DNA from: Verrucomicrobiota bacterium
GTDB lineage: Bacteria; Verrucomicrobiota; Verrucomicrobiia; JADLBR01
DNA: 64,000 bases
Direction of reading: 5' to 3'
Assembly (NCBI GenBank): GCA_029560585.1
Contig: JAKQKQ010000259.1
Location: 62,001-126,000, forward strand
Shown: positions 1 to 64,000 of the stretch, one piece after another
Numbering within the stretch: the first letter of the stretch is position 1
How the letters are laid out: every line of letters starts with the position of its first letter
Program-made: the position numbers and the translations under genes
The notes under the pieces: model-generated
What the model saw: the letters and a program-made list of their open reading frames with translations, nothing else
Databases searched by the model: none
What the model was told of the DNA's origin: nothing

Positions 1-1905
1 ATGAAGCTCGATGGGCAAGGGGTCGCGCTCTTCCACATCGCCACGGAAGAGGGTTTTGTTAGGCATCATCGGGGGGCGGCGACCGAGATTCTCAATCTGG
101 CCGACATTCAGAGGCGGGCCGATGAGGGGCGTCCGGCGATGCCATGCCACTGGCGCGCTAGCGGGAGGGGAGGGTGCTCGAGTTCCGAAGGGGGGCTGCT
201 GCTGCAGAGTGAAACCGGTACCGCGAATCTATCGGCATCGCAGTGGGTCATGCTCTTTCAGTCCGAGGCGAGGCCGATCACGATCCGCGCGCGGACCAAG
301 ACGCTGGACGTCGGAGGCAAATTGGGTGAGACCTTCGGACTGCAGGCGACCGTCTGCAGCGTTGACAAGCAGTTCACCTCACGCGAGCGGCGCGTGCGCC
401 GGTTGGAGCCCGGCACCGGCGATTGGCGCGACATCGAGTGGACGATTGTTCCAGAGAGGCCGGTGCGCAGCATCGAGCTGACGCTCCGACTGGGTGGCCG
501 GCGCGGGAGCGCATGGTTCGACGACGTTTCCGTGCGCTCGGCCGATGCGGCAGACCGGGAATGTGTGGTGGATGGCGGCTTTGAATCTTGGTACGAGCGA
601 TTGACGCCAGAGCAGTGGGCGCGAATGGCACCGGCGGTGGATGCATTGCGCGCGGCGGTTGCCGATGACGCCCGCCCGCCGGCGAGGTGGCTGACCGATG
701 CGCATCGCGCATTGCGGGACGCTTCTGAAATGATCTCCGAGGGCCATCTCGAGAATTCTGCGCGGAGAGTGCGGCGCGATCTGGATGAGGTCTGGGACCA
801 CATGGGAAGATGTGGCCAGGTACTCGCGGGTATCGAGGGTGTGGAGTTGCTCGCGCCGGAGACGGTGGCTGCCGGTGAAGAGGCCGTGGTCGGGGCGAAG
901 GTGTTGGCGCCCGAGGGGCTCGTGCGTCGCGTGGCGCTGTCCATTCGATCGGAACGGGGCTGGAAGATCAGCGGCGGGGGGCAGGACGCATCCTATCGAA
1001 TATTCGTCCCTGCCGATGCGAAGGCCGGGACGGTCTGCGTTTTGCGCGGGGAGGTGGCGGCGGATCTCGTTGCCGGTGGTTGTCTGCCCCTGGCCGCAGC
1101 GCGGTCGATCACGGTCGTGTCTCCGTTCGATGCGGAACTCGTGCCTGCGGGAGTGAGTGAGGCCGACGGCAGCCACGCGTTTCGGCTGCGCGTGACGAAC
1201 AGACTCTCGCGCCCACAGCGGTTTGCATTCGTGATTAGCGCCCCGCCAGGTTGGGCGGCGAGCGAAGTCGGAAAAGAGCAGACTGTCGCCCCGCGGACGA
1301 CGTTCGAGGTTCCGATCGTTATCGTTCCGGGCAAAGTCACGAGGGCAGGCCGCCACAGTCTGGGCGTTGAAGTTCGTGGCGAGGGCGGCGCCAGATCACT
1401 CCGCCGAGAATTGGATCATCTTCCGGCGGCGGCGAACCTTTTGCGAAATGGCGATTTCGAGGTCGGGGATGGCGGGGGATTGGAGCGCTGGTCCCGCTGG
1501 GAGGGCGGGTACGCGGTTGATGCGGGCGTCGCGCGGTCGGGCCGACGGAGCCTGCGATTGCAGAGTGGGCCCTCCGGGGGAAACGCCGGCGCCCATCAGT
1601 CGATTGAACTGCACGGTGCGCCACCTGCGCCACTCATCGTACGCGGGTGGTGCAAGACTGAGAATCTCGGAGGCCAGCGCCAGGGCTGTTGCCTCTATGT
1701 CGACATCTACTATGTCGATGGAACGAAGCTCTATGGGCAAAGGGTCACATTCGATGACGGCACGCACGATTGGCAGTACGGCGAGGCGCGAATCGAAACA
1801 ACGAAACCGATCAGGGCGCTGAGTGTATACGCGATGCTGCGCGGTGCGGTGGGCACCGCGTGGTTCGACGAGGTCTTCGTCGGACGGATGGGTGACGAGG
1901 GTTAG
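1..1905 (+). CDS. Secreted carbohydrate-binding protein, 5'-truncated by window edge
   Basis: The frame is open from the first base, so this is probably the C-terminal part of a larger protein; the ATG at base 1 need not be the start. At least 634 residues are visible. Two jelly-roll (CBM4/9 or galactose-binding type) modules can be seen: one before residue 180, ending in the motif SAWFDDVSV, and one from about residue 485 to the end, opening with NLLRNGDFEVG and closing with TAWFDEVFV. Between them lie a helical stretch (about 190-280) and Ig-like beta segments (about 285-470). No catalytic motif is visible, so any enzyme domain would lie upstream. The last module resembles the N-terminal module of the DUF4091 protein at 57384-59825. 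The stop codon (TAG) lies inside the hairpin repeat that follows. The secreted carbohydrate-binding role is inferred from these folds. Confidence 0.75.
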   Translation: MKLDGQGVALFHIATEEGFVRHHRGAATEILNLADIQRRADEGRPAMPCHWRASGRGGCSSSEGGLLLQSETGTANLSASQWVMLFQSEARPITIRARTKTLDVGGKLGETFGLQATVCSVDKQFTSRERRVRRLEPGTGDWRDIEWTIVPERPVRSIELTLRLGGRRGSAWFDDVSVRSADAADRECVVDGGFESWYERLTPEQWARMAPAVDALRAAVADDARPPARWLTDAHRALRDASEMISEGHLENSARRVRRDLDEVWDHMGRCGQVLAGIEGVELLAPETVAAGEEAVVGAKVLAPEGLVRRVALSIRSERGWKISGGGQDASYRIFVPADAKAGTVCVLRGEVAADLVAGGCLPLAAARSITVVSPFDAELVPAGVSEADGSHAFRLRVTNRLSRPQRFAFVISAPPGWAASEVGKEQTVAPRTTFEVPIVIVPGKVTRAGRHSLGVEVRGEGGARSLRRELDHLPAAANLLRNGDFEVGDGGGLERWSRWEGGYAVDAGVARSGRRSLRLQSGPSGGNAGAHQSIELHGAPPAPLIVRGWCKTENLGGQRQGCCLYVDIYYVDGTKLYGQRVTFDDGTHDWQYGEARIETTKPIRALSVYAMLRGAVGTAWFDEVFVGRMGDEG

Positions 1906-2123
1906 CCTGCATATTTCACGCTTCCGCGTGAAATATGCAGGCTCAAAGGAAAACCGCGCTGCGAAAGACGCGATTTTGGAGGGTCTGGGGCTACCGATCT
2001 GCGAAACACACTCTGCAACCGCGAAAGATTTCAGTCTGTGCCTGATCTTCCCAATAAATGGCTTTCATGGCGCGGTTTTCCCAGAGGCCGGAATTCCACA
2101 GCCTGCAAGCTGTGGGATTCCGG
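1904..2123 (+). repeat. Composite hairpin repeat, family A, copy 1
   Basis: A perfect 18-bp hairpin (arms 1904-1921 and 1926-1943, loop TTCC) is followed by a core of about 140 bases and a second hairpin (arms 2088-2102 and 2109-2123, 15 bp with one G-T pair). The core itself begins with GGAAAACCGCGC (1948-1959) and ends with the exact reverse complement (2070-2081). The same element occurs inverted at 50509-50734, with core identity of about 85% by eye and compensatory changes in the hairpin arms. It overlaps the TAG stop of the upstream gene. It could be a miniature mobile element, a REPIN-like palindrome pair or a structured RNA. Confidence 0.85.
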
Positions 2124-2132
2124 GTTGGCGGG

Positions 2133-2157
2133 GCGTTGGGAAAGCACGCCCCAACGC
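2133..2157 (-). terminator. Possible terminator hairpin for the STAS gene
   Basis: The arms GCGTTGGG (2133-2140) and CCCAACGC (2150-2157) form an 8-bp hairpin downstream of the minus-strand STAS gene. There is no clear U-tract, so function as a terminator is uncertain. The remaining bases up to 2215 contain only short imperfect palindromes. Confidence 0.35.
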
Positions 2158-2215
2158 GTTCTTGGTGGCGTTAGAGAAGGGTCCTTCGTCAGGAGGATTC
2201 CTTTTTGGAAATGCG

Positions 2216-2548
2216 TCAGGCGAGTTTCTGTAACGCGGCCGCCTCCGTCTCGCAGATCTCGAGCACATGGCTCAAACCGGCCGTCTCAAGGATCTCGGAA
2301 ACATAATTGGTGGGCGCGCACAGGATCAGTTTCCGGTTGGATTTGCGCAGGCTCTTGGCCACGGCCAGCAGGACACGGAGCCCCGCGCTCGAAACGTACT
2401 CGGTCCCCGAAAGGTTGCAGACGATGGTGGTGATGTCTGGTTTGAGGAGCCCGAGCAACTCCTTCTCGATTTCGACGGCAGTGACCGAATCCACGCGCTG
2501 GGGAAGGATTGCGATCGTGGTGGTGTTGCTGTGCGCCTTGGTCTCCAT
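2216..2548 (-). CDS. STAS-domain anti-sigma factor antagonist
   Basis: A 110-residue single-domain STAS protein of the SpoIIAA/RsbV type. Family members act as phosphorylation switches in the cytoplasm: the unphosphorylated form binds an anti-sigma kinase and frees a sigma factor. The beta-alpha STAS fold is recognisable throughout, and the phospho-acceptor region reads TEYVSSAGLRVLL (about residues 49-61), where the Ser before AG is the conserved target. The start is ATG at 2548 behind a weak GAGG. No partner kinase or phosphatase is next to it, so this is a stand-alone gene. It runs divergently from the downstream sugar operon. Confidence 0.88.
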   Translation of the reverse strand: METKAHSNTTTIAILPQRVDSVTAVEIEKELLGLLKPDITTIVCNLSGTEYVSSAGLRVLLAVAKSLRKSNRKLILCAPTNYVSEILETAGLSHVLEICETEAAALQKLA

Positions 2549-2610
2549 ATGCTGTCGCCCTCGGTGATCGGGCCCGTCGCGTCCGCGACCCTATCTGAAG
2601 AAACAACGTT

Positions 2611-2637
2611 TATTTAAACTGTTGTGGAATCGATCAA
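2611..2637 (-). promoter_or_regulatory. Possible sigma-70 promoter for the STAS gene
   Basis: On the minus strand, TTGATC (2637-2632) and TAAATA (2616-2611) are 15 bases apart in a locally A+T-rich stretch about 65 bases before the STAS start. The spacing is short and the match partial. The rest of 2549-2869 shows no convincing gene or structure. Confidence 0.3.
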
Positions 2638-2869
2638 AGATCAATGACCTTTTTGTTACAGGCACCGGAGTTGATGCGGAGGGTGACGGGAATGGCGGGC
2701 GGAAGGGCGGTTGGACGATGTGTTGTCGACATGAATCGCCTGCGAGTGGGGTGTCGCTGGAACCGATCGCGCTCGACCTCTGGCGGGGCCTCTGGCATGC
2801 TGTCATTGACGCGGCTGACGCGGGAATTTCTGGATCCGAAATCGCACAAAGGAGATTCATCACGATCCC

Positions 2870-3934
2870 ATGAAGAGGCGCGCATTCATCTTGAATTCTC
2901 TGGGTGCCATCGCGGCAGCGCCGGGGATTTTCGCAGGCGGCCCAGGGGACCGCATCCGCATCGGGCAGATCGGCGTCTTTCACGCGCACGCATCGGGAAA
3001 GATGGATGCGATGCGGCGGCTGGCGGATCGCTTCGATGTAGTGGGGGTCACGGAGCGCGATGCGTCGCTGCGCGATGCGGTGACTGGGAAGGCCCCATAT
3101 CTGGGCGTGCGGGTGCTGTCCGAGGAGGAACTGCTGGCGAGTCCCGGCCTTGCGGCCGTGGCGGTGGAGACCCGGGTCGAGGATTCGACCGCCACGGCGC
3201 TCCGCTGCATCCGGGCGGGGAAGCACGTCCATCTGGACAAGCCGGGCGGATTGGACCACGCGAGTTTCAAAGCGATGCGGATCGAGGCGGAAAGGCGCGG
3301 GCTGACCGTGCAGATGGGTTACATGTTGCGTTACAACCCGGCCTTTGAATTCCTGTTTCAAGCCGCGCGCGATGGCTGGCTCGGGGAGATCACCGAGATC
3401 GATGTCGCCATGGGGAAACTCGCGGATCCCGACACGCGCCAAACCATCGGTGCGTTGAGGGGAGGGGGCATGTTTGAACTGGGTGGCCATATGATCGATG
3501 CGGTGGTGACCCTGCTGGGGAAACCGAGTTCCGTGCAGTCACATTCCACGCCCACCACGGGGGACGGCGTGAAGGATAACCAGCTTGCCGTGCTGCAGTA
3601 CCCCAAGGCGACGGTGACGCTTCGATGCAATCACGCGGATCCGTTCGGGGGGCCGCGGCGGCGCTTTGCCGTGGCGGGCACGAAGGGCATGTTTGAGATT
3701 CGGCCGATGGAATCTGGCAACGTCACCCTCGGCCTCACCGAGGCCCACGGCAAGTGGTCCAAGGGAGTGAACCAGATCCAGCTCACCGTGCCACCCGGTC
3801 GTTACGACGGCGAGTTCATTGACCTTGCGAAGATCATTCGCGGCGAGAAGTCCCTCGCCTGGACCGCGGGCCACGACATCACCGTGCACGAGACCTTGCT
3901 CCTCGCCGCCGGATTGGATGTGGGATCCGGGTGA
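2870..3934 (+). CDS. Gfo/Idh/MocA family oxidoreductase, Tat-type leader
   Basis: A 354-residue NAD(P)-dependent sugar oxidoreductase-like protein. The N-terminus MKRRAFILNSLGAIAAAPG resembles a Tat leader, implying export after folding with cofactor. The Rossmann part occupies about residues 28-150, and the usual EKP catalytic motif appears as DKPGG (about residue 123). The C-terminal substrate-binding domain follows, with GGGMFELGGHMIDAV carrying the conserved His. It is the first gene of a tight operon: its TGA overlaps the ATG of the sialidase-like gene by one base. Substrate is unknown; family members oxidise or epimerise sugars and inositols. AAAGGAG lies about 15 bases before the ATG, which is far for a ribosome site. 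Confidence 0.9.
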   Translation: MKRRAFILNSLGAIAAAPGIFAGGPGDRIRIGQIGVFHAHASGKMDAMRRLADRFDVVGVTERDASLRDAVTGKAPYLGVRVLSEEELLASPGLAAVAVETRVEDSTATALRCIRAGKHVHLDKPGGLDHASFKAMRIEAERRGLTVQMGYMLRYNPAFEFLFQAARDGWLGEITEIDVAMGKLADPDTRQTIGALRGGGMFELGGHMIDAVVTLLGKPSSVQSHSTPTTGDGVKDNQLAVLQYPKATVTLRCNHADPFGGPRRRFAVAGTKGMFEIRPMESGNVTLGLTEAHGKWSKGVNQIQLTVPPGRYDGEFIDLAKIIRGEKSLAWTAGHDITVHETLLLAAGLDVGSG

Positions 3935-5238
3935 TGAAACCGATCGCAATCGGGAGGCGGCCGGATGCGGTCCCATTCGAATGGGGCTGGGGATCGGCGC
4001 TGTGGGGTGCTCGAGTCCTCGGGATATTGCTCTGCGGGCCCATCGTTTCCGGCGCATCGGATGCCTTTTCCGAAATCGTGCCGGAGTTCGACATCAGGCT
4101 TGAGACCATTAGCTCCGGCTTCGACAAGAAGACCTGCTGGGTGCATCCGCGGGCGGGCGCGATTCCCGGTGATCCGCCGAGCGTGGTCCTGACGATGCAG
4201 AGGTTGCTGTTGACGGGGAGCGACGTGTTCGGGCCGCTGTGCGAGATGCGCACCGATGACCTCGGGGCGACATGGTCGGGGCCGATCGAGCACGGCGCGA
4301 CGCTTGGTCACCGCGAGGAACCCGGCGGAATCGTCGTCGGCGCCTGCGATTTTTGGCCCAAGTGGCATGCGAAGTCCGGCCGGCTGCTGGGCATCGGCCA
4401 CACGGTTCGCTACAGTGGCAACCGGGTCATTCCGGTCCGTCCGCGCGAGACGTGCTATTCCGTCTATGACCCGCGGGCGCGATCGTGGACAGCATGGGAT
4501 ACGCTTGAGATGGGCGACGCCAAACGATTCTACAACGCCGGCGCCGGGTGCGCTCAGCGCGTTGATCTGCCCGACGGCGGCATCCTGCTGCCGATCTACT
4601 TCAAGTCGGAGTCGGAGAAGATGGCGAAGGTCACGGTGCTGAGGTGTGGCTTCGACGGTGGCAGGCTAACGATGGTGGGGCAGGGCAACGTGCTGGCGGT
4701 GGACACCGACCGCGGGTTGGGCGAACCGTCGCTGACCTGCTTCCGGGGCCGCTACTACCTTACGCTGCGGCACGACAAGGCGGGTTATGTTTCGACAAGC
4801 GCCGACGGGCTGAATTTCACCGCGCCGACGGCGTGGACGTGGGACGACGGCAGCGAGCTGGGCAACTACAACACCCAACAGCATTGGGTGACGCACGACG
4901 ATGCGCTGTTCCTCGTTTATACGAGGCGAGGGGCGGACAACGACCATGTCTTCAGGCATCGCGCGCCGCTGTTTATTGCGCGGGTGAATCCCGATGGTCC
5001 ATGTGTCCTGCGGGGCACCGAACGTGTGCTGGTACCGGAGCGCGGTGCGCGGCTGGGCAACTTTGGCGTCACGGAGGTCAACGAGAACGAAACGTGGGTC
5101 ACCGTCGCGGAATGGATGCAGACCAATCCGCCAAACCCGTATGATTTTACGGCGTGCATGAAACATGGTTCGGACAACGCCGTCTTCGTCGCGCGCATCC
5201 GGTGGAAGACGCCGAACAAGAGTTGGAACCGGCACTGA
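3934..5238 (+). CDS. Sialidase/BNR-like beta-propeller protein
   Basis: A 434-residue protein with a hydrophobic segment at about residues 18-42 that looks like a signal peptide. Asp-box-like motifs (S/T-x-D-x-G-x-x-W) are visible as TDDLGATW (about residue 110) and a weaker STSADGLNF (about 289), typical of exo-sialidase and related six-bladed propellers. Its position between an oxidoreductase and a UroD-like protein in an operon for sugar processing suggests a secreted glycan hydrolase or glycan-binding protein. The ATG overlaps the upstream TGA (TGATG), so translational coupling is likely; a GTG three bases earlier is an alternative start. Substrate cannot be read from the sequence. Confidence 0.75.
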   Translation: MKPIAIGRRPDAVPFEWGWGSALWGARVLGILLCGPIVSGASDAFSEIVPEFDIRLETISSGFDKKTCWVHPRAGAIPGDPPSVVLTMQRLLLTGSDVFGPLCEMRTDDLGATWSGPIEHGATLGHREEPGGIVVGACDFWPKWHAKSGRLLGIGHTVRYSGNRVIPVRPRETCYSVYDPRARSWTAWDTLEMGDAKRFYNAGAGCAQRVDLPDGGILLPIYFKSESEKMAKVTVLRCGFDGGRLTMVGQGNVLAVDTDRGLGEPSLTCFRGRYYLTLRHDKAGYVSTSADGLNFTAPTAWTWDDGSELGNYNTQQHWVTHDDALFLVYTRRGADNDHVFRHRAPLFIARVNPDGPCVLRGTERVLVPERGARLGNFGVTEVNENETWVTVAEWMQTNPPNPYDFTACMKHGSDNAVFVARIRWKTPNKSWNRH

Positions 5239-5251
5239 GGCAAGGAAAGCC

Positions 5252-6484
5252 ATGAACTCGCGCCAGCGCGTGCTGCAATCCCTCGGCCACGTGGCGCCGG
5301 ATCGGGTCCCGATCGATTTCGGGGGGCATCGTTCGAGCGGCATCATGGCGATCGCCTACCGTCGCCTGCGCGAGCATCTGGGCCTGCCGCGGCGTCCGAT
5401 CCGCGTCTACGACCTGATCCAGCAGTTGGCGATAATCGACGATGATGTGCTTGAGCGATTTGGCGTCGACACCATCGAGCTGGGCCGCGGATTCTGCGGG
5501 GAGGCGAGACATTGGAAGGATTGGCGGCTACCCGATGGCAGCGAATGTCTCATTCCGATCTGGCTCGATGTCCGAAGAGAGGGTGACGACTGGCTGCTGT
5601 ACAATGCGGAGGGCCGTGCGGTCGCGGTCCAGAAGGCGGGCTCGCTCTATTTCGAGCAGATCCTATGGCCGTTCTTGGGGGTTGTTCCGGACGATCTCTC
5701 GGGCCTGCGGGACGCGATGGGGGACGTGATGTGGGCGCAACCGGGGCCGCCTGGGCCGGAAGTGGATCTCGCCGCGCTTGGGGCCGGTGCCCGCGCGCTG
5801 AGGCAGGCGACGGGGCGCGCCATCGTTTTCCTGTTTGGGGGCAACTTGATGGAGTGGGGGCAGTTCCTTTGCCGCAACGATATGTTCCTCATGTTGCTGG
5901 CGGATGATCCCTCGCGGGCCCATCGCCTGCTGGATCGGTTGGTCGAGATTCATATCGGTCGGCTTGAGCGGGTGCTGCCTGTTGTGGGGCCGTGGGTGGA
6001 CATCGTTCTATTCGGGGATGATCTTGGGATGCAGAGCGGGCCGCAGGTCTCGCCCGCAATGTACCGAGAATTCTTCAAGCCGCGCCACCGGGCGATGTGG
6101 CGCCGGGCCAAGGAGCTGGCCGGGGTCAAGGTCATGCTCCACTGCTGCGGTGGGGTGCGGCCACTGTTGGACGATCTGATCGACGCGGGGCTCGATGCCA
6201 TCAATCCGGTGCAGATCAGCTGCGCGGGGATGGAAGCGGCGGGGCTCAAGCGCGACTTTGGGGACAGGTTGTGCTTTTGGGGTGGGGGTTGCGACACGCA
6301 GCGGATCTTGGGCGGGGGAAGTCCAGAGGGGGTCCGGCGGCACGTGCTGGGGCAATTAGAGATCCTTTCCGCGGGCGGGGGCTTTGTTTTTCAGCAGGTC
6401 CACAATATCATGGCTAACGTTCCGCCGGAGAACATCGTCGCGATGTTCGATGCGGTGGCGGAGTTCAACGGCCGGGGGCCGTGA
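5252..6484 (+). CDS. Uroporphyrinogen decarboxylase-like (UroD superfamily) protein
   Basis: A 410-residue TIM-barrel protein of the UroD/MtaA superfamily. The tail HNIMANVPPENIVAMFDAV and the internal segment VMLHCCGGVRPLLDDLIDAG are characteristic of the superfamily. The N-terminal signature of true HemE is absent, so it is not the heme enzyme; related proteins are corrinoid methyltransferases. In PVC bacteria such genes are often found in sugar-degradation clusters, and here it lies 13 bases after the propeller gene and 19 before the GH38 gene. The start is ATG at 5252 with AAGGAAAG eight bases upstream. Activity is unknown; methyl transfer is a family-based inference. Confidence 0.82.
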   Translation: MNSRQRVLQSLGHVAPDRVPIDFGGHRSSGIMAIAYRRLREHLGLPRRPIRVYDLIQQLAIIDDDVLERFGVDTIELGRGFCGEARHWKDWRLPDGSECLIPIWLDVRREGDDWLLYNAEGRAVAVQKAGSLYFEQILWPFLGVVPDDLSGLRDAMGDVMWAQPGPPGPEVDLAALGAGARALRQATGRAIVFLFGGNLMEWGQFLCRNDMFLMLLADDPSRAHRLLDRLVEIHIGRLERVLPVVGPWVDIVLFGDDLGMQSGPQVSPAMYREFFKPRHRAMWRRAKELAGVKVMLHCCGGVRPLLDDLIDAGLDAINPVQISCAGMEAAGLKRDFGDRLCFWGGGCDTQRILGGGSPEGVRRHVLGQLEILSAGGGFVFQQVHNIMANVPPENIVAMFDAVAEFNGRGP

Positions 6485-6503
6485 AGCATCGGAGGAGTGG
6501 GAT

Positions 6504-9227
6504 ATGGCAATGGCGCGGGTCTTGGCGGCATGGTCGCTGATCGCGGCATCCGCGGTCGCGGAGGGTCCGGTCGCGGTGCCGTCGCCGGGCACCGAGCCGG
6601 GCTCGGCGCGGTCGGCGGGACGCCTCGAGAGCGTGGTGGTCGTCTTCAAGACGCACTTTGACATCGGATACACCGACATGGCCTCGAATGTCGTGCAGCG
6701 TTATCGCACGACCATGATCGATGACGCATTGAAGGTCGTGGACGAGAGCCGGCCCATGCCCGGCGATCGGCAGTTTGCGTGGACGCTGCCGGGTTGGCCG
6801 CTGTCGAAGATCATGGGGGATTGGCCAGGGCAGGTGCCGGAGCGGCGGGATCGGGTTCGCCGGGCATTCGCGGATGGGCGATTCGTGGTGCACGCGCTCC
6901 CGTTCACCATGCACACCGAACTCCTCGAGGCGGAGGACATCGTACGCGGGCTCGGCTATGCGTCGAGGCTCTCGCGCGAGGTGGGATCGCCTCTGCCCCG
7001 CGACGCGAAGATGACGGATGTCCCATCTCACGCGTGGATCCTTCCGACGGTGTTGCGCCGGGCGGGCGTGGATTTTCTGCATCTGGGATGCAATTCGGGA
7101 AGCCGATCGCCCGAGATCCCCTCGCTCTTCTGGTGGGAGGGGCCGGACGGATCGCGGCTGCTCACGATGTACACTGCGGAAGGTTATGGGACGGGATTGG
7201 TGCCGCCCGCGGGATGGCCCCACAAGACATGGCTCGCGCTTATCCACACTGGCGACAATCACGGGCCGCCAAAACCGGAGGAGGTGGGGCGGCTGTTCGC
7301 ACGGGCGGAGAAGGAGCTTCCCGGCGTGAGCGTGCGCATCGGGCGACTTTCGGACTTTGCCGATGCGATCCTGGCCGAGAAACCCGAGTTGCCTGTCGTG
7401 CGCGCTGACATGCCAGACACCTGGATCCACGGACCCATTTCCGATCCCGCCGGGGCGGCGTTGGCGCGGGACGTACGCCCCAAGATCGCTGCTGCCGAGA
7501 TCCTCGATGCGCAGCTTGCAGCGTGGGAGGGGCGGCAGCCCGGCGGGATTCCCGCCCTCGCCGCGGCGTGGGAGCAGAGCCTGCTCTATGGCGAGCACAC
7601 GTGGGGTGGGGCGCTCTATTGGGTGACGAAGTACGGCACCGGAGTGAAGTATCCGTACGGGGAGCAGTGGAGGATCGATCGGGCAGAGGGTCGATTCAAG
7701 CGGCTCGAGGCATCCTGGGCCGAACACACCGCATACATCGAGAAGGCGCGGGATCTGACGCTGCCGATCTTGGAGGAACGGCTGCGCACGCTAGCGGATT
7801 CGACGGGGGTCGACGGTCCTCGCGTCGTCGTCTATAATCCGCTCCCTTGGCCACGCGGTGGCCTGGTGGATATCGCGGGTTTGCCCGAGGGCATCGCGGC
7901 TCTCAGGCGCGCTGACGGGGATGAGGTGACGGCCGTAGAGCGCCGTGGCCGGCTGGCGAGCGCGGTGGTCAGCGAGGTTCCCCCGCTGGGGTATGCGACG
8001 TACGTCCCCTCCAAGGCGGAGGCCGCATCATGCGCGGGCCTGAGTGCGGACGAGAATTCCTGCAGCATCGAGAGCCCCTTCTACAGGGTCGTGCTCGATC
8101 TCGCGCACGGCGCGATCCGCTCGCTTATCGAGAAAAGGAGTGGCAGGGAACTTGTGGACCCATCTGCCGCGCACGGATTCGGCCGCTATCTGTACGAGCG
8201 TTTCGATGCCGATCAGGTGGCGGCCTACGTCAAAGCCTACGTCAAGACGACCGCCGCATGGGCCGTCACCGAGATCGGGAAACCGACGATGCCCCCCGCC
8301 AAGGAGGCGCCCTATCGCGCGATAGGAACGGGACCGTGCGATCTGCGATGCGAGCGCACCCCGCTACGCGTGATCGCCGAGATGCGGTCGCGGGCAGGCG
8401 GAGATCTGCCCCACCCGGTGACGACGCGGGTGATCGTTCACGGCAAGATGCCGTGCGTGGATGTGGAGGTCACCTTGTGCGACAAGCCTGCTGATCCATG
8501 GCCCGAGGCTGGCTGGCTGTGCTTTCCGTTTCTGGTGGATGAGCCCCGATTTCGCGTGGGCCGCCAAGGGTCGGTGGTCGATCCCTGCCGCGAGTTCATC
8601 GCTGGCGCCAACCGCCATCTCTGTGGGGTGACTTCGGGCGTGGCGATCTTTGATCCGGCGGGCAGGGGCGTGGGTTTGTGCGCGCCGGACTCGCTGCTCA
8701 TGTCGTTCGATTCCCCGGGTATCATGAGATACACGAGGGATTTCGTGCCCAAACGATCCTCCGTCTACGTGAACCTTTTCAACAATCAATGGACGACGAA
8801 CTTCCGGATGTGGAACGAGGGGACGTGGACGGCGCGGGTGCGCATCTGGTCGTTTGAGAGATTCGAGAATGGGCCTGCGCTCGTCACGCCGGCGTGGGAG
8901 GCGCGGCTACCGATGTGGGGCAGGGCCGCGGAGGGTGGGAAGGGCGGCAGGCCGTTGCGGGAGGCGGGCCTCCGGCTTTCGAAAGACGGGATACTGGTCA
9001 CGGCGTTCACCGCCAATCCCGACGGAGAGGGGACGTTGCTGCGGCTCTGGGAGCAGGTGGGCCGCGGGGGGCCATGTCACGTGATCCTGCCCGGAGGGTA
9101 CCACGCGTCCTCGGCGCAGCCGTGCGATTTGCGTGGTCGGGCGACGGGAGAGCCCAGCGCCATCCACGACGGCGGATTTGAGGCGAACCTCCATGCGTTC
9201 GCGCCGTCGAGCTTCATCCTGCGCTGA
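6504..9227 (+). CDS. GH38-like secreted glycosidase (DUF5054 type)
   Basis: A 907-residue protein with a hydrophobic leader (about residues 3-20). The GH38 N-terminal signature is present as FKTHFDIGYTD (about residues 48-58), whose H-x-D corresponds to zinc ligands of alpha-mannosidases. A second candidate active-site segment is MTDVPSHAW (about 171-179), and IHTGDNHGPPKPE (about 244-256) is typical of the DUF5054 branch. The C-terminal beta-sandwich follows from about residue 510. It is the last gene of the operon, with GGAGGAG before the ATG. The stop lies six bases from the convergent glpF stop. Mannosidase activity is family inference; the DUF5054 branch is poorly characterised. Confidence 0.82.
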   Translation: MAMARVLAAWSLIAASAVAEGPVAVPSPGTEPGSARSAGRLESVVVVFKTHFDIGYTDMASNVVQRYRTTMIDDALKVVDESRPMPGDRQFAWTLPGWPLSKIMGDWPGQVPERRDRVRRAFADGRFVVHALPFTMHTELLEAEDIVRGLGYASRLSREVGSPLPRDAKMTDVPSHAWILPTVLRRAGVDFLHLGCNSGSRSPEIPSLFWWEGPDGSRLLTMYTAEGYGTGLVPPAGWPHKTWLALIHTGDNHGPPKPEEVGRLFARAEKELPGVSVRIGRLSDFADAILAEKPELPVVRADMPDTWIHGPISDPAGAALARDVRPKIAAAEILDAQLAAWEGRQPGGIPALAAAWEQSLLYGEHTWGGALYWVTKYGTGVKYPYGEQWRIDRAEGRFKRLEASWAEHTAYIEKARDLTLPILEERLRTLADSTGVDGPRVVVYNPLPWPRGGLVDIAGLPEGIAALRRADGDEVTAVERRGRLASAVVSEVPPLGYATYVPSKAEAASCAGLSADENSCSIESPFYRVVLDLAHGAIRSLIEKRSGRELVDPSAAHGFGRYLYERFDADQVAAYVKAYVKTTAAWAVTEIGKPTMPPAKEAPYRAIGTGPCDLRCERTPLRVIAEMRSRAGGDLPHPVTTRVIVHGKMPCVDVEVTLCDKPADPWPEAGWLCFPFLVDEPRFRVGRQGSVVDPCREFIAGANRHLCGVTSGVAIFDPAGRGVGLCAPDSLLMSFDSPGIMRYTRDFVPKRSSVYVNLFNNQWTTNFRMWNEGTWTARVRIWSFERFENGPALVTPAWEARLPMWGRAAEGGKGGRPLREAGLRLSKDGILVTAFTANPDGEGTLLRLWEQVGRGGPCHVILPGGYHASSAQPCDLRGRATGEPSAIHDGGFEANLHAFAPSSFILR

Positions 9228-9233
9228 ACCGTT

Positions 9234-9983
9234 CTATCGCAATAGAGAGGCCAGGGCTGCGGCGAGAAGGGCGCCGAGGATCGGGGCGAGAACGGGCACC
9301 CAGGCGTAGCCCCAATCGCTATCCCGTTTGCCGGGGACCGGCAGGAGCGCATGCGCGATGCGCGGGCCGAGATCGCGCGCGGGATTGATGGCGTAGCCGG
9401 TGGTGCCACCGAGGGAGAGGCCGATGCCGAACACCACCAGGGCGACCGGCAACGCGCCCAACGTGCCGAGACCCACCTTGATTTCGGTGGTTGCCCCTGT
9501 CGCCGTCGGGATCGTCGCGATCGCGTCCGTCATGAGGAAAACTGGCAGGATCAGGGCAAATGTGCCGACGACCTCGCAGAGGAATGCCTGGGGGATATTG
9601 CGGATATTTGGCGCGGTGCAGAAGCAGGCGAGTTTGGCCCCGGCGTCATCGGTGACCTTGAAATGTTCGCGATAGAACGCGTAGACCAGCGCGCCGCCGG
9701 CGATGCCGCCGAGCATCTGCGATAGGAGGTAGGCGGGCACCTGTGGCCAAGCGAGCTGGTTGGCCGCGGCCATGGCCAGGGTCACGGCGGGATTCAGGTG
9801 CGCGCCGCTGAACGGTTGCGCGCAAAAGACCCCCACGAACACTCCCAATGCCCATCCCGCGGTGATGACGATCCAGCCGCTGCCGTTGCCCTTGGTGCGC
9901 CCGAGCACGACGTTCGCGACCACGCCGTTTCCGAAGAGTACCAGCAGGGTGGTCCCAATGAATTCTGCGATGATGGCGTTCAT
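9234..9983 (-). CDS. glpF: Glycerol facilitator (aquaglyceroporin)
   Basis: A 249-residue six-helix MIP channel that lets glycerol cross the inner membrane. Both pore motifs are present: HLNPAVT in the first half and INPARDLGPR in the second. The Asp after NPAR is the marker of glycerol facilitators rather than water-only aquaporins. The length is normal for the family. It is the last gene of the glp operon; its ATG overlaps the stop of glpD (ATGA, 9980-9983). A few bases separate it from the convergent GH38 gene, with no obvious terminator between them. Confidence 0.95.
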   Translation of the reverse strand: MNAIIAEFIGTTLLVLFGNGVVANVVLGRTKGNGSGWIVITAGWALGVFVGVFCAQPFSGAHLNPAVTLAMAAANQLAWPQVPAYLLSQMLGGIAGGALVYAFYREHFKVTDDAGAKLACFCTAPNIRNIPQAFLCEVVGTFALILPVFLMTDAIATIPTATGATTEIKVGLGTLGALPVALVVFGIGLSLGGTTGYAINPARDLGPRIAHALLPVPGKRDSDWGYAWVPVLAPILGALLAAALASLLR

Positions 9984-11560
9984 GGCGACTCCGTTTCCTT
10001 TCCGGCGATAAATCCCTCGGCGATTTTGTTGAAATCCTTCACCTGCCGTTTTTGCCATGCGGCGTCGCGGTCCAATTCCGCGGCCAGGAGGGCGGCGACT
10101 GCGGGGGCCATTCGCTGTGCGGCCCGTGCGTCGAGGTACAGAGCGCGAGTGCGGCGGGCGAGGGCGTCGTCCACCGTGCGCGCCATCTCGTGCCGCGCGG
10201 CCCAGGCCACCTGTGCGCCGCAGATGGGCAGCGCCGGATCGAGAGGTTTCGCGAGGGACGGATGTTCGCGCATGAGCTGTTCGATGTCCACGGCGTCCGA
10301 GCCGTAGTCGGCGAGCGGCCCGAACTGCTCCGCGTGCCTGTGATGGCCGTGGATCGAGAGGTCTTTCGTTGCGCAAGGACGGTCCGGCAAGCCCGCGAGC
10401 ACGGAGGCGTGGTCGATGCAATCCTCGGCCATTTTCCGGTAGGTTGTCCATTTGCCGCCCGTGATCGTGAGGAGGCCGGCTTTCGAGATCTGTATGGTGT
10501 GGTCGCGGGACAGGGCGGCGGTGCCTTCGGCGTCGCCAGATTTGACCAGTGGGCGGATGCCGGTGAAGACGCTCAGTATGTCCGCGCGCGAGGGATTGCG
10601 CGCGAGGTAGCCGCTCGCCGTTTCGAGGATGAAGTCCACCTCATGCCTGAGGGGCCTGGGTTCGAGGCTGACCTCGGAAATCGGCGTGTCCGTGGTGCCG
10701 ACGACGACATGGCCGTGCCACGGGATGGCGAACATGACGCGGCCATCTCGGGTGTGGGGAACCATGATGGCCGTGCTGCCCGGGAGGAACTCTTGCGGCA
10801 GAACGATATGAACCCCTTGGCTCGGGGCGATCATGGCGCCTGCGGCCGGGTCGTCCATGCGGCGGACCGCATCGCAGAATGGGCCAGTCGCGTTGATCAC
10901 ACAGCGCGCGGCGATCGCGTGTTCGCGGCCGGACTCCTCGTCGCGGAAGATGAGGCCCGAGAGGAATCCTTCGGCGTTCTTCGGCAACGACACGACGCGC
11001 GCCTGATTCAGCAGGCAGGCGCCCTGTTCGTTGGCGGTCTGGGCGAGGTTGACGAGGAGGCGGCCGTCGTCAAATTGGCCGTCGTGGTATTTCACGCCCC
11101 CGCGCAGGCCATTCTGCTCGAGCGTGGGGATGCGTTTCAGAACCTCCTCTCGCGACAGGAGCTGGGACGCGCCGAAGCCGTACTTGCCCGCCAGCATGTC
11201 GTACACTTTGAGGCCGACCCCGTAGAAGGGCGCCTCCCACCAGAGATAGTTTGGGACGACGAACTCGAGGTCGCGCACCAGATGCGGCGCATTGCGGAGC
11301 AGGAGCCCGCGTTCTTTGAGCGCCTCCATCACCAGGGGGACGTTGCCCTGCTGCAGGTAGCGAACCCCGCCGTGGACCAGTTTGGTGGATCGGCTCGAAG
11401 TGCCCTTGCCAAAATCGCTTTGCTCGAACAGCGCCGCCGCATATCCGCGGGAGGCGGCATCGAGGGCAATGCCGACGCCCGTGGCGCCGCCGCCAATGAT
11501 CGCAAAGTCCCAGGGGTCTTGGCGCTCCAGGATCCGCCGCAGCGAAGCCATCCGGTTCAT
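9980..11560 (-). CDS. glpD: Aerobic glycerol-3-phosphate dehydrogenase
   Basis: A 526-residue FAD enzyme that oxidises glycerol-3-phosphate to dihydroxyacetone phosphate at the membrane and passes electrons to quinone. The FAD-binding motif is [18 protein letters not shown] (about residues 22-39), followed by the family segment [11 protein letters not shown] and, later, [13 protein letters not shown]. The chosen ATG (11560) has GGAAAGG upstream on the minus strand and overlaps the glpK stop by four bases; its own stop overlaps the glpF start in the same way. This arrangement suggests coupled translation. Full length for the family. Confidence 0.96.
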
Positions 11561-13086
11561 GGGGTTGTTGCCTTTCCGCGCGTGGGGGGAGCGGGGTGCT
11601 CTTCCCAGTCCTGGGCTCGGCGGAGGGCCTCGGCCCATCGGGCGCGGCGGTGTTGTGCCGCGTCCGGGCCCTCGCGGGGCTCGAATGTCCGATCGGCCTG
11701 CCAGGCTCGATGAACCTCATCGCGGTCCTTCCAGAATCCCACGGCGAGGCCCGCCAGATATGCCGCGCCAAGGGCGGTCGTTTCGGTGACCTTGGGGCGG
11801 ACCACGGGAACTTGTAGGATATCCGCCTGGAATTGCATCAGGAGGTCATTGGCACAGGCGCCGCCGTCCACGCGCAGTTCGCCCATGGCGATGCCGGAGT
11901 CGTTGCGCATGGCGTCGAGCACATCGGCAACCTGGAAGGCAATGCCCTCGAGGGCGGCCCTGGCGATGTGCGCGGCGGTGGTTCCGCGGGTGAGGCCCGA
12001 GATCGTGCCCCGCGCGTATTGGTCCCAGTGTGGTGCGCCGAGTCCGGCGAATGCGGGGACGAGGTAGACGCCGCCAGAGTCCGGCACCGAGGATGCGAGG
12101 CCCTCGACCTCCGGGGAGGATCGGATGATCCCGAGGCCATCCCTCAGCCACTGGACCACAGCGCCGCCTATGAAAACGCTGCCCTCCAGGGCAAAATCGG
12201 TCTGGCCCCCGACGTCCCACGCGACCGTGGTGAGGAGGTTGTGTGCGGAGGCCGTGGGCTTGGCCCCGATGTTCATCAGCATGAAGCAGCCGGTGCCGTA
12301 CGTGTTTTTCGCCAGCCCGCGCGAGAAACAATTTTGCCCGAAGAGGGCGGCCTGCTGGTCGCCGGCGATGCCGGCTATTTGGATTGGGGCATCGAAAATG
12401 CCGGGGGCCGTCTCCCCATAGATCTCGCTCGATGGGCGCACGGCGGGCAGCACTTCGCGGGGGACATCCAGAAGGCGGAGCAATTCGTCGTCCCAGGCGC
12501 CTGCAGCGAGGTCAAAGAGCATCGTGCGGGACGCGTTGCTAGGGTCGGTGAGGTGCAGCGAGCCGCCGGTGAGGTTCCAGAGCAACCAGCTATCGATCGT
12601 CCCGAAGGCGAGTTCGCCGCGGGCGGCGCGGGTGCGGGCGCCGGGCACTTGGTCCAAGAGCCAGCGGAGCTTCGTGCCCGAGAAATAGGCATCGATGACG
12701 AGCCCGGCCTTGCGCTGCACCGTGGCCGCGTGGTCGGCGCGCTTCAGCTCATCGCAGAGCCCTGCGGTGCGGCGATCCTGCCAGACGATGGCGTTGTGGA
12801 TCGGGGCGCCGGTCTTGCGGTCCCATACGACGGTCGTTTCGCGCTGGTTGGTGATGCCTATGGCGGCGACGTCTTTTGCCTTGAGCCGGGCGTTGGCGAG
12901 CGCCTCGCGCGCCGTCTCGATCTGCGAGGCCCAGATTTCGCGGGGATCATGCTCCACCCAGCCTGCCCGCGGGTAGATTTGCGTGAATTCCTTTTGCGCG
13001 ACAGCGAGAATCGCGCCGGCGCGATCGAAGAGAATCGCGCGCGAGCTGGTCGTGCCCTGATCGAGGGCGAGTATGGCGTTTTTCAT
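11557..13086 (-). CDS. glpK: Glycerol kinase
   Basis: A 509-residue FGGY-family kinase that phosphorylates glycerol with ATP in the cytoplasm, trapping it for GlpD. The N-terminal [16 protein letters not shown] motif, the [13 protein letters not shown] segment and the C-terminal [16 protein letters not shown] and [16 protein letters not shown] regions are all present. Length matches the family. The ATG overlaps the stop of glpQ by four bases and the stop overlaps glpD. No frameshift is seen. Confidence 0.97.
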
Positions 13087-14111
13087 GGGGATGAGGGATG
13101 GCGCTTATCGCGGATGAATGCGGTGGCGCGATCGGGGTGGTCGGTGAAGATTCCGTCGGCCCCGGCCCGAACGAGGACGAGGTCCAACAGTTCCTCGATC
13201 GAGGCGGCGAATGGGGGGAGGTCATCGGCGCGGGCGGTGTAGGGGTGCACCGCGAGTCCCGCCGCGTGGGCGTTGTTCACAAGGTCCGTGATGCGGGCGT
13301 CGGCCCTGCTCTTGCCGGCGACGACTTGGCGGATCGATGGTCCGATGCCGTCGGCCACCGCGGCCACTTCGAGGAGGCCCCCCGGGGTCATGAGGTGGGG
13401 ATGGTTGGCGCACTCATCGCCGCCGTCGCCGAGCAGCTGGATGAGCTTGCATTGGCAGCCGAGTTCGGTGCGGACTCGCCTGAGTTCGGAAAAGTCGAAG
13501 CACTGCACGTAGACCTTGTCCGCCTTGGTCCTGTAACCGTACTTGTTGAGGATCGCGAGGACGATCTTGCTGATGTCGTGGCCCTGGCGCCTGTGCCAGG
13601 CGGGTCTCTTGATTTCCGGGTATATGCCGGCCTCCCTGCCGGTGCTCTTGTTGATGCCCTGGATCAGCTGCAATTCTTCCTCGAGCGTCGCGATCTGGAA
13701 GGAAGATTGGCCGGGGGGGAAGCGGCCCTTGAATGCGGGGGTGCCGCGTTTCGGATCGATGCGCTCGTTGACGCGCAATTGTCTGAGTTCGGCCAGCGAA
13801 AAATCGAGGGCGTAATAGCGCCCATCTTGGCGAGCGCGGCCGGGAAAACGGCGTGCGACGTCGGTGACGGTGTCGATCTGGGTGTCGTGCAGCACGACGG
13901 GGATGTCGTCCTGGCTCAGGACCACGTCTTGCTCGATGTAGTCCGCGCCCATTGCGTGGGCCATGGCCTTGGCGGCCAGCGTGTGTTCGGGGAGGTAGCC
14001 GCTCGCGCCGCGATGGGCGATCACGATCTTTCTGGGTGGCTCCATGGGCGCGGGGACGAGATTCGAACTGCCGGCCAGCAAGGTCAAGGCGAGGGTGGGG
14101 AGCGTTGTCAT
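13083..14111 (-). CDS. glpQ: Glycerophosphodiester phosphodiesterase, exported
   Basis: A 342-residue GDPD. It hydrolyses glycerophosphodiesters from phospholipid head groups to glycerol-3-phosphate, feeding the operon. The catalytic start [14 protein letters not shown] (about residues 30-43) and the following [19 protein letters not shown] carry the conserved His, Glu/Asp metal ligands and second His. A hydrophobic N-terminus (about residues 3-21) suggests export to the periplasm, as in E. coli GlpQ. It is the promoter-proximal gene of the operon and overlaps glpK by ATGA. No strong ribosome site precedes the ATG. Confidence 0.93.
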
Positions 14112-14247
14112 CGGCGTCGCGGGGAATCAGCCGCCCGAGTATCTTCGGCATTTTCGGGGCGTGGGGAAGGCTTTTCATGGGCGAGGTCTGGGCCAGGGAA
14201 AAGGTTTCGCTTGGAACAGGCCCGCGAACGGGCAGACTCCATTGCCG

Positions 14248-15024
14248 ATGAACTACAAGAACCTCTACTCATTCGTTGCGGCGCTGTTGCTCGTCGCGCC
14301 ACTGCACGCCAAAGATCAACCGGCCGTCCAACCTCCAGCCCCCGCCGTCGCGTTGCCGCCCCAGGCACCAGATGTGGCCGCGCCAAAGATGGATCCGAAG
14401 ACCGGCGCGCCGCAGGCCGGGTTCATGGCATCCCACGAGAAATTCGTGGCCATCGCCAAAGAGGGCAAGGCGGGTGTCGTGTTCCTTGGGGATTCGATCA
14501 CGGCCGGCTGGAACGCAAAGAAGGACATCTGGGACAAGGCGTTTGGGAAATATCAGCCGGCCAACTTCGGCATCGGCGGCGACCGCACGCAGCACGTCCT
14601 CTGGCGCATCACCAACGGCGAACTCGATGGCATCAAGCCCAAGGCCGTCGTCATCATGATCGGGACCAACAACTCGGGTTCCGACCCGGCCGAAGGCATC
14701 GCGAAAGGCATCACCAAGATCGTCGAGACCGTTCGCTCGAAGCAGCCCCAGGCGAAGATTCTCCTGCTGGCAGTCTTCCCGCGCGGGAACAAGCCGGGCG
14801 GCGAACTCGGCGCGCAGAATGCGAAACTCAAAGAGGTCAACGCCATCATCGCGAAGCTCGACGACGGGAAGCACGTGTTCTTCTTGGACATCGGCGACAA
14901 GTTCGTCCAGGGCGGCGGTCCGATCAACAAGGAGATCATGCCCGATTTCCTTCACCTTTCGCCCCGCGGCTATCAGATCTGGTCCGATGCCATTTCGCCG
15001 AAGCTGGCGAAGCTGATGGAGTGA
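14248..15024 (+). CDS. GDSL/SGNH-family esterase, exported
   Basis: A 258-residue secreted SGNH hydrolase. A signal peptide (about residues 1-21) is followed by a Pro/Ala-rich linker. The SGNH blocks are visible: VVFLGDSITAGW (nucleophile Ser), NFGIGGDRT (Gly), MIGTNNSG (Asn) and the C-terminal DFLHLSPRGY with the catalytic Asp and His. Similar proteins in this group act on acetylated or platelet-activating-factor-like esters and acetyl-xylan. The start is the ATG at 14248, because the leader reads well from there. Divergent from glpQ, with about 136 bases between. Confidence 0.88.
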   Translation: MNYKNLYSFVAALLLVAPLHAKDQPAVQPPAPAVALPPQAPDVAAPKMDPKTGAPQAGFMASHEKFVAIAKEGKAGVVFLGDSITAGWNAKKDIWDKAFGKYQPANFGIGGDRTQHVLWRITNGELDGIKPKAVVIMIGTNNSGSDPAEGIAKGITKIVETVRSKQPQAKILLLAVFPRGNKPGGELGAQNAKLKEVNAIIAKLDDGKHVFFLDIGDKFVQGGGPINKEIMPDFLHLSPRGYQIWSDAISPKLAKLME

Positions 15025-15161
15025 TCGACATTGGCCGACGGGCGCGCCGGCTCCCCTCGGGGCGAGGGGATCGCGCGTATCTGGGGGGCGCAGAAGCGAT
15101 CAGAGCGCCCGATTCGCCATCGGGCGCCACCGGGGGTGAAAACCCACTGGAGCGTAACGCG

Positions 15162-15245
15162 GGCAATCCTGCCGGCGACGGCAGGCAAGGCACGCGGCGG
15201 CAGGCAGGATTGCCTGCCCCACGGCCACGGGAATTCTCGAGCTAG
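15162..15245 (+). repeat. Hairpin repeat with CGAGCTAG tail next to the IS element
   Basis: GGCAATCCTGCC (15162-15173) and its exact reverse complement (15203-15214) enclose further hairpins: CCTGCC/GGCAGG (15168-15185) and GGCAGGCA/TGCCTGCC (15199-15218). The stretch ends in GAATTCTCGAGCTAG, a tail shared with elements at 30222, 34671 and 61607. The IS1182 element starts exactly in the CTAG of this tail, so it probably inserted into a pre-existing hairpin repeat. The bases between 15025 and 15161 show no gene. Confidence 0.7.
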
Positions 15246-16860
15246 CAGCCTGTCGGACTTTGGGTCGCTGCCGGGGTTGACGACGCCCAAATGCCATCAC
15301 CAGGGACTGCGGCCTCCCAGACAGGCTGCTCTTGGCTGGAATGGGCGGTTTGGGCGGGTGGATTTGCGACGCGCGGGCGGTTTTCGGGAGGGGCTGGCCT
15401 TCAGTTTTGCGCCTCTTGGGCCATCCGGGCGACGGTGAGCCGGTGGAGACGCCGGAAGTTGTAGGCCAGGCAGACCAGCGCCCATTCCGTGGAGACCTTC
15501 TTGTTTCCGCGCAGCAAGAAGCGGCGGAAGCCCATGGCCTCCTTGATGGTTCCGAAGGTCGGCTCGACGGTGTGCTGCCTGAGTTTGTAGCGCGCCCGGC
15601 CGGCGCGGGTCGCAACCCGGTGGGCCATGCGTTCCAGAAAAGGCGCAGCCGGCTGCGGCTCCGGCGGGTCATCCCTTTTCTCCAAGTCGGGCACGGTGCG
15701 CCCGTGGCCCCCGCGCCCGATGGCGGCAAGCACCCGCGGCGGTGGCGCCGTCCCCACGGTCGCGGCCGCCTCGATGGCCGTCACGGCGCTCTCGCTCAGA
15801 AAGCCGCTGTCGACGAGCACCTCCGCCACCGCTCCGGCCGCCGGCTCGATCGCCCCCAGGCTGGGGGCCAGTTGTTCCTTGTCGTTGGCCGCGTCGCTCA
15901 CCCTCTGGCCCACGATGAGCCGGCTCTCCACCTCCACCGCAGCCTGCGCGTTGTATGACTGCCCGAAGCCCCCGTCGCCGCCCTTCATGATCCGGCTCTC
16001 CGGATCGGTGAAGTTGTACTGATCCTTCGGGCCGGGTTGCTCCCGGGGCGCCACCGGCTCCCGGCCCCGCGGCTTGCGCCCCCCGGAGCGGATATTCTCC
16101 CGCGCGGCAAGCTTGGCCTGATAATCCGCCATCTCGGCCCGCGCCCGGGCGTGGGCCCGGGCCTCCATCTCCGCGCGCGCCCTGGCCAGTTGCGCCTTGC
16201 GCTCGGCCCGGCGCCGGATCTCCCCGGGAATCGAAAGCCCATCCTCCAGCGGGGCGGCATCGGCCGCCTCGGCCTTGGCCAGCAACTCGGCGATCTCCAA
16301 ATCCATCTGGCGCATCTTCTCCCCGGCACGCCCATAGCTGACCGCCGCGTGCCTGCTGGCGTTGGCCAGCACCTTGGTCCCGTCGATGGCCACCGTGATG
16401 CCCCCGACCTTCAAAAACCCGCACCGCGCCGCCATCTCCAGCACCTGGCCGAAGCCGTCGGCCACAAGCCCGGCGTTGTCCCGCCGAAACGCGCAGATGG
16501 TGTCATGGTCCGGGTGGGTGTCGCCGCAGAGCACCCGCACCGCCACGTTCTCGCAGGTGCCCCGCTCGATCTGCCGGCTGCCAAAGACCCCCGTGGCGTA
16601 GCTGTAGATCAACAGCCCCAGCATCATCGAGGGTGGATACTGCTCGCTGCCGCTGCCCCGCTCGTTGATCCTGGCCTTGGAGAGATCCAGCTCCCCGACC
16701 GCATCCAAGATGAAGTGCACCAGGTGCCCCTCCGGCACCCATTCCCTCATGTTCGGGGGCAACAGTAGCAGCGTGTCCCTATCGACGTTGACCAGACGGG
16801 CAGCCATGCCCGATCCTACCACATCGGCTCGTCTTGCGGCAAAGTCCGACACGCTGCTAG
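15242..16860 (-). mobile_element. IS1182-family insertion sequence, apparently complete
   Basis: Terminal inverted repeats are clear: CTAGCAGCCTGTCGGACTTT at the left end (from 15242) and, on the other strand, CTAGCAGCGTGTCGGACTTT at the right end (to 16860). They match at 20 of the first 21 bases. CTAG at both tips may be a 4-bp target duplication or part of the repeat; being palindromic, it cannot be resolved here. An 11-bp inverted copy of the left tip (15320-15330) lies inside the left end. The element carries one intact transposase on the minus strand. It sits between the GDSL gene and the gltB leader. Confidence 0.9.
15401..16807 (-). CDS. IS1182-family transposase
   Basis: A 468-residue DDE transposase, full length for the family. 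The N-terminal DUF772-type region (about residues 1-110) includes GVFGSRQIERGTCENVAVR. The catalytic residues are visible in order: AIDGTK (first Asp), LVDSGFLSES (second Asp) and VEPTFGTIKEAMGFRRFLLR (Glu). A charged, Arg/Ala-rich helical insertion (about residues 195-265) precedes the second Asp. The ATG at 16807 was chosen over upstream in-frame codons because those lie outside or across the inverted repeat. No frameshift or stop interrupts it, so it may be active. Confidence 0.92.
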   Translation of the reverse strand: MAARLVNVDRDTLLLLPPNMREWVPEGHLVHFILDAVGELDLSKARINERGSGSEQYPPSMMLGLLIYSYATGVFGSRQIERGTCENVAVRVLCGDTHPDHDTICAFRRDNAGLVADGFGQVLEMAARCGFLKVGGITVAIDGTKVLANASRHAAVSYGRAGEKMRQMDLEIAELLAKAEAADAAPLEDGLSIPGEIRRRAERKAQLARARAEMEARAHARARAEMADYQAKLAARENIRSGGRKPRGREPVAPREQPGPKDQYNFTDPESRIMKGGDGGFGQSYNAQAAVEVESRLIVGQRVSDAANDKEQLAPSLGAIEPAAGAVAEVLVDSGFLSESAVTAIEAAATVGTAPPPRVLAAIGRGGHGRTVPDLEKRDDPPEPQPAAPFLERMAHRVATRAGRARYKLRQHTVEPTFGTIKEAMGFRRFLLRGNKKVSTEWALVCLAYNFRRLHRLTVARMAQEAQN

Positions 16861-17190
16861 GCGCGGTGCTCTCTGGCCGAAGGGGATGCGCCACCGCAAC
16901 CGCATGCGGCATTTGTGGATAAGAATGATCATCGCGAAGTATAAAATTTTGCATTCTGGATCGATGTTTTGCAATGGATTTAATGGCAATGTGTTACGAG
17001 ATTCATGAGGGGGCGATGCCACCGTAATACAAGAGAGAATCGCCCTGCTTGGCTGAAACAGTGGGCAGGTGGGCGGATCAATTTACATCCGAAGTCAGAT
17101 TGGATATGTGATGCAACGAAAGCACGATACATCGAAAAGTATAATGTTGATTACCAGTATTTCCGAAATGGGTATCGTTTTTCGAATTAT
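16861..17190. other. A+T-rich gene-free stretch before gltB
   Basis: Between the IS right end and the gltB promoter the base composition falls well below that of the flanking genes. Short frames exist, but none has a credible start or recognisable product. It could be a long regulatory region for gltBD, the remnant of foreign DNA brought with the IS, or a degenerate gene. Confidence 0.5.
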
Positions 17191-17206
17191 CGGCATGGAA
17201 CTTGCT
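17191..17206 (+). promoter_or_regulatory. Sigma-54 promoter candidate for gltB
   Basis: CGGCATGGAACTTGCT matches the sigma-54 pattern TGGCAYR-N4-TTGCW closely, with GG (17192-17193) and GC (17204-17205) separated by exactly ten bases. Transcription would start near 17217, leaving a leader of about 60 bases before the gltB ATG. Nitrogen assimilation genes are classical sigma-54 targets, which supports the assignment. No clear NtrC-type dyad was seen upstream. Confidence 0.65.
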
Positions 17207-17276
17207 ATTGAAAAAGGTCTCGGTAGTCTTAATCTCTTTTTGGAAACGTACTGACGGCATTGTGCGGCACACAGAA

Positions 17277-20200
17277 ATGAAAATGGACTTGAGCGACGCG
17301 CGCGGCAAAGGCCGGGCGCTGGTTGGCGCGCCGCCGAAACAGGGTCTTTATGATCCCTGGTTTGAGCACGAGGCGTGCGGTGTTGGCTTTGTGGTGGATA
17401 TCAAGGGCCGCAAGTCGCACAAGATTCTCCAGCAGGCGATTCAGGTGCTGAGGAACCTGGATCATCGTGGTGCCGCGGGCAGCGAGCCGAACACCGGAGA
17501 CGGCGCGGGGGTGCTGATGCAGATCCCCCACGCGTTCCTGAAGGATGCCTGCCAGAAGGTTCGCATAGCGCTGCCCGGGCCTTCCGAATATGGCTGCGGG
17601 CTCGTTTTTCTGCCGAGGAATCCGACCATCCGGCGCAAGCTGGAGGAGCGGTTGGAGCGGATCGTGCAGTCTGAGGGGCAGAGCTTCTTGGGCTGGCGCA
17701 CGGTTCCCTCGAATGGTTCGTCCCTCGGTGACACCGCGCGCTCGTGCGAGCCGTTCATCCGGCAGGTGTTCATCGGGCGCAACGCGAAACTGTCGGACGA
17801 TCTGGCCTTCGAGCGCAAGCTGTACGTGATCCGCAAGCGGGCGTACAGCGAGATCCGCGCGGCGGGCATGCAGGGCGGCGAATTCTGGTACATGCCGAGC
17901 CTCTCCGCGAAGACGCTGGTCTACAAGGGGATGCTTCTGACCGAGCAGTTGGCGGAGTATTTTCCGGATCTGCAGGATCCCGCGATGGAGACGGCGCTGG
18001 CGCTGGTCCACTCGCGATTCAGCACCAACACGTTCCCGAGCTGGGAGCGCGCGCACCCGTATCGGTACATGGCGCACAACGGTGAGATCAACACGCTGCG
18101 GGGAAACATCAACTGGATGCACGCGCGGGGCGCTTTGTTCGAGTCGGGGCTTTTCGGGGACGACATCCACAAGGTCCATCCCATCATCGACCCGAACGGC
18201 AGCGACTCGGCGATGTTTGACAACACGCTCGAGCTGCTCGTGCTGGCCGGTCGCTCCCTGCCGCACGCGATGATGATGATGATCCCGGAGCCGTGGTCGA
18301 GCCACCAGTCGATGGACGATGCGCGCCGGGCCTTTTACCAGTACCACAGCTGCCTCATGGAGCCGTGGGACGGTCCCGCGTCCATCGCGTTCACCGATGG
18401 CACGCAGATCGGCGCGGTGCTCGACAGGAACGGCCTGCGGCCCTCGCGGTACTACGTGACCGGGGACGACCGGGTGATCATGGCCTCCGAGGTCGGCGTG
18501 CTCGATGTCGAGCCGGAGAACGTCGTGCAGAAAGGGCGGCTCCAGCCTGGCCGGATGTTCCTCGTCGATACCGCGCAGGGGCGCATCATCGCCGACGAGG
18601 AGATCAAGGGGAAGATCTCCGCCGAACGCCCCTACCGCGTGTGGCTCAACGAGCACCTGGTGCACCTTGAAGACCTGCCGGGCGCGCCGGCGCTGCCGGA
18701 GCCGGACACCAAGACCCTGCGCCAGCGCCAGATCGCCTTCGGGTACACCTACGAGGACCAGAATATCCTTCTGGCGCCCATGGCCCGCGATGGCGTCGAG
18801 GCGATCGGGTCGATGGGGAACGACGCGGCGCTGGCCGTCCTCTCGGAAAAGCCGCGGGTGCTCTACGACTATTTCAAACAGCTCTTTGCCCAGGTGACCA
18901 ACCCCCCGATCGATTCGATCCGCGAGGAGCTCATCATTTCCGCGGAGACCCGGCTGGGCTCGGAGGGCAATCTGCTGAATCCGCAGCCCTCGGCGTGCCG
19001 GCGGGTCGAGCTCGAGTGGCCCATCTTGACCAATGAGGAGTTCGCGAAGATCCGGCGCCTTGATCTGCCCGGGTTCAAGCTCGGCGTCCTCCCGATTCTT
19101 TTCCGCGTGACGCGGGGTGAGAAGGGCCTGGCCAAGTCGCTGGAGGAACTCTGTATCATGGCGCGGCGAATGATCGAGGAGGAGGAGGTCAATCTCCTCA
19201 TCCTCAGCGACCGCGGGGTGAATCAGGATTACGCGCCCGTGCCGGCGCTATTGGCCGTGTCGGGGTTGCACCATTTTCTGATCCGTGAGGGGCTGCGCAC
19301 GCGGATCAGCATGGTGCTTGAGACGGGCGAGGCGCGCGAGGTCCACCATTTCTCGCTGCTGATCGGCTACGGCTGCAGCGCGGTCAATCCCTATCTCGCG
19401 TTCGAGACCGTGGACGAGATGATCCACGAGGGCCTGCTGCCGAACGTGAGCCACAAGGCGGCCTGTAAGAACATCGTGAAGGCTGCCTCGAAGGGCGTGA
19501 TCAAGGTCATGTCCAAGATGGGCATTTCCTCGATCCAGAGTTACCGCGGCGCCCAGGTGTTCGAGGCCGTGGGCCTGCGCCAGGATGTCATCGACAAGTA
19601 TTTCACGTGGACGCCGTCGCGCGTCGGGGGCGTTGGCCTGGACGTGATCGCGCAGGAGGTGCTGACGCGGCATCACGAGGCGTTTCCGGAACGGCCGGTC
19701 AACGGCCAGGTGCTTCCCGTCGGCGGCCAATACAAGTGGCGCGACGATGGTGAATCGCACCTGTTCAACCCGGAGACCATCCATCGGCTGCAGAAGGCGG
19801 TCCGCACGGGGAGCTACGCCGTGTACCAGGAGTACGCGAGGCTCATCAACGACCAGTCCAAGAAGCTGTGCACGCTCCGCAGCCTGCTTGAATTCAAGGG
19901 TGGCAACCCGATTCCGATCGACGAGGTCGAGCCGGTCGACAGCATCATGAGGCGGTTCAAGACCGGGGCGATGTCCTACGGCTCCATCAGCAAGGAGGCG
20001 CACGAGACGCTCGCGGTGGCGATGAACCGGATCGGCGGGAAATCCAACACGGGCGAGGGCGACGAGGATCCCATCCGCTACCGTCCGTTGCCCGATGGCG
20101 ACTCGATGAATTCCGCCATCAAGCAGGTGGCCTCGGGCCGGTTCGGCGTAACGAGCGAGTACCTGGTGAATGCGCGCGAATTGCAGATCAAGATGGCGCA

Positions 20201-21911
20201 GGGCGCGAAGCCGGGGGAGGGCGGCCAATTGCCCGGGACCAAGGTCTATCCCTGGATCGCCAAGACGCGGCACACGACCGCGGGGGTGGGTCTCATCTCC
20301 CCGCCGCCGCACCACGACATCTATTCCATCGAGGACCTCGCCGAGTTGATCCACGATCTTAAGAATGCCAACCGCTTGGCGCGGGTGAGCGTCAAGCTCG
20401 TGGCGGAAGTGGGGGTGGGGACCATCGCTGCCGGCGTGGCGAAGGCGCATGCCGACGTCGTGCTGATTTCGGGTCACGACGGGGGGACGGGCGCCTCGCC
20501 CCTCACCTCGATCAAGCATGCCGGCCTGCCGTGGGAGCTGGGCCTTGCCGAGACGCACCAGACCCTCGTGCTGAACAATCTTCGCGATCGCATCGCGGTC
20601 GAGACCGACGGCCAGCTGAAGACCGGGCGCGACGTGGCCATCGCGGCGCTGCTTGGGGCCGAGGAATTCGGTTTCGCCTCGGCCCCGTTGGTGGCTTCGG
20701 GGTGCATCATGATGCGCGCCTGCCATCTGAACACGTGCCCCGTGGGCGTGGCCACGCAGGACCCGCGCCTGCGCGCGAAGTTTTCGGGCAAGCCCGAGCA
20801 CGTCATAAATTTCATGCGCTTCGTCGCCACGGAATTGCGCGAGATCATGGCTGTGCTGGGTTTCCGGACCATCGAGGAGATGGTGGGTCGCGCCGACGTG
20901 CTCGAGGCCAAGCATGCGGTCGATCACTGGAAGGCCAAGGGCCTCGACTTCAGCAACATTCTCTACCAGCCGGACGTCGGCCCGGAGGTGGGGCGTTTCT
21001 GCAGGATCCCGCAGGATCATGGTCTGGACAAGTCGCTGGACATCACGGTGCTGCTCGACCTGTGCAAGCCCGCGATCGAGAGGGGCGAGAAGGTCGAGGC
21101 GGAGTTGCCGATCCGAAACGTCAATCGAGTGGTGGGCACCATCACCGGTGGCGAGATAACCAAGAAGTGGGGGGCCCAGGGGCTGCCCGACGACACCGTG
21201 CGCATCCATTTCAGGGGATCCGCGGGTCAGAGTTTTGGCGCATTCATGCCGAGGGGAATGACGTTTTCGCTCGAGGGCGACGCCAACGACTATCTGGGCA
21301 AGGGCCTTTCGGGGGGCAAGATCATCGTGTATCCGCCCGCCGGCAGCACGTTCAAATCGGAGGAGAACATCATCATCGGGAACGTGGCGTTCTACGGGGC
21401 CACGGGAGGCGAGGCGTACATCCGCGGCATGGCCGGCGAACGTTTCTGCGTCCGCAACAGCGGCGTGTGCGCGGTCGCGGAAGCCGTGGGCGATCACGGT
21501 TGCGAATACATGACGGGGGGGCGAGTGGTCGTGCTCGGCCCCACCGGCCGGAATTTTGCCGCCGGGATGTCGGGCGGCGTCGCCTATGTGCTGGACGAGG
21601 CGGACACATTCGCGCCCAACGTGAACACGCAGATGGTTGACCTGGAGAAGCTCGAAGATCCGGCCGAGATCGCCGAGGTCCGCGAGATGATCGAGCGGCA
21701 TGTGGCGCATACCGGCAGCGCCCGCGGCAAGCACGTGCTGGACAGATGGGACTCGCTCGTGCCCCGATTTGCGAAGGTGCTCCCGAGGGACTACAGGCGG
21801 ATGCTGGAGTGCATCAAGCGAGCACACGAACAGGGACTGACTGGCGAGGAGGCGATCATGGTCGCATTCGAGGAGAACGCCCGCGACCTTTCGCGCATCG
21901 GCGGCAACTGA
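17277..21911 (+). CDS. gltB: Glutamate synthase (NADPH) large subunit
   Basis: A 1544-residue enzyme that, with GltD, makes two glutamates from glutamine and 2-oxoglutarate. The N-terminal glutaminase domain begins after a propeptide: the nucleophile Cys is in [13 protein letters not shown] (about residue 34), which supports the ATG at 17277 rather than the TTG at 17202. The FMN synthase domain follows, with [18 protein letters not shown] and the 3Fe-4S cysteines in [15 protein letters not shown] (about residues 1143-1154). A C-terminal beta-helix domain completes the normal length. It is preceded by a sigma-54 promoter candidate and followed after 44 bases by gltD. Confidence 0.97.
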
Positions 21912-21955
21912 GTCCACCCGAGAACCATAGGAACCGACAACCGAATCTCACGACG

Positions 21956-23440
21956 ATGGGCAAACCGACCGGATTCATCGAATACCTGCGCGAACTGCCT
22001 GTGGATCGGCCGCCGCTGGTCCGCATCGGCGACTGGAACGAGTTTCATCTCCACATGGAGGAGAAGAAGCTCCGGAATCAGGGCGCACGCTGCATGGATT
22101 GCGGCGTCCCGTTTTGCCACACCGGCAAACTGATAAGCGGCATGGCCGCCGGCTGTCCCGTCCACAACCTGATTCCCGAGTGGAACGACCTGGTGTATCG
22201 GGGTCTCTGGCGCGAGGCGCTCCAGCGCCTGCACAAGACCAATAATTTTCCCGAGTTCACCGGGCGGGTCTGTCCGGCGCCGTGCGAAGGGTCGTGCACC
22301 CTGGGCATCAACAGCCCGCCGGTCACCATCAAGAACATCGAGTGCAGCATCATCGACAAGGGCTGGGATGAGGGATGGGTCTTGCCCGAGCCCCCGAAAG
22401 TCCGCACTGGCAAGAGGGTGGCGGTCATTGGCTCTGGTCCGGCGGGGTTGGCCGCGGCCGCGCAATTGAACAAGGCGGGTCACTGGGTGAGCTTGTTCGA
22501 GCGGGCCGACCGCCCGGGCGGTCTGCTGATGTATGGCATCCCCAACATGAAGCTCGACAAGAAGGAGGTCGTGCTGCGCCGGATTGAGCTGATGCGGAAC
22601 GAGGGGATCAAATTCATCTGCGGCGCCAACGTGGGGGAGAACGTCGAGCCGGAGATTTTCCTGAAGGAATTTGACGCCACGATCATATGCACCGGCGCGA
22701 CCCAGCCGCGCGATCTTCCGGTCGAGGGCCGCAATCTCGCGGGCGTGCATTTTGCGATGGAGTATCTCGCGGGCAACACGAAGGCATTGCTTGCCGGGAC
22801 GCCGGACGCGAGCCCGATTCACGCGAGGGGCAAGGATGTCATCATCATCGGTGGTGGCGACACGGGCACGGACTGCGTGGGCTCCGCAATCCGCCAGGGC
22901 TGCAAGAGCGTCGCCCAGATAGAGATCCTCCCGCAGCCGCCGCAGGATCGCCAGCCGGATAATCCGTGGCCGGAGTGGCCCAAGGTCTACAGGATGGATT
23001 ATGGCCAGGAGGAGGCCGCGGCCAAGTTCGGCGCCGACCCGCGCACCTATGTCACCACGGTAAAGAAGCTTGTGGACGATGGCGGGGGCCGAGTGAAGGA
23101 ACTCATCACCGTGGAGATCCGGTGGGAGAAGAACGAGAAGGGTGCCTTCATCCCGAAAGAGATACCGGGGACGGAAAGGTCTCGTCCGGCGCAGCTGGTG
23201 CTGCTCGCGATGGGTTTTCTCGGCCCCGAGCAATCCTTGCTGAAGGACCTGAAGGTGGAAACCGATCCGCGCAGCAACATCAGGGCCGAATACGAGAAGT
23301 ACGCGACGAACATACAGGGCGTGTTTGCCGCCGGCGATTGCCGCCGCGGGCAGAGCCTGGTCGTGTGGGCCATCGAAGAAGGCCGGGGGGCCGCCCGTGA
23401 GTGTGATCGTTACCTGATGGGATCCACGGATCTGCCCTGA
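21956..23440 (+). CDS. gltD: Glutamate synthase small subunit
   Basis: A 494-residue FAD-containing partner of GltB that takes electrons from NADPH and passes them through iron-sulfur clusters. The cysteine motifs for two 4Fe-4S clusters are present near the N-terminus: CMDCGVPFC (about residues 42-50), followed by a CPVHNL segment, and CPAPCEGSC (about 104-112). Two dinucleotide-binding motifs follow: [21 protein letters not shown] for FAD (split here across residues 150-170) and [17 protein letters not shown] for NADPH. The C-terminal [19 protein letters not shown] is typical. The length is normal. Confidence 0.96.
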
Positions 23441-23478
23441 CCGGTTAGGGGTCCCTGACCTTTGCGATCTTGATGCCG

Positions 23479-23503
23479 CATCCCGGTCTGGCGATCCGGG
23501 ATG
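23479..23503. terminator. Hairpin downstream of gltD
   Basis: CATCCCGG (23479-23486) and CCGGGATG (23496-23503) form a perfect 8-bp stem with a 9-base loop, 38 bases after the gltD stop. No U-run follows, so it may be a Rho-type 3' end or only a processing barrier. It contains the ATG at 23501, which argues against that codon as the start of the downstream ATPase. Confidence 0.4.
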
Positions 23504-23575
23504 GGGTCGCATGTGCGCCGTCGCAGGTCTTCCCAAAGGGCCTTTGCATGCTACGTTTTGGTGGCGGAGGGCATT

Positions 23576-25867
23576 TTGAACGACGGATATTGCATCATAC
23601 ATGATCTGGCCTCGGCGATGTCGGTGGATCCGGCGCTGAAGGCCGTGTGGCTGGACGCCCGGAACAAGAGGGTGTCGTTCGCTTTCGGGCCGGGCGTGGA
23701 TTCGACGAGTTCGCGCGAGCGGGTGGAGACAGTGATAGCGCGGCATCGGCCGGCGCACTTGCCGGAGTGTGCGGAGGGCGGTTGGCCGATCGTCTGCGAG
23801 GTGTGCGACCGCGGTATCTCACAGCCGATGCCCCCCGGCATCCGGTTGCTGAACATACCGGGCGCCGGGGTGATGCTGGAGAAGGAATCGTGTGTGACGG
23901 GCCCGCGGTTTTGGCGCTGGCACCAGATCAAATGGGTGAAGATCCGCCCCAGGCAGGTGCCCGCACCCTCGGAGCTAAAGGGCGAGGAGGTTTGGAAGTT
24001 CGCGCTCCTGGCGGCGGGGATCTGCGGCGTGGCGACGGCGATGGGATTCGGGATGGAGAAACTGGGGGGCGCGGTGTTGGCCCCATGGTCGGTGGCGGCG
24101 TATGCGGTGGGGTATATCGCGGGGGCGTGGTTTCCCGCGCAAGACGTGTGGGGGCTGCTCAAGAAGCGGGTTCTCGACGTGCATTTTCTGATGCTGGCGG
24201 TGGCTGCCGGCGCGGCGTTCATCGGTCATTGGTGGGAGGGGGCGGTGCTGCTGTTCCTGTTCTCTTTCAGCGATGCCCTTGAGGATCTGGCGCTGGCGCG
24301 GACCGAGCGGGAGATCCACGGGCTGTTTAAGGAGGCGCCGAAGGAGGCGACCGTGGTGGGTGCGGACGGTGCAGAGCGGCGGTTGCCGGTGGACAAACTG
24401 GAGGCTGGCATGCGGGTGCGGGTGCGGCCCGGGGAGCAGTTTCCGGTGGACGCGGAGGTGGTGAAGGGGAGCACGGCGGCGGACGAGTCGAACCTAACCG
24501 GTGAGTCTGTGCCGGTGGAAAAGCATGTGGGCGATGCCGTGTTCAGCGGCACGATGAACCAGTGGGGCTCGGTGGACTGCGCCGTGAAGAGGGCCGCGTC
24601 CGAGAGCGCCCTGGCGAAGATCATCCGCCTGATACGGGATGCGCAGGAGAGCAAGGCACCATCGCAACGATTCACGGATCGATTTGGGACTGGGTACACG
24701 TATGCGATTCTCGGGGCGACGCTCGTGATGTTCTTGGTATGGTGGCTCGGGATGGGCTTCCCGGCATTCACGCCGCCAGAGGGTGGGACATCGGCGTTCT
24801 ACCGGGCGATGACGTTGCTGGTGGTGGCGTCGCCATGCGCGCTGGTGCTGTCGATCCCGTCGGCGATCCTTGCGGGCATTGCGGCGGGAGCCCGGAGGGG
24901 CATCTTGTTTCGCGGCGGAGCGGCGATTGAGCGGTTGGCCGAGGTTCGGCGTGTGGCGCTGGACAAGACGGGGACGCTGACGACGGGCGAGCTACATGTG
25001 ATTGGGGTGGAGTCTCTTCCCCCTGGCAGGGAGTCCGACGTGCTTCGGGTTGCGGGGGCGTTGGCGCACCATTCCACCCATCCGGTTTCGCGCGCCATCG
25101 TCCGGGGTCTCGCGGAATCTGGCGGAGAGCTGGGGGACGCCGTCGGGTTTCGTGATGAGCCGGGGCTCGGTGTCAGCGGAGAAGTCGATGGCAAATCGGC
25201 GCGGCTGGGGCGGCGGGCGATGTTTTTGGGGCAGGATTGGGTGGATGGCGTTGCGATGGCGGAGGCCGGCGTGACGGAGACGATGGTGTCGTGCGGCGAA
25301 CTGCGGGGCAGGATACTTCTGAGGGACGAGGTCCGGCGCGCGAGCGCGCCCCTGTTGCGGCGGCTGGAGCGGGATGGGATTTCAGTGACGATGCTGACGG
25401 GCGATAGGGAGGAGGCGGCTCGGGTGGTGGCGGAGGACCTGGGTCTGCGCGAAGTCCAGACGGGCCTGAAGCCAGAGGACAAGGTTGCGACGATTCGCAA
25501 GTGGCAGGCGGCGGGAGAAAAGGTGGCTATGGTGGGCGACGGGGTGAATGACGCGCCGAGCCTCGCGGCGGCTGACGTGGCGGTAGGGATGGGGTTGCGC
25601 GGATCGGACGCAGTGCTTGAGCAGGCGGATGTCGTGCTGATGCAGGATCGTCTGGAGAACTTTAACATGGCCTACCACCTGAGCCGCCGCGCGCGGGCGA
25701 TCATCCGCCAAAATCTGGCGATCTCGCTGGCCGTGATCGCACTGCTGGTGGTGGGCGCGCTGTCGGGGACACTTCCCCTGACGCTGGGCGTCGTTGGCCA
25801 CGAGGGGAGCACCGTCGTCGTGGTGCTAAATAGCCTGCGATTACTGTTCTTCGTCGAGCGGGCGTGA
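23576..25867 (+). CDS. P1B-type metal-transporting ATPase, P1B-4-like
   Basis: About 763 residues, an integral-membrane metal exporter. The P-type signatures are complete: phosphorylation site DKTGTLTTG, HP motif HSTHPVSRAI, TGES actuator loop and the hinge GDGVNDAPSLAAADVAVGM. The metal site in the sixth helix is SPC (VVASPCALVLSIPS), not CPC, and a later helix carries GHEGSTVVVVLNSLRLL; this SPC plus HEG combination marks the P1B-4 (CoaT/CtpD-like) group linked to Co, Zn or Fe export. The first 130 residues resemble a heavy-metal-binding fold without the CxxC motif, though a CEVC occurs downstream. The start is uncertain: TTG at 23576 has GGAGGG just upstream; GTG at 23561 or ATG at 23501 are alternatives. 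Confidence 0.88.
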   Translation: MNDGYCIIHDLASAMSVDPALKAVWLDARNKRVSFAFGPGVDSTSSRERVETVIARHRPAHLPECAEGGWPIVCEVCDRGISQPMPPGIRLLNIPGAGVMLEKESCVTGPRFWRWHQIKWVKIRPRQVPAPSELKGEEVWKFALLAAGICGVATAMGFGMEKLGGAVLAPWSVAAYAVGYIAGAWFPAQDVWGLLKKRVLDVHFLMLAVAAGAAFIGHWWEGAVLLFLFSFSDALEDLALARTEREIHGLFKEAPKEATVVGADGAERRLPVDKLEAGMRVRVRPGEQFPVDAEVVKGSTAADESNLTGESVPVEKHVGDAVFSGTMNQWGSVDCAVKRAASESALAKIIRLIRDAQESKAPSQRFTDRFGTGYTYAILGATLVMFLVWWLGMGFPAFTPPEGGTSAFYRAMTLLVVASPCALVLSIPSAILAGIAAGARRGILFRGGAAIERLAEVRRVALDKTGTLTTGELHVIGVESLPPGRESDVLRVAGALAHHSTHPVSRAIVRGLAESGGELGDAVGFRDEPGLGVSGEVDGKSARLGRRAMFLGQDWVDGVAMAEAGVTETMVSCGELRGRILLRDEVRRASAPLLRRLERDGISVTMLTGDREEAARVVAEDLGLREVQTGLKPEDKVATIRKWQAAGEKVAMVGDGVNDAPSLAAADVAVGMGLRGSDAVLEQADVVLMQDRLENFNMAYHLSRRARAIIRQNLAISLAVIALLVVGALSGTLPLTLGVVGHEGSTVVVVLNSLRLLFFVERA

Positions 25868-26079
25868 GGGGACGGGTGCCACGGCTCTTGGCCATCCTTC
25901 GGGCGGGAGCGTCGGGTGGCTCGAAAGCATGTGCGGTGTCAGCCCACCGCCACCCGCCACAGGTGGCCCAGAGGAATTGGTATTTTCGGGTCAGCGCCGG
26001 CACTGGCGCGCCGGGGCGGTGTTAGCCAGAGTCGTCCACGCGCCGGATTATTCAGGGTGGAACTTTTGGGGGCGGGGCC

Positions 26080-26226
26080 GTTTTGGATTGCGGTGCAGAG
26101 CGGAGCGACGGCACCGCTTTTGCCTCCGGCGGAGCCGAAGCCGATGGCCCCGGCTCGCGCTTCGCGCGCTGCCAAAGCGGTGGCACCGTCCGGCGGTTGC
26201 CGGACTCTGCCACCGCAGCCCAAAAC
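26080..26226. repeat. Large imperfect inverted repeat
   Basis: A left arm beginning GTTTTGGATTGCGGTGCAGA (from about 26080) pairs imperfectly with a right arm ending near CCACCGCAGCCCAAAAC (to 26226), including ACGGCACCGCTTT against AAAGCGGTGGCACCGT. A small hairpin, CCGGCGGTTGCCGG, is inserted in the right arm. I see no gene in the rest of 25868-26401. Elements of this look recur in Verrucomicrobiota genomes from memory, which I cannot check here. Confidence 0.65.
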
Positions 26227-26401
26227 CCTCCCGGCCCGGACCCTGGGTCGGGGCACGATCCGCGCCCACGAACAGCGCCTGAAGTTCCTGGCTAGGAATC
26301 TGTCGGGCCAGGAGGGAGACCGAGGCGGGAGAACTCGCGCGCGCGATTCAAGACGCCTGCGAGGAGGCTCTTATGGCTCGTTATTAGGCATTCAGGAAGG
26401 G

Positions 26402-27058
26402 TCAATCCAGCGGGGTGATCTCGACTTTGCGGAAATGGACCTCGCCGCCCTCGGACTGGAGGGCGACGCGGCCCGCCATGACGGAGCAACCCGCGACCTC
26501 GTTGACCGTTTCTCCATTGATGACGAGGGTGAGTTTGTCGCCTTTGAATTGGATCTCGTAGCGATTCCATTCTCCCGGGGTCTTTTCGGCAGCCTTCGCC
26601 TTTTTGACGACCATCAGGTCGCCGCCTAGTTTGCTGCCGGTGATGCTCTTGGTGCGGTCGGCGGCACCGGCGAGCGTGAGGCCATGGAACGCGCAGATAT
26701 CGCCGGCGCTGCCGTTCATGAGCTGGGCCTCGTAGCACCGCGGGAGCATGCGGTCTTCCTTGGGCAGGCGGAGAAGGACGCCGCTATTTCCGGGTTTGGC
26801 ACCGGGGGCCCAGCGCCACTCCACGACGGCGCGGAAATCCGTGAATGATTCCTTTGTGCAGAGATAGCCCTGGGGTTCGCCCTTGCAGACCAGCAGGCCA
26901 TCCTTGACGCTCCAGACGTCTCCCATTTTCTTCTCGGCGTCGACGAGGAAGTACTCCCAGCCGGTGAGGTCCTTGCCGTTGAAGAGCTGGCGCGGTGTTT
27001 CCGCGGCGGGCGCGGTGGTCAGGGTGGCGAATAGTGCGAGTGCGATGCAGTGGCGCAT
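26402..27058 (-). CDS. DUF1080 (3-keto-disaccharide hydrolase-like) secreted protein
   Basis: A 218-residue exported protein with a signal peptide (about residues 1-18). The DUF1080 concanavalin-like fold is recognisable from QLFNGKDLTGWEYF through SGVLLRLPKED, the YEAQLMNG segment and the C-terminal GRVALQSEGGEVHFRKVEI. Members are lectin-like jelly rolls; some hydrolyse 3-keto-glycosides made by Gfo/Idh/MocA-type oxidoreductases, which fits the two such genes in this window. A very good ribosome site (AAGGAG) lies on the minus strand before the ATG. It is divergent from the ThuA gene with 128 bases between. Confidence 0.92.
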   Translation of the reverse strand: MRHCIALALFATLTTAPAAETPRQLFNGKDLTGWEYFLVDAEKKMGDVWSVKDGLLVCKGEPQGYLCTKESFTDFRAVVEWRWAPGAKPGNSGVLLRLPKEDRMLPRCYEAQLMNGSAGDICAFHGLTLAGAADRTKSITGSKLGGDLMVVKKAKAAEKTPGEWNRYEIQFKGDKLTLVINGETVNEVAGCSVMAGRVALQSEGGEVHFRKVEITPLD

Positions 27059-27186
27059 GGTGTTTTCTCCTTGGCTGCAGCATGGCAGGTCCATCGGGCC
27101 CTGACAACCGGAATGGGCCCTGTCTGGTTGCGGGTTGCATCGCGCGGGCGCCGGCGCAACATGGTGGCACAACCTGGAGGTTTGGC

Positions 27187-28194
27187 ATGAGGCAATGGGT
27201 GCGCAGGGTTTGCATGACGGCGGCGGGTTTGGCGTGTGCGGTCGCCCCGGTTTCTGCCGCGGAGAAAGTGGCGGCGCTGATCGTGGATGGCCAGAACAAC
27301 CACGACTGGAAGGCGTGCACGCCGATACTGAAGTGGGTGTTGGAGGACAGCGGCCGATTCACGGTGCAGGTGTCAACGACGCCACCGGAGGCACCGAAAA
27401 AGCCGCAGCCCCCGAAGGGCAAGCCGACGCCGGAGCAACAGGCCGCGCACGCGGCCGCCATCGCGAAGTGGGAGGCCGAAAAGGCCGGGCATTCGGTGGC
27501 GGTGGCGCAGCAGTGGGACGCGTGGCGACCGAGGTTCAAGGACTATGGCGTGGTGGTTTGCAATTACACGGGCGACGCCTGGCCGGAGGCGGTGAGGAGA
27601 GATTTCGTGGAGTACGTGCGGAATGGCGGGGGTGTAGTGATCGTGCACGCCGCGGACAATGCCTTCCCGGATTGGCCGGAGTACAATGAGATCATCGGGG
27701 TCGGCGGGTGGGGCGGGCGGAACGAGAAGTCTGGGCCGATGGTGCGATGGCGGGACGGCAAGATCGTGATGGATGCGAGTCCCGGTCCGGGCGGAACCCA
27801 CGGTGCGCAACACGAGTACGTTCTTGAGGCGAGGGAACCGGATCATCCGATCATGAGGGGCCTGCCCTCGCGGTGGCGGCACGCCAAGGATGAGCTCTAT
27901 GCGAAGCTGAGGGGACCGGCGAAGAACATGACGGTGCTGGCGACGGCCTATTCCGCGCCGGACACCCGCGGCACCGGTGAGCATGAGCCGATGCTGATGA
28001 CCATCGCATTTGGGAAGGGCAGGGTGTTCCACACGGCGCTGGGGCACGGTCCGGAGGCGATGTCCGGGCTCGGTTTTCAGGTGACATTGGCGCGGGGAGC
28101 GGAGTGGGCGGCGACCGGCAAGGTCACCCTTCCGGGGCCGAAGGCCGGGGCTTTGCCCGAGGATACGGCCGCGGTGAGGCCGATGCCTCAATGA
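27187..28194 (+). CDS. ThuA-like domain protein, exported
   Basis: A 335-residue protein with a signal peptide (about residues 1-24). The glutamine-amidotransferase-like ThuA fold is visible: AALIVDGQNNHDW, VVVCNYTGDAWPE, GGGVVIVHAADNAFPDW, HPIMRGLP and GKGRVFHTALGHGPEAM. A Pro/Lys- and Ala-rich insertion (about residues 65-95) interrupts the early part. ThuA proteins were linked to trehalose utilisation and keto-sugar metabolism; the chemistry is not settled. GGAGG before the ATG sets the start. It is divergent from DUF1080 and convergent with the following oxidoreductase. Confidence 0.9.
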   Translation: MRQWVRRVCMTAAGLACAVAPVSAAEKVAALIVDGQNNHDWKACTPILKWVLEDSGRFTVQVSTTPPEAPKKPQPPKGKPTPEQQAAHAAAIAKWEAEKAGHSVAVAQQWDAWRPRFKDYGVVVCNYTGDAWPEAVRRDFVEYVRNGGGVVIVHAADNAFPDWPEYNEIIGVGGWGGRNEKSGPMVRWRDGKIVMDASPGPGGTHGAQHEYVLEAREPDHPIMRGLPSRWRHAKDELYAKLRGPAKNMTVLATAYSAPDTRGTGEHEPMLMTIAFGKGRVFHTALGHGPEAMSGLGFQVTLARGAEWAATGKVTLPGPKAGALPEDTAAVRPMPQ

Positions 28195-28249
28195 TCAGTC
28201 GATCGACGGGTCGTCGATGCGCTTGCCATCCCTGATGGCGACATGCGTC

Positions 28250-29683
28250 TCAGAGGGACCAGCCTTTCCGGTATTCGCGGTGGAGGAGCTTGTTGGCGTT
28301 TTCGTCGTTGGTGACGCGGAGGCCGGGGCCATCCCATTCGATTCTCTTGCCCGAGCGGAGGGCGACATTACCAAGGAGTACGGCCTCGGTGAGCAGGCCG
28401 GCGTGATCGACGAAATTCGCGCCGGGAGCCGGGCCGCCGCGCATGGCGGCAACCCACTCCTCCATGTGGCCAGGCGAGCGAGGCAAGACGCGCGGCGGGC
28501 GACCATATGCCTTCATTTTTGACTCGGGGACGAGGCGATGGCCCATGAGGGTTCCCTTTTCGCCGATGAGCGTGACGCTGTCGACGCCACGGCCTGGCTC
28601 GAGGTCTTTGGGGCGGGGCGGTTTCAGGCCGCCATCGTACCAGTTCAGCGTGAGCGGGGGCATCTCGCCGCGGGCGGGGAACTCGAAGCGCGCGATAACG
28701 CCCAGCGGATAGACTTCGCCGTCGTTGCGGGTGGAGCAGGCCTCGACGGAGGCGGGGTGGCCGAGCTTAAGGGCCTTGAATATCGACGAGAGCTTGTGGC
28801 AACCGAGATCGCCGAGGAGGCCGGTGCCGAAGTCCCACCAATTGCGCCAGGTCCACGGGTGATAGGCGGGGTGGTAAGGGCGCTCCGTGGCCGGACCCAG
28901 CCACAGATCCCAATTGAGTCCCTCTGGGACGGGGGGAGTGTCCTTCGGGCGCCCGTCGCCGGTCCAGTGCGCCCAGAACCTTGGGCCATTCCAGACATTG
29001 ACTTCGCGGACGGGCCCGATGGCGTTATCGAGGATGAATTCGTGGAGGACGCGGGCTTCTTCCGTGGCCTGGCCCTGGTTGCCGAGCTGGGTGGCGACCT
29101 TGGCGGCGCGGGCGGCCTCGGCCACGGCGCGTGCCTCGGCGACCGAGTAGGTCAACGGTTTTTCGCAATAGACGTGCTTGCCGCGTTTTAGGGCCGCCAT
29201 GGTGATCACCGCGTGGGCGTGGTCAGGCGTGGCGATCATCACGGCGTCGATGTCCTCTTTTTCGAGGAGTTCTCGGTAATCGGCGTAGGCGTTGCAGCCC
29301 TTGAACGTGCCGGAGCGTTTTGCCTCGGCATAGCGTTCCTCGACGGCTCGGCGCGCGGGCTCGCGGCCGGCGGTGCGTGAGTCCTTGCCCTGGGTCCAAT
29401 TCCAAGAGATATAGCCGCTGCACTCGCGTTCGACATCGCAGACGGCGACGGCCTGGATCTCAGGGAACGCGAGGAGGCCGACGAGATCCTGCATGCCCTG
29501 GCCTCCGCAACCGATTGCGGCGAGGGTGATTTTTTCGCTGGGCGGGATCTGGCCGGGGCCGCCGATGACGTGGCGTGGGACGATCGAGAAGGCCGCGGCG
29601 GCGGTTGCGCGACCGATGAATGCGCGCCGAGAGGTCGGGTGGGATCCCTTATGTGGCTGGGGGTATTTGGGGCCGGAATTCAT
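28250..29683 (-). CDS. Gfo/Idh/MocA family oxidoreductase, Tat-exported
   Basis: A 477-residue exported NAD(P)-dependent oxidoreductase. The leader has a Tat signal (SRRAFIGRATAAAAFSIV, about residues 18-35). The Rossmann motif AAIGCGGQGMQDLVGLL, the VCDVE segment and the standard catalytic EKPLTYSVAEA (about residue 173) are present, followed by a long C-terminal substrate domain with GTGLLGDLGCHKLSSIF. It differs from the protein at 2870-3934 in length and in keeping EKP. AGGAGAG is well placed before the ATG. Probably works on oxidised or glycosylated sugars in the periplasm with the DUF1080 and ThuA proteins. Confidence 0.92.
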   Translation of the reverse strand: MNSGPKYPQPHKGSHPTSRRAFIGRATAAAAFSIVPRHVIGGPGQIPPSEKITLAAIGCGGQGMQDLVGLLAFPEIQAVAVCDVERECSGYISWNWTQGKDSRTAGREPARRAVEERYAEAKRSGTFKGCNAYADYRELLEKEDIDAVMIATPDHAHAVITMAALKRGKHVYCEKPLTYSVAEARAVAEAARAAKVATQLGNQGQATEEARVLHEFILDNAIGPVREVNVWNGPRFWAHWTGDGRPKDTPPVPEGLNWDLWLGPATERPYHPAYHPWTWRNWWDFGTGLLGDLGCHKLSSIFKALKLGHPASVEACSTRNDGEVYPLGVIARFEFPARGEMPPLTLNWYDGGLKPPRPKDLEPGRGVDSVTLIGEKGTLMGHRLVPESKMKAYGRPPRVLPRSPGHMEEWVAAMRGGPAPGANFVDHAGLLTEAVLLGNVALRSGKRIEWDGPGLRVTNDENANKLLHREYRKGWSL

Positions 29684-29856
29684 ACTCTGCGCTCTCCTGT
29701 CGTTTGCCTCGATGGCCACCGCCGGGGTCAGCCCGGTCCGATTCCCGGGCATAGTGCGGTCCACGGCGCCCCGATGGAAGCGCATAAGTTTGGGTGGCGC
29801 GGCTATTGACGCCTTGGCATGGTGCGGGTAAGGAGGCAGGGTTTCCTCACGACGCC

Positions 29857-30174
29857 ATGATCCATCACACAGCACTTTTTAGAATGAAGTCGGGCTTGCC
29901 GCCAGAGCAACTGGAGCGCTCGCTGATCGAAATCCGCATCCTCTTGCTGAAGATTCCTGAGGTCATGAACCTCAAGACGGGCAAGAATGTCGATACGAAG
30001 TCGCCCTGGCATTTCTTTGTGTGCTTTGACTGCGAGTCGTTGGCAAAGCTCGCGAGCATCAAGGGACATCCGGTGCACGTAAAGTTCGAGCGAGATGTGG
30101 TGGGGCCGTGCGCCGAAGAGGCCCTTGTGTTGGACTACGAGATGGAGCCGGGCAAGGACGTCCGGTACAGCTAG
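29857..30174 (+). CDS. Dabb (stress-responsive alpha/beta-barrel) protein
   Basis: A 105-residue single-domain protein starting MIHHTALFRMKSG, the typical opening of the Dabb ferredoxin-like dimer family, and continuing with HFFVCFDCESLAKLASIKGHPVHVKF, where the final His-Pro is conserved. There is no signal peptide. Function in bacteria is poorly known; relatives include dimeric barrel enzymes and stress proteins. AAGGAGG lies about 20 bases upstream, which is far, but no better start exists. The TAG stop lies in a GCTAGG sequence immediately before the hairpin repeat region. Confidence 0.82.
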   Translation: MIHHTALFRMKSGLPPEQLERSLIEIRILLLKIPEVMNLKTGKNVDTKSPWHFFVCFDCESLAKLASIKGHPVHVKFERDVVGPCAEEALVLDYEMEPGKDVRYS

Positions 30175-30221
30175 GTTTCAGATCCCATCCGGCGGCTGCC
30201 GGACCACCGGGGCGGAAAATC

Positions 30222-30345
30222 GTAGCGAAGCCGATCGCCAGAGGCGATTTTACGAACATTCCGGCTTCGGCTAACGCCCGGCCCACGCCGAAGGGCGCAA
30301 GCCCTTCGCTACTAGGTCGTTGCGCCCTATTTTCGAGCTGGCGTT
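30222..30345 (+). repeat. REPIN-like hairpin cluster with GTAG feet
   Basis: GTAGCGAAG (30222-30230) is the exact reverse complement of CTTCGCTAC (30304-30312). Between them are the hairpins ATCGCC/GGCGAT and CGAAGGGC/GCCCTTCG (30289-30308). Read on either strand, a GTAG tetranucleotide precedes a hairpin, as in REP pairs. The element ends in CTATTTTCGAGCTGG, close to the tails at 15245, 34671 and 61682. An additional CCGGC/GCCGG hairpin lies at 30189-30202. No gene is supported in the remaining bases to 30594. Confidence 0.65.
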
Positions 30346-30553
30346 GGAATGTCATCGCGACGATGCGACTGCTGTGATCGGCCTTGAGTGGGGAGGGGTG
30401 AGGGTCGCTCGTGGCGTGTTGGCGAGGAGGCTCTTGTGCGGTGATGGCGGCCTCGATGGCGGAGTGGCCCAACCAGTTCGCGCGAACGAGGACCGGGGAT
30501 GGGCGTGCGCAGATCGGGAAGCATGGGGTGGGGGGATTCAAGGCGCGGACGGT

Positions 30554-30590
30554 GATTTTCGCAAGAGCCTGGTGCGCGATCACGAAAATC
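30554..30590 (+). promoter_or_regulatory. Inverted repeat just upstream of msrB
   Basis: GATTTTCG (30554-30561) and CGAAAATC (30583-30590) form an 8-bp dyad that ends four bases before the msrB start. It could be an operator or a leader hairpin. No ribosome site is visible at the usual place. Confidence 0.35.
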
Positions 30591-30594
30591 GTGT

Positions 30595-31176
30595 ATGATG
30601 CGTGGCGTGAAAACGAGGATGCTCGCGGGCGCGGTTGTTGGGCTGGTGGGAGCGTTGGCATGTTTTGGGACCGAGGGAGATGAGAAGAAGGGAGCTACCG
30701 TGGAGGCCGAGGTGAAGATCGATCCGATCTACCGGAAGTACGAGGGCAAGGTGGCGCTCACCGAGGACGAGTGGAAGGCGCGGCTGACGCCCGAGCAGTA
30801 TCGCGTGCTTCGGAGGGCGGGCACGGAACCGGCGTTTTGCGGCGGGTTTTGGGATTTTCACAACAAGGGGATATTCGTATGCGCGGGCTGCGGCGCGCCG
30901 CTCTTCCCCTCGGGGAAGAAATTTGACTCTGGCACGGGGTGGCCAAGCTTCACGCAACCGGTCGTCAAAGGCGCGGTGGTGGAGAGGAAGGACACGAGCC
31001 ACGGAGTGGATCGAACCGAGGTCGTGTGCGCGCGATGCGAGGGGCACCTTGGGCACGTCTTCCCCGATGGGCCGCCGCCGACCGGCCTGCGCTACTGCAT
31101 GAACTCGGTGTCCATGGCCTTCGTGCCCCAGTCGAAGCTCAAGGAACTTGGGTACACCGAAGTGCCGACCGAGTGA
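30595..31176 (+). CDS. msrB: Peptide-methionine (R)-S-oxide reductase MsrB, exported
   Basis: A 193-residue MsrB that reduces the R form of methionine sulfoxide in proteins. A hydrophobic leader (about residues 8-24) places it outside the cytoplasm. The catalytic Cys is in [11 protein letters not shown], and the structural zinc is held by two Cys-x-x-Cys pairs, CAGCG and [23 protein letters not shown] and the [10 protein letters not shown] signature confirm the family. No MsrA domain is fused. A second ATG follows directly after the first, so the start may be three bases later. The leader contains ALAC, a poor lipobox match. Confidence 0.93.
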
Positions 31177-31296
31177 GTTCCTCGTGATCCTTTGGCCGGG
31201 GCACTTTGATCGTGCCCCGAGTTACAGGGTGGAGGGCATGCGTGGATTGGGTGCGTGCTTGGCGTGGCGCGGGGGCGTGGGTAGTGTGGGATTGGC

Positions 31297-33660
31297 ATGA
31301 AGCAATGGCGCGGCATCAGGGTGTGGGCGCTGGGTTGGGCGCAGCTCTGGGTCGCGATGATGGCTGGGTGGTGTTCCGGTGCGTTTGGCGGGACGGTCTT
31401 GATCGAGGCCGAGTCCTTCGGGGAACGGGGCGGATGGGTGGTGGACCCGCAATTCATGGATCAGATGGGGTCGCCATATCTTTTGGCGCATGGGTTGGGG
31501 AAACCGGTGGGCGATGCGGTGGCACAGGTGTCGCTGCCGGAGGCGGGGAGCTATCGGGTGCTGGTGAGAACCATGGACTGGGTGGCACGCTGGAAGGCAC
31601 TGGGCGAGCCGGGCAGATTTCAGGTGGTGTTAGGAGGGCGTCCTCTGGGCGCGGTGTTTGGGACGGAGGGCGCGGACTGGCACTGGCAGGAAGGGGGGCG
31701 GTTTGAATCGGGGGGCGGGCAGGTGGAGGTGCGGCTTCGGGATCTGACGGGGATTGAGGGGCGATGCGATGCGATCCTTCTGACGACCGATGCCGACCTT
31801 CTGCCACCGAACCGCGATCCCGAGATGGCGGCATTCCGGCGTCGGGTGCTGGGCCAACCGGACGCTCCGGTGGCGGCGGGCGAATACGATCTGGTGGTGA
31901 CAGGCGGTGGCATCGCGGGGACGTGTTGTGCCGTGACGGCGGCGCGGCTGGGCCTGGCCGTGGCGCTGGTGCAGGATCGGCCGGTTCTGGGTGGGAACAA
32001 TTCTTCGGAGGTGAGGGTTTGGTTACAGGGGGCGCGGAACAAGGAACCGTGGCCGCGCGTGGGGGATGTCGTCGCGGAATTGGAGCAGGCGCGGCGCGCG
32101 CACTACGGGCCGGAGAACAACGCCGATCTCTACGAGGATGAAAAGAAGTTGGCGGTCGCCAGGGGCGAACCGAACCTGAGGCTTTTTCTGGAGCACCGGG
32201 CCAACGGCGTGGAGATGGACGGGAAGAGAATCCGGGCGGTGGTGGCCCAGCCGATCTTGGGTGGGCCGCGGGTGCGGCTGGTTGGGCGGTGGTTTGCCGA
32301 CTGCACGGGCGATGGGGCGCTGGGATTTCTGGCGGGCGCCGATTCTGAGATGACGGCGGGGGGGCGACTGGGCTCGTGCAACCTCTGGAATGTGATCGAC
32401 AGGGGCACGCCCATGGCATTTCCGCGCTGCCCATGGGCGCTGGATCTTTCCGCGCGCCCTTTCCCGGGCCGGCACAAGACCGATCCCGACATCAAGAAGC
32501 TCGGGGGCTGGTATTGGGAGAGCGGGTTTGATCGCGATCCGTTCGGCGAGATGGAGTACATCCGGGACTGGAATTTTCGCGCGATGTACGGGGCGTGGGA
32601 TGCGATCAAGAACGTGGATGGCGCCCTGGCGACGTGGGCGTTGGACTGGTCTGCGCACATCATGGGCAAGAGGGAGTCGCGACGGCTCATGGGGGACGTG
32701 GTGCTGCAATTGCAGGACCTAGTGCAGGGGCGGGAGTTTCCCGACGGCTGCGCACCGACGGGCTGGAAGGTGGACCTGCATCTGCCCGATCCGCACTATG
32801 AGGCAGGGTTCGAGGGGGACGCGTTCATTTCGGAGGCGTCGTTCGGCAGGTACAAGATGCCGTATTGGATCCCCTATCGGTGCCTGTATTCGCGCAATGT
32901 GCCGAACCTATTCATGGCGGGCCGGTGCATCAGCGTGACGCACGACGCGCTTGGGGCGGTGCGCGTGATGAGGACGGGCGGTTGCATGGGAGAAATCGTG
33001 GGCATGGCTGCGAGCCTGTGCAGGAAACACGGGTGTGACCCGAGGGCGGTATACGCTTCGCGCCTGGCTGACTTGCATGGGTTGATGCGGCAGGGGGTGG
33101 GCAGGGGTTCGGCGGGGAATCTGCCGTATGAGAATCAGGGGGAGGATCGCGGGAAGAAGCAGGCGGGGCAGGCCGTGCGCGCCGCGGCGCCCATCTGGTT
33201 GGCGGATGCGGGTGTCAATATCGCGCCGTGGGCGAAGGTCCACGTATCTGGGAGCCGGGATGTGCCGGGATCGCCGCCCACGCTGCTGAACGACGGGCGC
33301 GCGGACACGGGCAGCAACGCAGGGCGCTGGCTGAGCGACAAGGGCGAGAAGCACTGGGTCGAATTTGAGTGGTCCGAACGGCAGCGGATCGGGGCCATCC
33401 GTGTGATCAGTGGCTACCGGGATGCGCGCGGGCACATGGTGGCCTCCGTGCCGGGCATCCGGTTGCTCGCGGAAGAGAGCGGCCAATGGCGCGATGTGCC
33501 CGGCGCATCGGTTTCGGACAACGGGTTGGCGGACTGGTCGGCGCGATTCGAGCCGGTCTCGGTCACAAAGGTTCGTTTGGAGTTGGAGGGAATGCAGGAC
33601 GGGATTGCGAGGGTATGGGAGGTGGAGTTATACCCTGGCGCCGACGCGGGTCGTCGGTAG
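31297..33660 (+). CDS. FAD-dependent oxidoreductase flanked by carbohydrate-binding domains
   Basis: A 787-residue exported protein with three parts. After a hydrophobic leader, a beta-rich CBM-like domain opens with VLIEAESFGERGGW (about residues 34-170). The middle is an FAD-oxidoreductase (FAD_oxidored family), with the dinucleotide motif DLVVTGGGIAGTCCAVTAARLG (seen in pieces from about residue 199), GGNNSSEVRV and the C-terminal FAD segment NLFMAGRCISVTHDALGAVR. A discoidin-like (F5/8 C) domain fills about residues 640-780. Such enzymes are abundant in PVC genomes and often mis-named xanthan lyases. Probably oxidises a glycan-linked sugar; substrate unknown. Confidence 0.85.
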   Translation: MKQWRGIRVWALGWAQLWVAMMAGWCSGAFGGTVLIEAESFGERGGWVVDPQFMDQMGSPYLLAHGLGKPVGDAVAQVSLPEAGSYRVLVRTMDWVARWKALGEPGRFQVVLGGRPLGAVFGTEGADWHWQEGGRFESGGGQVEVRLRDLTGIEGRCDAILLTTDADLLPPNRDPEMAAFRRRVLGQPDAPVAAGEYDLVVTGGGIAGTCCAVTAARLGLAVALVQDRPVLGGNNSSEVRVWLQGARNKEPWPRVGDVVAELEQARRAHYGPENNADLYEDEKKLAVARGEPNLRLFLEHRANGVEMDGKRIRAVVAQPILGGPRVRLVGRWFADCTGDGALGFLAGADSEMTAGGRLGSCNLWNVIDRGTPMAFPRCPWALDLSARPFPGRHKTDPDIKKLGGWYWESGFDRDPFGEMEYIRDWNFRAMYGAWDAIKNVDGALATWALDWSAHIMGKRESRRLMGDVVLQLQDLVQGREFPDGCAPTGWKVDLHLPDPHYEAGFEGDAFISEASFGRYKMPYWIPYRCLYSRNVPNLFMAGRCISVTHDALGAVRVMRTGGCMGEIVGMAASLCRKHGCDPRAVYASRLADLHGLMRQGVGRGSAGNLPYENQGEDRGKKQAGQAVRAAAPIWLADAGVNIAPWAKVHVSGSRDVPGSPPTLLNDGRADTGSNAGRWLSDKGEKHWVEFEWSERQRIGAIRVISGYRDARGHMVASVPGIRLLAEESGQWRDVPGASVSDNGLADWSARFEPVSVTKVRLELEGMQDGIARVWEVELYPGADAGRR

Positions 33661-33697
33661 GGGGTGGTCGCGCGTGGCGTGAGGAGGGTTTGAACGG

Positions 33698-34414
33698 ATG
33701 ATCGGGATCGTGGGTATTTTTTGCGCGGTGCCGCATGAGGCGGCATCGGTGTTGCGCCGAATGGGGGATGTCCGACGTGTTGTGGTGGGGGGCGTATCGG
33801 CGCACGAGGGCACGTTGGGCGGGCAGCGGGTCCTGGTGCTGGCCGCCGGGATGGGCGCGACATCTTCTGGTCCGGCGGGGGCACTGGTGGCCGCGGAGCC
33901 GGGATTGTCGCGGTTGTGGGTGGTGGGATACGGCGGGGGCCTGGATCCGACCCTGGATCTTGGTGACGTCGTGGTGTCGCCCCAGTTTCCATCTGGGTTT
34001 CAGGCACCGGTGTTGAGGGGCAGTCGGCGTGTCGTGGAGGGGAAGATCTTACACGTGCCCGGGGTCGTGGCGCGTGTGGAGGACAAAGCGCGTCTTTTTC
34101 GGGAAACTGGGGCGCTCTGTTGCGAGATGGAATCGGGGGTGATAGGGCCGATATTCGAGCGGCACGGGATTCCGTGGGGCGGGGTCCGGGCGATCAGCGA
34201 CTCGGCATCACAGCAGCTGCCGGTGGAGTTGCTTGAGGCGTCGTGGGACGCCGATGCACGGAGACCGAGTCCCGGCAGGTTGCTCCGCCGAATGGCGTGC
34301 CGACCCCGCGGGGCGGTTGAATTCCTGCGCTTCGTGCTGGGACTGGGGCTCGCCCGCGAGAACCTGGGGCGGGTCTTGGAACGCCTGGTTGCCGCCGGAA
34401 CGCACGGTCAGTGA
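33698..34414 (+). CDS. Nucleoside phosphorylase-like protein (PNP/MTAN superfamily)
   Basis: A 238-residue protein of the PNP/MTA-SAH nucleosidase superfamily. The opening GIVGIFCAVPHEA, the Gly-rich GYGGGLDPTLDLGDVVV and the substrate-binding ALCCEMESGVI followed by AISDSAS match the family pattern. It is closest in style to the hopanoid-associated phosphorylase (HpnG), but no hopanoid genes are near, so I do not assign a symbol. The C-terminal 40 residues are Arg-rich and may be an extension. Its 3' end overlaps the convergent small gene by seven bases. Confidence 0.72.
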   Translation: MIGIVGIFCAVPHEAASVLRRMGDVRRVVVGGVSAHEGTLGGQRVLVLAAGMGATSSGPAGALVAAEPGLSRLWVVGYGGGLDPTLDLGDVVVSPQFPSGFQAPVLRGSRRVVEGKILHVPGVVARVEDKARLFRETGALCCEMESGVIGPIFERHGIPWGGVRAISDSASQQLPVELLEASWDADARRPSPGRLLRRMACRPRGAVEFLRFVLGLGLARENLGRVLERLVAAGTHGQ

Positions 34415-34629
34415 CCTTTTGCGGCGGAGTCGGCGAGCGCCATCTGATCAATGATCTGGAGGACGTGGAGCGCTTCCTCGGAGCGGAACCGCTTCTCAAA
34501 ACCGGTGCCAACGAGGAGGATGGACCGGTCGATGGGATCGGCGAACACCATCGAGATATGCTGGAGGTTGAAAAAGACGAGTTCGCCGTTTGCGCGGCTG
34601 ATCTTGATGAACCTCTTTTGGTCTTCCAT
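34408..34629 (-). CDS. Small FlbD-like protein
   Basis: A 73-residue cytoplasmic protein. The pattern FIKISRANGELVFFNLQHIS, followed by a hydrophobic ILLVGTGFEKRF segment and ALHVLQIIDQM helix, loosely resembles FlbD-type small proteins (which read I-x-LTRLNG...LN...I). No flagellar gene is nearby, so the similarity may be only of fold. GAGGGAG is well placed on the minus strand before the ATG, supporting translation. Convergent with the phosphorylase gene. Confidence 0.55.
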   Translation of the reverse strand: MEDQKRFIKISRANGELVFFNLQHISMVFADPIDRSILLVGTGFEKRFRSEEALHVLQIIDQMALADSAAKGH

Positions 34630-34670
34630 CTTGCTCCCTCTTATGGGGGGGCGGGGGTGCGCTGTCCAAG

Positions 34671-34760
34671 CTAAAGCTGGCTCGAAAATTCAGGCACCAA
34701 ATCGCAGGAGCCTGCTTGCATGCGATTCGAATCGCGCGCAAACGCGCTCCTGCGTGCCAT
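34671..34760 (-). repeat. Hairpin repeat family B, copy 1
   Basis: GGAG (34707-34710) and CTCC (34747-34750) enclose two hairpins separated by the palindrome CGATTCGAATCG. On the minus strand it ends in CTGAATTTTCGAGCCAGCT. The same arrangement occurs inverted at 61607-61682. The GGAG foot on each strand precedes a hairpin, as in REP pairs. One hairpin is imperfect in this copy. It lies between the FlbD-like gene start and the stop of the large membrane protein gene. Confidence 0.75.
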
Positions 34761-34777
34761 TTTTCTCCCCGGTGGAG

Positions 34778-36907
34778 TCAGCTGCCGATCGTGGGCTTGG
34801 GCACTTCGATCTCGTCTGGCGGGATGATGCGGCGCAGTTCGACGATTTCCTCGATTTGCGGGATCTGATGTTCCTCGAGGGCGCTGGTGAGTTTGTCAAA
34901 ATGGCTGACCGCGACCGAGCCCATCTGGTCTGTGAACCAGATCACGGGTGAGCGGCCATTTTGGAGGTGGAGGATGAGGCCCGACGTCGAGGACGAAGAC
35001 AGGAGCAGAGCGCGGCCGGCCTGGCCGGCGCGGGCAGAACCCCTGGAGGGCAAGAGTGCTGCGAGGTAGCTGAGCACGATGAGCCACTTGGGCGGTTTGA
35101 TCACGGCGCGCTGGATTCCGGTGATGTCCTTGAAGGCGATGGGGCGACGGCCCGTGAGGCTTTCGATCTCGATGCCGTCGGGGAGCATGTGGATCGCCCA
35201 GCACGCGTAGCGGATCGTCCAAAGGATCAGGTATGCACCGAGCGCGGCGAGGATCCAGAAGATGGCGGTGAAGGGCAGGTAGGTACTCAAGGCCTGCTGC
35301 GTGCTGCCGATGATGAATAGGGGCATGCCAAAGAAAGGGAGGAAGAGGAGGGCCGAAGCGAGATCGCCGAGGACGAGGCGCCACGTGGGCCAAGCGATGG
35401 TGTCGGGGCCGATGCGCCGCCATGGGATCAGGAGATAGGAGGCGAGTCCGATGCCGGCGAGCCATGGCCAGGCCGGGCGAAGGGGGTAGGCCATGGGGGT
35501 GGGGACGCCGAAGCTGGTGTGGCCGAAGCCGGATACCTCCGGTTCGGGCATGAGCGATATGAGGAGCGGCGGCGCCTTGCTTTCCTGCAGGCGCAAGAGA
35601 TAAGACTGCCGCATCTTCAGGGCGGATGCGAGTTCGGACATCGGGCGCTCGTCGCGCCAGAAAGTGAGGCGGCTAATTTTCGGGGGATCGCTGAGCGGCA
35701 TTGGATGCGCGAGGTCACGCCGCGTATGGTCGCTCACGCGGCGGAGCCAGCCGTCGGGCAACTGGCCCCCGCCGAAGACGGCCGCGGCGGATTCGATCAG
35801 CGACCGCCACTCTTCACCGTCGACATCGATGACTTCTGGCTTGGGTTCATTGCGATCGACGAGCATCTGTTCGGTGATCTCGCGCGCCTTGGCGGGATTC
35901 CCCTGCGCTTCTGGAAGCGTTTTGGCGATGAGGGGCATGGCCATATTGACCCAGGCGCGACGGGTTGCCTCCTTCGATTCGGTGGTTTGCAGTATCCAGT
36001 ACGGGGCAAGATACGTCCAGCACGCCACGACGGGCGCCGACGCGCAGAGTCCGAAGAGCGCGACGCGCCGCAACATCTCGGAGTAGGCGCCGGCCGCGGA
36101 GGGGAGGGGCAAGTCGCGGAGCGCCCGTAGGCAATGGAGCATAGGCGTGGCGAAGGGCAAGGCGGCGGCGAGCACCGCCAACCAGAGCGCGAGGTGTCTC
36201 AGGGGCCAGCGGAAGATCTCGGGCACCCGCCAGGATGTTGGAAAATCGTATGGGCCGATCTCTTGACCTTGATCTCGGTCGGGCGTTATCCATTCGACCT
36301 CGAGGTATCTTTCTTCTGACGGAACCAGTCGGAGATACCACGGGCGTCCGTCACGCGCGGCCTGCGGAAGGCCGACCAAAGGCGCCTCCCGGTGGCTCAG
36401 GAAAATCGAGCGGAAGGTGTTATTGCGCAGGGATCGGGCATCGGCCGCATGCGCCCATTTGGGTGGAAGGGATTTTCGGGCGAGGGCGTCCTCCACCGCC
36501 TGGAAGAATGCCGACCACTCGGCACCCGAGACATCGAGGGAGCGGCCCTTGACCGAGGCCCTGATGAATTCGTTCAGCGGGAGGGAGCCGAGTCGTTTCT
36601 GCTCTGGCGTCCGGGATGCATCGAGGCGACGCCTGATGGCCTCCTCCATCGGGAGGTTGTCGCGCCGCGCCTGTTCATTCGCCTCCTCGATCTCGTGGAG
36701 GCCCAGTTCGGAGAATGCCTTTTGGCGGAATGCCCAATCCACCGCATGGACTCGCCAACACGCCTTGCGATGGGGCAGGGATCGGGCGATTTGCCACGCG
36801 GCCAATGCCAACGCGATGGCGATGACGATCCGGACGACGACCGTGCCGCGCTGGGCCTTGTTTGGCGAAGGAGGGTGCTGGGAGCGGGAGACCGGGCAGG
36901 CGTCCAT
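34778..36907 (-). CDS. Multi-pass membrane protein with duplicated domain, unknown
   Basis: A 709-residue protein I do not recognise. Hydrophobic segments lie at about residues 22-42, 238-258, 284-305, 478-495, 513-535, 546-572 and 606-622. Two soluble segments are related: residues about 124-205 (LDVSGAEWSAFFQAVEDAL...RPWYLRL) and about 358-445 (IDVDGEEWRSLIESAAAVF...QSYLLRL), indicating an internal duplication of a membrane-plus-domain unit. The C-terminal part (from about 575) has LPDGIEIESLTGRRPIAFKD, resembling a bacterial PH-like domain. The start is the ATG at 36907; no good ribosome site, so a later GTG is possible. Divergent from the secreted protein at 37112. Confidence 0.7.
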   Translation of the reverse strand: MDACPVSRSQHPPSPNKAQRGTVVVRIVIAIALALAAWQIARSLPHRKACWRVHAVDWAFRQKAFSELGLHEIEEANEQARRDNLPMEEAIRRRLDASRTPEQKRLGSLPLNEFIRASVKGRSLDVSGAEWSAFFQAVEDALARKSLPPKWAHAADARSLRNNTFRSIFLSHREAPLVGLPQAARDGRPWYLRLVPSEERYLEVEWITPDRDQGQEIGPYDFPTSWRVPEIFRWPLRHLALWLAVLAAALPFATPMLHCLRALRDLPLPSAAGAYSEMLRRVALFGLCASAPVVACWTYLAPYWILQTTESKEATRRAWVNMAMPLIAKTLPEAQGNPAKAREITEQMLVDRNEPKPEVIDVDGEEWRSLIESAAAVFGGGQLPDGWLRRVSDHTRRDLAHPMPLSDPPKISRLTFWRDERPMSELASALKMRQSYLLRLQESKAPPLLISLMPEPEVSGFGHTSFGVPTPMAYPLRPAWPWLAGIGLASYLLIPWRRIGPDTIAWPTWRLVLGDLASALLFLPFFGMPLFIIGSTQQALSTYLPFTAIFWILAALGAYLILWTIRYACWAIHMLPDGIEIESLTGRRPIAFKDITGIQRAVIKPPKWLIVLSYLAALLPSRGSARAGQAGRALLLSSSSTSGLILHLQNGRSPVIWFTDQMGSVAVSHFDKLTSALEEHQIPQIEEIVELRRIIPPDEIEVPKPTIGS

Positions 36908-37111
36908 ATTATGGAAATGCTGATTGAAACACCGCGTCCGCAAAAGAACTATTCGTGGACGATGGCGCGGGGTGGCGGTCTCGCTGGGCGAATTTCTGGA
37001 TCGGGAGGTTTGGTGCGTCATCCTCGCGCCGTTGCGCGTGTCTTCGTGGGGCGGCAAGCTGCCGGGCGCAATTGGGATTGAATGCGGTTCGCCCGGAGGG
37101 AGAATCACGCC

Positions 37112-37912
37112 ATGAGGAACATGCTGACGCCCGTCGTAATATTTCTAGCCGGACTGTCATGGGCGGCTGCGGCGCAGACATCCCGGGAGGGGGATGGTGT
37201 CAGGGGGACGGCCGAGGGTACGGTATCGGGGGGAAGACTGGGTGCGGTGAAGGCGGCGGCCCCCGAGATCACCGCGGTGGAGTTCGTGTATCGGGCGGCG
37301 ATGGAGGAAATGCACGGGCGGCACGGCGGGAAGTTACGGGTGGGCTCGCCGAAGATATCACCGAGAGAGATTCGGGTGCATATCGCGGTCGTGGGCGAGG
37401 GAGAGGGGGACCTGGTATTCGTGGAGAAAGAGAACGATGGCAAGTCGGCGACGGTGGTGGTGGGTCCGCCGGACAGCGAAGGGGATCCCTATCATCTGGT
37501 GAGGGCCGGGGACACTTGGGCCAGGCAATTGAAGGACGCGCCGTCGGAGGGGAGCGCGGGCGACGGCATGGAGGCCAAAGCCTCGGCTGCGACGGATGCG
37601 GCCCTGGCGAAGGTCATGGCGTTACCGGAGGTCGCCGAATTGGCAAAGCGACTGAAGGCGGAGCCAAAGCGATTTGGCGCGCCCGCCGCGCGCCTGGAGG
37701 AGGGGCCGTCCCAAGAGCAGCACGAGAACTATGGTTTCCGATTCCAGGGGGTGGTCGTCGGCTACGACGACAACGAGCTGGCGCGATTCATGGCATGGCA
37801 GCGATTCGGGGTGGACGTGGCGACTGGCGAGACCCGGGTCTACGACGTTGCCAATGACAAGTACGTATCCCTGAAAGTGTGGCGGGCATCGCGCGGGAAC
37901 GAGGAGCGCTGA
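37112..37912 (+). CDS. Secreted protein of unknown function
   Basis: A 266-residue protein with a signal peptide (about residues 1-21, cleaved near AAAA-Q). No known domain is recognised. It is acidic-to-mixed in charge with a segment IRVHIAVVGEGEGDLVFVEKENDG and a C-terminal GYDDNELARFMAWQRFGVDV that may form a small beta fold. GGAGGGA lies before the ATG. Its stop overlaps the ATG of the glycosidase gene (TGATG), so the two are probably made together. Confidence 0.65.
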   Translation: MRNMLTPVVIFLAGLSWAAAAQTSREGDGVRGTAEGTVSGGRLGAVKAAAPEITAVEFVYRAAMEEMHGRHGGKLRVGSPKISPREIRVHIAVVGEGEGDLVFVEKENDGKSATVVVGPPDSEGDPYHLVRAGDTWARQLKDAPSEGSAGDGMEAKASAATDAALAKVMALPEVAELAKRLKAEPKRFGAPAARLEEGPSQEQHENYGFRFQGVVVGYDDNELARFMAWQRFGVDVATGETRVYDVANDKYVSLKVWRASRGNEER

Positions 37913-39987
37913 TGAAGCGACCGCTGGGCTGTTGGGTTGTCCTGCTGGCGTGTGCGCCGGCGGTGGCCGAGTGGAGGCCAGTTGTCTGCCCGGGGGTTGA
38001 GCACGGCGCCGAGGGGCGTTTTGAAGCAGTGCGCGAGGTGGATGGGTTCGAGCGAGGGATCGGCGTGTGGCGGGCGCACCGCGGCGATCAGAACGCAAAG
38101 TCATCGGCGAGGGTTGTCGATGACGAGCGGCGATCGGGGCGGGCCGCCCTGCGTGTGGATTACCAGTTCACGGCCGGGAAAGAGTACGACTACGTGGCCC
38201 TCACGATGACCAACGCGATCCCATCGCGGGGGGAGGGACTGGGCCTTTGGATGAAGACGGACGGGGTCGCGGTGCACGCGAACTTGCGGATCGCCGACAA
38301 GAGCGGCGAAGTGCACCAGTTGGCGCTGTCGCCTCCCGCCGACAAGGGCTGGGGATTCCTTGCTGCGGCGTTCGATGGGGAGGACTCTGCATGGGGCGGT
38401 GATGGGAACAAGAAGTTGGATTATCCGTGTCGGTTGGACAGCCTTGTGATCGACAGGAACTCGAGGGAGTGCGGGGCGTCGGGCGCGCTTTGGATCGATG
38501 ACGTGGCGATCGTGCGGCCGCGAAAGCCAACGGCCGATCTGCGTATCGAGGCATGGGGTGTTGGCGTGGGCAACCTCTTTGCGCCTGGGGACGAGATCCG
38601 CTTAAGGGCATCGGCGCCCAAGGGGGAGATACGATGGCGGGTGTTCGACTGGCGGGGGCGGACGCATGCGGAGGGCGCCGGGGCGGCAACGGGCACAGAC
38701 GTTCGGTTCTCTGCGCCGGGGCAGGGGTATTTTGCTTGTCGGTTCGCGCTCATTGTGGGTGGTGTGATGGTGGAGGACAGGGATTTCCACGTGGCGATCT
38801 TGGGGCGAGAGGCGCCGTGCAATGATTTCGTGGGCGCGTGCGTGCACTTCATGCGCCGCGAGGCGTGGCCGATCGAGGGCATGGAGATTCTGCCTCGGCT
38901 GGGGATCACGCAAGTGCGCGATGATTTCACCTGGGCGAGTGCCGAGCGCCAGGCGGGCAAGATCGCGCTGGGGGCGCCCCAGGTCGAGGCGATCGAGAGG
39001 GGCTTGGCGCTCGGGGTGAGATGGCTGGGGATCCTCTGCTATGCGAACCCAAACTACGATGGCAACGGCTTTCCAAATTCGCCGGACGCTGTGGCCGCCT
39101 ACGCGCGATTCGGCGCGGCCTTGGCAAAGCAGTTATCTGGGAAGGTGGGTTGGTTTGAGGTCTGGAACGAATGGTCTGGCGGCTGTGGCATGCACGGCCA
39201 GGCTGGTGATCACGGCCCCGAGGCCTACGCGCGGTTGATCAGGGCGGCATATCCCGCGATCAAAGCGTTGGCGCCGGGCACCACCATCGTCGGGCTCGGC
39301 GGGGAGCACAGCGCGCACCATTTTGAGAAGATACGTGGGATGTTTGCCGCTGGCGCCGGAGGGGCGATGGACGCCTGGTCCGTGCATCCGTATCGATACC
39401 CCAAGAGCCCCGAGGACAGCGATCTGATCGGCGAACTTCGCCGGGTGGCCGAGGTCGCGGCGGCGGCGGGCGCCCCTCGCAGTGCATGGATCACGGAGAT
39501 CGGCTGGCCCACGCACGTAACGGCGCGGGGCGTGGATGAGGCCACCCAGGCGCGCATGATCGTCAGGTCGATGGCCCTAATGCAGGCGTCGGGTTTTGTC
39601 GACAAGGTCTTCTGGTACGATTTCAAGGACGATGGTCTGGACCGCGCTTACAATGAGAACAATTTTGGCATCGTGCGGCACCAGAGGTTCAATTTCGCGC
39701 CCAAACCCGCGGCGGCGGCGCTGGCGGTTTTCTCACGGATGACCGCCGGTGCGAAGGCTGGGGGCTTGCGGAGCGAAGGGGATGCATTTGCGGCGCGATA
39801 TGGGTTGTCCGAGGGGCGAGAACTGCTGGTGGCGTGGTCGCCGCGGGATGACATCGCCTTCGCCGCCGGTGGAGAAATCGAATCCGTCGCGGACATGATG
39901 GGCAATCCGCTCGCTGCTGGCGCGGCTGGCCACCTTGGCCCCGATCCCATATACGTGGTGATCCGAGTGGCGCGGACCCAACGTTGA
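37912..39987 (+). CDS. Clan-A glycoside hydrolase (GH39/GH5-like), secreted
   Basis: A 691-residue secreted protein. Signal peptide (about residues 1-19), then a jelly-roll CBM-like region up to about residue 200 ending in ALWIDDVAIVRP, an Ig-like stretch, and a TIM-barrel from about 300. Acid/base Glu is visible in WFEVWNEWSGG and the nucleophile Glu in AWITEIGWPTH, the arrangement of clan GH-A. Closest in style to GH39/GH5-like enzymes. Substrate unknown. Translationally coupled to the preceding unknown secreted gene. Confidence 0.82.
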   Translation: MKRPLGCWVVLLACAPAVAEWRPVVCPGVEHGAEGRFEAVREVDGFERGIGVWRAHRGDQNAKSSARVVDDERRSGRAALRVDYQFTAGKEYDYVALTMTNAIPSRGEGLGLWMKTDGVAVHANLRIADKSGEVHQLALSPPADKGWGFLAAAFDGEDSAWGGDGNKKLDYPCRLDSLVIDRNSRECGASGALWIDDVAIVRPRKPTADLRIEAWGVGVGNLFAPGDEIRLRASAPKGEIRWRVFDWRGRTHAEGAGAATGTDVRFSAPGQGYFACRFALIVGGVMVEDRDFHVAILGREAPCNDFVGACVHFMRREAWPIEGMEILPRLGITQVRDDFTWASAERQAGKIALGAPQVEAIERGLALGVRWLGILCYANPNYDGNGFPNSPDAVAAYARFGAALAKQLSGKVGWFEVWNEWSGGCGMHGQAGDHGPEAYARLIRAAYPAIKALAPGTTIVGLGGEHSAHHFEKIRGMFAAGAGGAMDAWSVHPYRYPKSPEDSDLIGELRRVAEVAAAAGAPRSAWITEIGWPTHVTARGVDEATQARMIVRSMALMQASGFVDKVFWYDFKDDGLDRAYNENNFGIVRHQRFNFAPKPAAAALAVFSRMTAGAKAGGLRSEGDAFAARYGLSEGRELLVAWSPRDDIAFAAGGEIESVADMMGNPLAAGAAGHLGPDPIYVVIRVARTQR

Positions 39988-40013
39988 CGCGTTCGGCCAA
40001 CGGTGAGCGGGGC

Positions 40014-41744
<1,731 letters not shown>

Positions 41745-41746
41745 GG

Positions 41747-41781
41747 GTATGGTTCGCCATGGGGCGATGTGCGAACCATAC
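41747..41781 (-). promoter_or_regulatory. Leader hairpin at the helicase start codon
   Basis: GTATGGTTCGC (41747-41757) and its exact reverse complement GCGAACCATAC (41771-41781) form an 11-bp stem with a 13-base loop, ending two bases from the helicase ATG on the minus strand. It occupies the place where a ribosome site would normally be. A perfect dyad here suggests translational or transcriptional control, possibly temperature-dependent. The remainder up to 42043 shows no supported gene. Confidence 0.55.
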
Positions 41782-42043
41782 TGGCGGATAAAGTGGGAAA
41801 ATACAAAGGGCAAAGCGCGATAAATTGGCGTATGACGGATGCGCGGAAGCGTCGTATATTGATGCCATTGCATACGGATGCGGGCGGCCGCGAGGCGTTC
41901 TGTTTCGTCGTATCCACCAGCGGATGGTTCGCTGGGGAAGGGGTGGCTGTCGGGTTTTCGTGCTCGGCGGCGCGGTGGCTATGCGTGCCGCAGTGGTTCG
42001 TGTTGATATGACCGGGCCGTTGATCAGGGAGCCGTGACGAGAG

Positions 42044-43012
42044 ATGCCAAGAGATACGAGTGACCGTCGGGAGCGCGAGGTCGAGGAGACACCGATCGGC
42101 CTCGGCGCTGGGCGCACGAAGGGTGTGGGTCGAAGAGCGCGGGACATACCGGTCGATCTGGGGGTGACGATCCGGCGGCCTGCCAGGGTGGAGGGCGCGG
42201 CGACCCAGTCGGCAGAGACCGTGCCGGCGGCTGCGGAGGTGGTGCAGCCGACTGCGCCCTGGGCCGAGGTATTCCGGGTTGCCGAGCGGTGGGTTGGCAC
42301 GGCGACCTCGCGGGGTGGGCTGTCGCTGATTCCGACCGTTCGCTCTTCTGCTGAGGGGTATTCGATCGTCGTGCGGGACGATTTCCGGATGGGGCGTTCG
42401 ACCGACGAAGTGGACTTCGTGACGTGGTTTCTTCCGCGATCACCGCGGAATGATGTCCTGACACGACGAATCAGTCGGGTGCACGCAAAGATCATGCTGG
42501 AGGGCGGGGAACTGTGGATATCGGATTGTGGGACGACGAACGGGACGACGATGGAATCCGTGGCGGTCAAGGATCGTGTGGTGGTGCCATTGTCGAGACC
42601 CAGCGAGGTGATGTTGGCGGGGGAGTATCGTGTCATTGTGGATCCGCTACCGGTGCCGATTCTGGACCTTAGGATCGAGGGTTTATCGATTGGGCCGGAG
42701 AGCGCGCCGTGCGGGGCCGTGCGGTTTCATGCCGCAGAGGGTCTTGCGCCCGACCCGAAACCGGTCTGGTTGCTCCGGCAGACGGCATTTGGTCGTGGTC
42801 CTGGATGTGGGGTGCGGCTTCCAGATGAGAGTCTGGAGGAGTTGAGTGGTATCTTTTGCCTTATCGGGGGGGTTGTTTGGGTGGGGGTGGTGGCGACGGA
42901 ATGCTGTGTGTTGGTGGATGGGACTCCTCTCGAACCAGGCGATCTTGCGCCGCTGAAAGGATACCGGTCGCTGAAAATTGGCCGGCTCGAGTTTAGGGTA
43001 GAGGCTTTGTGA
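42044..43012 (+). CDS. FHA-domain protein with a second degenerate FHA-like domain
   Basis: A 322-residue cytoplasmic protein. A disordered N-terminus (about 80 residues) precedes an FHA domain (about residues 105-200) with the phospho-threonine-binding signature FRMGRSTDEVD, SRVHAKI and DCGTTNGTTM. A second, C-terminal region (about 235-322) repeats the outline, with AFGRGPGCGVRLPDESLEEL, SGIF and VLVDGTPLEPGDLAPL, but lacks the SxxH motif. This suggests a duplicated, inactive FHA. The stop overlaps the PrmA-like gene start, so the two are coupled. No Ser/Thr kinase is in the window. Confidence 0.85.
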   Translation: MPRDTSDRREREVEETPIGLGAGRTKGVGRRARDIPVDLGVTIRRPARVEGAATQSAETVPAAAEVVQPTAPWAEVFRVAERWVGTATSRGGLSLIPTVRSSAEGYSIVVRDDFRMGRSTDEVDFVTWFLPRSPRNDVLTRRISRVHAKIMLEGGELWISDCGTTNGTTMESVAVKDRVVVPLSRPSEVMLAGEYRVIVDPLPVPILDLRIEGLSIGPESAPCGAVRFHAAEGLAPDPKPVWLLRQTAFGRGPGCGVRLPDESLEELSGIFCLIGGVVWVGVVATECCVLVDGTPLEPGDLAPLKGYRSLKIGRLEFRVEAL

Positions 43013-43884
43013 GTTGGTGCGGGGCGAAGAGTGGGCGAAGGGCGGTGAGAGGATCGGGCGAGCTTGGGTCTGTGCTGGTCTGGCGGAAGTGGTTCACGCC
43101 GTTGGCGGCTGACGTGTGGGTTGCGGCTTGGGGGCGGAGGTTCGGGCAGCGGATGATCGTGACCCAGGAGGTGCATCGGTCGACCGTGCGGGTGGACGTG
43201 TATGCGCGGGGCGAATCTGGCGCCGCTCGGCTCAAGTCGCGATTCGGGGGGCGGGTGCTCCGGCTGACGCCTGCGGTTTGGTGGCGTCCCCAGGTGCCGC
43301 GCGCCATGCCCCTTCGGATCGGGCGGCGGCTTTTGGTGGTGGCCACGGAAAAGAAGGCCGCGGAGTGGCGGAGGCGTTATCCGCAGAGGGCCGTGGTCTC
43401 CATACCCGCAGGCCCCGCCTTTGGCACCGGCCAGCACGCGAGCACAAGGATGTGCCTGCGCGCGCTGTGCGATGCCTGGCCGTTTGGGTCCCTTTTGGAC
43501 GCGGGCTGTGGCGCCGGCATCCTGGCTATTGCGGGGGCAAAGCTTGGGGCTCGGCGGGTGCAGGCTTTCGATTGCGACCCGGCGGCGGTGAGGGAGACGC
43601 GGGTGAACGCGCGTCGCAACGGCGTTCGATTTCTGGTGCGGCGGATGGATCTGGCATCGCTGGAGGCGAATCGTTTTGACGTCTTGGCGGCGAACATCCT
43701 CAGCGGTCCGCTGGTGGCGCATGCGGGGCGGCTACGCCGATCGGTCAGGAGAGGCGGGCGGATGATCTTGTCGGGCATTCGGCCGAACCAGGAGGCGGAG
43801 ATCGTTCGGGCGTTCGTTGGCTGTCGGCTCGTGGGACGGCGCAGCAGCGATGGGTGGGTGTGCCTTGTGATGAAGCGGCTGTGA
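43009..43884 (+). CDS. prmA: PrmA-like ribosomal protein L11 methyltransferase
   Basis: A 291-residue methyltransferase. The PrmA motif before the SAM site (IPAGPAFGTGQHASTRMCL) is clear, followed by motif I LLDAGCGAGILAIAGAKLGA, the acidic FDCDPAA and the AANILSGPL post-motif. PrmA trimethylates L11. The N-terminal domain is less conserved. GTG start (43009-43011) overlaps the FHA stop by four bases. Assignment to the family is secure; the exact substrate is inferred. Confidence 0.85.
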   Translation: MSWCGAKSGRRAVRGSGELGSVLVWRKWFTPLAADVWVAAWGRRFGQRMIVTQEVHRSTVRVDVYARGESGAARLKSRFGGRVLRLTPAVWWRPQVPRAMPLRIGRRLLVVATEKKAAEWRRRYPQRAVVSIPAGPAFGTGQHASTRMCLRALCDAWPFGSLLDAGCGAGILAIAGAKLGARRVQAFDCDPAAVRETRVNARRNGVRFLVRRMDLASLEANRFDVLAANILSGPLVAHAGRLRRSVRRGGRMILSGIRPNQEAEIVRAFVGCRLVGRRSSDGWVCLVMKRL

Positions 43885-43981
43885 CGAGCCGCGCCCGCGA
43901 ACGGCGCCCGGAATTTTTGGCTAGCCTCGCCGCCGTCGCCCGAGGGCGCCGCATCATTCATGTGGAAACTTGACGCCCATT

Positions 43982-44034
43982 GCCGCCTGATACAGGCGGC
44001 CCACAAAACTTGTGGGGCGTCTCTGCGAGACGCC
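43982..44034. repeat. Three abutting hairpins between convergent genes
   Basis: GCCGCCTGATACAGGCGGC (43982-44000), CCCACAAAACTTGTGGG (44000-44016) and GGCGTCTCTGCGAGACGCC (44016-44034) follow each other without gaps. The outer two can each be read as a hairpin preceded by GTGG on its own strand (feet pointing inward). The element separates the PrmA-like gene and the convergent gene at 44073, so it may also end both transcripts. A GGAATTTTTGGCTAG sequence occurs about 70 bases upstream. Confidence 0.75.
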
Positions 44035-44072
44035 AAACGCGTGCGAAGCTTCAGTTTGGCGCCGGGTGGCGG

Positions 44073-44642
44073 TCACTCGACCTGGAGTTTTGCGGGTCGG
44101 TATTGGCGCCATGCGTTGTAGGCGCTTTCGTAGATTTTGTCGGCCTGCTCTCGGGACTTGAGGCGGAATTCGATGGTATGGGCGTGGGTGGCTTCGGGAT
44201 ATTTCTTGATGACCTGATAGAGCAGGGCTTCGTTGCCGGTGGCGCCGGTGACCCGCTCGGCGCCCTCGCGGATCTTCTGTTGCATCTGGTCGAGGACGGA
44301 TTGGCCGATGCCGCCGGGGGCGGAGGGGGTCACGGGTTCAGCGTAATAGAAGCGAGCTATGGCCGAGCCAAGCGGGCTGACGGTGACCTCGGTGACTTTG
44401 AGGCCGCCATCGACGAGGTACTCGTGCATGCTCACCGATGAGATCGTGCGGATGTCCACGGCGAACGCGCCGGTGGGAAGCTTGCATTCCCAGAGCGGGA
44501 CTCGGCTGGGCGTCTCCTGCGTTTTGGGGGTGCCTTCGCTGGGTTGCGCGGGTTGACTGGGCCGGGTCTGCCCAAGGAGGTGTGGTGTGGCCAAGAGTGC
44601 GATGAGCGTGAGGGATCGAGGAAAGGCTTGACTGAGTTTCAT
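44073..44642 (-). CDS. Secreted protein of unknown function
   Basis: A 189-residue protein with a signal peptide (about residues 1-24) and a Pro/Gln/Thr-rich linker. No family is recognised. A beta-strand-rich central part (VPLWECKLPTGAFAVDIRTI, LVDGGLKVTEVTVSPLGSA) is followed by a helical C-terminus with SREQADKIYESAYNAWRQYR. A strong ribosome site (AGGAGGTGA) precedes the ATG, so it is clearly translated. Divergent from the dtd gene. Confidence 0.75.
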   Translation of the reverse strand: MKLSQAFPRSLTLIALLATPHLLGQTRPSQPAQPSEGTPKTQETPSRVPLWECKLPTGAFAVDIRTISSVSMHEYLVDGGLKVTEVTVSPLGSAIARFYYAEPVTPSAPGGIGQSVLDQMQQKIREGAERVTGATGNEALLYQVIKKYPEATHAHTIEFRLKSREQADKIYESAYNAWRQYRPAKLQVE

Positions 44643-44712
44643 GGGGGACTGTCACCTCCTACAGGGAAATCTTGCTTAGCGGCAGAGATCGGGCAAACGA
44701 AAAAGGGTTGGC

Positions 44713-45159
44713 ATGCGTGCGGTCATACAGCGGGTCTCCGATGCCGAGGTGGTTGTGGGCGGCGAGGTGCTCGGCCGAATTGGCAGGGGTGTCGTCGTCC
44801 TGTTGGGCGTTGGGTTGGAGGATTCGGCTGAGGATGCCGCGTGGTTGGCAGACCGGATCGCCCGGGTGCGGATTTTTGATGGTGAGGACGGTGACGTTTC
44901 GCTTTTCGAGATCGGTGGGGAGGCGCTGGTGGTCAGCCAATTCACCCTTCATGCGAGCACGAAGAAGGGGACCCGGCCCTCGTATCATCGTGCTGCGAGG
45001 CCGGAGGTGGCCGAACCGCTGTACGAGGGTTCTTGCGCGGAGCTTTCTGGCAAGTTGGGGAGGGCGGTTGCCAAGGGCCGGTTTGGAGCCATGATGGACG
45101 TTCGATTGTGCAACAATGGCCCGGTGACGCTTGTGATTGACAGCCGCAGAAGGGATTGA
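44713..45159 (+). CDS. dtd: D-aminoacyl-tRNA deacylase
   Basis: A 148-residue cytoplasmic enzyme that removes D-amino acids (and glycine from mischarged tRNA-Ala) from tRNAs. The starting MRAVIQRVSDAEVVV, the active-site SQFTLHA and the C-terminal NNGPVTLVID motif (family NxGPVT) are all present, and the length is normal. It is followed directly by the PEGA protein: the stop TGA is adjacent to the next GTG. Start at the ATG 44713. Confidence 0.95.
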   Translation: MRAVIQRVSDAEVVVGGEVLGRIGRGVVVLLGVGLEDSAEDAAWLADRIARVRIFDGEDGDVSLFEIGGEALVVSQFTLHASTKKGTRPSYHRAARPEVAEPLYEGSCAELSGKLGRAVAKGRFGAMMDVRLCNNGPVTLVIDSRRRD

Positions 45160-46779
45160 GTGGATCGCTCGCTGGAAGACATGGAACCGAATGAACAGGG
45201 AGAAGTAGCGGGGCATGGAGAATTGCCTTCGGACGAATTGTCGGCGGCGGGTTTCGCGGTGCCGGCCGAGCCGGGGGCACTCGAGACCGGGGAACCGGGG
45301 CCGGCTGTCGAGGCGGCGGTTCCGCCGAAGGAGGTTGCGGCCGTGACCGAAGTCAGGCCTCCCCGCCGGAGGGGGGGGAGAATATGGGCTTTCATACTGA
45401 CGGTCGCGTTTCTGGGAGGGCTGGGCACCGGGGCTTATTATTATCTTGAGCAGCGGGCGCTGGAGATCCAGCGGATCCGTGCCGAAGAGGCGGCTCGGCT
45501 TGAAAAGGAGCGACTTGAGCGCGCGAGGGGATCCGTGCGGGTCATGTCCGAACCGGCGGGGGCCGAGATCGTTTGCGATGGCAAGCGGGCGGGCGTGACA
45601 CCCGCGACCGTTGGAGACCTGAAGCTGGGGCGACACGAGTTCCGGCTGAGATGCGATGGGCATGAGGAGGCGACGGCCACGGCGGAGGTTCGCGAGAACG
45701 AGGTGACCAATCTCGGGAGCGTGCGGCTGAAGCGCTCGGTGGGGAGCGTGCAGATAAACACAGTTCCGGAAGGCGCCGAGTTCGTGTTCGAGCCGGCGGG
45801 GCAGTCGGCTGAGGTGCCGCGCCCGTCCGCGCCCGAAATATCGGCGGTTGTGCCGCAGGTGCCCGCGGCGGCGCCCGTTGCCCCTTTGGATCTTCGAACA
45901 CCGGTCGTGCCGAGCGGCGAAGGTTTTAGCCTTCGTGACCCCCGCATGGCGGCGATGCCAATGGCGGGGGGCGTGGGGCCTTCGGCCGGGGCGGAGATAC
46001 CGCCGCCGGTTGCGGTGCCCGCGACGCCTTCCTCGACGAACGGCCAGGGTCTGTACCATGGGAAGAGTCCCGCGCGGCTCGAGAATGTGCCGACCGGCCG
46101 CTATTCGCTGAAGGCGCAAAAGGGCTCGTGGGTGGTGCGGAGCGATGTGGAGGTTCTGCGAAACCAGCTGGTGTCGGTGTGTCCAGAGTTTCTGTTTGGG
46201 GCGGTGGTTATCACGTCGGATCCTCCCGGCGCATGGGTGAAGAAAGACGGCATCGCGCTGGGGCAGACGCCGCTACGGCTCGGCGAGGTGAAGCCCGGGC
46301 CCGCGACATTCACGCTTGAGATGGATGGGCACGAGCCCGCGACCGTTTCGGGAACGGTCGCCGCGGCCGAGGAGACGGCGCTCCAGGGGCAACTGCTGGC
46401 GATCGGCGAAATCGTGATTCTCACCGAACCGGCGGGCGCGACGATTGCGGTTAACGGGCAGGTGATGGGTCAGTCGCCGCTGGCGATCCGCGGTACGTCG
46501 GGCAGCGTGCGGGTGAAACTGGCCCTCGCGGGGTATTTCGAGGAGGAGATGGCGCTTGAGATCAAAGGCGGCCAGCGCCAGGAGCAGCGGGTGACGCTGC
46601 AAAAGCCCTCAGGACACTCGCTGGGGATCCCCGTGCCCGGAAAGCCGGGATATGTGCGGAGCCCGTACAGCCCAAATTCGGGTTTGGTGGAAGTGCGTGA
46701 CTTTGCGACGGGCCGGCCCTACGTCCGGGGCACCGAGGTGAAGTGTCCCTTTACCGGGCGGGTATTCTTGGTGCCGTAA
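45160..46779 (+). CDS. Membrane-anchored PEGA-repeat protein
   Basis: About 539 residues, single-pass: a disordered cytoplasmic N-terminus, a membrane segment (IWAFILTVAFLGGLGTGAYY, about residues 77-97), a short coiled region and several PEGA domains. PEGA-like starts are visible: GSVRVMSEPAGAEIVCDGKR, GSVQINTVPEGAEF, GAVVITSDPPGAWVKKDGIA and GEIVILTEPAGATIAVNGQV. A Pro-rich segment interrupts them. The tail ends in GTEVKCPFTGRVFLVP, which from memory recurs in Verrucomicrobiota. PEGA domains are thought to sit at the cell surface. The start is GTG 45160 with AAGGGA, or ATG 45181. Confidence 0.85.
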   Translation: MDRSLEDMEPNEQGEVAGHGELPSDELSAAGFAVPAEPGALETGEPGPAVEAAVPPKEVAAVTEVRPPRRRGGRIWAFILTVAFLGGLGTGAYYYLEQRALEIQRIRAEEAARLEKERLERARGSVRVMSEPAGAEIVCDGKRAGVTPATVGDLKLGRHEFRLRCDGHEEATATAEVRENEVTNLGSVRLKRSVGSVQINTVPEGAEFVFEPAGQSAEVPRPSAPEISAVVPQVPAAAPVAPLDLRTPVVPSGEGFSLRDPRMAAMPMAGGVGPSAGAEIPPPVAVPATPSSTNGQGLYHGKSPARLENVPTGRYSLKAQKGSWVVRSDVEVLRNQLVSVCPEFLFGAVVITSDPPGAWVKKDGIALGQTPLRLGEVKPGPATFTLEMDGHEPATVSGTVAAAEETALQGQLLAIGEIVILTEPAGATIAVNGQVMGQSPLAIRGTSGSVRVKLALAGYFEEEMALEIKGGQRQEQRVTLQKPSGHSLGIPVPGKPGYVRSPYSPNSGLVEVRDFATGRPYVRGTEVKCPFTGRVFLVP

Positions 46780-46801
46780 GGCCATTGGGTGTTTTTGATT
46801 T

Positions 46802-48910
46802 ATGCGCGACGATCAGATCATGGGGGTCCTGAAGGCAGCGCGGGGGGCACCCCTCGACGTTCACGGGATCCGTTCGAAACTTGGGCTGAAGGCGAGCGAG
46901 TTGGAGTCGCTGAAGCTGGCGCTCCTCAGGCTCGAGGCGGCGGGGCGCATCGTGCTGGTGAAGGCGGATCAGTACGCCCTTCCGCGGCAGGCGGACATGG
47001 TGCCGGGCCGGCTCAGGGTGCACCGCACCGGATCGGCGCACCTGGAGCCCGATGGGGTTGGCGAGGCGGAGGTGTTCGTACCGGCCGAGGCAACCGGGAC
47101 AGCGATGCACGACGATCACGTGCTTGTGCGCATCGAACCGCCGGGGCGGGGCCGGCCACCGAGGCGCGGCCGGGAGGGGGAACGGCGGGGATCAGTGGTG
47201 CGAATCCTAGAGCGCGCGAACACGGAACTGGTGGGAACGCTCCGGCGGGGCAAGCAACTGTTTTTCGTGGAGCCCGATGATCCGAGGTTTCCGCATGACG
47301 TGTATCTGGCAGACTGCCGTCTGAGGAGCGGGGGCAAGGCCAACGTGGGCGACAAGGTGGTCGTGTCGCTATTGGAGTGGCACGATCGGCACAGGAATCC
47401 CGAGGGTGTTCTGACCGAGAGGATTGGGCGCGGGGGCGATCCGGGGGTGGATGTCTTGGCGGTCATGCGCCAGCATAAGCTGCCGACGGATTTTCCTGGC
47501 GAGGTGGTCGAGGAGGCGCGGCGTTTCGGGCTGGATGTGGGCGGGGATGACCTCAGGGGACGACGGGATTGCCGGGGTCACGACGTGATCACGATCGATC
47601 CGCCGGACGCGAAGGATTTCGATGATGCGATCTGCGTGCGTCGGGAGGACGGGGGCGGCTGGCGGCTCTGGGTGCATATCGCGGACGTGTCCCATTACGT
47701 GAAGCCGGGTTCGGCGCTTGATCGGGAGGCGCGGCGGCGCGGAAATTCCACCTATCTGGTGGACCGGGTGATCCCGATGTTGCCGGAGGCCCTGAGCAAC
47801 GAGCTGTGCTCGCTGAAGCCGCACGTGGATCGGCTCACGAAATGCGTGGAGTTCCGGCTCGACAAGATGTGCCGGGTGACGGGCGCGGAATTTTATCCGG
47901 CGGTGATTCGCTCGCGGCACCGGTTTGCCTACGGGGATGTCCTGGCCGTGATTCGGGGGCAGGCGAGGAGTCCCGTGGAGGGGATGATCCGGGACGCGCA
48001 TTTCTTGGCGCAGCGTCTCCGCACCCAGCGGATGCGGGCGGGGGCTCTGGACCTGGACATGCCAGAGGTCAAGGTGTGGATCGATGAGCGCGGTCGGGTC
48101 AAGTCGATCGAGCGGGTGGAGTACGACGAGTCGCACCAGCTGATCGAGGAGTACATGCTGTTGGCGAACGAGGCGGTGGCGCGGCACCTGAAGCGCGGGG
48201 GGCGTGCGGCGGTGTACCGGATCCACGAGGACCCCGACGCGGAGCGCCTGGAGGAATATCGGGGGCAGGTGCGGGCGCACGGCATCGCGATCGGGGATCT
48301 TTCGCGGCGGGCCGAGGTCGTGAAGCTCCTGCAGAGATTGCGAGATCATCCGTGCGGGCAGGCACTGAGGATCGGGCTGCTGCGATCGCTGAAGCGGGCG
48401 CGCTACGCGCCGAAGCCGTTGGGGCACTACGGGCTGGCGAAGGCGGACTATACGCATTTCACTTCGCCCATACGCCGCTATGCCGATCTCATCGTGCACC
48501 GTGCCACGTTCGAGAAGGGCGGGCGAAGGCCATCGAGCCAAGATCTGGACGCGATCGCGGAGCACATCTCGGCGACGGAGCGCAACTCGGCCGAGGCCGA
48601 AATGGCGAGCCGAAAGCTCAAGCTCTTCACGTTTTTGCAGGAACAGCTGGATTCGGGTCACCCCCAGCGGTACGAGGGCATGGTGACGGAGGTGATACAC
48701 ATCGGGGCGTTTGTGGACGTGCCCGAACTTGGGCTGACGGGGCTGGTTCCGGTGTCGAGCATGGCGGACGACTATTACGTTTTTGATGCGGGACGGGCGC
48801 TGCTGCGGGGGCGCCGAACGCGTCGGACGATCGGCATGGGCGAGCGGGTCAAGGTCGAGGTGCTGCGGGTCGATTTTGGGAAGATGCAGGTGGATTTCCG
48901 CATGGCGTAG
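46802..48910 (+). CDS. rnr: Ribonuclease R
   Basis: A 702-residue 3'-5' exoribonuclease of the RNase II/R family, acting on structured RNA in the cytoplasm. A winged-helix N-terminus and cold-shock-like domains (about 1-220) lead to the RNB catalytic domain, where IDPPDAKDFDDAICV (about residue 265) carries the metal-binding Asp residues. A conserved PIRRYADLIVHR segment follows and an S1 domain ends the protein (RYEGMVTEVIHIGAFVDVPE). No C-terminal Lys-rich tail is seen, so this is a shortened R type. The ATG at 46802 follows the PEGA stop by 22 bases. Confidence 0.95.
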   Translation: MRDDQIMGVLKAARGAPLDVHGIRSKLGLKASELESLKLALLRLEAAGRIVLVKADQYALPRQADMVPGRLRVHRTGSAHLEPDGVGEAEVFVPAEATGTAMHDDHVLVRIEPPGRGRPPRRGREGERRGSVVRILERANTELVGTLRRGKQLFFVEPDDPRFPHDVYLADCRLRSGGKANVGDKVVVSLLEWHDRHRNPEGVLTERIGRGGDPGVDVLAVMRQHKLPTDFPGEVVEEARRFGLDVGGDDLRGRRDCRGHDVITIDPPDAKDFDDAICVRREDGGGWRLWVHIADVSHYVKPGSALDREARRRGNSTYLVDRVIPMLPEALSNELCSLKPHVDRLTKCVEFRLDKMCRVTGAEFYPAVIRSRHRFAYGDVLAVIRGQARSPVEGMIRDAHFLAQRLRTQRMRAGALDLDMPEVKVWIDERGRVKSIERVEYDESHQLIEEYMLLANEAVARHLKRGGRAAVYRIHEDPDAERLEEYRGQVRAHGIAIGDLSRRAEVVKLLQRLRDHPCGQALRIGLLRSLKRARYAPKPLGHYGLAKADYTHFTSPIRRYADLIVHRATFEKGGRRPSSQDLDAIAEHISATERNSAEAEMASRKLKLFTFLQEQLDSGHPQRYEGMVTEVIHIGAFVDVPELGLTGLVPVSSMADDYYVFDAGRALLRGRRTRRTIGMGERVKVEVLRVDFGKMQVDFRMA

Positions 48911-48969
48911 GTCACGTCGGAAGGGGTGGGATTCGTTACGGCTGAGAGCCTGTCGCTGGAGGCGAAAGA

Positions 48970-49896
48970 GTGAGAGGCGGTGACTTGGGGGTGGGGTGGT
49001 GCTGTGTTGCGCTGATCGCCGTGCCGTGGGTCGCGGCGTCGTCCGCGGATGACGTGGGCGGGAGGTTATTCCAGGCGTGGGAGGTGCCGATATCGAATCG
49101 TGTGGAAGTGTGCGTGCCGGGGGATGTGGCCGATGTGGGCGGGGCACTGGAGGGCATCGCGCGGTGGACGATCTCCGCGTCATCGTGGGTGACGATCCGG
49201 CTAGGACCGGGCGTGTACGAGCAAAAGGGGCGGCTGACGGTCCACCATCCCTTCGGGGCACGCCTGGCGATCATGGGGATGGAGCGCGTGGGTGAGGCGA
49301 GCGTGTTGCGATGGGCGAGGGAGGTCGATGGGATATACGTTGGCCAGAATCACGTGTTGGGCGGTTTGGACTGTCTGAGGATGGAACATGTGTTGCGGAA
49401 GGCGCGTGGGCATGGCTCGGGTGTGTTGGCAGACGAGGGGGGACACATTCATTGCGGCTCGAACTTGGTGGTGGTGGGTTTCTACTATGGTTTCACGGCG
49501 CGGCGGAATGGGACGATCCGCTGTCAGGGCGCTGTTGTGGAGGATTCGGGGGACGCGGGATATTTCGCCTACATGGGGGGCCACATCGATGCCTGTCGGT
49601 CGCGGTCTAAGGGTGCCGACGATAGTGGGGTGGGCCTAGGATCGGGTTACGTGGCGGAGTACGGTGGTTCGATCGATGCGGGCGAGGCCGTGGCCGAGGG
49701 GTGTTTCTTGGCCGGGTTTCAGGCGCTATCGGGGGGAACGATTCGCGCGGAGCGCAGTGAGGCCCGCCGCAACCGTGGCGGGGGATATCGCGTGCGGGAC
49801 GGGGGAGTGATCGTGGCACACGGCTACCGCGCCACCGACAACGCTGGCGGCGCGGTGGTCAACCCGTTTGGTGACGGGGTGTTTGTTGAGCGGTGA
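48970..49896 (+). CDS. Secreted right-handed beta-helix protein with regular repeats
   Basis: A 308-residue protein with a signal peptide (about residues 1-25) and a right-handed beta-helix of the pectin-lyase type. From about residue 155 it shows a regular period of roughly 23-28 residues, each unit beginning with a turn such as GGHIHC, NGTIRC, GGHIDA, GGSIDA, GGTIRA or GGVIVA. No catalytic residues are apparent, so it may be a surface or binding protein rather than a lyase. Start GTG 48970 with GGAGG eight bases upstream. Convergent with the peroxiredoxin gene. Confidence 0.75.
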   Translation: MRGGDLGVGWCCVALIAVPWVAASSADDVGGRLFQAWEVPISNRVEVCVPGDVADVGGALEGIARWTISASSWVTIRLGPGVYEQKGRLTVHHPFGARLAIMGMERVGEASVLRWAREVDGIYVGQNHVLGGLDCLRMEHVLRKARGHGSGVLADEGGHIHCGSNLVVVGFYYGFTARRNGTIRCQGAVVEDSGDAGYFAYMGGHIDACRSRSKGADDSGVGLGSGYVAEYGGSIDAGEAVAEGCFLAGFQALSGGTIRAERSEARRNRGGGYRVRDGGVIVAHGYRATDNAGGAVVNPFGDGVFVER

Positions 49897-49902
49897 GCTC
49901 TT

Positions 49903-50379
49903 TCAGAGTCCCTTCAGGGAAGCCTGGATCTTCGAGAAGTCCGGGAGCTCCTTAGGTGTAGGAGTTTGCTCCGCGTATCGGATAATGCCCTGCTTGTCGA
50001 TGACGAAGGCGGCGCGGGCCGCTGTGGAACCGAAGCCGAGGAGGTCGTCGAGCAGGACGCCATAGGCGGCGGCCGTCTTCTTGTTGAGGTCGCTGAGCAG
50101 GGGGATGCGGATTTTTTCCTTCTGTGCCCAGGCCTCTTGTGCGAATGGGCTGTCCACGCTGATGCCGTAGACGGTCGCGCTGAGGTCCTCATAGGCCTTG
50201 ATGCCCTGGGAAATCTCGCACATCTCATTGGTGCAAACGCTGGTGAAGGCGAGCGGGAAGAAGAGCAAGACCGTGTTTCTCTTGCCGAAGTTGTCGCTGA
50301 GCTTGATTTCCTTAACGCCTTCGGCGTCCTTGGATTTAAGCGCAAAATCGGGTGCTTTAGTTCCTACGGCGATGGCCAT
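49903..50379 (-). CDS. Peroxiredoxin (AhpC/TSA, AhpE-like)
   Basis: A 158-residue thiol peroxidase that reduces hydrogen peroxide or organic peroxides in the cytoplasm. The peroxidatic site is FFPLAFTSVCTNEMC: the Cys in SVCT is peroxidatic and a second Cys lies five residues on, as in the AhpE/BCP-like group. APDFALKSKD opens the thioredoxin fold. No signal peptide. An excellent AAGGAGG lies on the minus strand before the ATG. Convergent with the beta-helix gene, with six bases between stops. Confidence 0.92.
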   Translation of the reverse strand: MAIAVGTKAPDFALKSKDAEGVKEIKLSDNFGKRNTVLLFFPLAFTSVCTNEMCEISQGIKAYEDLSATVYGISVDSPFAQEAWAQKEKIRIPLLSDLNKKTAAAYGVLLDDLLGFGSTAARAAFVIDKQGIIRYAEQTPTPKELPDFSKIQASLKGL

Positions 50380-50508
50380 GGTGGACCTCCTTCTTGGTTA
50401 GTAGTGGGAATTTTGGCGCATCCCGAGCGAGCCGCAAGTCGAATTCGTGGTAGGAACGCCATGGTGCGTTCGTGGTGCTAAACCAGAAAGGACTCGGGAT
50501 ATCCCGCT

Positions 50509-50734
50509 AGCCCGGATATTTCACAGCCTGTTGGCTGTGAAATATCCGGGCTCTGGGAAAATCGCGCCATGAAAGCCATTTATTGGGAGAGGTCAGGCAA
50601 AGTCTGGGATTTTCCGTAGTCGCACAGTGTGGTTCGCGGATCGGTGGCCCCAGACCGTCCAAAATCGCGTTTTTCGGAGCGCGGTTTTCCTTTGAGCCTG
50701 CATGTTTCACGCGGAAGCGTGAAACATGCAGGCT
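50509..50734 (-). repeat. Composite hairpin repeat, family A, copy 2 (inverted)
   Basis: A 20-bp perfect hairpin (50509-50552, loop TGTT), a core of about 140 bases and an 18-bp perfect hairpin (50695-50734, loop GGAA). The core runs in the opposite sense to copy 1 at 1904-2123. Its ends, GGAAAATCGCGC (50556-50567) and GCGCGGTTTTCC (50679-50690), again pair, with one G-T. The 18-bp hairpin differs from copy 1 by one compensated base pair (A-T to G-C). The gap 50380-50840 otherwise shows no gene. Confidence 0.85.
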
Positions 50735-50840
50735 AAGCCCCGCCCTGTGCCCGCGAACACCGCCTGGAGTTTCTGCCTACTTCTGGCGGAGGTTCGCGAA
50801 TCGTCCGCGGGCCCACCGAGACGCGACAGCGGGGTCTGGC

Positions 50841-51524
50841 TCAATCGCATTTGGACGAGCAAGGGTGCCCCGGCCACCCAGGTTTTGGGGGTGCCGTCCT
50901 TACGGTGTCTCTCTGGAGCTCCCCAACGAGATCGCGGATATGGCTTCTGGCCGCTGATGCGATTTCCGCTGCGGCTATGGGCTCGTCGCAACCCCTCAGG
51001 ATTCGATGTCCCTCCCGATTGGTATTCTCGATGACTTGGCGCTCCAGCCCGTGGAGCAATGGCCTCAATCTAGCCAATGCCTTCTTTAATTTCATGCGGG
51101 CCGTGCGCCGATTGTCCAGGGCCTCTCGGTAGGCAGTGGCTTTTTCCTGACTGATCGCGCGGCCGCCTTTTCTGATGAAGTCCGCGTGCGCCATGGCGTT
51201 TTCCTTCGCTTTCGCGGCTGCCTCGATGTCGACCTTGAGGGCGTTGATGGATTTCTCGCTCGGGTGGTCTTTGGCTTGCTCGTACTCCAGTTCGGCTTGG
51301 AGGTCGTCGATTTTGCGCCCGATGGCATCCAGCTTGTCCTCCGCGTCCTTGAGCGTTCGCCAGGGGATATTGTTCCGGGCGTCCGATTCTGCTGCCTGGA
51401 CTTCCCGAATAGCCTTTTCAACGTCCTCCTGCGGGTGGCCAGCAGGGCACGGCTGGGGACCGGCGGCGGCCAGCAGGATCGAAAGTGCGCTCATCGACGC
51501 GAACCTTGAGATTTTGATTTTCAC
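50841..51524 (-). CDS. Exported coiled-coil protein, unknown
   Basis: About 227 residues. A hydrophobic leader (ASMSALSILLAAAGPQPCPA) suggests export; the ...AGPQPC end is a weak lipobox. The middle is strongly helical and charged (about residues 40-180) with heptad-like runs such as DKLDAIGRKIDDLQAELEYE, indicating a coiled coil. No family is recognised. The start is GTG at 51524 because AAAGGAG lies six bases upstream on the minus strand; the ATG at 51494 is an alternative. Confidence 0.7.
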   Translation of the reverse strand: MKIKISRFASMSALSILLAAAGPQPCPAGHPQEDVEKAIREVQAAESDARNNIPWRTLKDAEDKLDAIGRKIDDLQAELEYEQAKDHPSEKSINALKVDIEAAAKAKENAMAHADFIRKGGRAISQEKATAYREALDNRRTARMKLKKALARLRPLLHGLERQVIENTNREGHRILRGCDEPIAAAEIASAARSHIRDLVGELQRDTVRTAPPKPGWPGHPCSSKCD

Positions 51525-51610
51525 AACACGACTCCTTTCCCTTCTTTCACCGCGAGGATCTGGTGCGATGCGCCGCAGAATCTCGCGGTCGAGGAACACC
51601 TTATTTGTAC

Positions 51611-51639
51611 AATTTGCGTCACCGGCGCTAGATCGTCAA
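51611..51639 (-). promoter_or_regulatory. Possible promoter of the coiled-coil gene
   Basis: On the minus strand TTGACG (51639-51634) is followed after 17 bases by CAAATT (51616-51611). The -35 match is good, the -10 weak. An 8-bp palindrome, TTGTACAA (51605-51612), lies at the expected transcription start. The rest of 51525-51745 shows nothing else. Confidence 0.35.
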
Positions 51640-51745
51640 ACTGAGGGGGATTTCCGCGGGGGTCGTTGGCCAATCGCCGGACATTGTCGCCACTGGGTTT
51701 TTGGGGTGGCAGGCACTCGGTTTTCGCGGGGGCGCGCTGCGCGAG

Positions 51746-52318
51746 TTATGCCGTTATCTTGAGGGTTTGGAGGGTCTCTTGCTGGATAGCCTGGATATCG
51801 CGTTTGAGGCTATGTTTTGTGGCGGAATCCATCCGATCGATGAAGAGGATGCCTTTGAGGTGATCGACCTCGTGCTGGATCGCGCGAGCCAGGAGGCCCT
51901 CGCATTCGAATTCGATGGGCTGGCCATCGATGCCGAGGGCCTTGACCCTGCAATGGGCGGGGCGACGGATATCGGCGTTGAGTTCTGGGAAGCTGAGGCA
52001 ACCCTCGGTGCCGAGGACTTTTTCGCGACCCAGATGCAGTTCCGGGTTGCAGAGGACCATGGGCGCGTATTTGGCGAGGTCACATTCTTTGCCGTCGATC
52101 CAGAGTTTGGAGGGGCGCTCCTCGGAGTCGTGGACCTCGAGCACGCAGAGTTGCAGGGGTTTGGCGACCTGCTGTGCGGCGAGGCCGACGCCCTCGGCGT
52201 GGCGCATGGTTTCGATCATGTCGTTGGCGAGGCGGCGAATCTCGGGCGTGATGGATGCGATCTGGGCGCCGGGGGTTCGGAGGGCGGGGTGACCGTATTT
52301 GACAATTTCGAGGATCAT
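51746..52318 (-). CDS. def: Peptide deformylase
   Basis: A 190-residue Fe/Zn hydrolase that removes the formyl group from nascent proteins. All three motifs are present: GVGLAAQQV, EGCLSFPE and QHEVDHLKG, holding the metal-binding Cys and two His. The family-normal length is reached from ATG 52318, which lies inside a longer frame reaching 52381; the internal ATG reads MILEIVKYG, a usual Def start. It is divergent from the NRPS gene. Confidence 0.96.
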   Translation of the reverse strand: MILEIVKYGHPALRTPGAQIASITPEIRRLANDMIETMRHAEGVGLAAQQVAKPLQLCVLEVHDSEERPSKLWIDGKECDLAKYAPMVLCNPELHLGREKVLGTEGCLSFPELNADIRRPAHCRVKALGIDGQPIEFECEGLLARAIQHEVDHLKGILFIDRMDSATKHSLKRDIQAIQQETLQTLKITA

Positions 52319-52436
52319 GATGTTGCCCAAAGATAGGGCGAACGGGGGCGCGGGGCAAGGGTCCGAGTCGTTGCCGATCACACGGGTGCGGGATCACGCT
52401 CGACCGCCGACGGCCGGCGATGGCATCGTTTGGGGG

Positions 52437-55400
52437 ATGGATCGGATGGTCGCAGGGGGCCTGGAGCCAGGGATAGGGATGCTGCCAGGGCAGGAGATGA
52501 TGTGGCGATTCTGCCGGGTGCACCCCGATGTGCCGGCGTTGAATCTGGCGTGGCGTTTGCACTTGCCGGACGGCGTGTGCCCCGGCGCCCTGCTTCGAGT
52601 GGCGCAGGACGTGGTGGGATCGCATGATGCGCTGCGCGTGGTCTGTGCGGACGGAGACGGGCGGGTGCGGCAGCGTTTCCTGACAGAGGCGCGGGTGGAC
52701 GTACCAATGGTGGGGGCACCGGGATTGGACGGGGATGCATTCCGCGAATGGCTGGATGGGGTGGGCCGGGATTTCTGTGCCTGGCCATATGTGCCGGGGC
52801 AAGGCCCACTGGTGCGGTTCCTGGGCGTGCTGAGCGCCGGTCGGCCGAGCCATCTGTTTTTCGGTGCGCACCATCTTGTCTGCGATGGTCCTTCCTGGTT
52901 GTCGTTGGCAACCGAGATCGTCCAACGTCTCCAGGGACGGGCGATGGGGCGGGGACCATCATTTCGGGATTTTTGCGCGGGCGAGCACGAGTGGCTGAAA
53001 AGTTCGGAGGCTTCGGCGCACGCGACATTTTGGGAAGGTTGCCTGGGCGAGATCGCGGCCATCCAGGGTGGGCGGCCGAGAAGGGTGACCGACGGGGCAA
53101 ATGGCTTTGGGGTTCTTCGTGCGGCGATGGTTCTCCCGGCGGAGGTGATTGCCGCCCTGGCGGAGCGGTGTCGGGTTTTGGGCACGACGCGCTTCCGGCT
53201 GATGATGGCGGCCTGCCTCCGGTATTTCGGCGAACGCGATGGGTGGGACGAGTTCGTGCTGGGAACGACTTTGGCCGCCCGGGGCACCTGGGTGCCTGAA
53301 GGCCTCGTGGGTGCGGTGGGCAATCGCGTGTGGCTGCCATTCCGGGCGATGTCGTCGGGTGATTGGACGGAAGCGGTGCACGAGGGGGTGGATGCGGCGA
53401 TTCGGCACTCGCGATATCCGTTTGCTGCTGCACTGACGGGGTATGCCGGGGGTCTCGGGGCGCACGTCTTGGGTGGGTGGCGCGTGAGTTTCAACCAGCT
53501 CCCGGGGCGGCGGCGTGGGCCGGAACATCCAGCGGATGTGATCTTCAAGCGCATCTTTGCCGACTCCTGCGTCGATGACCTGGCCCTGTATGTTTCGCCT
53601 GGCGAAACGGGATGCGAAGTGTCGTGCCTGTCGCGGATTAGGACGGTGGCACCCGAGGACATTCTGGAGGGTTTTTGTGATTCGCTGAAAGGCCTGTTGG
53701 CGGGGGCGTCGGGTGGGCGGGGCGGCGGCGCGCGCGTGTCTGGGGGGCGTCCGGTGGCCGGGATGTCCGCGCGGGCGGATTTGGAACGATCGTTGTGTGA
53801 TGCGTTTGCTTCCGTCGTGGCGCGGGCGCCCGATCGGCCCGCGGTAAGGGCGGGCGGGGATACTTGGACCTATGGCGAGATCGATCGCCTGTCGGATGGG
53901 GTTGCTCGGCGCTTGCGGAAGCGAGGCTCGTCTGCGGATGGTCGGGCGGCGTTGCTTTTCGAAGCCGGCCCTTTGCCGATCATCTGTATGCTGGGTGTGC
54001 TGAAGGCGGGATGGGCGTATGTGCCGATGGACGCTTCGTGGCCCGCCCGTCGGGTGCGGGGCGTGTTGGAAGATTCGGAATGCCATGTGCTGTTGGCATC
54101 TCGCGCGATGATTGATCGGATCGAGTTGCCGCCCGGCTGCGCCGTCGATGCACTCGACATCGGGGAACTCGGGCCGTGTTCCGGGGGAGGGGATTCAGGC
54201 TCTTCTCGGGTGGCACCCGACGCGATCGCCTACGTGCTTTACACCTCGGGATCGACCGGGCGACCCAAAGGCGTCGTCCAGAACCACCGGAATGTCCTTT
54301 ATCACGCATTGACCTACTCCGCCTCTTTGAGTCTGTCGGAGGAGGATCGCGTGAGTCTTCTGGCGCCCGTGGCCTTCGACGCTGCGGTCATGGATATTTT
54401 TGGCGCGCTCTTCAGCGGGGCGACGCTTTGCCTCTGGGATGTGCGCGCGCGGGGTCTGGCAGGCTTGGCGGAATGGGTGGGCGAGGCAGGCATCAGCGTC
54501 CTGCATTTGACGCCGTCCCTTTTCCGGGCTCTCACCGATCTGGCGCCAGAACCGGCGGTGTTCCGATCGGTGCGTGTGGTCGTCCTCGGGGGGGAGGAGG
54601 TCACGGCAGAGGATACTGGCAGGTTCTTGCGCTGGATGGGGGAATCTTGCGCGCTGGCGAATGGATATGGTCCGAGCGAGTCCACGTTGGCGACGCAATA
54701 CTGGATGACGCGGCAAACGGTCCCGCGGCGGGGGTCGGCCCCCATCGGGTATCCCGTAGCGGGAACGGGGGTGGTGCTGTTGGGCAAAGATGGCGCGGAG
54801 ACCAGTGGTGAGGGCGAGATCGGAATCTTCGGGGAGCATGTGGCGCTGGGCTACCGAAATCGGGAGGATCTGACGCGCCAGGTTTTCTCGCCAATGCCTG
54901 GGCCAGGGATGCGGCGTCTGTATCGCACGGGGGACATTGGAAGGCGAGATTCCGAAGGGCGCCTCTGGTTTGTGGGCCGGCGCGAAGGATTCCTGAAGAT
55001 CCGCGGTTTGCGGATAGAGACCGGGGAGATCGAGTCTGTGATTCGGGGGCATCCGGGCGTTGCCGATGCGACGGTTATCGGTGTTCCGCGTGGGAAATCG
55101 GGGTACTGCCTCGTCGCCTTCTGGGTATCAGTGGAAGGCGGGAGCGTGACGGACGGCGAACTGCGCGGCTATGTCCGAGAACGTCTGCCATCTTGGATGG
55201 TGCCGGCGCGGTGGGCGAGGGTCGAGGCGCTTCCCCTGACAGCCAATGGCAAGAGGGATCGCAATGCCCTTGCGGATAGGGCGCAGGATGTTGTTAGGCA
55301 GAAGGCCGCACCGCGGAACGATGGCGAGAGGCTCGTGGTCCGGTTGATCGAGGAGACGCTCGGGATTCAAGGCGTCGGCGCGCAAGAGGATTTCATTTCG

Positions 55401-56378
55401 CTTGGGGGCGACTCCCTGGGCGCCCTGCAATTGCTCGCGCGCATCGAGCGGGAGACAGGCCGCGTGATGCCGCCGTCGCTCGCGGCGGAAGATTTCACCG
55501 CGAACTCGATAGCCGGCATACTCGAGGCAGGCGTTTCGGGCGTACGGGGATGGAGCGTGCTGCGGGAAGGCGAGCGCGGGGCGCCGATATTCATGGTGCC
55601 TGGACATGGCGGGGGTTCCGGCTGTTATCTGGAGCTGGCGCGGCTGCTCCAGGTTGATAGCGCGGTCATTGGCCTGCGGCTTCGAGGTCTGGATGACCGG
55701 TGTTTGCCCGATGAATCGTTCGAGGTGATGGGGGTGCATCTGGCGGATGAAATTAGGGCGGTCCAACCGGCCGGACCGTACCAGCTCGTCGGTTATTCCT
55801 TGGGGGGCATGCTGGCTTTCGAGGTGGCGCGGCAATTGCAGGCTTCGGGCGGATCGATCGGTGCGATATGCGTTCTCGACACCTATCCGCTGAACCCGAT
55901 GACCTTCTTGCCGTTCGAAGTATGGTGCCGCCGGTGGTGGGCGCGGATGCGGGTGCACTGGCGCAATGCCAGTGCGCGAGCCCCCCGGGGCTTTATCCGG
56001 TATTTTGGCGAGAGGTTGTTCGGCTATTGGCACAATCTGATGCGGATACGGAGGGGGGCGCCACTGTCGCCAACCGTGGCAATGCCGGACGCGGTGCCTT
56101 CGGGCATGGGCAGATTCAATCAGGCGTTTGTCCGGGCACGCTGGCGCTATCGTCCCAGGCCGTGTGATGTCGCGGTCACGATCTTCCGGACGCCGGCGTT
56201 TGGGACGATCAACATGCATGATCCAATTGACGATTGGCGCCGTCTGGCGCGCGGGGGCGTCGTCGTGGTTGATGTCCCGGGCGAGCACTTTGGGCTTCTG
56301 GAACTGCCCGCGGTGCAGGTGTTGGCAGAGCGCCTGACCGACCATCTCCGGGAGACGATGCGGTCGCGGCCAAGATGA
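52437..56378 (+). CDS. Single-module non-ribosomal peptide synthetase (C-A-T-TE)
   Basis: About 1313 residues. The condensation domain (about 15-430) has the active HHLVCDG. The adenylation domain (about 450-950) has LYTSGSTGRPKGVV (A3), NGYGPSEST (A5), YRTGDIGRRDSEG (A7), GRREGFLKIRGLR (A8) and LPLTANGKRDRNAL (A10). The carrier domain has DFISLGGDSLGALQLL (phosphopantetheine Ser, about residue 990), and the thioesterase has GYSLGGMLAFEVA (about 1118). Residues inferred for the substrate pocket read about D-A-M-H-V-G-G-L-A-K, which I do not match to a known amino acid. No MbtH, phosphopantetheinyl transferase, transporter or second module lies in the window. The start is the ATG at 52437; a frame extends upstream to 52299, overlapping the deformylase start. 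Confidence 0.9.
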   Translation: MDRMVAGGLEPGIGMLPGQEMMWRFCRVHPDVPALNLAWRLHLPDGVCPGALLRVAQDVVGSHDALRVVCADGDGRVRQRFLTEARVDVPMVGAPGLDGDAFREWLDGVGRDFCAWPYVPGQGPLVRFLGVLSAGRPSHLFFGAHHLVCDGPSWLSLATEIVQRLQGRAMGRGPSFRDFCAGEHEWLKSSEASAHATFWEGCLGEIAAIQGGRPRRVTDGANGFGVLRAAMVLPAEVIAALAERCRVLGTTRFRLMMAACLRYFGERDGWDEFVLGTTLAARGTWVPEGLVGAVGNRVWLPFRAMSSGDWTEAVHEGVDAAIRHSRYPFAAALTGYAGGLGAHVLGGWRVSFNQLPGRRRGPEHPADVIFKRIFADSCVDDLALYVSPGETGCEVSCLSRIRTVAPEDILEGFCDSLKGLLAGASGGRGGGARVSGGRPVAGMSARADLERSLCDAFASVVARAPDRPAVRAGGDTWTYGEIDRLSDGVARRLRKRGSSADGRAALLFEAGPLPIICMLGVLKAGWAYVPMDASWPARRVRGVLEDSECHVLLASRAMIDRIELPPGCAVDALDIGELGPCSGGGDSGSSRVAPDAIAYVLYTSGSTGRPKGVVQNHRNVLYHALTYSASLSLSEEDRVSLLAPVAFDAAVMDIFGALFSGATLCLWDVRARGLAGLAEWVGEAGISVLHLTPSLFRALTDLAPEPAVFRSVRVVVLGGEEVTAEDTGRFLRWMGESCALANGYGPSESTLATQYWMTRQTVPRRGSAPIGYPVAGTGVVLLGKDGAETSGEGEIGIFGEHVALGYRNREDLTRQVFSPMPGPGMRRLYRTGDIGRRDSEGRLWFVGRREGFLKIRGLRIETGEIESVIRGHPGVADATVIGVPRGKSGYCLVAFWVSVEGGSVTDGELRGYVRERLPSWMVPARWARVEALPLTANGKRDRNALADRAQDVVRQKAAPRNDGERLVVRLIEETLGIQGVGAQEDFISLGGDSLGALQLLARIERETGRVMPPSLAAEDFTANSIAGILEAGVSGVRGWSVLREGERGAPIFMVPGHGGGSGCYLELARLLQVDSAVIGLRLRGLDDRCLPDESFEVMGVHLADEIRAVQPAGPYQLVGYSLGGMLAFEVARQLQASGGSIGAICVLDTYPLNPMTFLPFEVWCRRWWARMRVHWRNASARAPRGFIRYFGERLFGYWHNLMRIRRGAPLSPTVAMPDAVPSGMGRFNQAFVRARWRYRPRPCDVAVTIFRTPAFGTINMHDPIDDWRRLARGGVVVVDVPGEHFGLLELPAVQVLAERLTDHLRETMRSRPR

Positions 56379-56499
56379 TTTCGGGCCGTGGCCGATGATG
56401 CGATACTGGAGGATTCGGGGCACCCATTTCCCCCGATGCCCGGACAAGTCGCGCGGGGCCCAGGCTGGAAGGGCGCGGCGATCTCCCTGCTGGATCCAA

Positions 56500-57354
56500 T
56501 CATGGCGGGAAAACATCGAGGGTGCGCCCTTCCTCGGCCAACTCGGTGTTTGGGAAGATGGCCTTGGCCTCGGAGAGGATCTTCTCGGCCCGGCTCTGAG
56601 CGTAGTGGATTAGCACGAGTCGGCTGACGCCAGCCTGTCGCGCAATTCCGGCCGCATCCTTTGGGGCGGTGTGGCTGCCGTCGTGGATCAGCAGCGACGC
56701 ACCCTTGGCGAATCCGGCGATTGGGGGGTGATAGTGCGTGTCGCCGGTGAACACGGCGCACGCGCCACTGGCTCTTTCTGTGACTTTATACACGAGCGCC
56801 GGCTCGATGTTGCTTTTTCCAGACACGTGGTTGGCGGCAAACGTCTCAAGATGCAGGTCGGTCAATTCGGAGGTGTCTCCTGCGGAGAGGGGCACCAGTC
56901 TGCGATTCACCGCCAGTTCCGGGAAACGGGGGACCTGCAGGAAAGTGTCGGTGGCATCGATGACGTGCTGGAGATGCTCGGCGGGTCCAAGGATGTTCAG
57001 CGGGGGGCCGGGCCGTTTCTGCAGGCCAATAAAGAACAACAGCTGGGGCAGGCCGATGTAATGGTCCTGGTGGAAATGCGTCAGTATGATCGACTCCAGC
57101 GCGAGCGGATCGAAACCATGGGAGCGCATCCTCTGCGCGGCGCACCAGCCGGTATCGACGAGGTGTTTGCCGTTGACAAGGAAACAGGCGGTCTCGTGGC
57201 CAACGTCGGGTATGCACGAGGATTCCCCGATGATGGTGATCCTCAGCCGCGATTCGGAGACCCCGGCTTTCGCGGCGAGCGCGTGGCCGATGCCCGTGGC
57301 GCCGATGGCGGCCCTGCGCGTGAATTCGCGGCGGGTCATGTCGGGGGATTTCAT
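56500..57354 (-). CDS. Metallo-beta-lactamase-fold hydrolase, Tat-exported
   Basis: A 284-residue protein with a Tat-type leader (TRREFTRRAAIGATGIG, about residues 7-23). The MBL metal site is present as THFHQDHYIG (HxHxDH), with further ligands in ANHVSG, FTGDTHYH and the C-terminal LIHYAQ. The fold is of the RNase Z/ribonuclease type with a substrate-side insertion LLFFIGLQKRPGPP. It runs in the same direction as the DUF4091 gene upstream (29 bases between), so they are probably co-transcribed. Strong AGGAGG before the ATG. Substrate unknown; an exported hydrolase in a carbohydrate block. Confidence 0.85.
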   Translation of the reverse strand: MKSPDMTRREFTRRAAIGATGIGHALAAKAGVSESRLRITIIGESSCIPDVGHETACFLVNGKHLVDTGWCAAQRMRSHGFDPLALESIILTHFHQDHYIGLPQLLFFIGLQKRPGPPLNILGPAEHLQHVIDATDTFLQVPRFPELAVNRRLVPLSAGDTSELTDLHLETFAANHVSGKSNIEPALVYKVTERASGACAVFTGDTHYHPPIAGFAKGASLLIHDGSHTAPKDAAGIARQAGVSRLVLIHYAQSRAEKILSEAKAIFPNTELAEEGRTLDVFPP

Positions 57355-57383
57355 GGATGGCCTCCTGATTTGGGCATTTGAAC

Positions 57384-59825
57384 TCACCTCTGGGTGGCCT
57401 CGATCTGGGCGGCGATTTCGTCGCGGGCAGCATCGAGAGCCGCGGGATCGCGAGAGAACTCCGCGGGGCTCCTGATCAGGCGCGAGACAAATGCCTGTGC
57501 GGCATCGCGCCCTTTCGCGTCGGCCAGAAGCGCCAGATAGTCGTAATCCTCCGACCCATCTCGGATGTTCTCTAGGCGGATCGAGCTGACCGGGCCGTCC
57601 GGGGTGGGGTAGGCCAGGCATCCATCGCCGGTCATTCCGACGATGCACGTGGGTTTCCAATCGAGATACGTGTCGGTGCCGGTGATGATGCCGTTCGGGT
57701 ACCAGGAATTGACATGCCAGTAAAGCAGCCCGTCGGCCTCGTTGCCAAAGGTCAACCAGCCGAGCAATCGGCCTTCGAAGGAGGGATAATCCATCGAGGC
57801 GAAGTTGGCGTACGGGTGCGCCGGGCCACAGCAGACATACCACCAGACCTGCTTTCCCTGTGACCGCAGCTGCTGCGAAAGGGCGCGGTCATACCTCGGC
57901 GTCAGCGGGCAATACCAGTCCATATAGTCCCGGTAATCGGGCGGCGTCTGGCGGCGCTTTTCGTACATGTAACCGGCGGTCGTGAACGTGCTGACCTCCG
58001 GATATCGCTCCTTCAGAAACCTGCAGACGCCCCTGATGACCTCGTCGTATTCCTCGCCCCGCTCGTCGAAACCATAGAAATACGCCATGCTTGACAGGCC
58101 GTATCGGCGCAGTTCCTTCATGTGATCATCGAGCCGCGCGGCAAGCTCCTTCGTGAAATCCGGCCGATAGGCATCCAGTGGCGCGTAGCAGGTCCACAGC
58201 GGGTTGCCGTTCGGCCTGGGCACGAGGTTGAGGATGTTGAAGGTGTTCATCCCGCGCTCGCGGGCGTAGAGTAGGTCTGCGATCGCGGGTGGATCGGTTC
58301 GGGAGATATCGTCGGGATTGAGGCGGTGTTCGAGCATCAGGTCCATGCAGCGGCGGCGCAAGCCGGGGGTGATTTCTCCATATGCCCTGCGTGTCCAGCC
58401 ATCCATCACCGCGAATGCGGTCTTCATGCGGGGCGAGCAGGGTAGCGAGAAACCGCGCACGCGGACGCTGACGCGCAATTCGGCCGGCCGCATCCCGGCT
58501 GGGCGAACGACGATTTTGCCGCGGTAGGTGCCGGCGCGAAGACCCTCAGGCGCATGGAAGTTGATCCACACGGTCTGCGTCCGTCCGCCGGGCACTTCGA
58601 ATGGTCGCGGTGCGAGGAGCACCTCGGGACACCAGTTAGGAACGGGCGGCGCCTCGGGATGACCCGACGGGGCGTCCACATGGACATAGCCCACGAGATG
58701 GCGTGAGATTTCGGTTGGCGGAAACACGACGCCTTGCTCGCTGATGAAATCGTCCGCCGACACTTCCACTTGTTGGAGGTGGACGCCGTCGGCGGGCGTG
58801 ATGGCGAGTTGGAATCCCTCCCGCTCGTTGCGGGCGAGCGAAATCGCGGCCCCGGCAACGCCGCCGCTGGGCGGGAATTCAGTGGGGTACACCTTCCGCA
58901 TCGCATTCTGCCACCAGACCGCGTATCCGTCGCGGACGGGATTCGGGCCGCGCGCGGGAGGTGCGGCTGTGGGCAGGCAGAGCTCGGCCTGGTCGCCACC
59001 AGCATTCCTGGCGATGATCTGGACTTGGGATGCCCCGGCGTCCTCTGGGCCGGCCCAATCCCATGAGATCGCATTGCCGCGGCCGTTGGACGATGCCAGG
59101 TCATGGCCGGCGGCGTCCCTGATCACGCAGCGCCAATCGGAGTCCGAGGTCAAGCTGGCGCGGATGCGATGTCCGCCGAGGACGTGGGGGAAGTCTGAAG
59201 CGACGCGTGGCTGGATCACATGAAATCCGCCGCGATGCACGAAGACGTCGTCGAACCAGGCCCTTCCGGTGGTGCGGCGAAGAAACACGTACGCGCGAAT
59301 CTCGCGGACCGGCTTCTCGGGCCGATAGATCTCCGCCGCGTATTCCCAATCGTGCGTGCCGCGCGACCACTTGGAAGTCTTGCCCCACCATGGCGTACCG
59401 TCGTCGTAGATGATGTCCAGGTAGACGCAATAGTCCCCGCCTGTTCCGACGCCCTCGGCCTTGCTCCAACCCCCGACGATGATCGGTCGTTTGTCGGGGC
59501 GCTCGTAGCGGATGACCTGTCCTGCGCCGTGCGCATGGTCGCGGTGTGCGGACTCGCACAGGATCGATGACCGGCCCCCACGCGGGGCTGCGTCACTCAG
59601 CACGTAGCCAAGGCCGGAAGGTTTCCAAAAGGCGAGCTTTCCGGATAGCGTTTCCTCGAATCCGGGGTTCGACAGTTCATTTGTTTCGTCCGCAGCGCAC
59701 GCCGAGGCGATGGCGCCAGACAACAGCAGGCCGAGAAGGGCCTCTCGGCGGCGGCGCGCATGATTATTGCGGATGGGTTGGGATGCGGACACATCGAGCG
59801 ATCCAGAGGCTGATTCCCTGGGCAT
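57384..59825 (-). CDS. DUF4091 glycoside-hydrolase-like protein with N-terminal CBM
   Basis: An 813-residue exported protein. After a leader (about residues 25-45) an N-terminal jelly-roll module (about 50-200) runs from NELSNPGFEETLSGKLAFW to GRAWFDDVFVHRGG. The middle is beta-rich. The C-terminal region from about 480 is a TIM-barrel-like DUF4091 domain, with the signature VIRLENIRDGSEDYDYLALL near the end. DUF4091 proteins are associated with glycan degradation but few are characterised. The N-terminal module resembles the last module of the gene at 1-1905. Start uncertain: ATG 59825 or the GTG at 59792. Confidence 0.8.
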   Translation of the reverse strand: MPRESASGSLDVSASQPIRNNHARRRREALLGLLLSGAIASACAADETNELSNPGFEETLSGKLAFWKPSGLGYVLSDAAPRGGRSSILCESAHRDHAHGAGQVIRYERPDKRPIIVGGWSKAEGVGTGGDYCVYLDIIYDDGTPWWGKTSKWSRGTHDWEYAAEIYRPEKPVREIRAYVFLRRTTGRAWFDDVFVHRGGFHVIQPRVASDFPHVLGGHRIRASLTSDSDWRCVIRDAAGHDLASSNGRGNAISWDWAGPEDAGASQVQIIARNAGGDQAELCLPTAAPPARGPNPVRDGYAVWWQNAMRKVYPTEFPPSGGVAGAAISLARNEREGFQLAITPADGVHLQQVEVSADDFISEQGVVFPPTEISRHLVGYVHVDAPSGHPEAPPVPNWCPEVLLAPRPFEVPGGRTQTVWINFHAPEGLRAGTYRGKIVVRPAGMRPAELRVSVRVRGFSLPCSPRMKTAFAVMDGWTRRAYGEITPGLRRRCMDLMLEHRLNPDDISRTDPPAIADLLYARERGMNTFNILNLVPRPNGNPLWTCYAPLDAYRPDFTKELAARLDDHMKELRRYGLSSMAYFYGFDERGEEYDEVIRGVCRFLKERYPEVSTFTTAGYMYEKRRQTPPDYRDYMDWYCPLTPRYDRALSQQLRSQGKQVWWYVCCGPAHPYANFASMDYPSFEGRLLGWLTFGNEADGLLYWHVNSWYPNGIITGTDTYLDWKPTCIVGMTGDGCLAYPTPDGPVSSIRLENIRDGSEDYDYLALLADAKGRDAAQAFVSRLIRSPAEFSRDPAALDAARDEIAAQIEATQR

Positions 59826-59899
59826 TTGGCAAGGCTATCGAATTGCATTCCAGGCGTCGAGCGGGATGGGTGGGGTGCGCCGCTCTCGCCGGGGCTTAA

Positions 59900-61480
59900 A
59901 TGGGCATTGGCTTCGGACGAGATATGGGATTCGATAATGGCGTGAGATCTTCATACGTGACCATTGTGTTGTGGGCGTCGCTCGCGGCACACTTGGCCGC
60001 TGCGCCACAGGGTCCTGTTTCGAAGCCGAATATCTTGCTCGCGATTGCGGATGACCAGTCGTGGCTCCATGCCTCCGCCTATGGATGCGGCGCAGTGCGG
60101 ACACCCGCCTTCGACCGCGTGGCGAGGGCCGGCGTGCTTTTCAATAATTGCTACGGGGCGTCGCCGGGGTGCAGCCCCTGTCGCGCGGCGCTGCTCACCG
60201 GGCGCCACACGTGGATGATCGAGGAGGCTGGCACGCACGCGAGTTCATTTCCGACGAAATACGTCACCTATCCCGATATTCTGGAGAAGGATGGTTATTT
60301 CATCGGCTACACGGGAAAGGGATGGGGACCGGGCGATTGGAAGATCAGCGGGCGTGCCCGCAATCCCGCGGGGCCAGAGTTTAGCAAAGTGACCATCCGG
60401 CCGCCCTATAAGGGAATCAGTAAGAAAGACTACGCCGGGAATTTCGCGGAGTTCCTGAAAGGGCGCCCGAAGGGCCAGCCCTTTTGTTTCTGGTATGGCG
60501 CGACCGAACCGCATCGCGGTTATGAGAAAGGTTCCGGCCTGAAGTCTGGGAAGTCGCTGGCGGATGTTGTTGTGCCGCCCTTTCTGCCTGACGTTTCCGA
60601 GATCCGCTCGGATATCCTGGATTACCTCGTCGAGATCGAGTGGTTTGATTCGCACTTGGGCCGGATGCTGGACATGTTGGAGAGAGCGGGGGAGTTGGAG
60701 AACACGCTGGTGATCGTAACCTCGGACAACGGGATGCCATTTCCGCGCGGCAAGGCGAACTGCTATGAGTACGGCTGCCACATGCCGCTCGCGATCGCGT
60801 GGCCAGCGCGGGTCGCCGGTGGGCGCGCCGTGGACGATCTGGTCGGTTTCGTGGATCTGACCGCCACCATGCTCGATGCGGCGGGCGTCGAACATCCTCA
60901 CCGGAACGACAAGGCGCTCGCGCCCGCGGGGCGGAGCATAATGAATATCCTGGCGTCCGGCAAAGGGGGGATCGTGGATCCCACGCGGCAGTATATCTAT
61001 GCGGCGCGCGAGCGACATTCCTCCTCGCGTTATAACAACTGGACTTACCCGGAGCGCTGCGTGCGCTCACGGGATTTTCTCTACGTGCGCAACTTCAAAC
61101 CCGAGCGTTGGCCGGCGGGTGATCCCCAGGAACTCACGGCCGATGGAACGCCGGGCCCCATGCACGGGGCGTATCGCGACATCGACAGTGGACCCTCGTT
61201 GGAGTTTTTGGTCTCACATCGCGAGGATCGGGACATCAGCCGATTCTTCCATCTTGCTGTAGACAAGCGCCCGAGCGAGGAATTGTTCGACATCAGGAAG
61301 GATCCCGGTTGCCTCAACAATCTGGCCTCGGATCCGGCGCACGGTGAGACGCTGAGGCAGATGCGCGAGCGGCTTAAGGGGTATCTTCGGGAGACGGGCG
61401 ACCCGCGCGCGCTCGGCAATGGCGAAATCTGGGAGTCCTATCCGCGCTACAGCCCGATCCGGAAATTCCCCGGACCGTGA
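59900..61480 (+). CDS. Sulfatase, secreted
   Basis: A 526-residue type I sulfatase that would remove sulfate esters from glycans. The formylglycine site is CSPCRAALLTGR (C-x-P-x-R, about residues 92-103), and metal-binding residues are visible in NILLAIADDQSW and VIVTSDNGMPFPRGK. An N-terminal hydrophobic segment (about 20-35) acts as a signal peptide. Activation needs a formylglycine-generating enzyme, which is not in this window. The start could be ATG 59900 or 59924. Divergent from the DUF4091 gene. Confidence 0.9.
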   Translation: MGIGFGRDMGFDNGVRSSYVTIVLWASLAAHLAAAPQGPVSKPNILLAIADDQSWLHASAYGCGAVRTPAFDRVARAGVLFNNCYGASPGCSPCRAALLTGRHTWMIEEAGTHASSFPTKYVTYPDILEKDGYFIGYTGKGWGPGDWKISGRARNPAGPEFSKVTIRPPYKGISKKDYAGNFAEFLKGRPKGQPFCFWYGATEPHRGYEKGSGLKSGKSLADVVVPPFLPDVSEIRSDILDYLVEIEWFDSHLGRMLDMLERAGELENTLVIVTSDNGMPFPRGKANCYEYGCHMPLAIAWPARVAGGRAVDDLVGFVDLTATMLDAAGVEHPHRNDKALAPAGRSIMNILASGKGGIVDPTRQYIYAARERHSSSRYNNWTYPERCVRSRDFLYVRNFKPERWPAGDPQELTADGTPGPMHGAYRDIDSGPSLEFLVSHREDRDISRFFHLAVDKRPSEELFDIRKDPGCLNNLASDPAHGETLRQMRERLKGYLRETGDPRALGNGEIWESYPRYSPIRKFPGP

Positions 61481-61483
61481 GTT

Positions 61484-61503
61484 GGCGGATAGGATTGTCC
61501 GCC
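61484..61503. terminator. Short hairpin after the sulfatase gene
   Basis: GGCGGA (61484-61489) and TCCGCC (61498-61503) form a 6-bp stem just after the sulfatase stop. No T-run follows. Possibly a 3' end stabiliser. Confidence 0.3.
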
Positions 61504-61606
61504 ACACGGTCTTGGGCGCGGCGTGAAGTTTCAGGTTTGGACATCATGCCCGGACGCGCGCCGGACGGTCGACATTCGGGGCACCATCGGGGGTGAGAAC
61601 GGGACG

Positions 61607-61682
61607 TAGGAGCGCGCTTGCGCGCGATTCGAATCGCCTGCAAGCAGGCTCCTTCAATTCGATGTCTGAATTTTCGAGCTAG
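61607..61682 (+). repeat. Hairpin repeat family B, copy 2
   Basis: GGAG (61609-61612) and CTCC (61649-61652) enclose GCGCGC/GCGCGC, the palindrome GATTCGAATC and GCCTGC/GCAGGC. The tail CTGAATTTTCGAGCTAG follows and reaches 61682. The TAG stop of cysS (61681-61679 on the minus strand) lies inside this tail. The inverted copy is at 34671-34760, with a high match along the whole length. Each strand has GGAG followed by a hairpin. Confidence 0.8.
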
Positions 61683-63169
61683 GGCATGGGCGAGGCCATG
61701 CGCGAGAGATCGTAGCCGCCCTTGGTGTCGCGGACGCTCCAGCCCCGGGATTCGATCTGCGCGCGGAGGCGATCGGCCTCTTTGAATTCGCGGGCCTGCT
61801 TGGCTTTCCATCTGGCCTCAGCGAGGGCGCGGATGTCCTCTGGTGCCTCTGGGGCTGGGGCATCGGGAACGAGTCGCAATCCTAGGGCATACAGGAGACG
61901 GTGGAGGGCGCGGCGCTCGGCCCCGGCATCTTTGGGGGCGAGCGCCGTGCCCCGGATCCTGGATTCAAGTTCGGCGGCCGAGGTGAAGAGTCGCCCGAGC
62001 GCCGCGGGGGTATTGAGGTCGTCGAGGAGGGCTTCCCATGCGGTACCGAAGGCACCCATGCCCTGACTTGCGTCGCCCAGGCCGTGGAGAGTTTGTGCGC
62101 CGAAGCCTGGCGGGCCAGCGTCCGGAGCGAGCCCGGCGAGCGCGCGGTCGAGCCTCGTGAGTCGGCCCAGTGCGCTATGGGCCGCGGCGAGGGAGTCCCA
62201 GGTGAAGTTCAAGGGTTGCCGATAATGGCCGGAGACCAGGACGTAGCGCAGGTCTTCGGGCGCGAAGCCGCGGGCGCGGACATCGTCGAGGGTGAAGAGG
62301 TTGCCGAGGCTCTTGGACATCTTGCGGTCCTCGACCATGAGGTGGGCGACGTGGAACCAGTGGCGGGCGAAGGTATGGCCGGTTGCGGCCTCGCTCTGGG
62401 CGATCTCGTTTTCGTGATGGGGGAAGATGAGATCCACGCCGCCGGAATGGACATCGAAGGTTTCGCCGAGGTACTCGATGCTCATGGCGCTGCACTCGAT
62501 GTGCCAGCCGGGTCGCCCTTCGCCCCAAGGGCTGGGCCAAGCGTTGGGACCATCCTCTGGTTTGCGGGCTTTCCACAGCGCAAAATCCGCGGCGGATTCA
62601 CGGGCATACTCATCGGCATCCTCCCGGTGTTCGGTGCGCCCGGCGGCCGGTTGGCCCGTGGTGATCTCGCGTTCGGCCAGGCGGGAGAGATGCCCGTAGG
62701 CGGGGAAAGAGCTGACGTCGAAATAGACGGAGCCGTCGGCGGCGACGTAGGCGTGGCCTGCGGCGATAAGGCGCTCGATGAGGCGGATCTGGTGGGGGAT
62801 GTGGGCGACCGCACCGGGCTCGTGGTGGGGGGGCAGGATGTTCAGGGCGCCCGCGTCGGCATGGAGCCGGGCGGTCCAGCGGGCAGTGAATTCGGCCAGG
62901 GGAAGACCTTCGGCCTGGGACTGGCGAATTGTTTTATCATCCACGTCGGTGAGATTGCGCACGTGGCGGGTTGGCGTGCCGGAGAGTTCTACGGTGCGAC
63001 GGAAGACGTCTTGGAGCAGGAAGGTGCGGAGGTTGCCGACGTGCGCAGGGCCGTAGACCGTGGGGCCGCAGCAGTAGAATCGCAGCGACTTGCCGTCGGC
63101 GGCCGCGATCGGCCTCGCCTCGCGGGAGAGGGTGTCGTAGAGGTGAAGGGTAGGCTGTGTTTGGGACAT
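61679..63169 (-). CDS. cysS: Cysteinyl-tRNA synthetase
   Basis: A 496-residue class I synthetase that charges tRNA-Cys. The HIGH-like motif is [15 protein letters not shown] and the KMSKS motif is [10 protein letters not shown]. Zinc ligands are visible in [20 protein letters not shown] and PHHENEIAQ. Length and C-terminal helical domain fit the family. The ATG at 63169 follows the usual [16 protein letters not shown] opening. Its stop codon is provided by the repeat tail downstream. Divergent from the small Cys-rich gene. Confidence 0.97.
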
Positions 63170-63286
63170 GGGGGCAGGGGGTTTGTAGCCGTGCAGGAGC
63201 GGTGGCGCAAGCGTCGGGCGCGGGCGTGCCCTCGGTGGCGCCCAAGACTCGCTTGGCATCCGATGCGCGCGGCGCATCATCAACCG

Positions 63287-63508
63287 ATGGCAGACGAAGG
63301 AGCTGGCGGGCGCGGGCTAGACAGGCTGTTGGCCAAGGTGTGCACAAACTGTCCGATGTGTCGCCGGGCCCGGTCAAAGGGGCGCGGTTTTGCGTTTTGG
63401 CTGGTGAGCCGAGTGGAACGGGGCGTGTGCCCGTTCTGCGCGGCGTACGAGAGGGTGACGGGGCGGCGCGCGCACGAGGCGATCCGGCCTGGCGAGCGAG
63501 TTAAGTGA
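63287..63508 (+). CDS. Small Cys-rich protein, possible zinc ribbon
   Basis: A 73-residue protein. Two Cys motifs (VCTNCPMCRR and GVCPFCAAYERVTGRRAHE) provide five cysteines arranged for one zinc site, separated by a hydrophobic FAFWLVSRVER segment. I do not recognise a named family. The CPFCxAYE...RxAHE end looks conserved in style. It lies between cysS and the DtxR-type gene, whose putative operator overlaps its stop. An upstream in-frame ATG at 63263 is possible. The ribosome site is weak, so confidence is moderate. Confidence 0.6.
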   Translation: MADEGAGGRGLDRLLAKVCTNCPMCRRARSKGRGFAFWLVSRVERGVCPFCAAYERVTGRRAHEAIRPGERVK

Positions 63509-63519
63509 AACTAACAAAG
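63501..63519 (+). promoter_or_regulatory. Possible DtxR/IdeR-type operator
   Basis: TTAAGTGAAACTAACAAAG matches the published IdeR/DtxR 19-base consensus TTAGGTTAGGCTAACCTAA at about twelve positions, including the CTAAC half. It lies 36 bases upstream of a DtxR-type gene, the position of an autoregulatory site. It overlaps the stop codon of the small Cys-rich gene. Confidence 0.4.
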
Positions 63520-63522
63520 GTG

Positions 63523-63551
63523 TTGAATGCTACACCACCGGTGCTAGTGTA
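63523..63551 (+). promoter_or_regulatory. Promoter and dyads before the DtxR-type gene
   Basis: TTGAAT (63523-63528) and TAGTGT (63545-63550) are 16 bases apart, a weak sigma-70 arrangement whose start would fall on the ATG itself, giving a leaderless message. The region holds the palindrome CACCGGTG (63536-63543), the dyads GGTGT/ACACC (63519-63536) and TACAC/GTGTA (63531-63551). No ribosome site is visible. Confidence 0.4.
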
Positions 63552-63555
63552 AAAC

Positions 63556-64000
63556 ATGAGGCTATCGAAGGGAGACCAGCGGCGGGTGCTGGTGGAGGAC
63601 GTGCTGAAGCACCTGCACGATTGCCGGAGTCGGGGGGTGTCGGCGACGGAGGCGAGTGCGGGGGGTGCGCTGGGCGTGGGGCTGGATCGGATTGCGAAGC
63701 TGTTGCCGGAGCTGGTGGAGGCGGGGCTGGTGGAGCGGCGTGGCGATTGTTTGGAGCTGACGGTGGCTGGGGAAGGCTACGCGCTATCGGTGATACGGGC
63801 GCACCGGCTGTACGAGACGTATCTGGCGGATCGCACGGGAACGCCGCTGGGCGAGTGGCATCGGCGCGCGGAGGTGGAGGAGCACCGCCTGAGTCCGGTG
63901 GCGCAGGATCGGCTGGCGGACAGCCTTGGGAATCCGAGGTTTGATCCGCACGGGGATCCGATACCGACGCGGGGCGGTGAGGTGGTGGCGCAGGCGGGGC
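63556..64000 (+). CDS. DtxR/MntR-family metal-dependent regulator, truncated by window end
   Basis: At least 148 residues are visible; the 3' end is cut. The winged-helix N-terminus (about residues 10-75) reads ASAGGALGVGLDRIAKLLPE and LVEAGLVERRGDCLELTVAG, and the dimer/metal-binding domain carries VIRAHRLYETYLAD, RAEVEEHRLSP and LGNPRFDPHGDPIPTRGG, the DtxR family marks. The His and Glu positions that bind Mn/Fe are present. MntR stops near 140-150 residues, whereas DtxR/IdeR continue with an SH3-like domain; which applies here cannot be told. It probably controls metal uptake or efflux genes, perhaps including its own. Confidence 0.9.
   Translation, partial: MRLSKGDQRRVLVEDVLKHLHDCRSRGVSATEASAGGALGVGLDRIAKLLPELVEAGLVERRGDCLELTVAGEGYALSVIRAHRLYETYLADRTGTPLGEWHRRAEVEEHRLSPVAQDRLADSLGNPRFDPHGDPIPTRGGEVVAQAG

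Follow-up and report, generated by a model that had tools for sequence, protein, structure and literature searches.

Within a 64,000-nucleotide stretch of a Verrucomicrobiota contig (the window), one gene encodes an intact, solitary NRPS module with the domain order C-A-T-TE. The gene is real, and its preliminary description was accurate. Its adenylation pocket recurs in other bacteria. We give an even chance to the reading in which this module modifies one amino acid, first by N-acylation and then by release through the thioesterase.

The synthetase

The reading frame is open throughout from 52299 to 56378 (+). Translation probably begins at the ATG at 52437; an alternative is the ATG at 52446, with GGGGG nine bases before it. 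Pfam places five matches in order: Condensation (E 5e-19), AMP-binding (4e-69), AMP-binding_C, PP-binding, and Thioesterase (Table 1). The A domain retains the motif YTSGSTGRPKG along with K985, and catalytic residues are present in all four domains. The original claim of a single module with complete active sites is thereby borne out: ORF, Pfam, and alignments agree on one intact C-A-T-TE protein with every catalytic residue in place. A search of solved structures returned generic NRPS relatives only.

Table 1. Features of the synthetase gene and its upstream flank (residue numbers are counted from the ORF start at 52299, not from the ATG at 52437)
Feature	Position	Strand	Basis
def, peptide deformylase; neighbour, outside the system; syntenic in congener G002	51746..52318	-	Pfam; 78% nucleotide identity with G002
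Intergenic gap of 118 bp that separates def from the divergent NRPS gene	52319..52436	.	Sequence
NRPS gene, single complete module C-A-T-TE, 1,313 aa	52437..56378	+	ORF and Pfam domains
Condensation domain, very divergent; active site HHLVCDG (H191, H192, D196) at 52869-52889	52467..53753	+	Pfam Condensation 63-375; catalytic columns kept
Adenylation domain and C-terminal subdomain	53790..55298	+	Pfam AMP-binding, AMP-binding_C; TIGR01733 331 bits (cut-off 317)
Nine of ten pocket residues: D694, A695, M698, H736, V762, G764, G789, L797, A798	54378..54692	+	MAFFT alignment to GrsA and 100+ A domains
Tenth pocket residue, K985	55251-55253	+	MAFFT alignment to GrsA
Carrier (T) domain, LGGDSL; phosphopantetheine serine S1039 at 55413-55415	55332..55514	+	Pfam PP-binding
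Type I thioesterase domain; Ser1167 (GYSLGG), Asp1194, His1330	55563..56363	+	Pfam Thioesterase; triad columns conserved

The C domain sits on an end branch of 2.81 (median 0.51), has no supported kin, and keeps 36/68 conserved columns (53%, against a median of 82%) with its active site intact. Similarly low scores (0.55-0.56) are found for the C domain of EntF and for the N-terminal C domain of a Mycetohabitans rhizoxinica NRPS. The low score hints, weakly, at a donor other than a peptidyl carrier; epimerase-like domains also score low. Among starter domains the C domain received no supported placement, its branch being too long and the tree carrying no labelled subtypes. The TE domain has no specific kin, and its triad columns are conserved. 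By these comparisons the protein looks like a mosaic, with traceable relatives for the A domain only.

Locus and lineage

By layout, the gene forms its own transcription unit: divergent from def, and convergent with a gene for a metallo-beta-lactamase-fold hydrolase (from 56500, -). A scan of the 118-bp gap for sigma-70-like promoters gave no match. The surrounding genes have housekeeping or carbohydrate functions (RNase R, peroxiredoxin, GH123-like, sulfatase, and cysS), with an iron-repressor/FeoB pair farther off. ORF layout, Pfam, and HMM scans of the flanks uphold the reported isolation between def and the hydrolase gene, and likewise no MbtH, transporter, or tailoring gene lies near. HMMs for the C, A, T, and TE domains, run over C213:22001-62000 and C213:119001-157440 of the same contig, detected no further NRPS domain, and the genome-wide C-domain search took in the remainder; a larger NRPS cluster just outside the window, named beforehand as refuting, was looked for in this way and not found. 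No MbtH above cut-off turned up in the genome; the five comparison genomes lack it as well, which makes the absence uninformative.

The RNase R-orf-def block is also present in a congener (G002), with 78% of its nucleotides identical. Conservation ends at the start codon of def, and the congener's contig has no significant NRPS match in the 413 bp that lie upstream of this gene. Because the block on the NRPS contig matches that of the congener, the contig is native, and contamination is ruled out. On this comparison the NRPS gene would be either a gain in the query lineage or a loss in the congener. Separately, the congener's block, though syntenic in other respects, lacks the peroxiredoxin and the 252-aa ORF that the window has between a 308-aa ORF and def (49903-51599).

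No orthologue above 39% identity was found in samples of 388 genomes of the phylum and 384 of the class, nor was a close one found in plasmids or in the species genome collection. The common terminal modules with the pocket DALWLGGTFK (which we take to be valine-type) match the query along its full length, and descent from them was considered for that reason. It was rejected, since the A domain of the query falls outside their clade. C-A-T-TE proteins of class relatives that seemed, from their size, to stand alone are mostly terminal modules of PKS-NRPS or NRPS clusters. One exception, L075:8624-12532 (-), has no NRPS neighbour in 20 kb; its pocket is DAFWLGGTFK, valine-type, and its host genome has other NRPS genes.

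The gene might be a relict, acquired without its partner genes and an Sfp-type transferase or since bereft of them, whose product is no longer made. Its codon usage is the most atypical, and its GC3 the lowest, among the 16 window genes, the deviation being mild; the gene is absent beside def in the congener; the C domain retains just the 36 conserved columns; and no Sfp-type enzyme was found. Yet the 1,313-codon frame is intact with all catalytic residues in four domains, and the pocket is kept at nine of ten positions relative to proteins only 33-38% identical overall. Inactivity is, on balance, improbable.

A recurring adenylation pocket

Realignment to GrsA with MAFFT gives the pocket as DAMHVGGLAK, identical to the earlier reading by hand. 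In the same alignment the control, EntF, reads DVWHFSLVDK, a serine code. A clear known specificity code had been named in advance as contrary evidence; none was found, and the open-access literature yielded no published specificity for DAMHVGGLAK. The pocket is still unmatched among open-access papers, but it is not a one-off, since three further gene contexts carry DAMHVGG[L/I][A/V]K: two genomes of the same class (G641 and its sister genome G665) and an NRPS-PKS of a Vibrio europaeus plasmid. The Vibrio context was recovered by tblastn with the A4-A5 stretch, and the G641 protein by the class search. The query belongs to this group by pocket identity (at least 9/10) and by its place in a supported A-domain clade. 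In a tree of 91 A domains, built by a quick method from members picked by similarity, the pocket-sharers and five domains that lack the amino-group aspartate form one clade (SH-aLRT 99).

The pocket-sharers are 33-38% identical to the query overall and about 40% across A4-A5, yet in each the pocket matches at 9/10 residues, so it is probably under constraint. By a rough figure, the chance of agreement at 7/8 or more positions (D235 and K517 set aside) is 0.2-2% per comparison. Such a pattern suggests that DAMHVGG[L/I][A/V]K may mark one substrate class. Most clade members have H736, a residue that may reflect clade membership and not specificity. Relative to DALWLGGTFK, the W to H and F to A changes would open the pocket, and the substrate is probably bulkier or more polar than valine.

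The five clade members without the aspartate (L133:3-2927 (+); L134:2557-4305 (+); L079:10916-13582 (-); L130:17188-19344 (+); and L131:7494-10013 (+)) have pockets that include SGSH, GASH, AGRF, and SGRH, and some occur in short A-T-TE proteins. They probably activate carboxylic acids rather than amino acids.

Partners, carriers, and donors in the genome

The assembly comprises 7.06 Mb in 336 contigs and is 95.7% complete; its fragmentation limits the certainty of any inventory. A whole-genome search for C domains found one protein, the query. Five PP-binding matches were found: the query, which is the only one of NRPS type, and four short stand-alone carriers. The suggestion in the preliminary description that a small peptide might be made with a second module elsewhere thus lacks support, the assembly holding one C domain and one NRPS-type carrier.

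Nine AMP-binding proteins are encoded, the query included. Four others are full-length: an acetate-CoA ligase, a benzoate-CoA-ligase-family protein, an MbcS-like acyl-CoA synthetase, and an acyl-ACP synthetase/acyltransferase. The remaining four are partial model matches only. Elsewhere, on contig C240, a run of genes at L110:11268-15273 (-) encodes 3-hydroxyacyl-CoA dehydrogenase, acyl carrier protein, acyl-CoA dehydrogenase, and FkbH-domain proteins beside a NeuD-type acetyltransferase. It resembles a hydroxy/methoxymalonyl-ACP cassette, and no PKS or NRPS domain occurs in the 40 kb read.

The sole phosphopantetheinyl transferase found is AcpS (133 aa), encoded directly behind a gene with a pdxJ-like start. 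The claim that no carrier-activating gene lies near is accurate for the window itself, but this housekeeping acpS stands 19 kb downstream of the synthetase gene, outside the window (C213:137572). An Sfp-type transferase was not found in the 95.7%-complete assembly. By the same search, all five NRPS-bearing comparison genomes, the congener among them, have AcpS and a second transferase, which in each lies on an NRPS-bearing contig.

What the module may do

In the reading to which we give an even chance, the A domain would activate one alpha-amino acid, whose amino group Asp694 would anchor, and would load its own carrier. Priming of that carrier would fall to AcpS, or to an Sfp-type enzyme encoded in the unassembled few percent of the genome. 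The C domain would then join a non-NRPS donor to the amino group, and the TE would free the N-acyl amino acid or a cyclised derivative (a small ring). Since the assembly holds no second NRPS carrier, the donor should come from CoA, an acyl carrier protein, or a second copy of the module itself; the first two sources, each delivering an acyl group, would be the simplest.

Several observations argue for N-acylation: the intact catalytic residues of all four domains; the single C domain and single NRPS carrier of the assembly; possible donor sources, in the form of acyl-CoA ligases, the acyl-ACP synthetase, and stand-alone carriers; the occurrence of the same pocket in V. europaeus at the position of an acylated residue, after an acyl-ligase-like domain and its carrier; and the existence of a stand-alone C-A-T-TE enzyme of known product, that for pyreudione (PMC8719888). 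Others count against it. With no Sfp-type transferase found, the carrier may be unprimed; the C domain, its branch too long, is not placed among starter domains; no orthologue was found for gauging selection; and the pocket-sharing module of G641 and G665 appears to have a different donor, a Leu-type A-T partner.

That last module also argues for a two-part pathway, in which the query would be a terminal module and the donor module and an Sfp gene would lie in the unassembled part of the genome. The closest pocket-sharing C-A-T-TE does work beside a Leu-type A-T protein and a P450, and about 4% of the genome may be absent. NRPS partners, however, are usually clustered; the assembled flanks, about 40 kb downstream and more than 50 kb upstream, show no other NRPS domain, and two independent genes would both have to be missing. 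We consider this very unlikely.

Alternatively, two copies of the same aminoacyl carrier might meet at the C domain, with the TE releasing a homodimer (a diketopiperazine or linear dipeptide). Self-condensation would make an outside donor unnecessary, in keeping with a genome that has a single carrier, and single-module NRPSs that couple two molecules of one amino acid occur in fungi (brasiliamide, as cited in PMC8658869). However, no bacterial C-A-T-TE precedent was found here, and carriers would have to be exchanged between proteins, a point on which the sequence is neutral. It is an unlikely outcome, in our estimation.

A broader proposal is one that we put forward tentatively and think doubtful. 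DAMHVGG[L/I][A/V]K, present in two phyla and three assembly-line contexts, might represent an unrecognised specificity class for an amino acid outside current codes, and AcpS alone might prime the carrier. The system would then be a minimal, self-sufficient NRPS that needs nothing beyond its one gene and housekeeping enzymes.

No NRPS system is simpler than a single-module synthetase, whose product can be read directly once its one gene is expressed. The substrate of the query would assign a pocket code for the prediction of clusters elsewhere, including the plasmid-borne Vibrio cluster. With the pocket shared across bacteria, these synthetases can be tested as a group. An intact NRPS accompanied by AcpS only is also a clean test case for AcpS priming of a peptidyl carrier.

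Comparison with known and related systems

The C-A-T-TE proteins of G641 and G665, which belong to another family of the same class, resemble the query in pocket (DAMHVGGIAK, the lysine by eye), in an A domain 38% identical, and in clade. Unlike the query, they stand in clusters beside a Leu-type A-T protein and a P450, and neither their C nor their TE domain shows a specific relationship to its counterpart in the query. The three-gene block, A-T / P450 / C-A-T-TE (L114:7349-14743 (-) and L132:7803-15395 (-)), is 81-96% identical between the two genomes (P450, 96%). The A-T pockets are DAWFLGNVVK and DAWALGNVVK, presumably Leu-type.

The V. europaeus plasmid pVEu encodes an NRPS-PKS module (L129; A domain at residue 1050) with the pocket DAMHVGGLVK, in the same clade. 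It follows an acyl-ligase-like domain with its carrier, as the first module. In contrast to the solitary query, it belongs to a multi-gene cluster (L129:6267-36420) with a penicillin acylase and a cyclic-peptide exporter. A search of open-access literature found no paper on this cluster.

The same class also has valine-type C-A-T-TE terminal modules (L069-L074 and others), which share domain order with the query and full-length similarity (28-31% identity). They differ in their pocket, in their own A-domain clade, and in clustering with PKS-NRPS genes, joined in some clusters by an Sfp-type gene. Family f5 shows a recurrent pair in several genomes (L069-L074): a PKS-NRPS of 2,400-2,600 aa is followed by the valine-type C-A-T-TE, in some cases with an adjacent PPTase-like gene.

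EntF, of enterobactin synthetase, has the same C-A-T-TE architecture and a similarly divergent C domain (0.55 of conserved columns, versus 0.53 for the query). Its N-terminal C domain takes a non-aminoacyl donor, and its partners are EntB/EntE, MbtH, and EntD. The query is not an EntF: it scores 274 bits on the NCBIfam EntF model (cut-off 2400), and its pocket differs from the serine code of EntF.

The query pocket is likewise not a proline code, which sets the query apart from the proline-using pyreudione synthetase. The latter enzyme, from Pseudomonas fluorescens HKI0770, is a stand-alone C-A-T-TE NRPS of known product (PMC8719888), and its substrate is L-proline (PMC7242659). Like it, the query is one gene and one module, C-A-T-TE, without a partner NRPS gene (PMC8719888). 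By this analogy the query would work as the pyreudione enzyme does, as a stand-alone C-A-T-TE, but would be another enzyme. A pyreudione-type enzyme pairs a fatty-acyl donor at its C domain with tetramic-ring closure by its TE. The kind is thus already known from the pyreudiones; new here are the orphan status, the recurring pocket, and a genome in which no Sfp-type enzyme was found.
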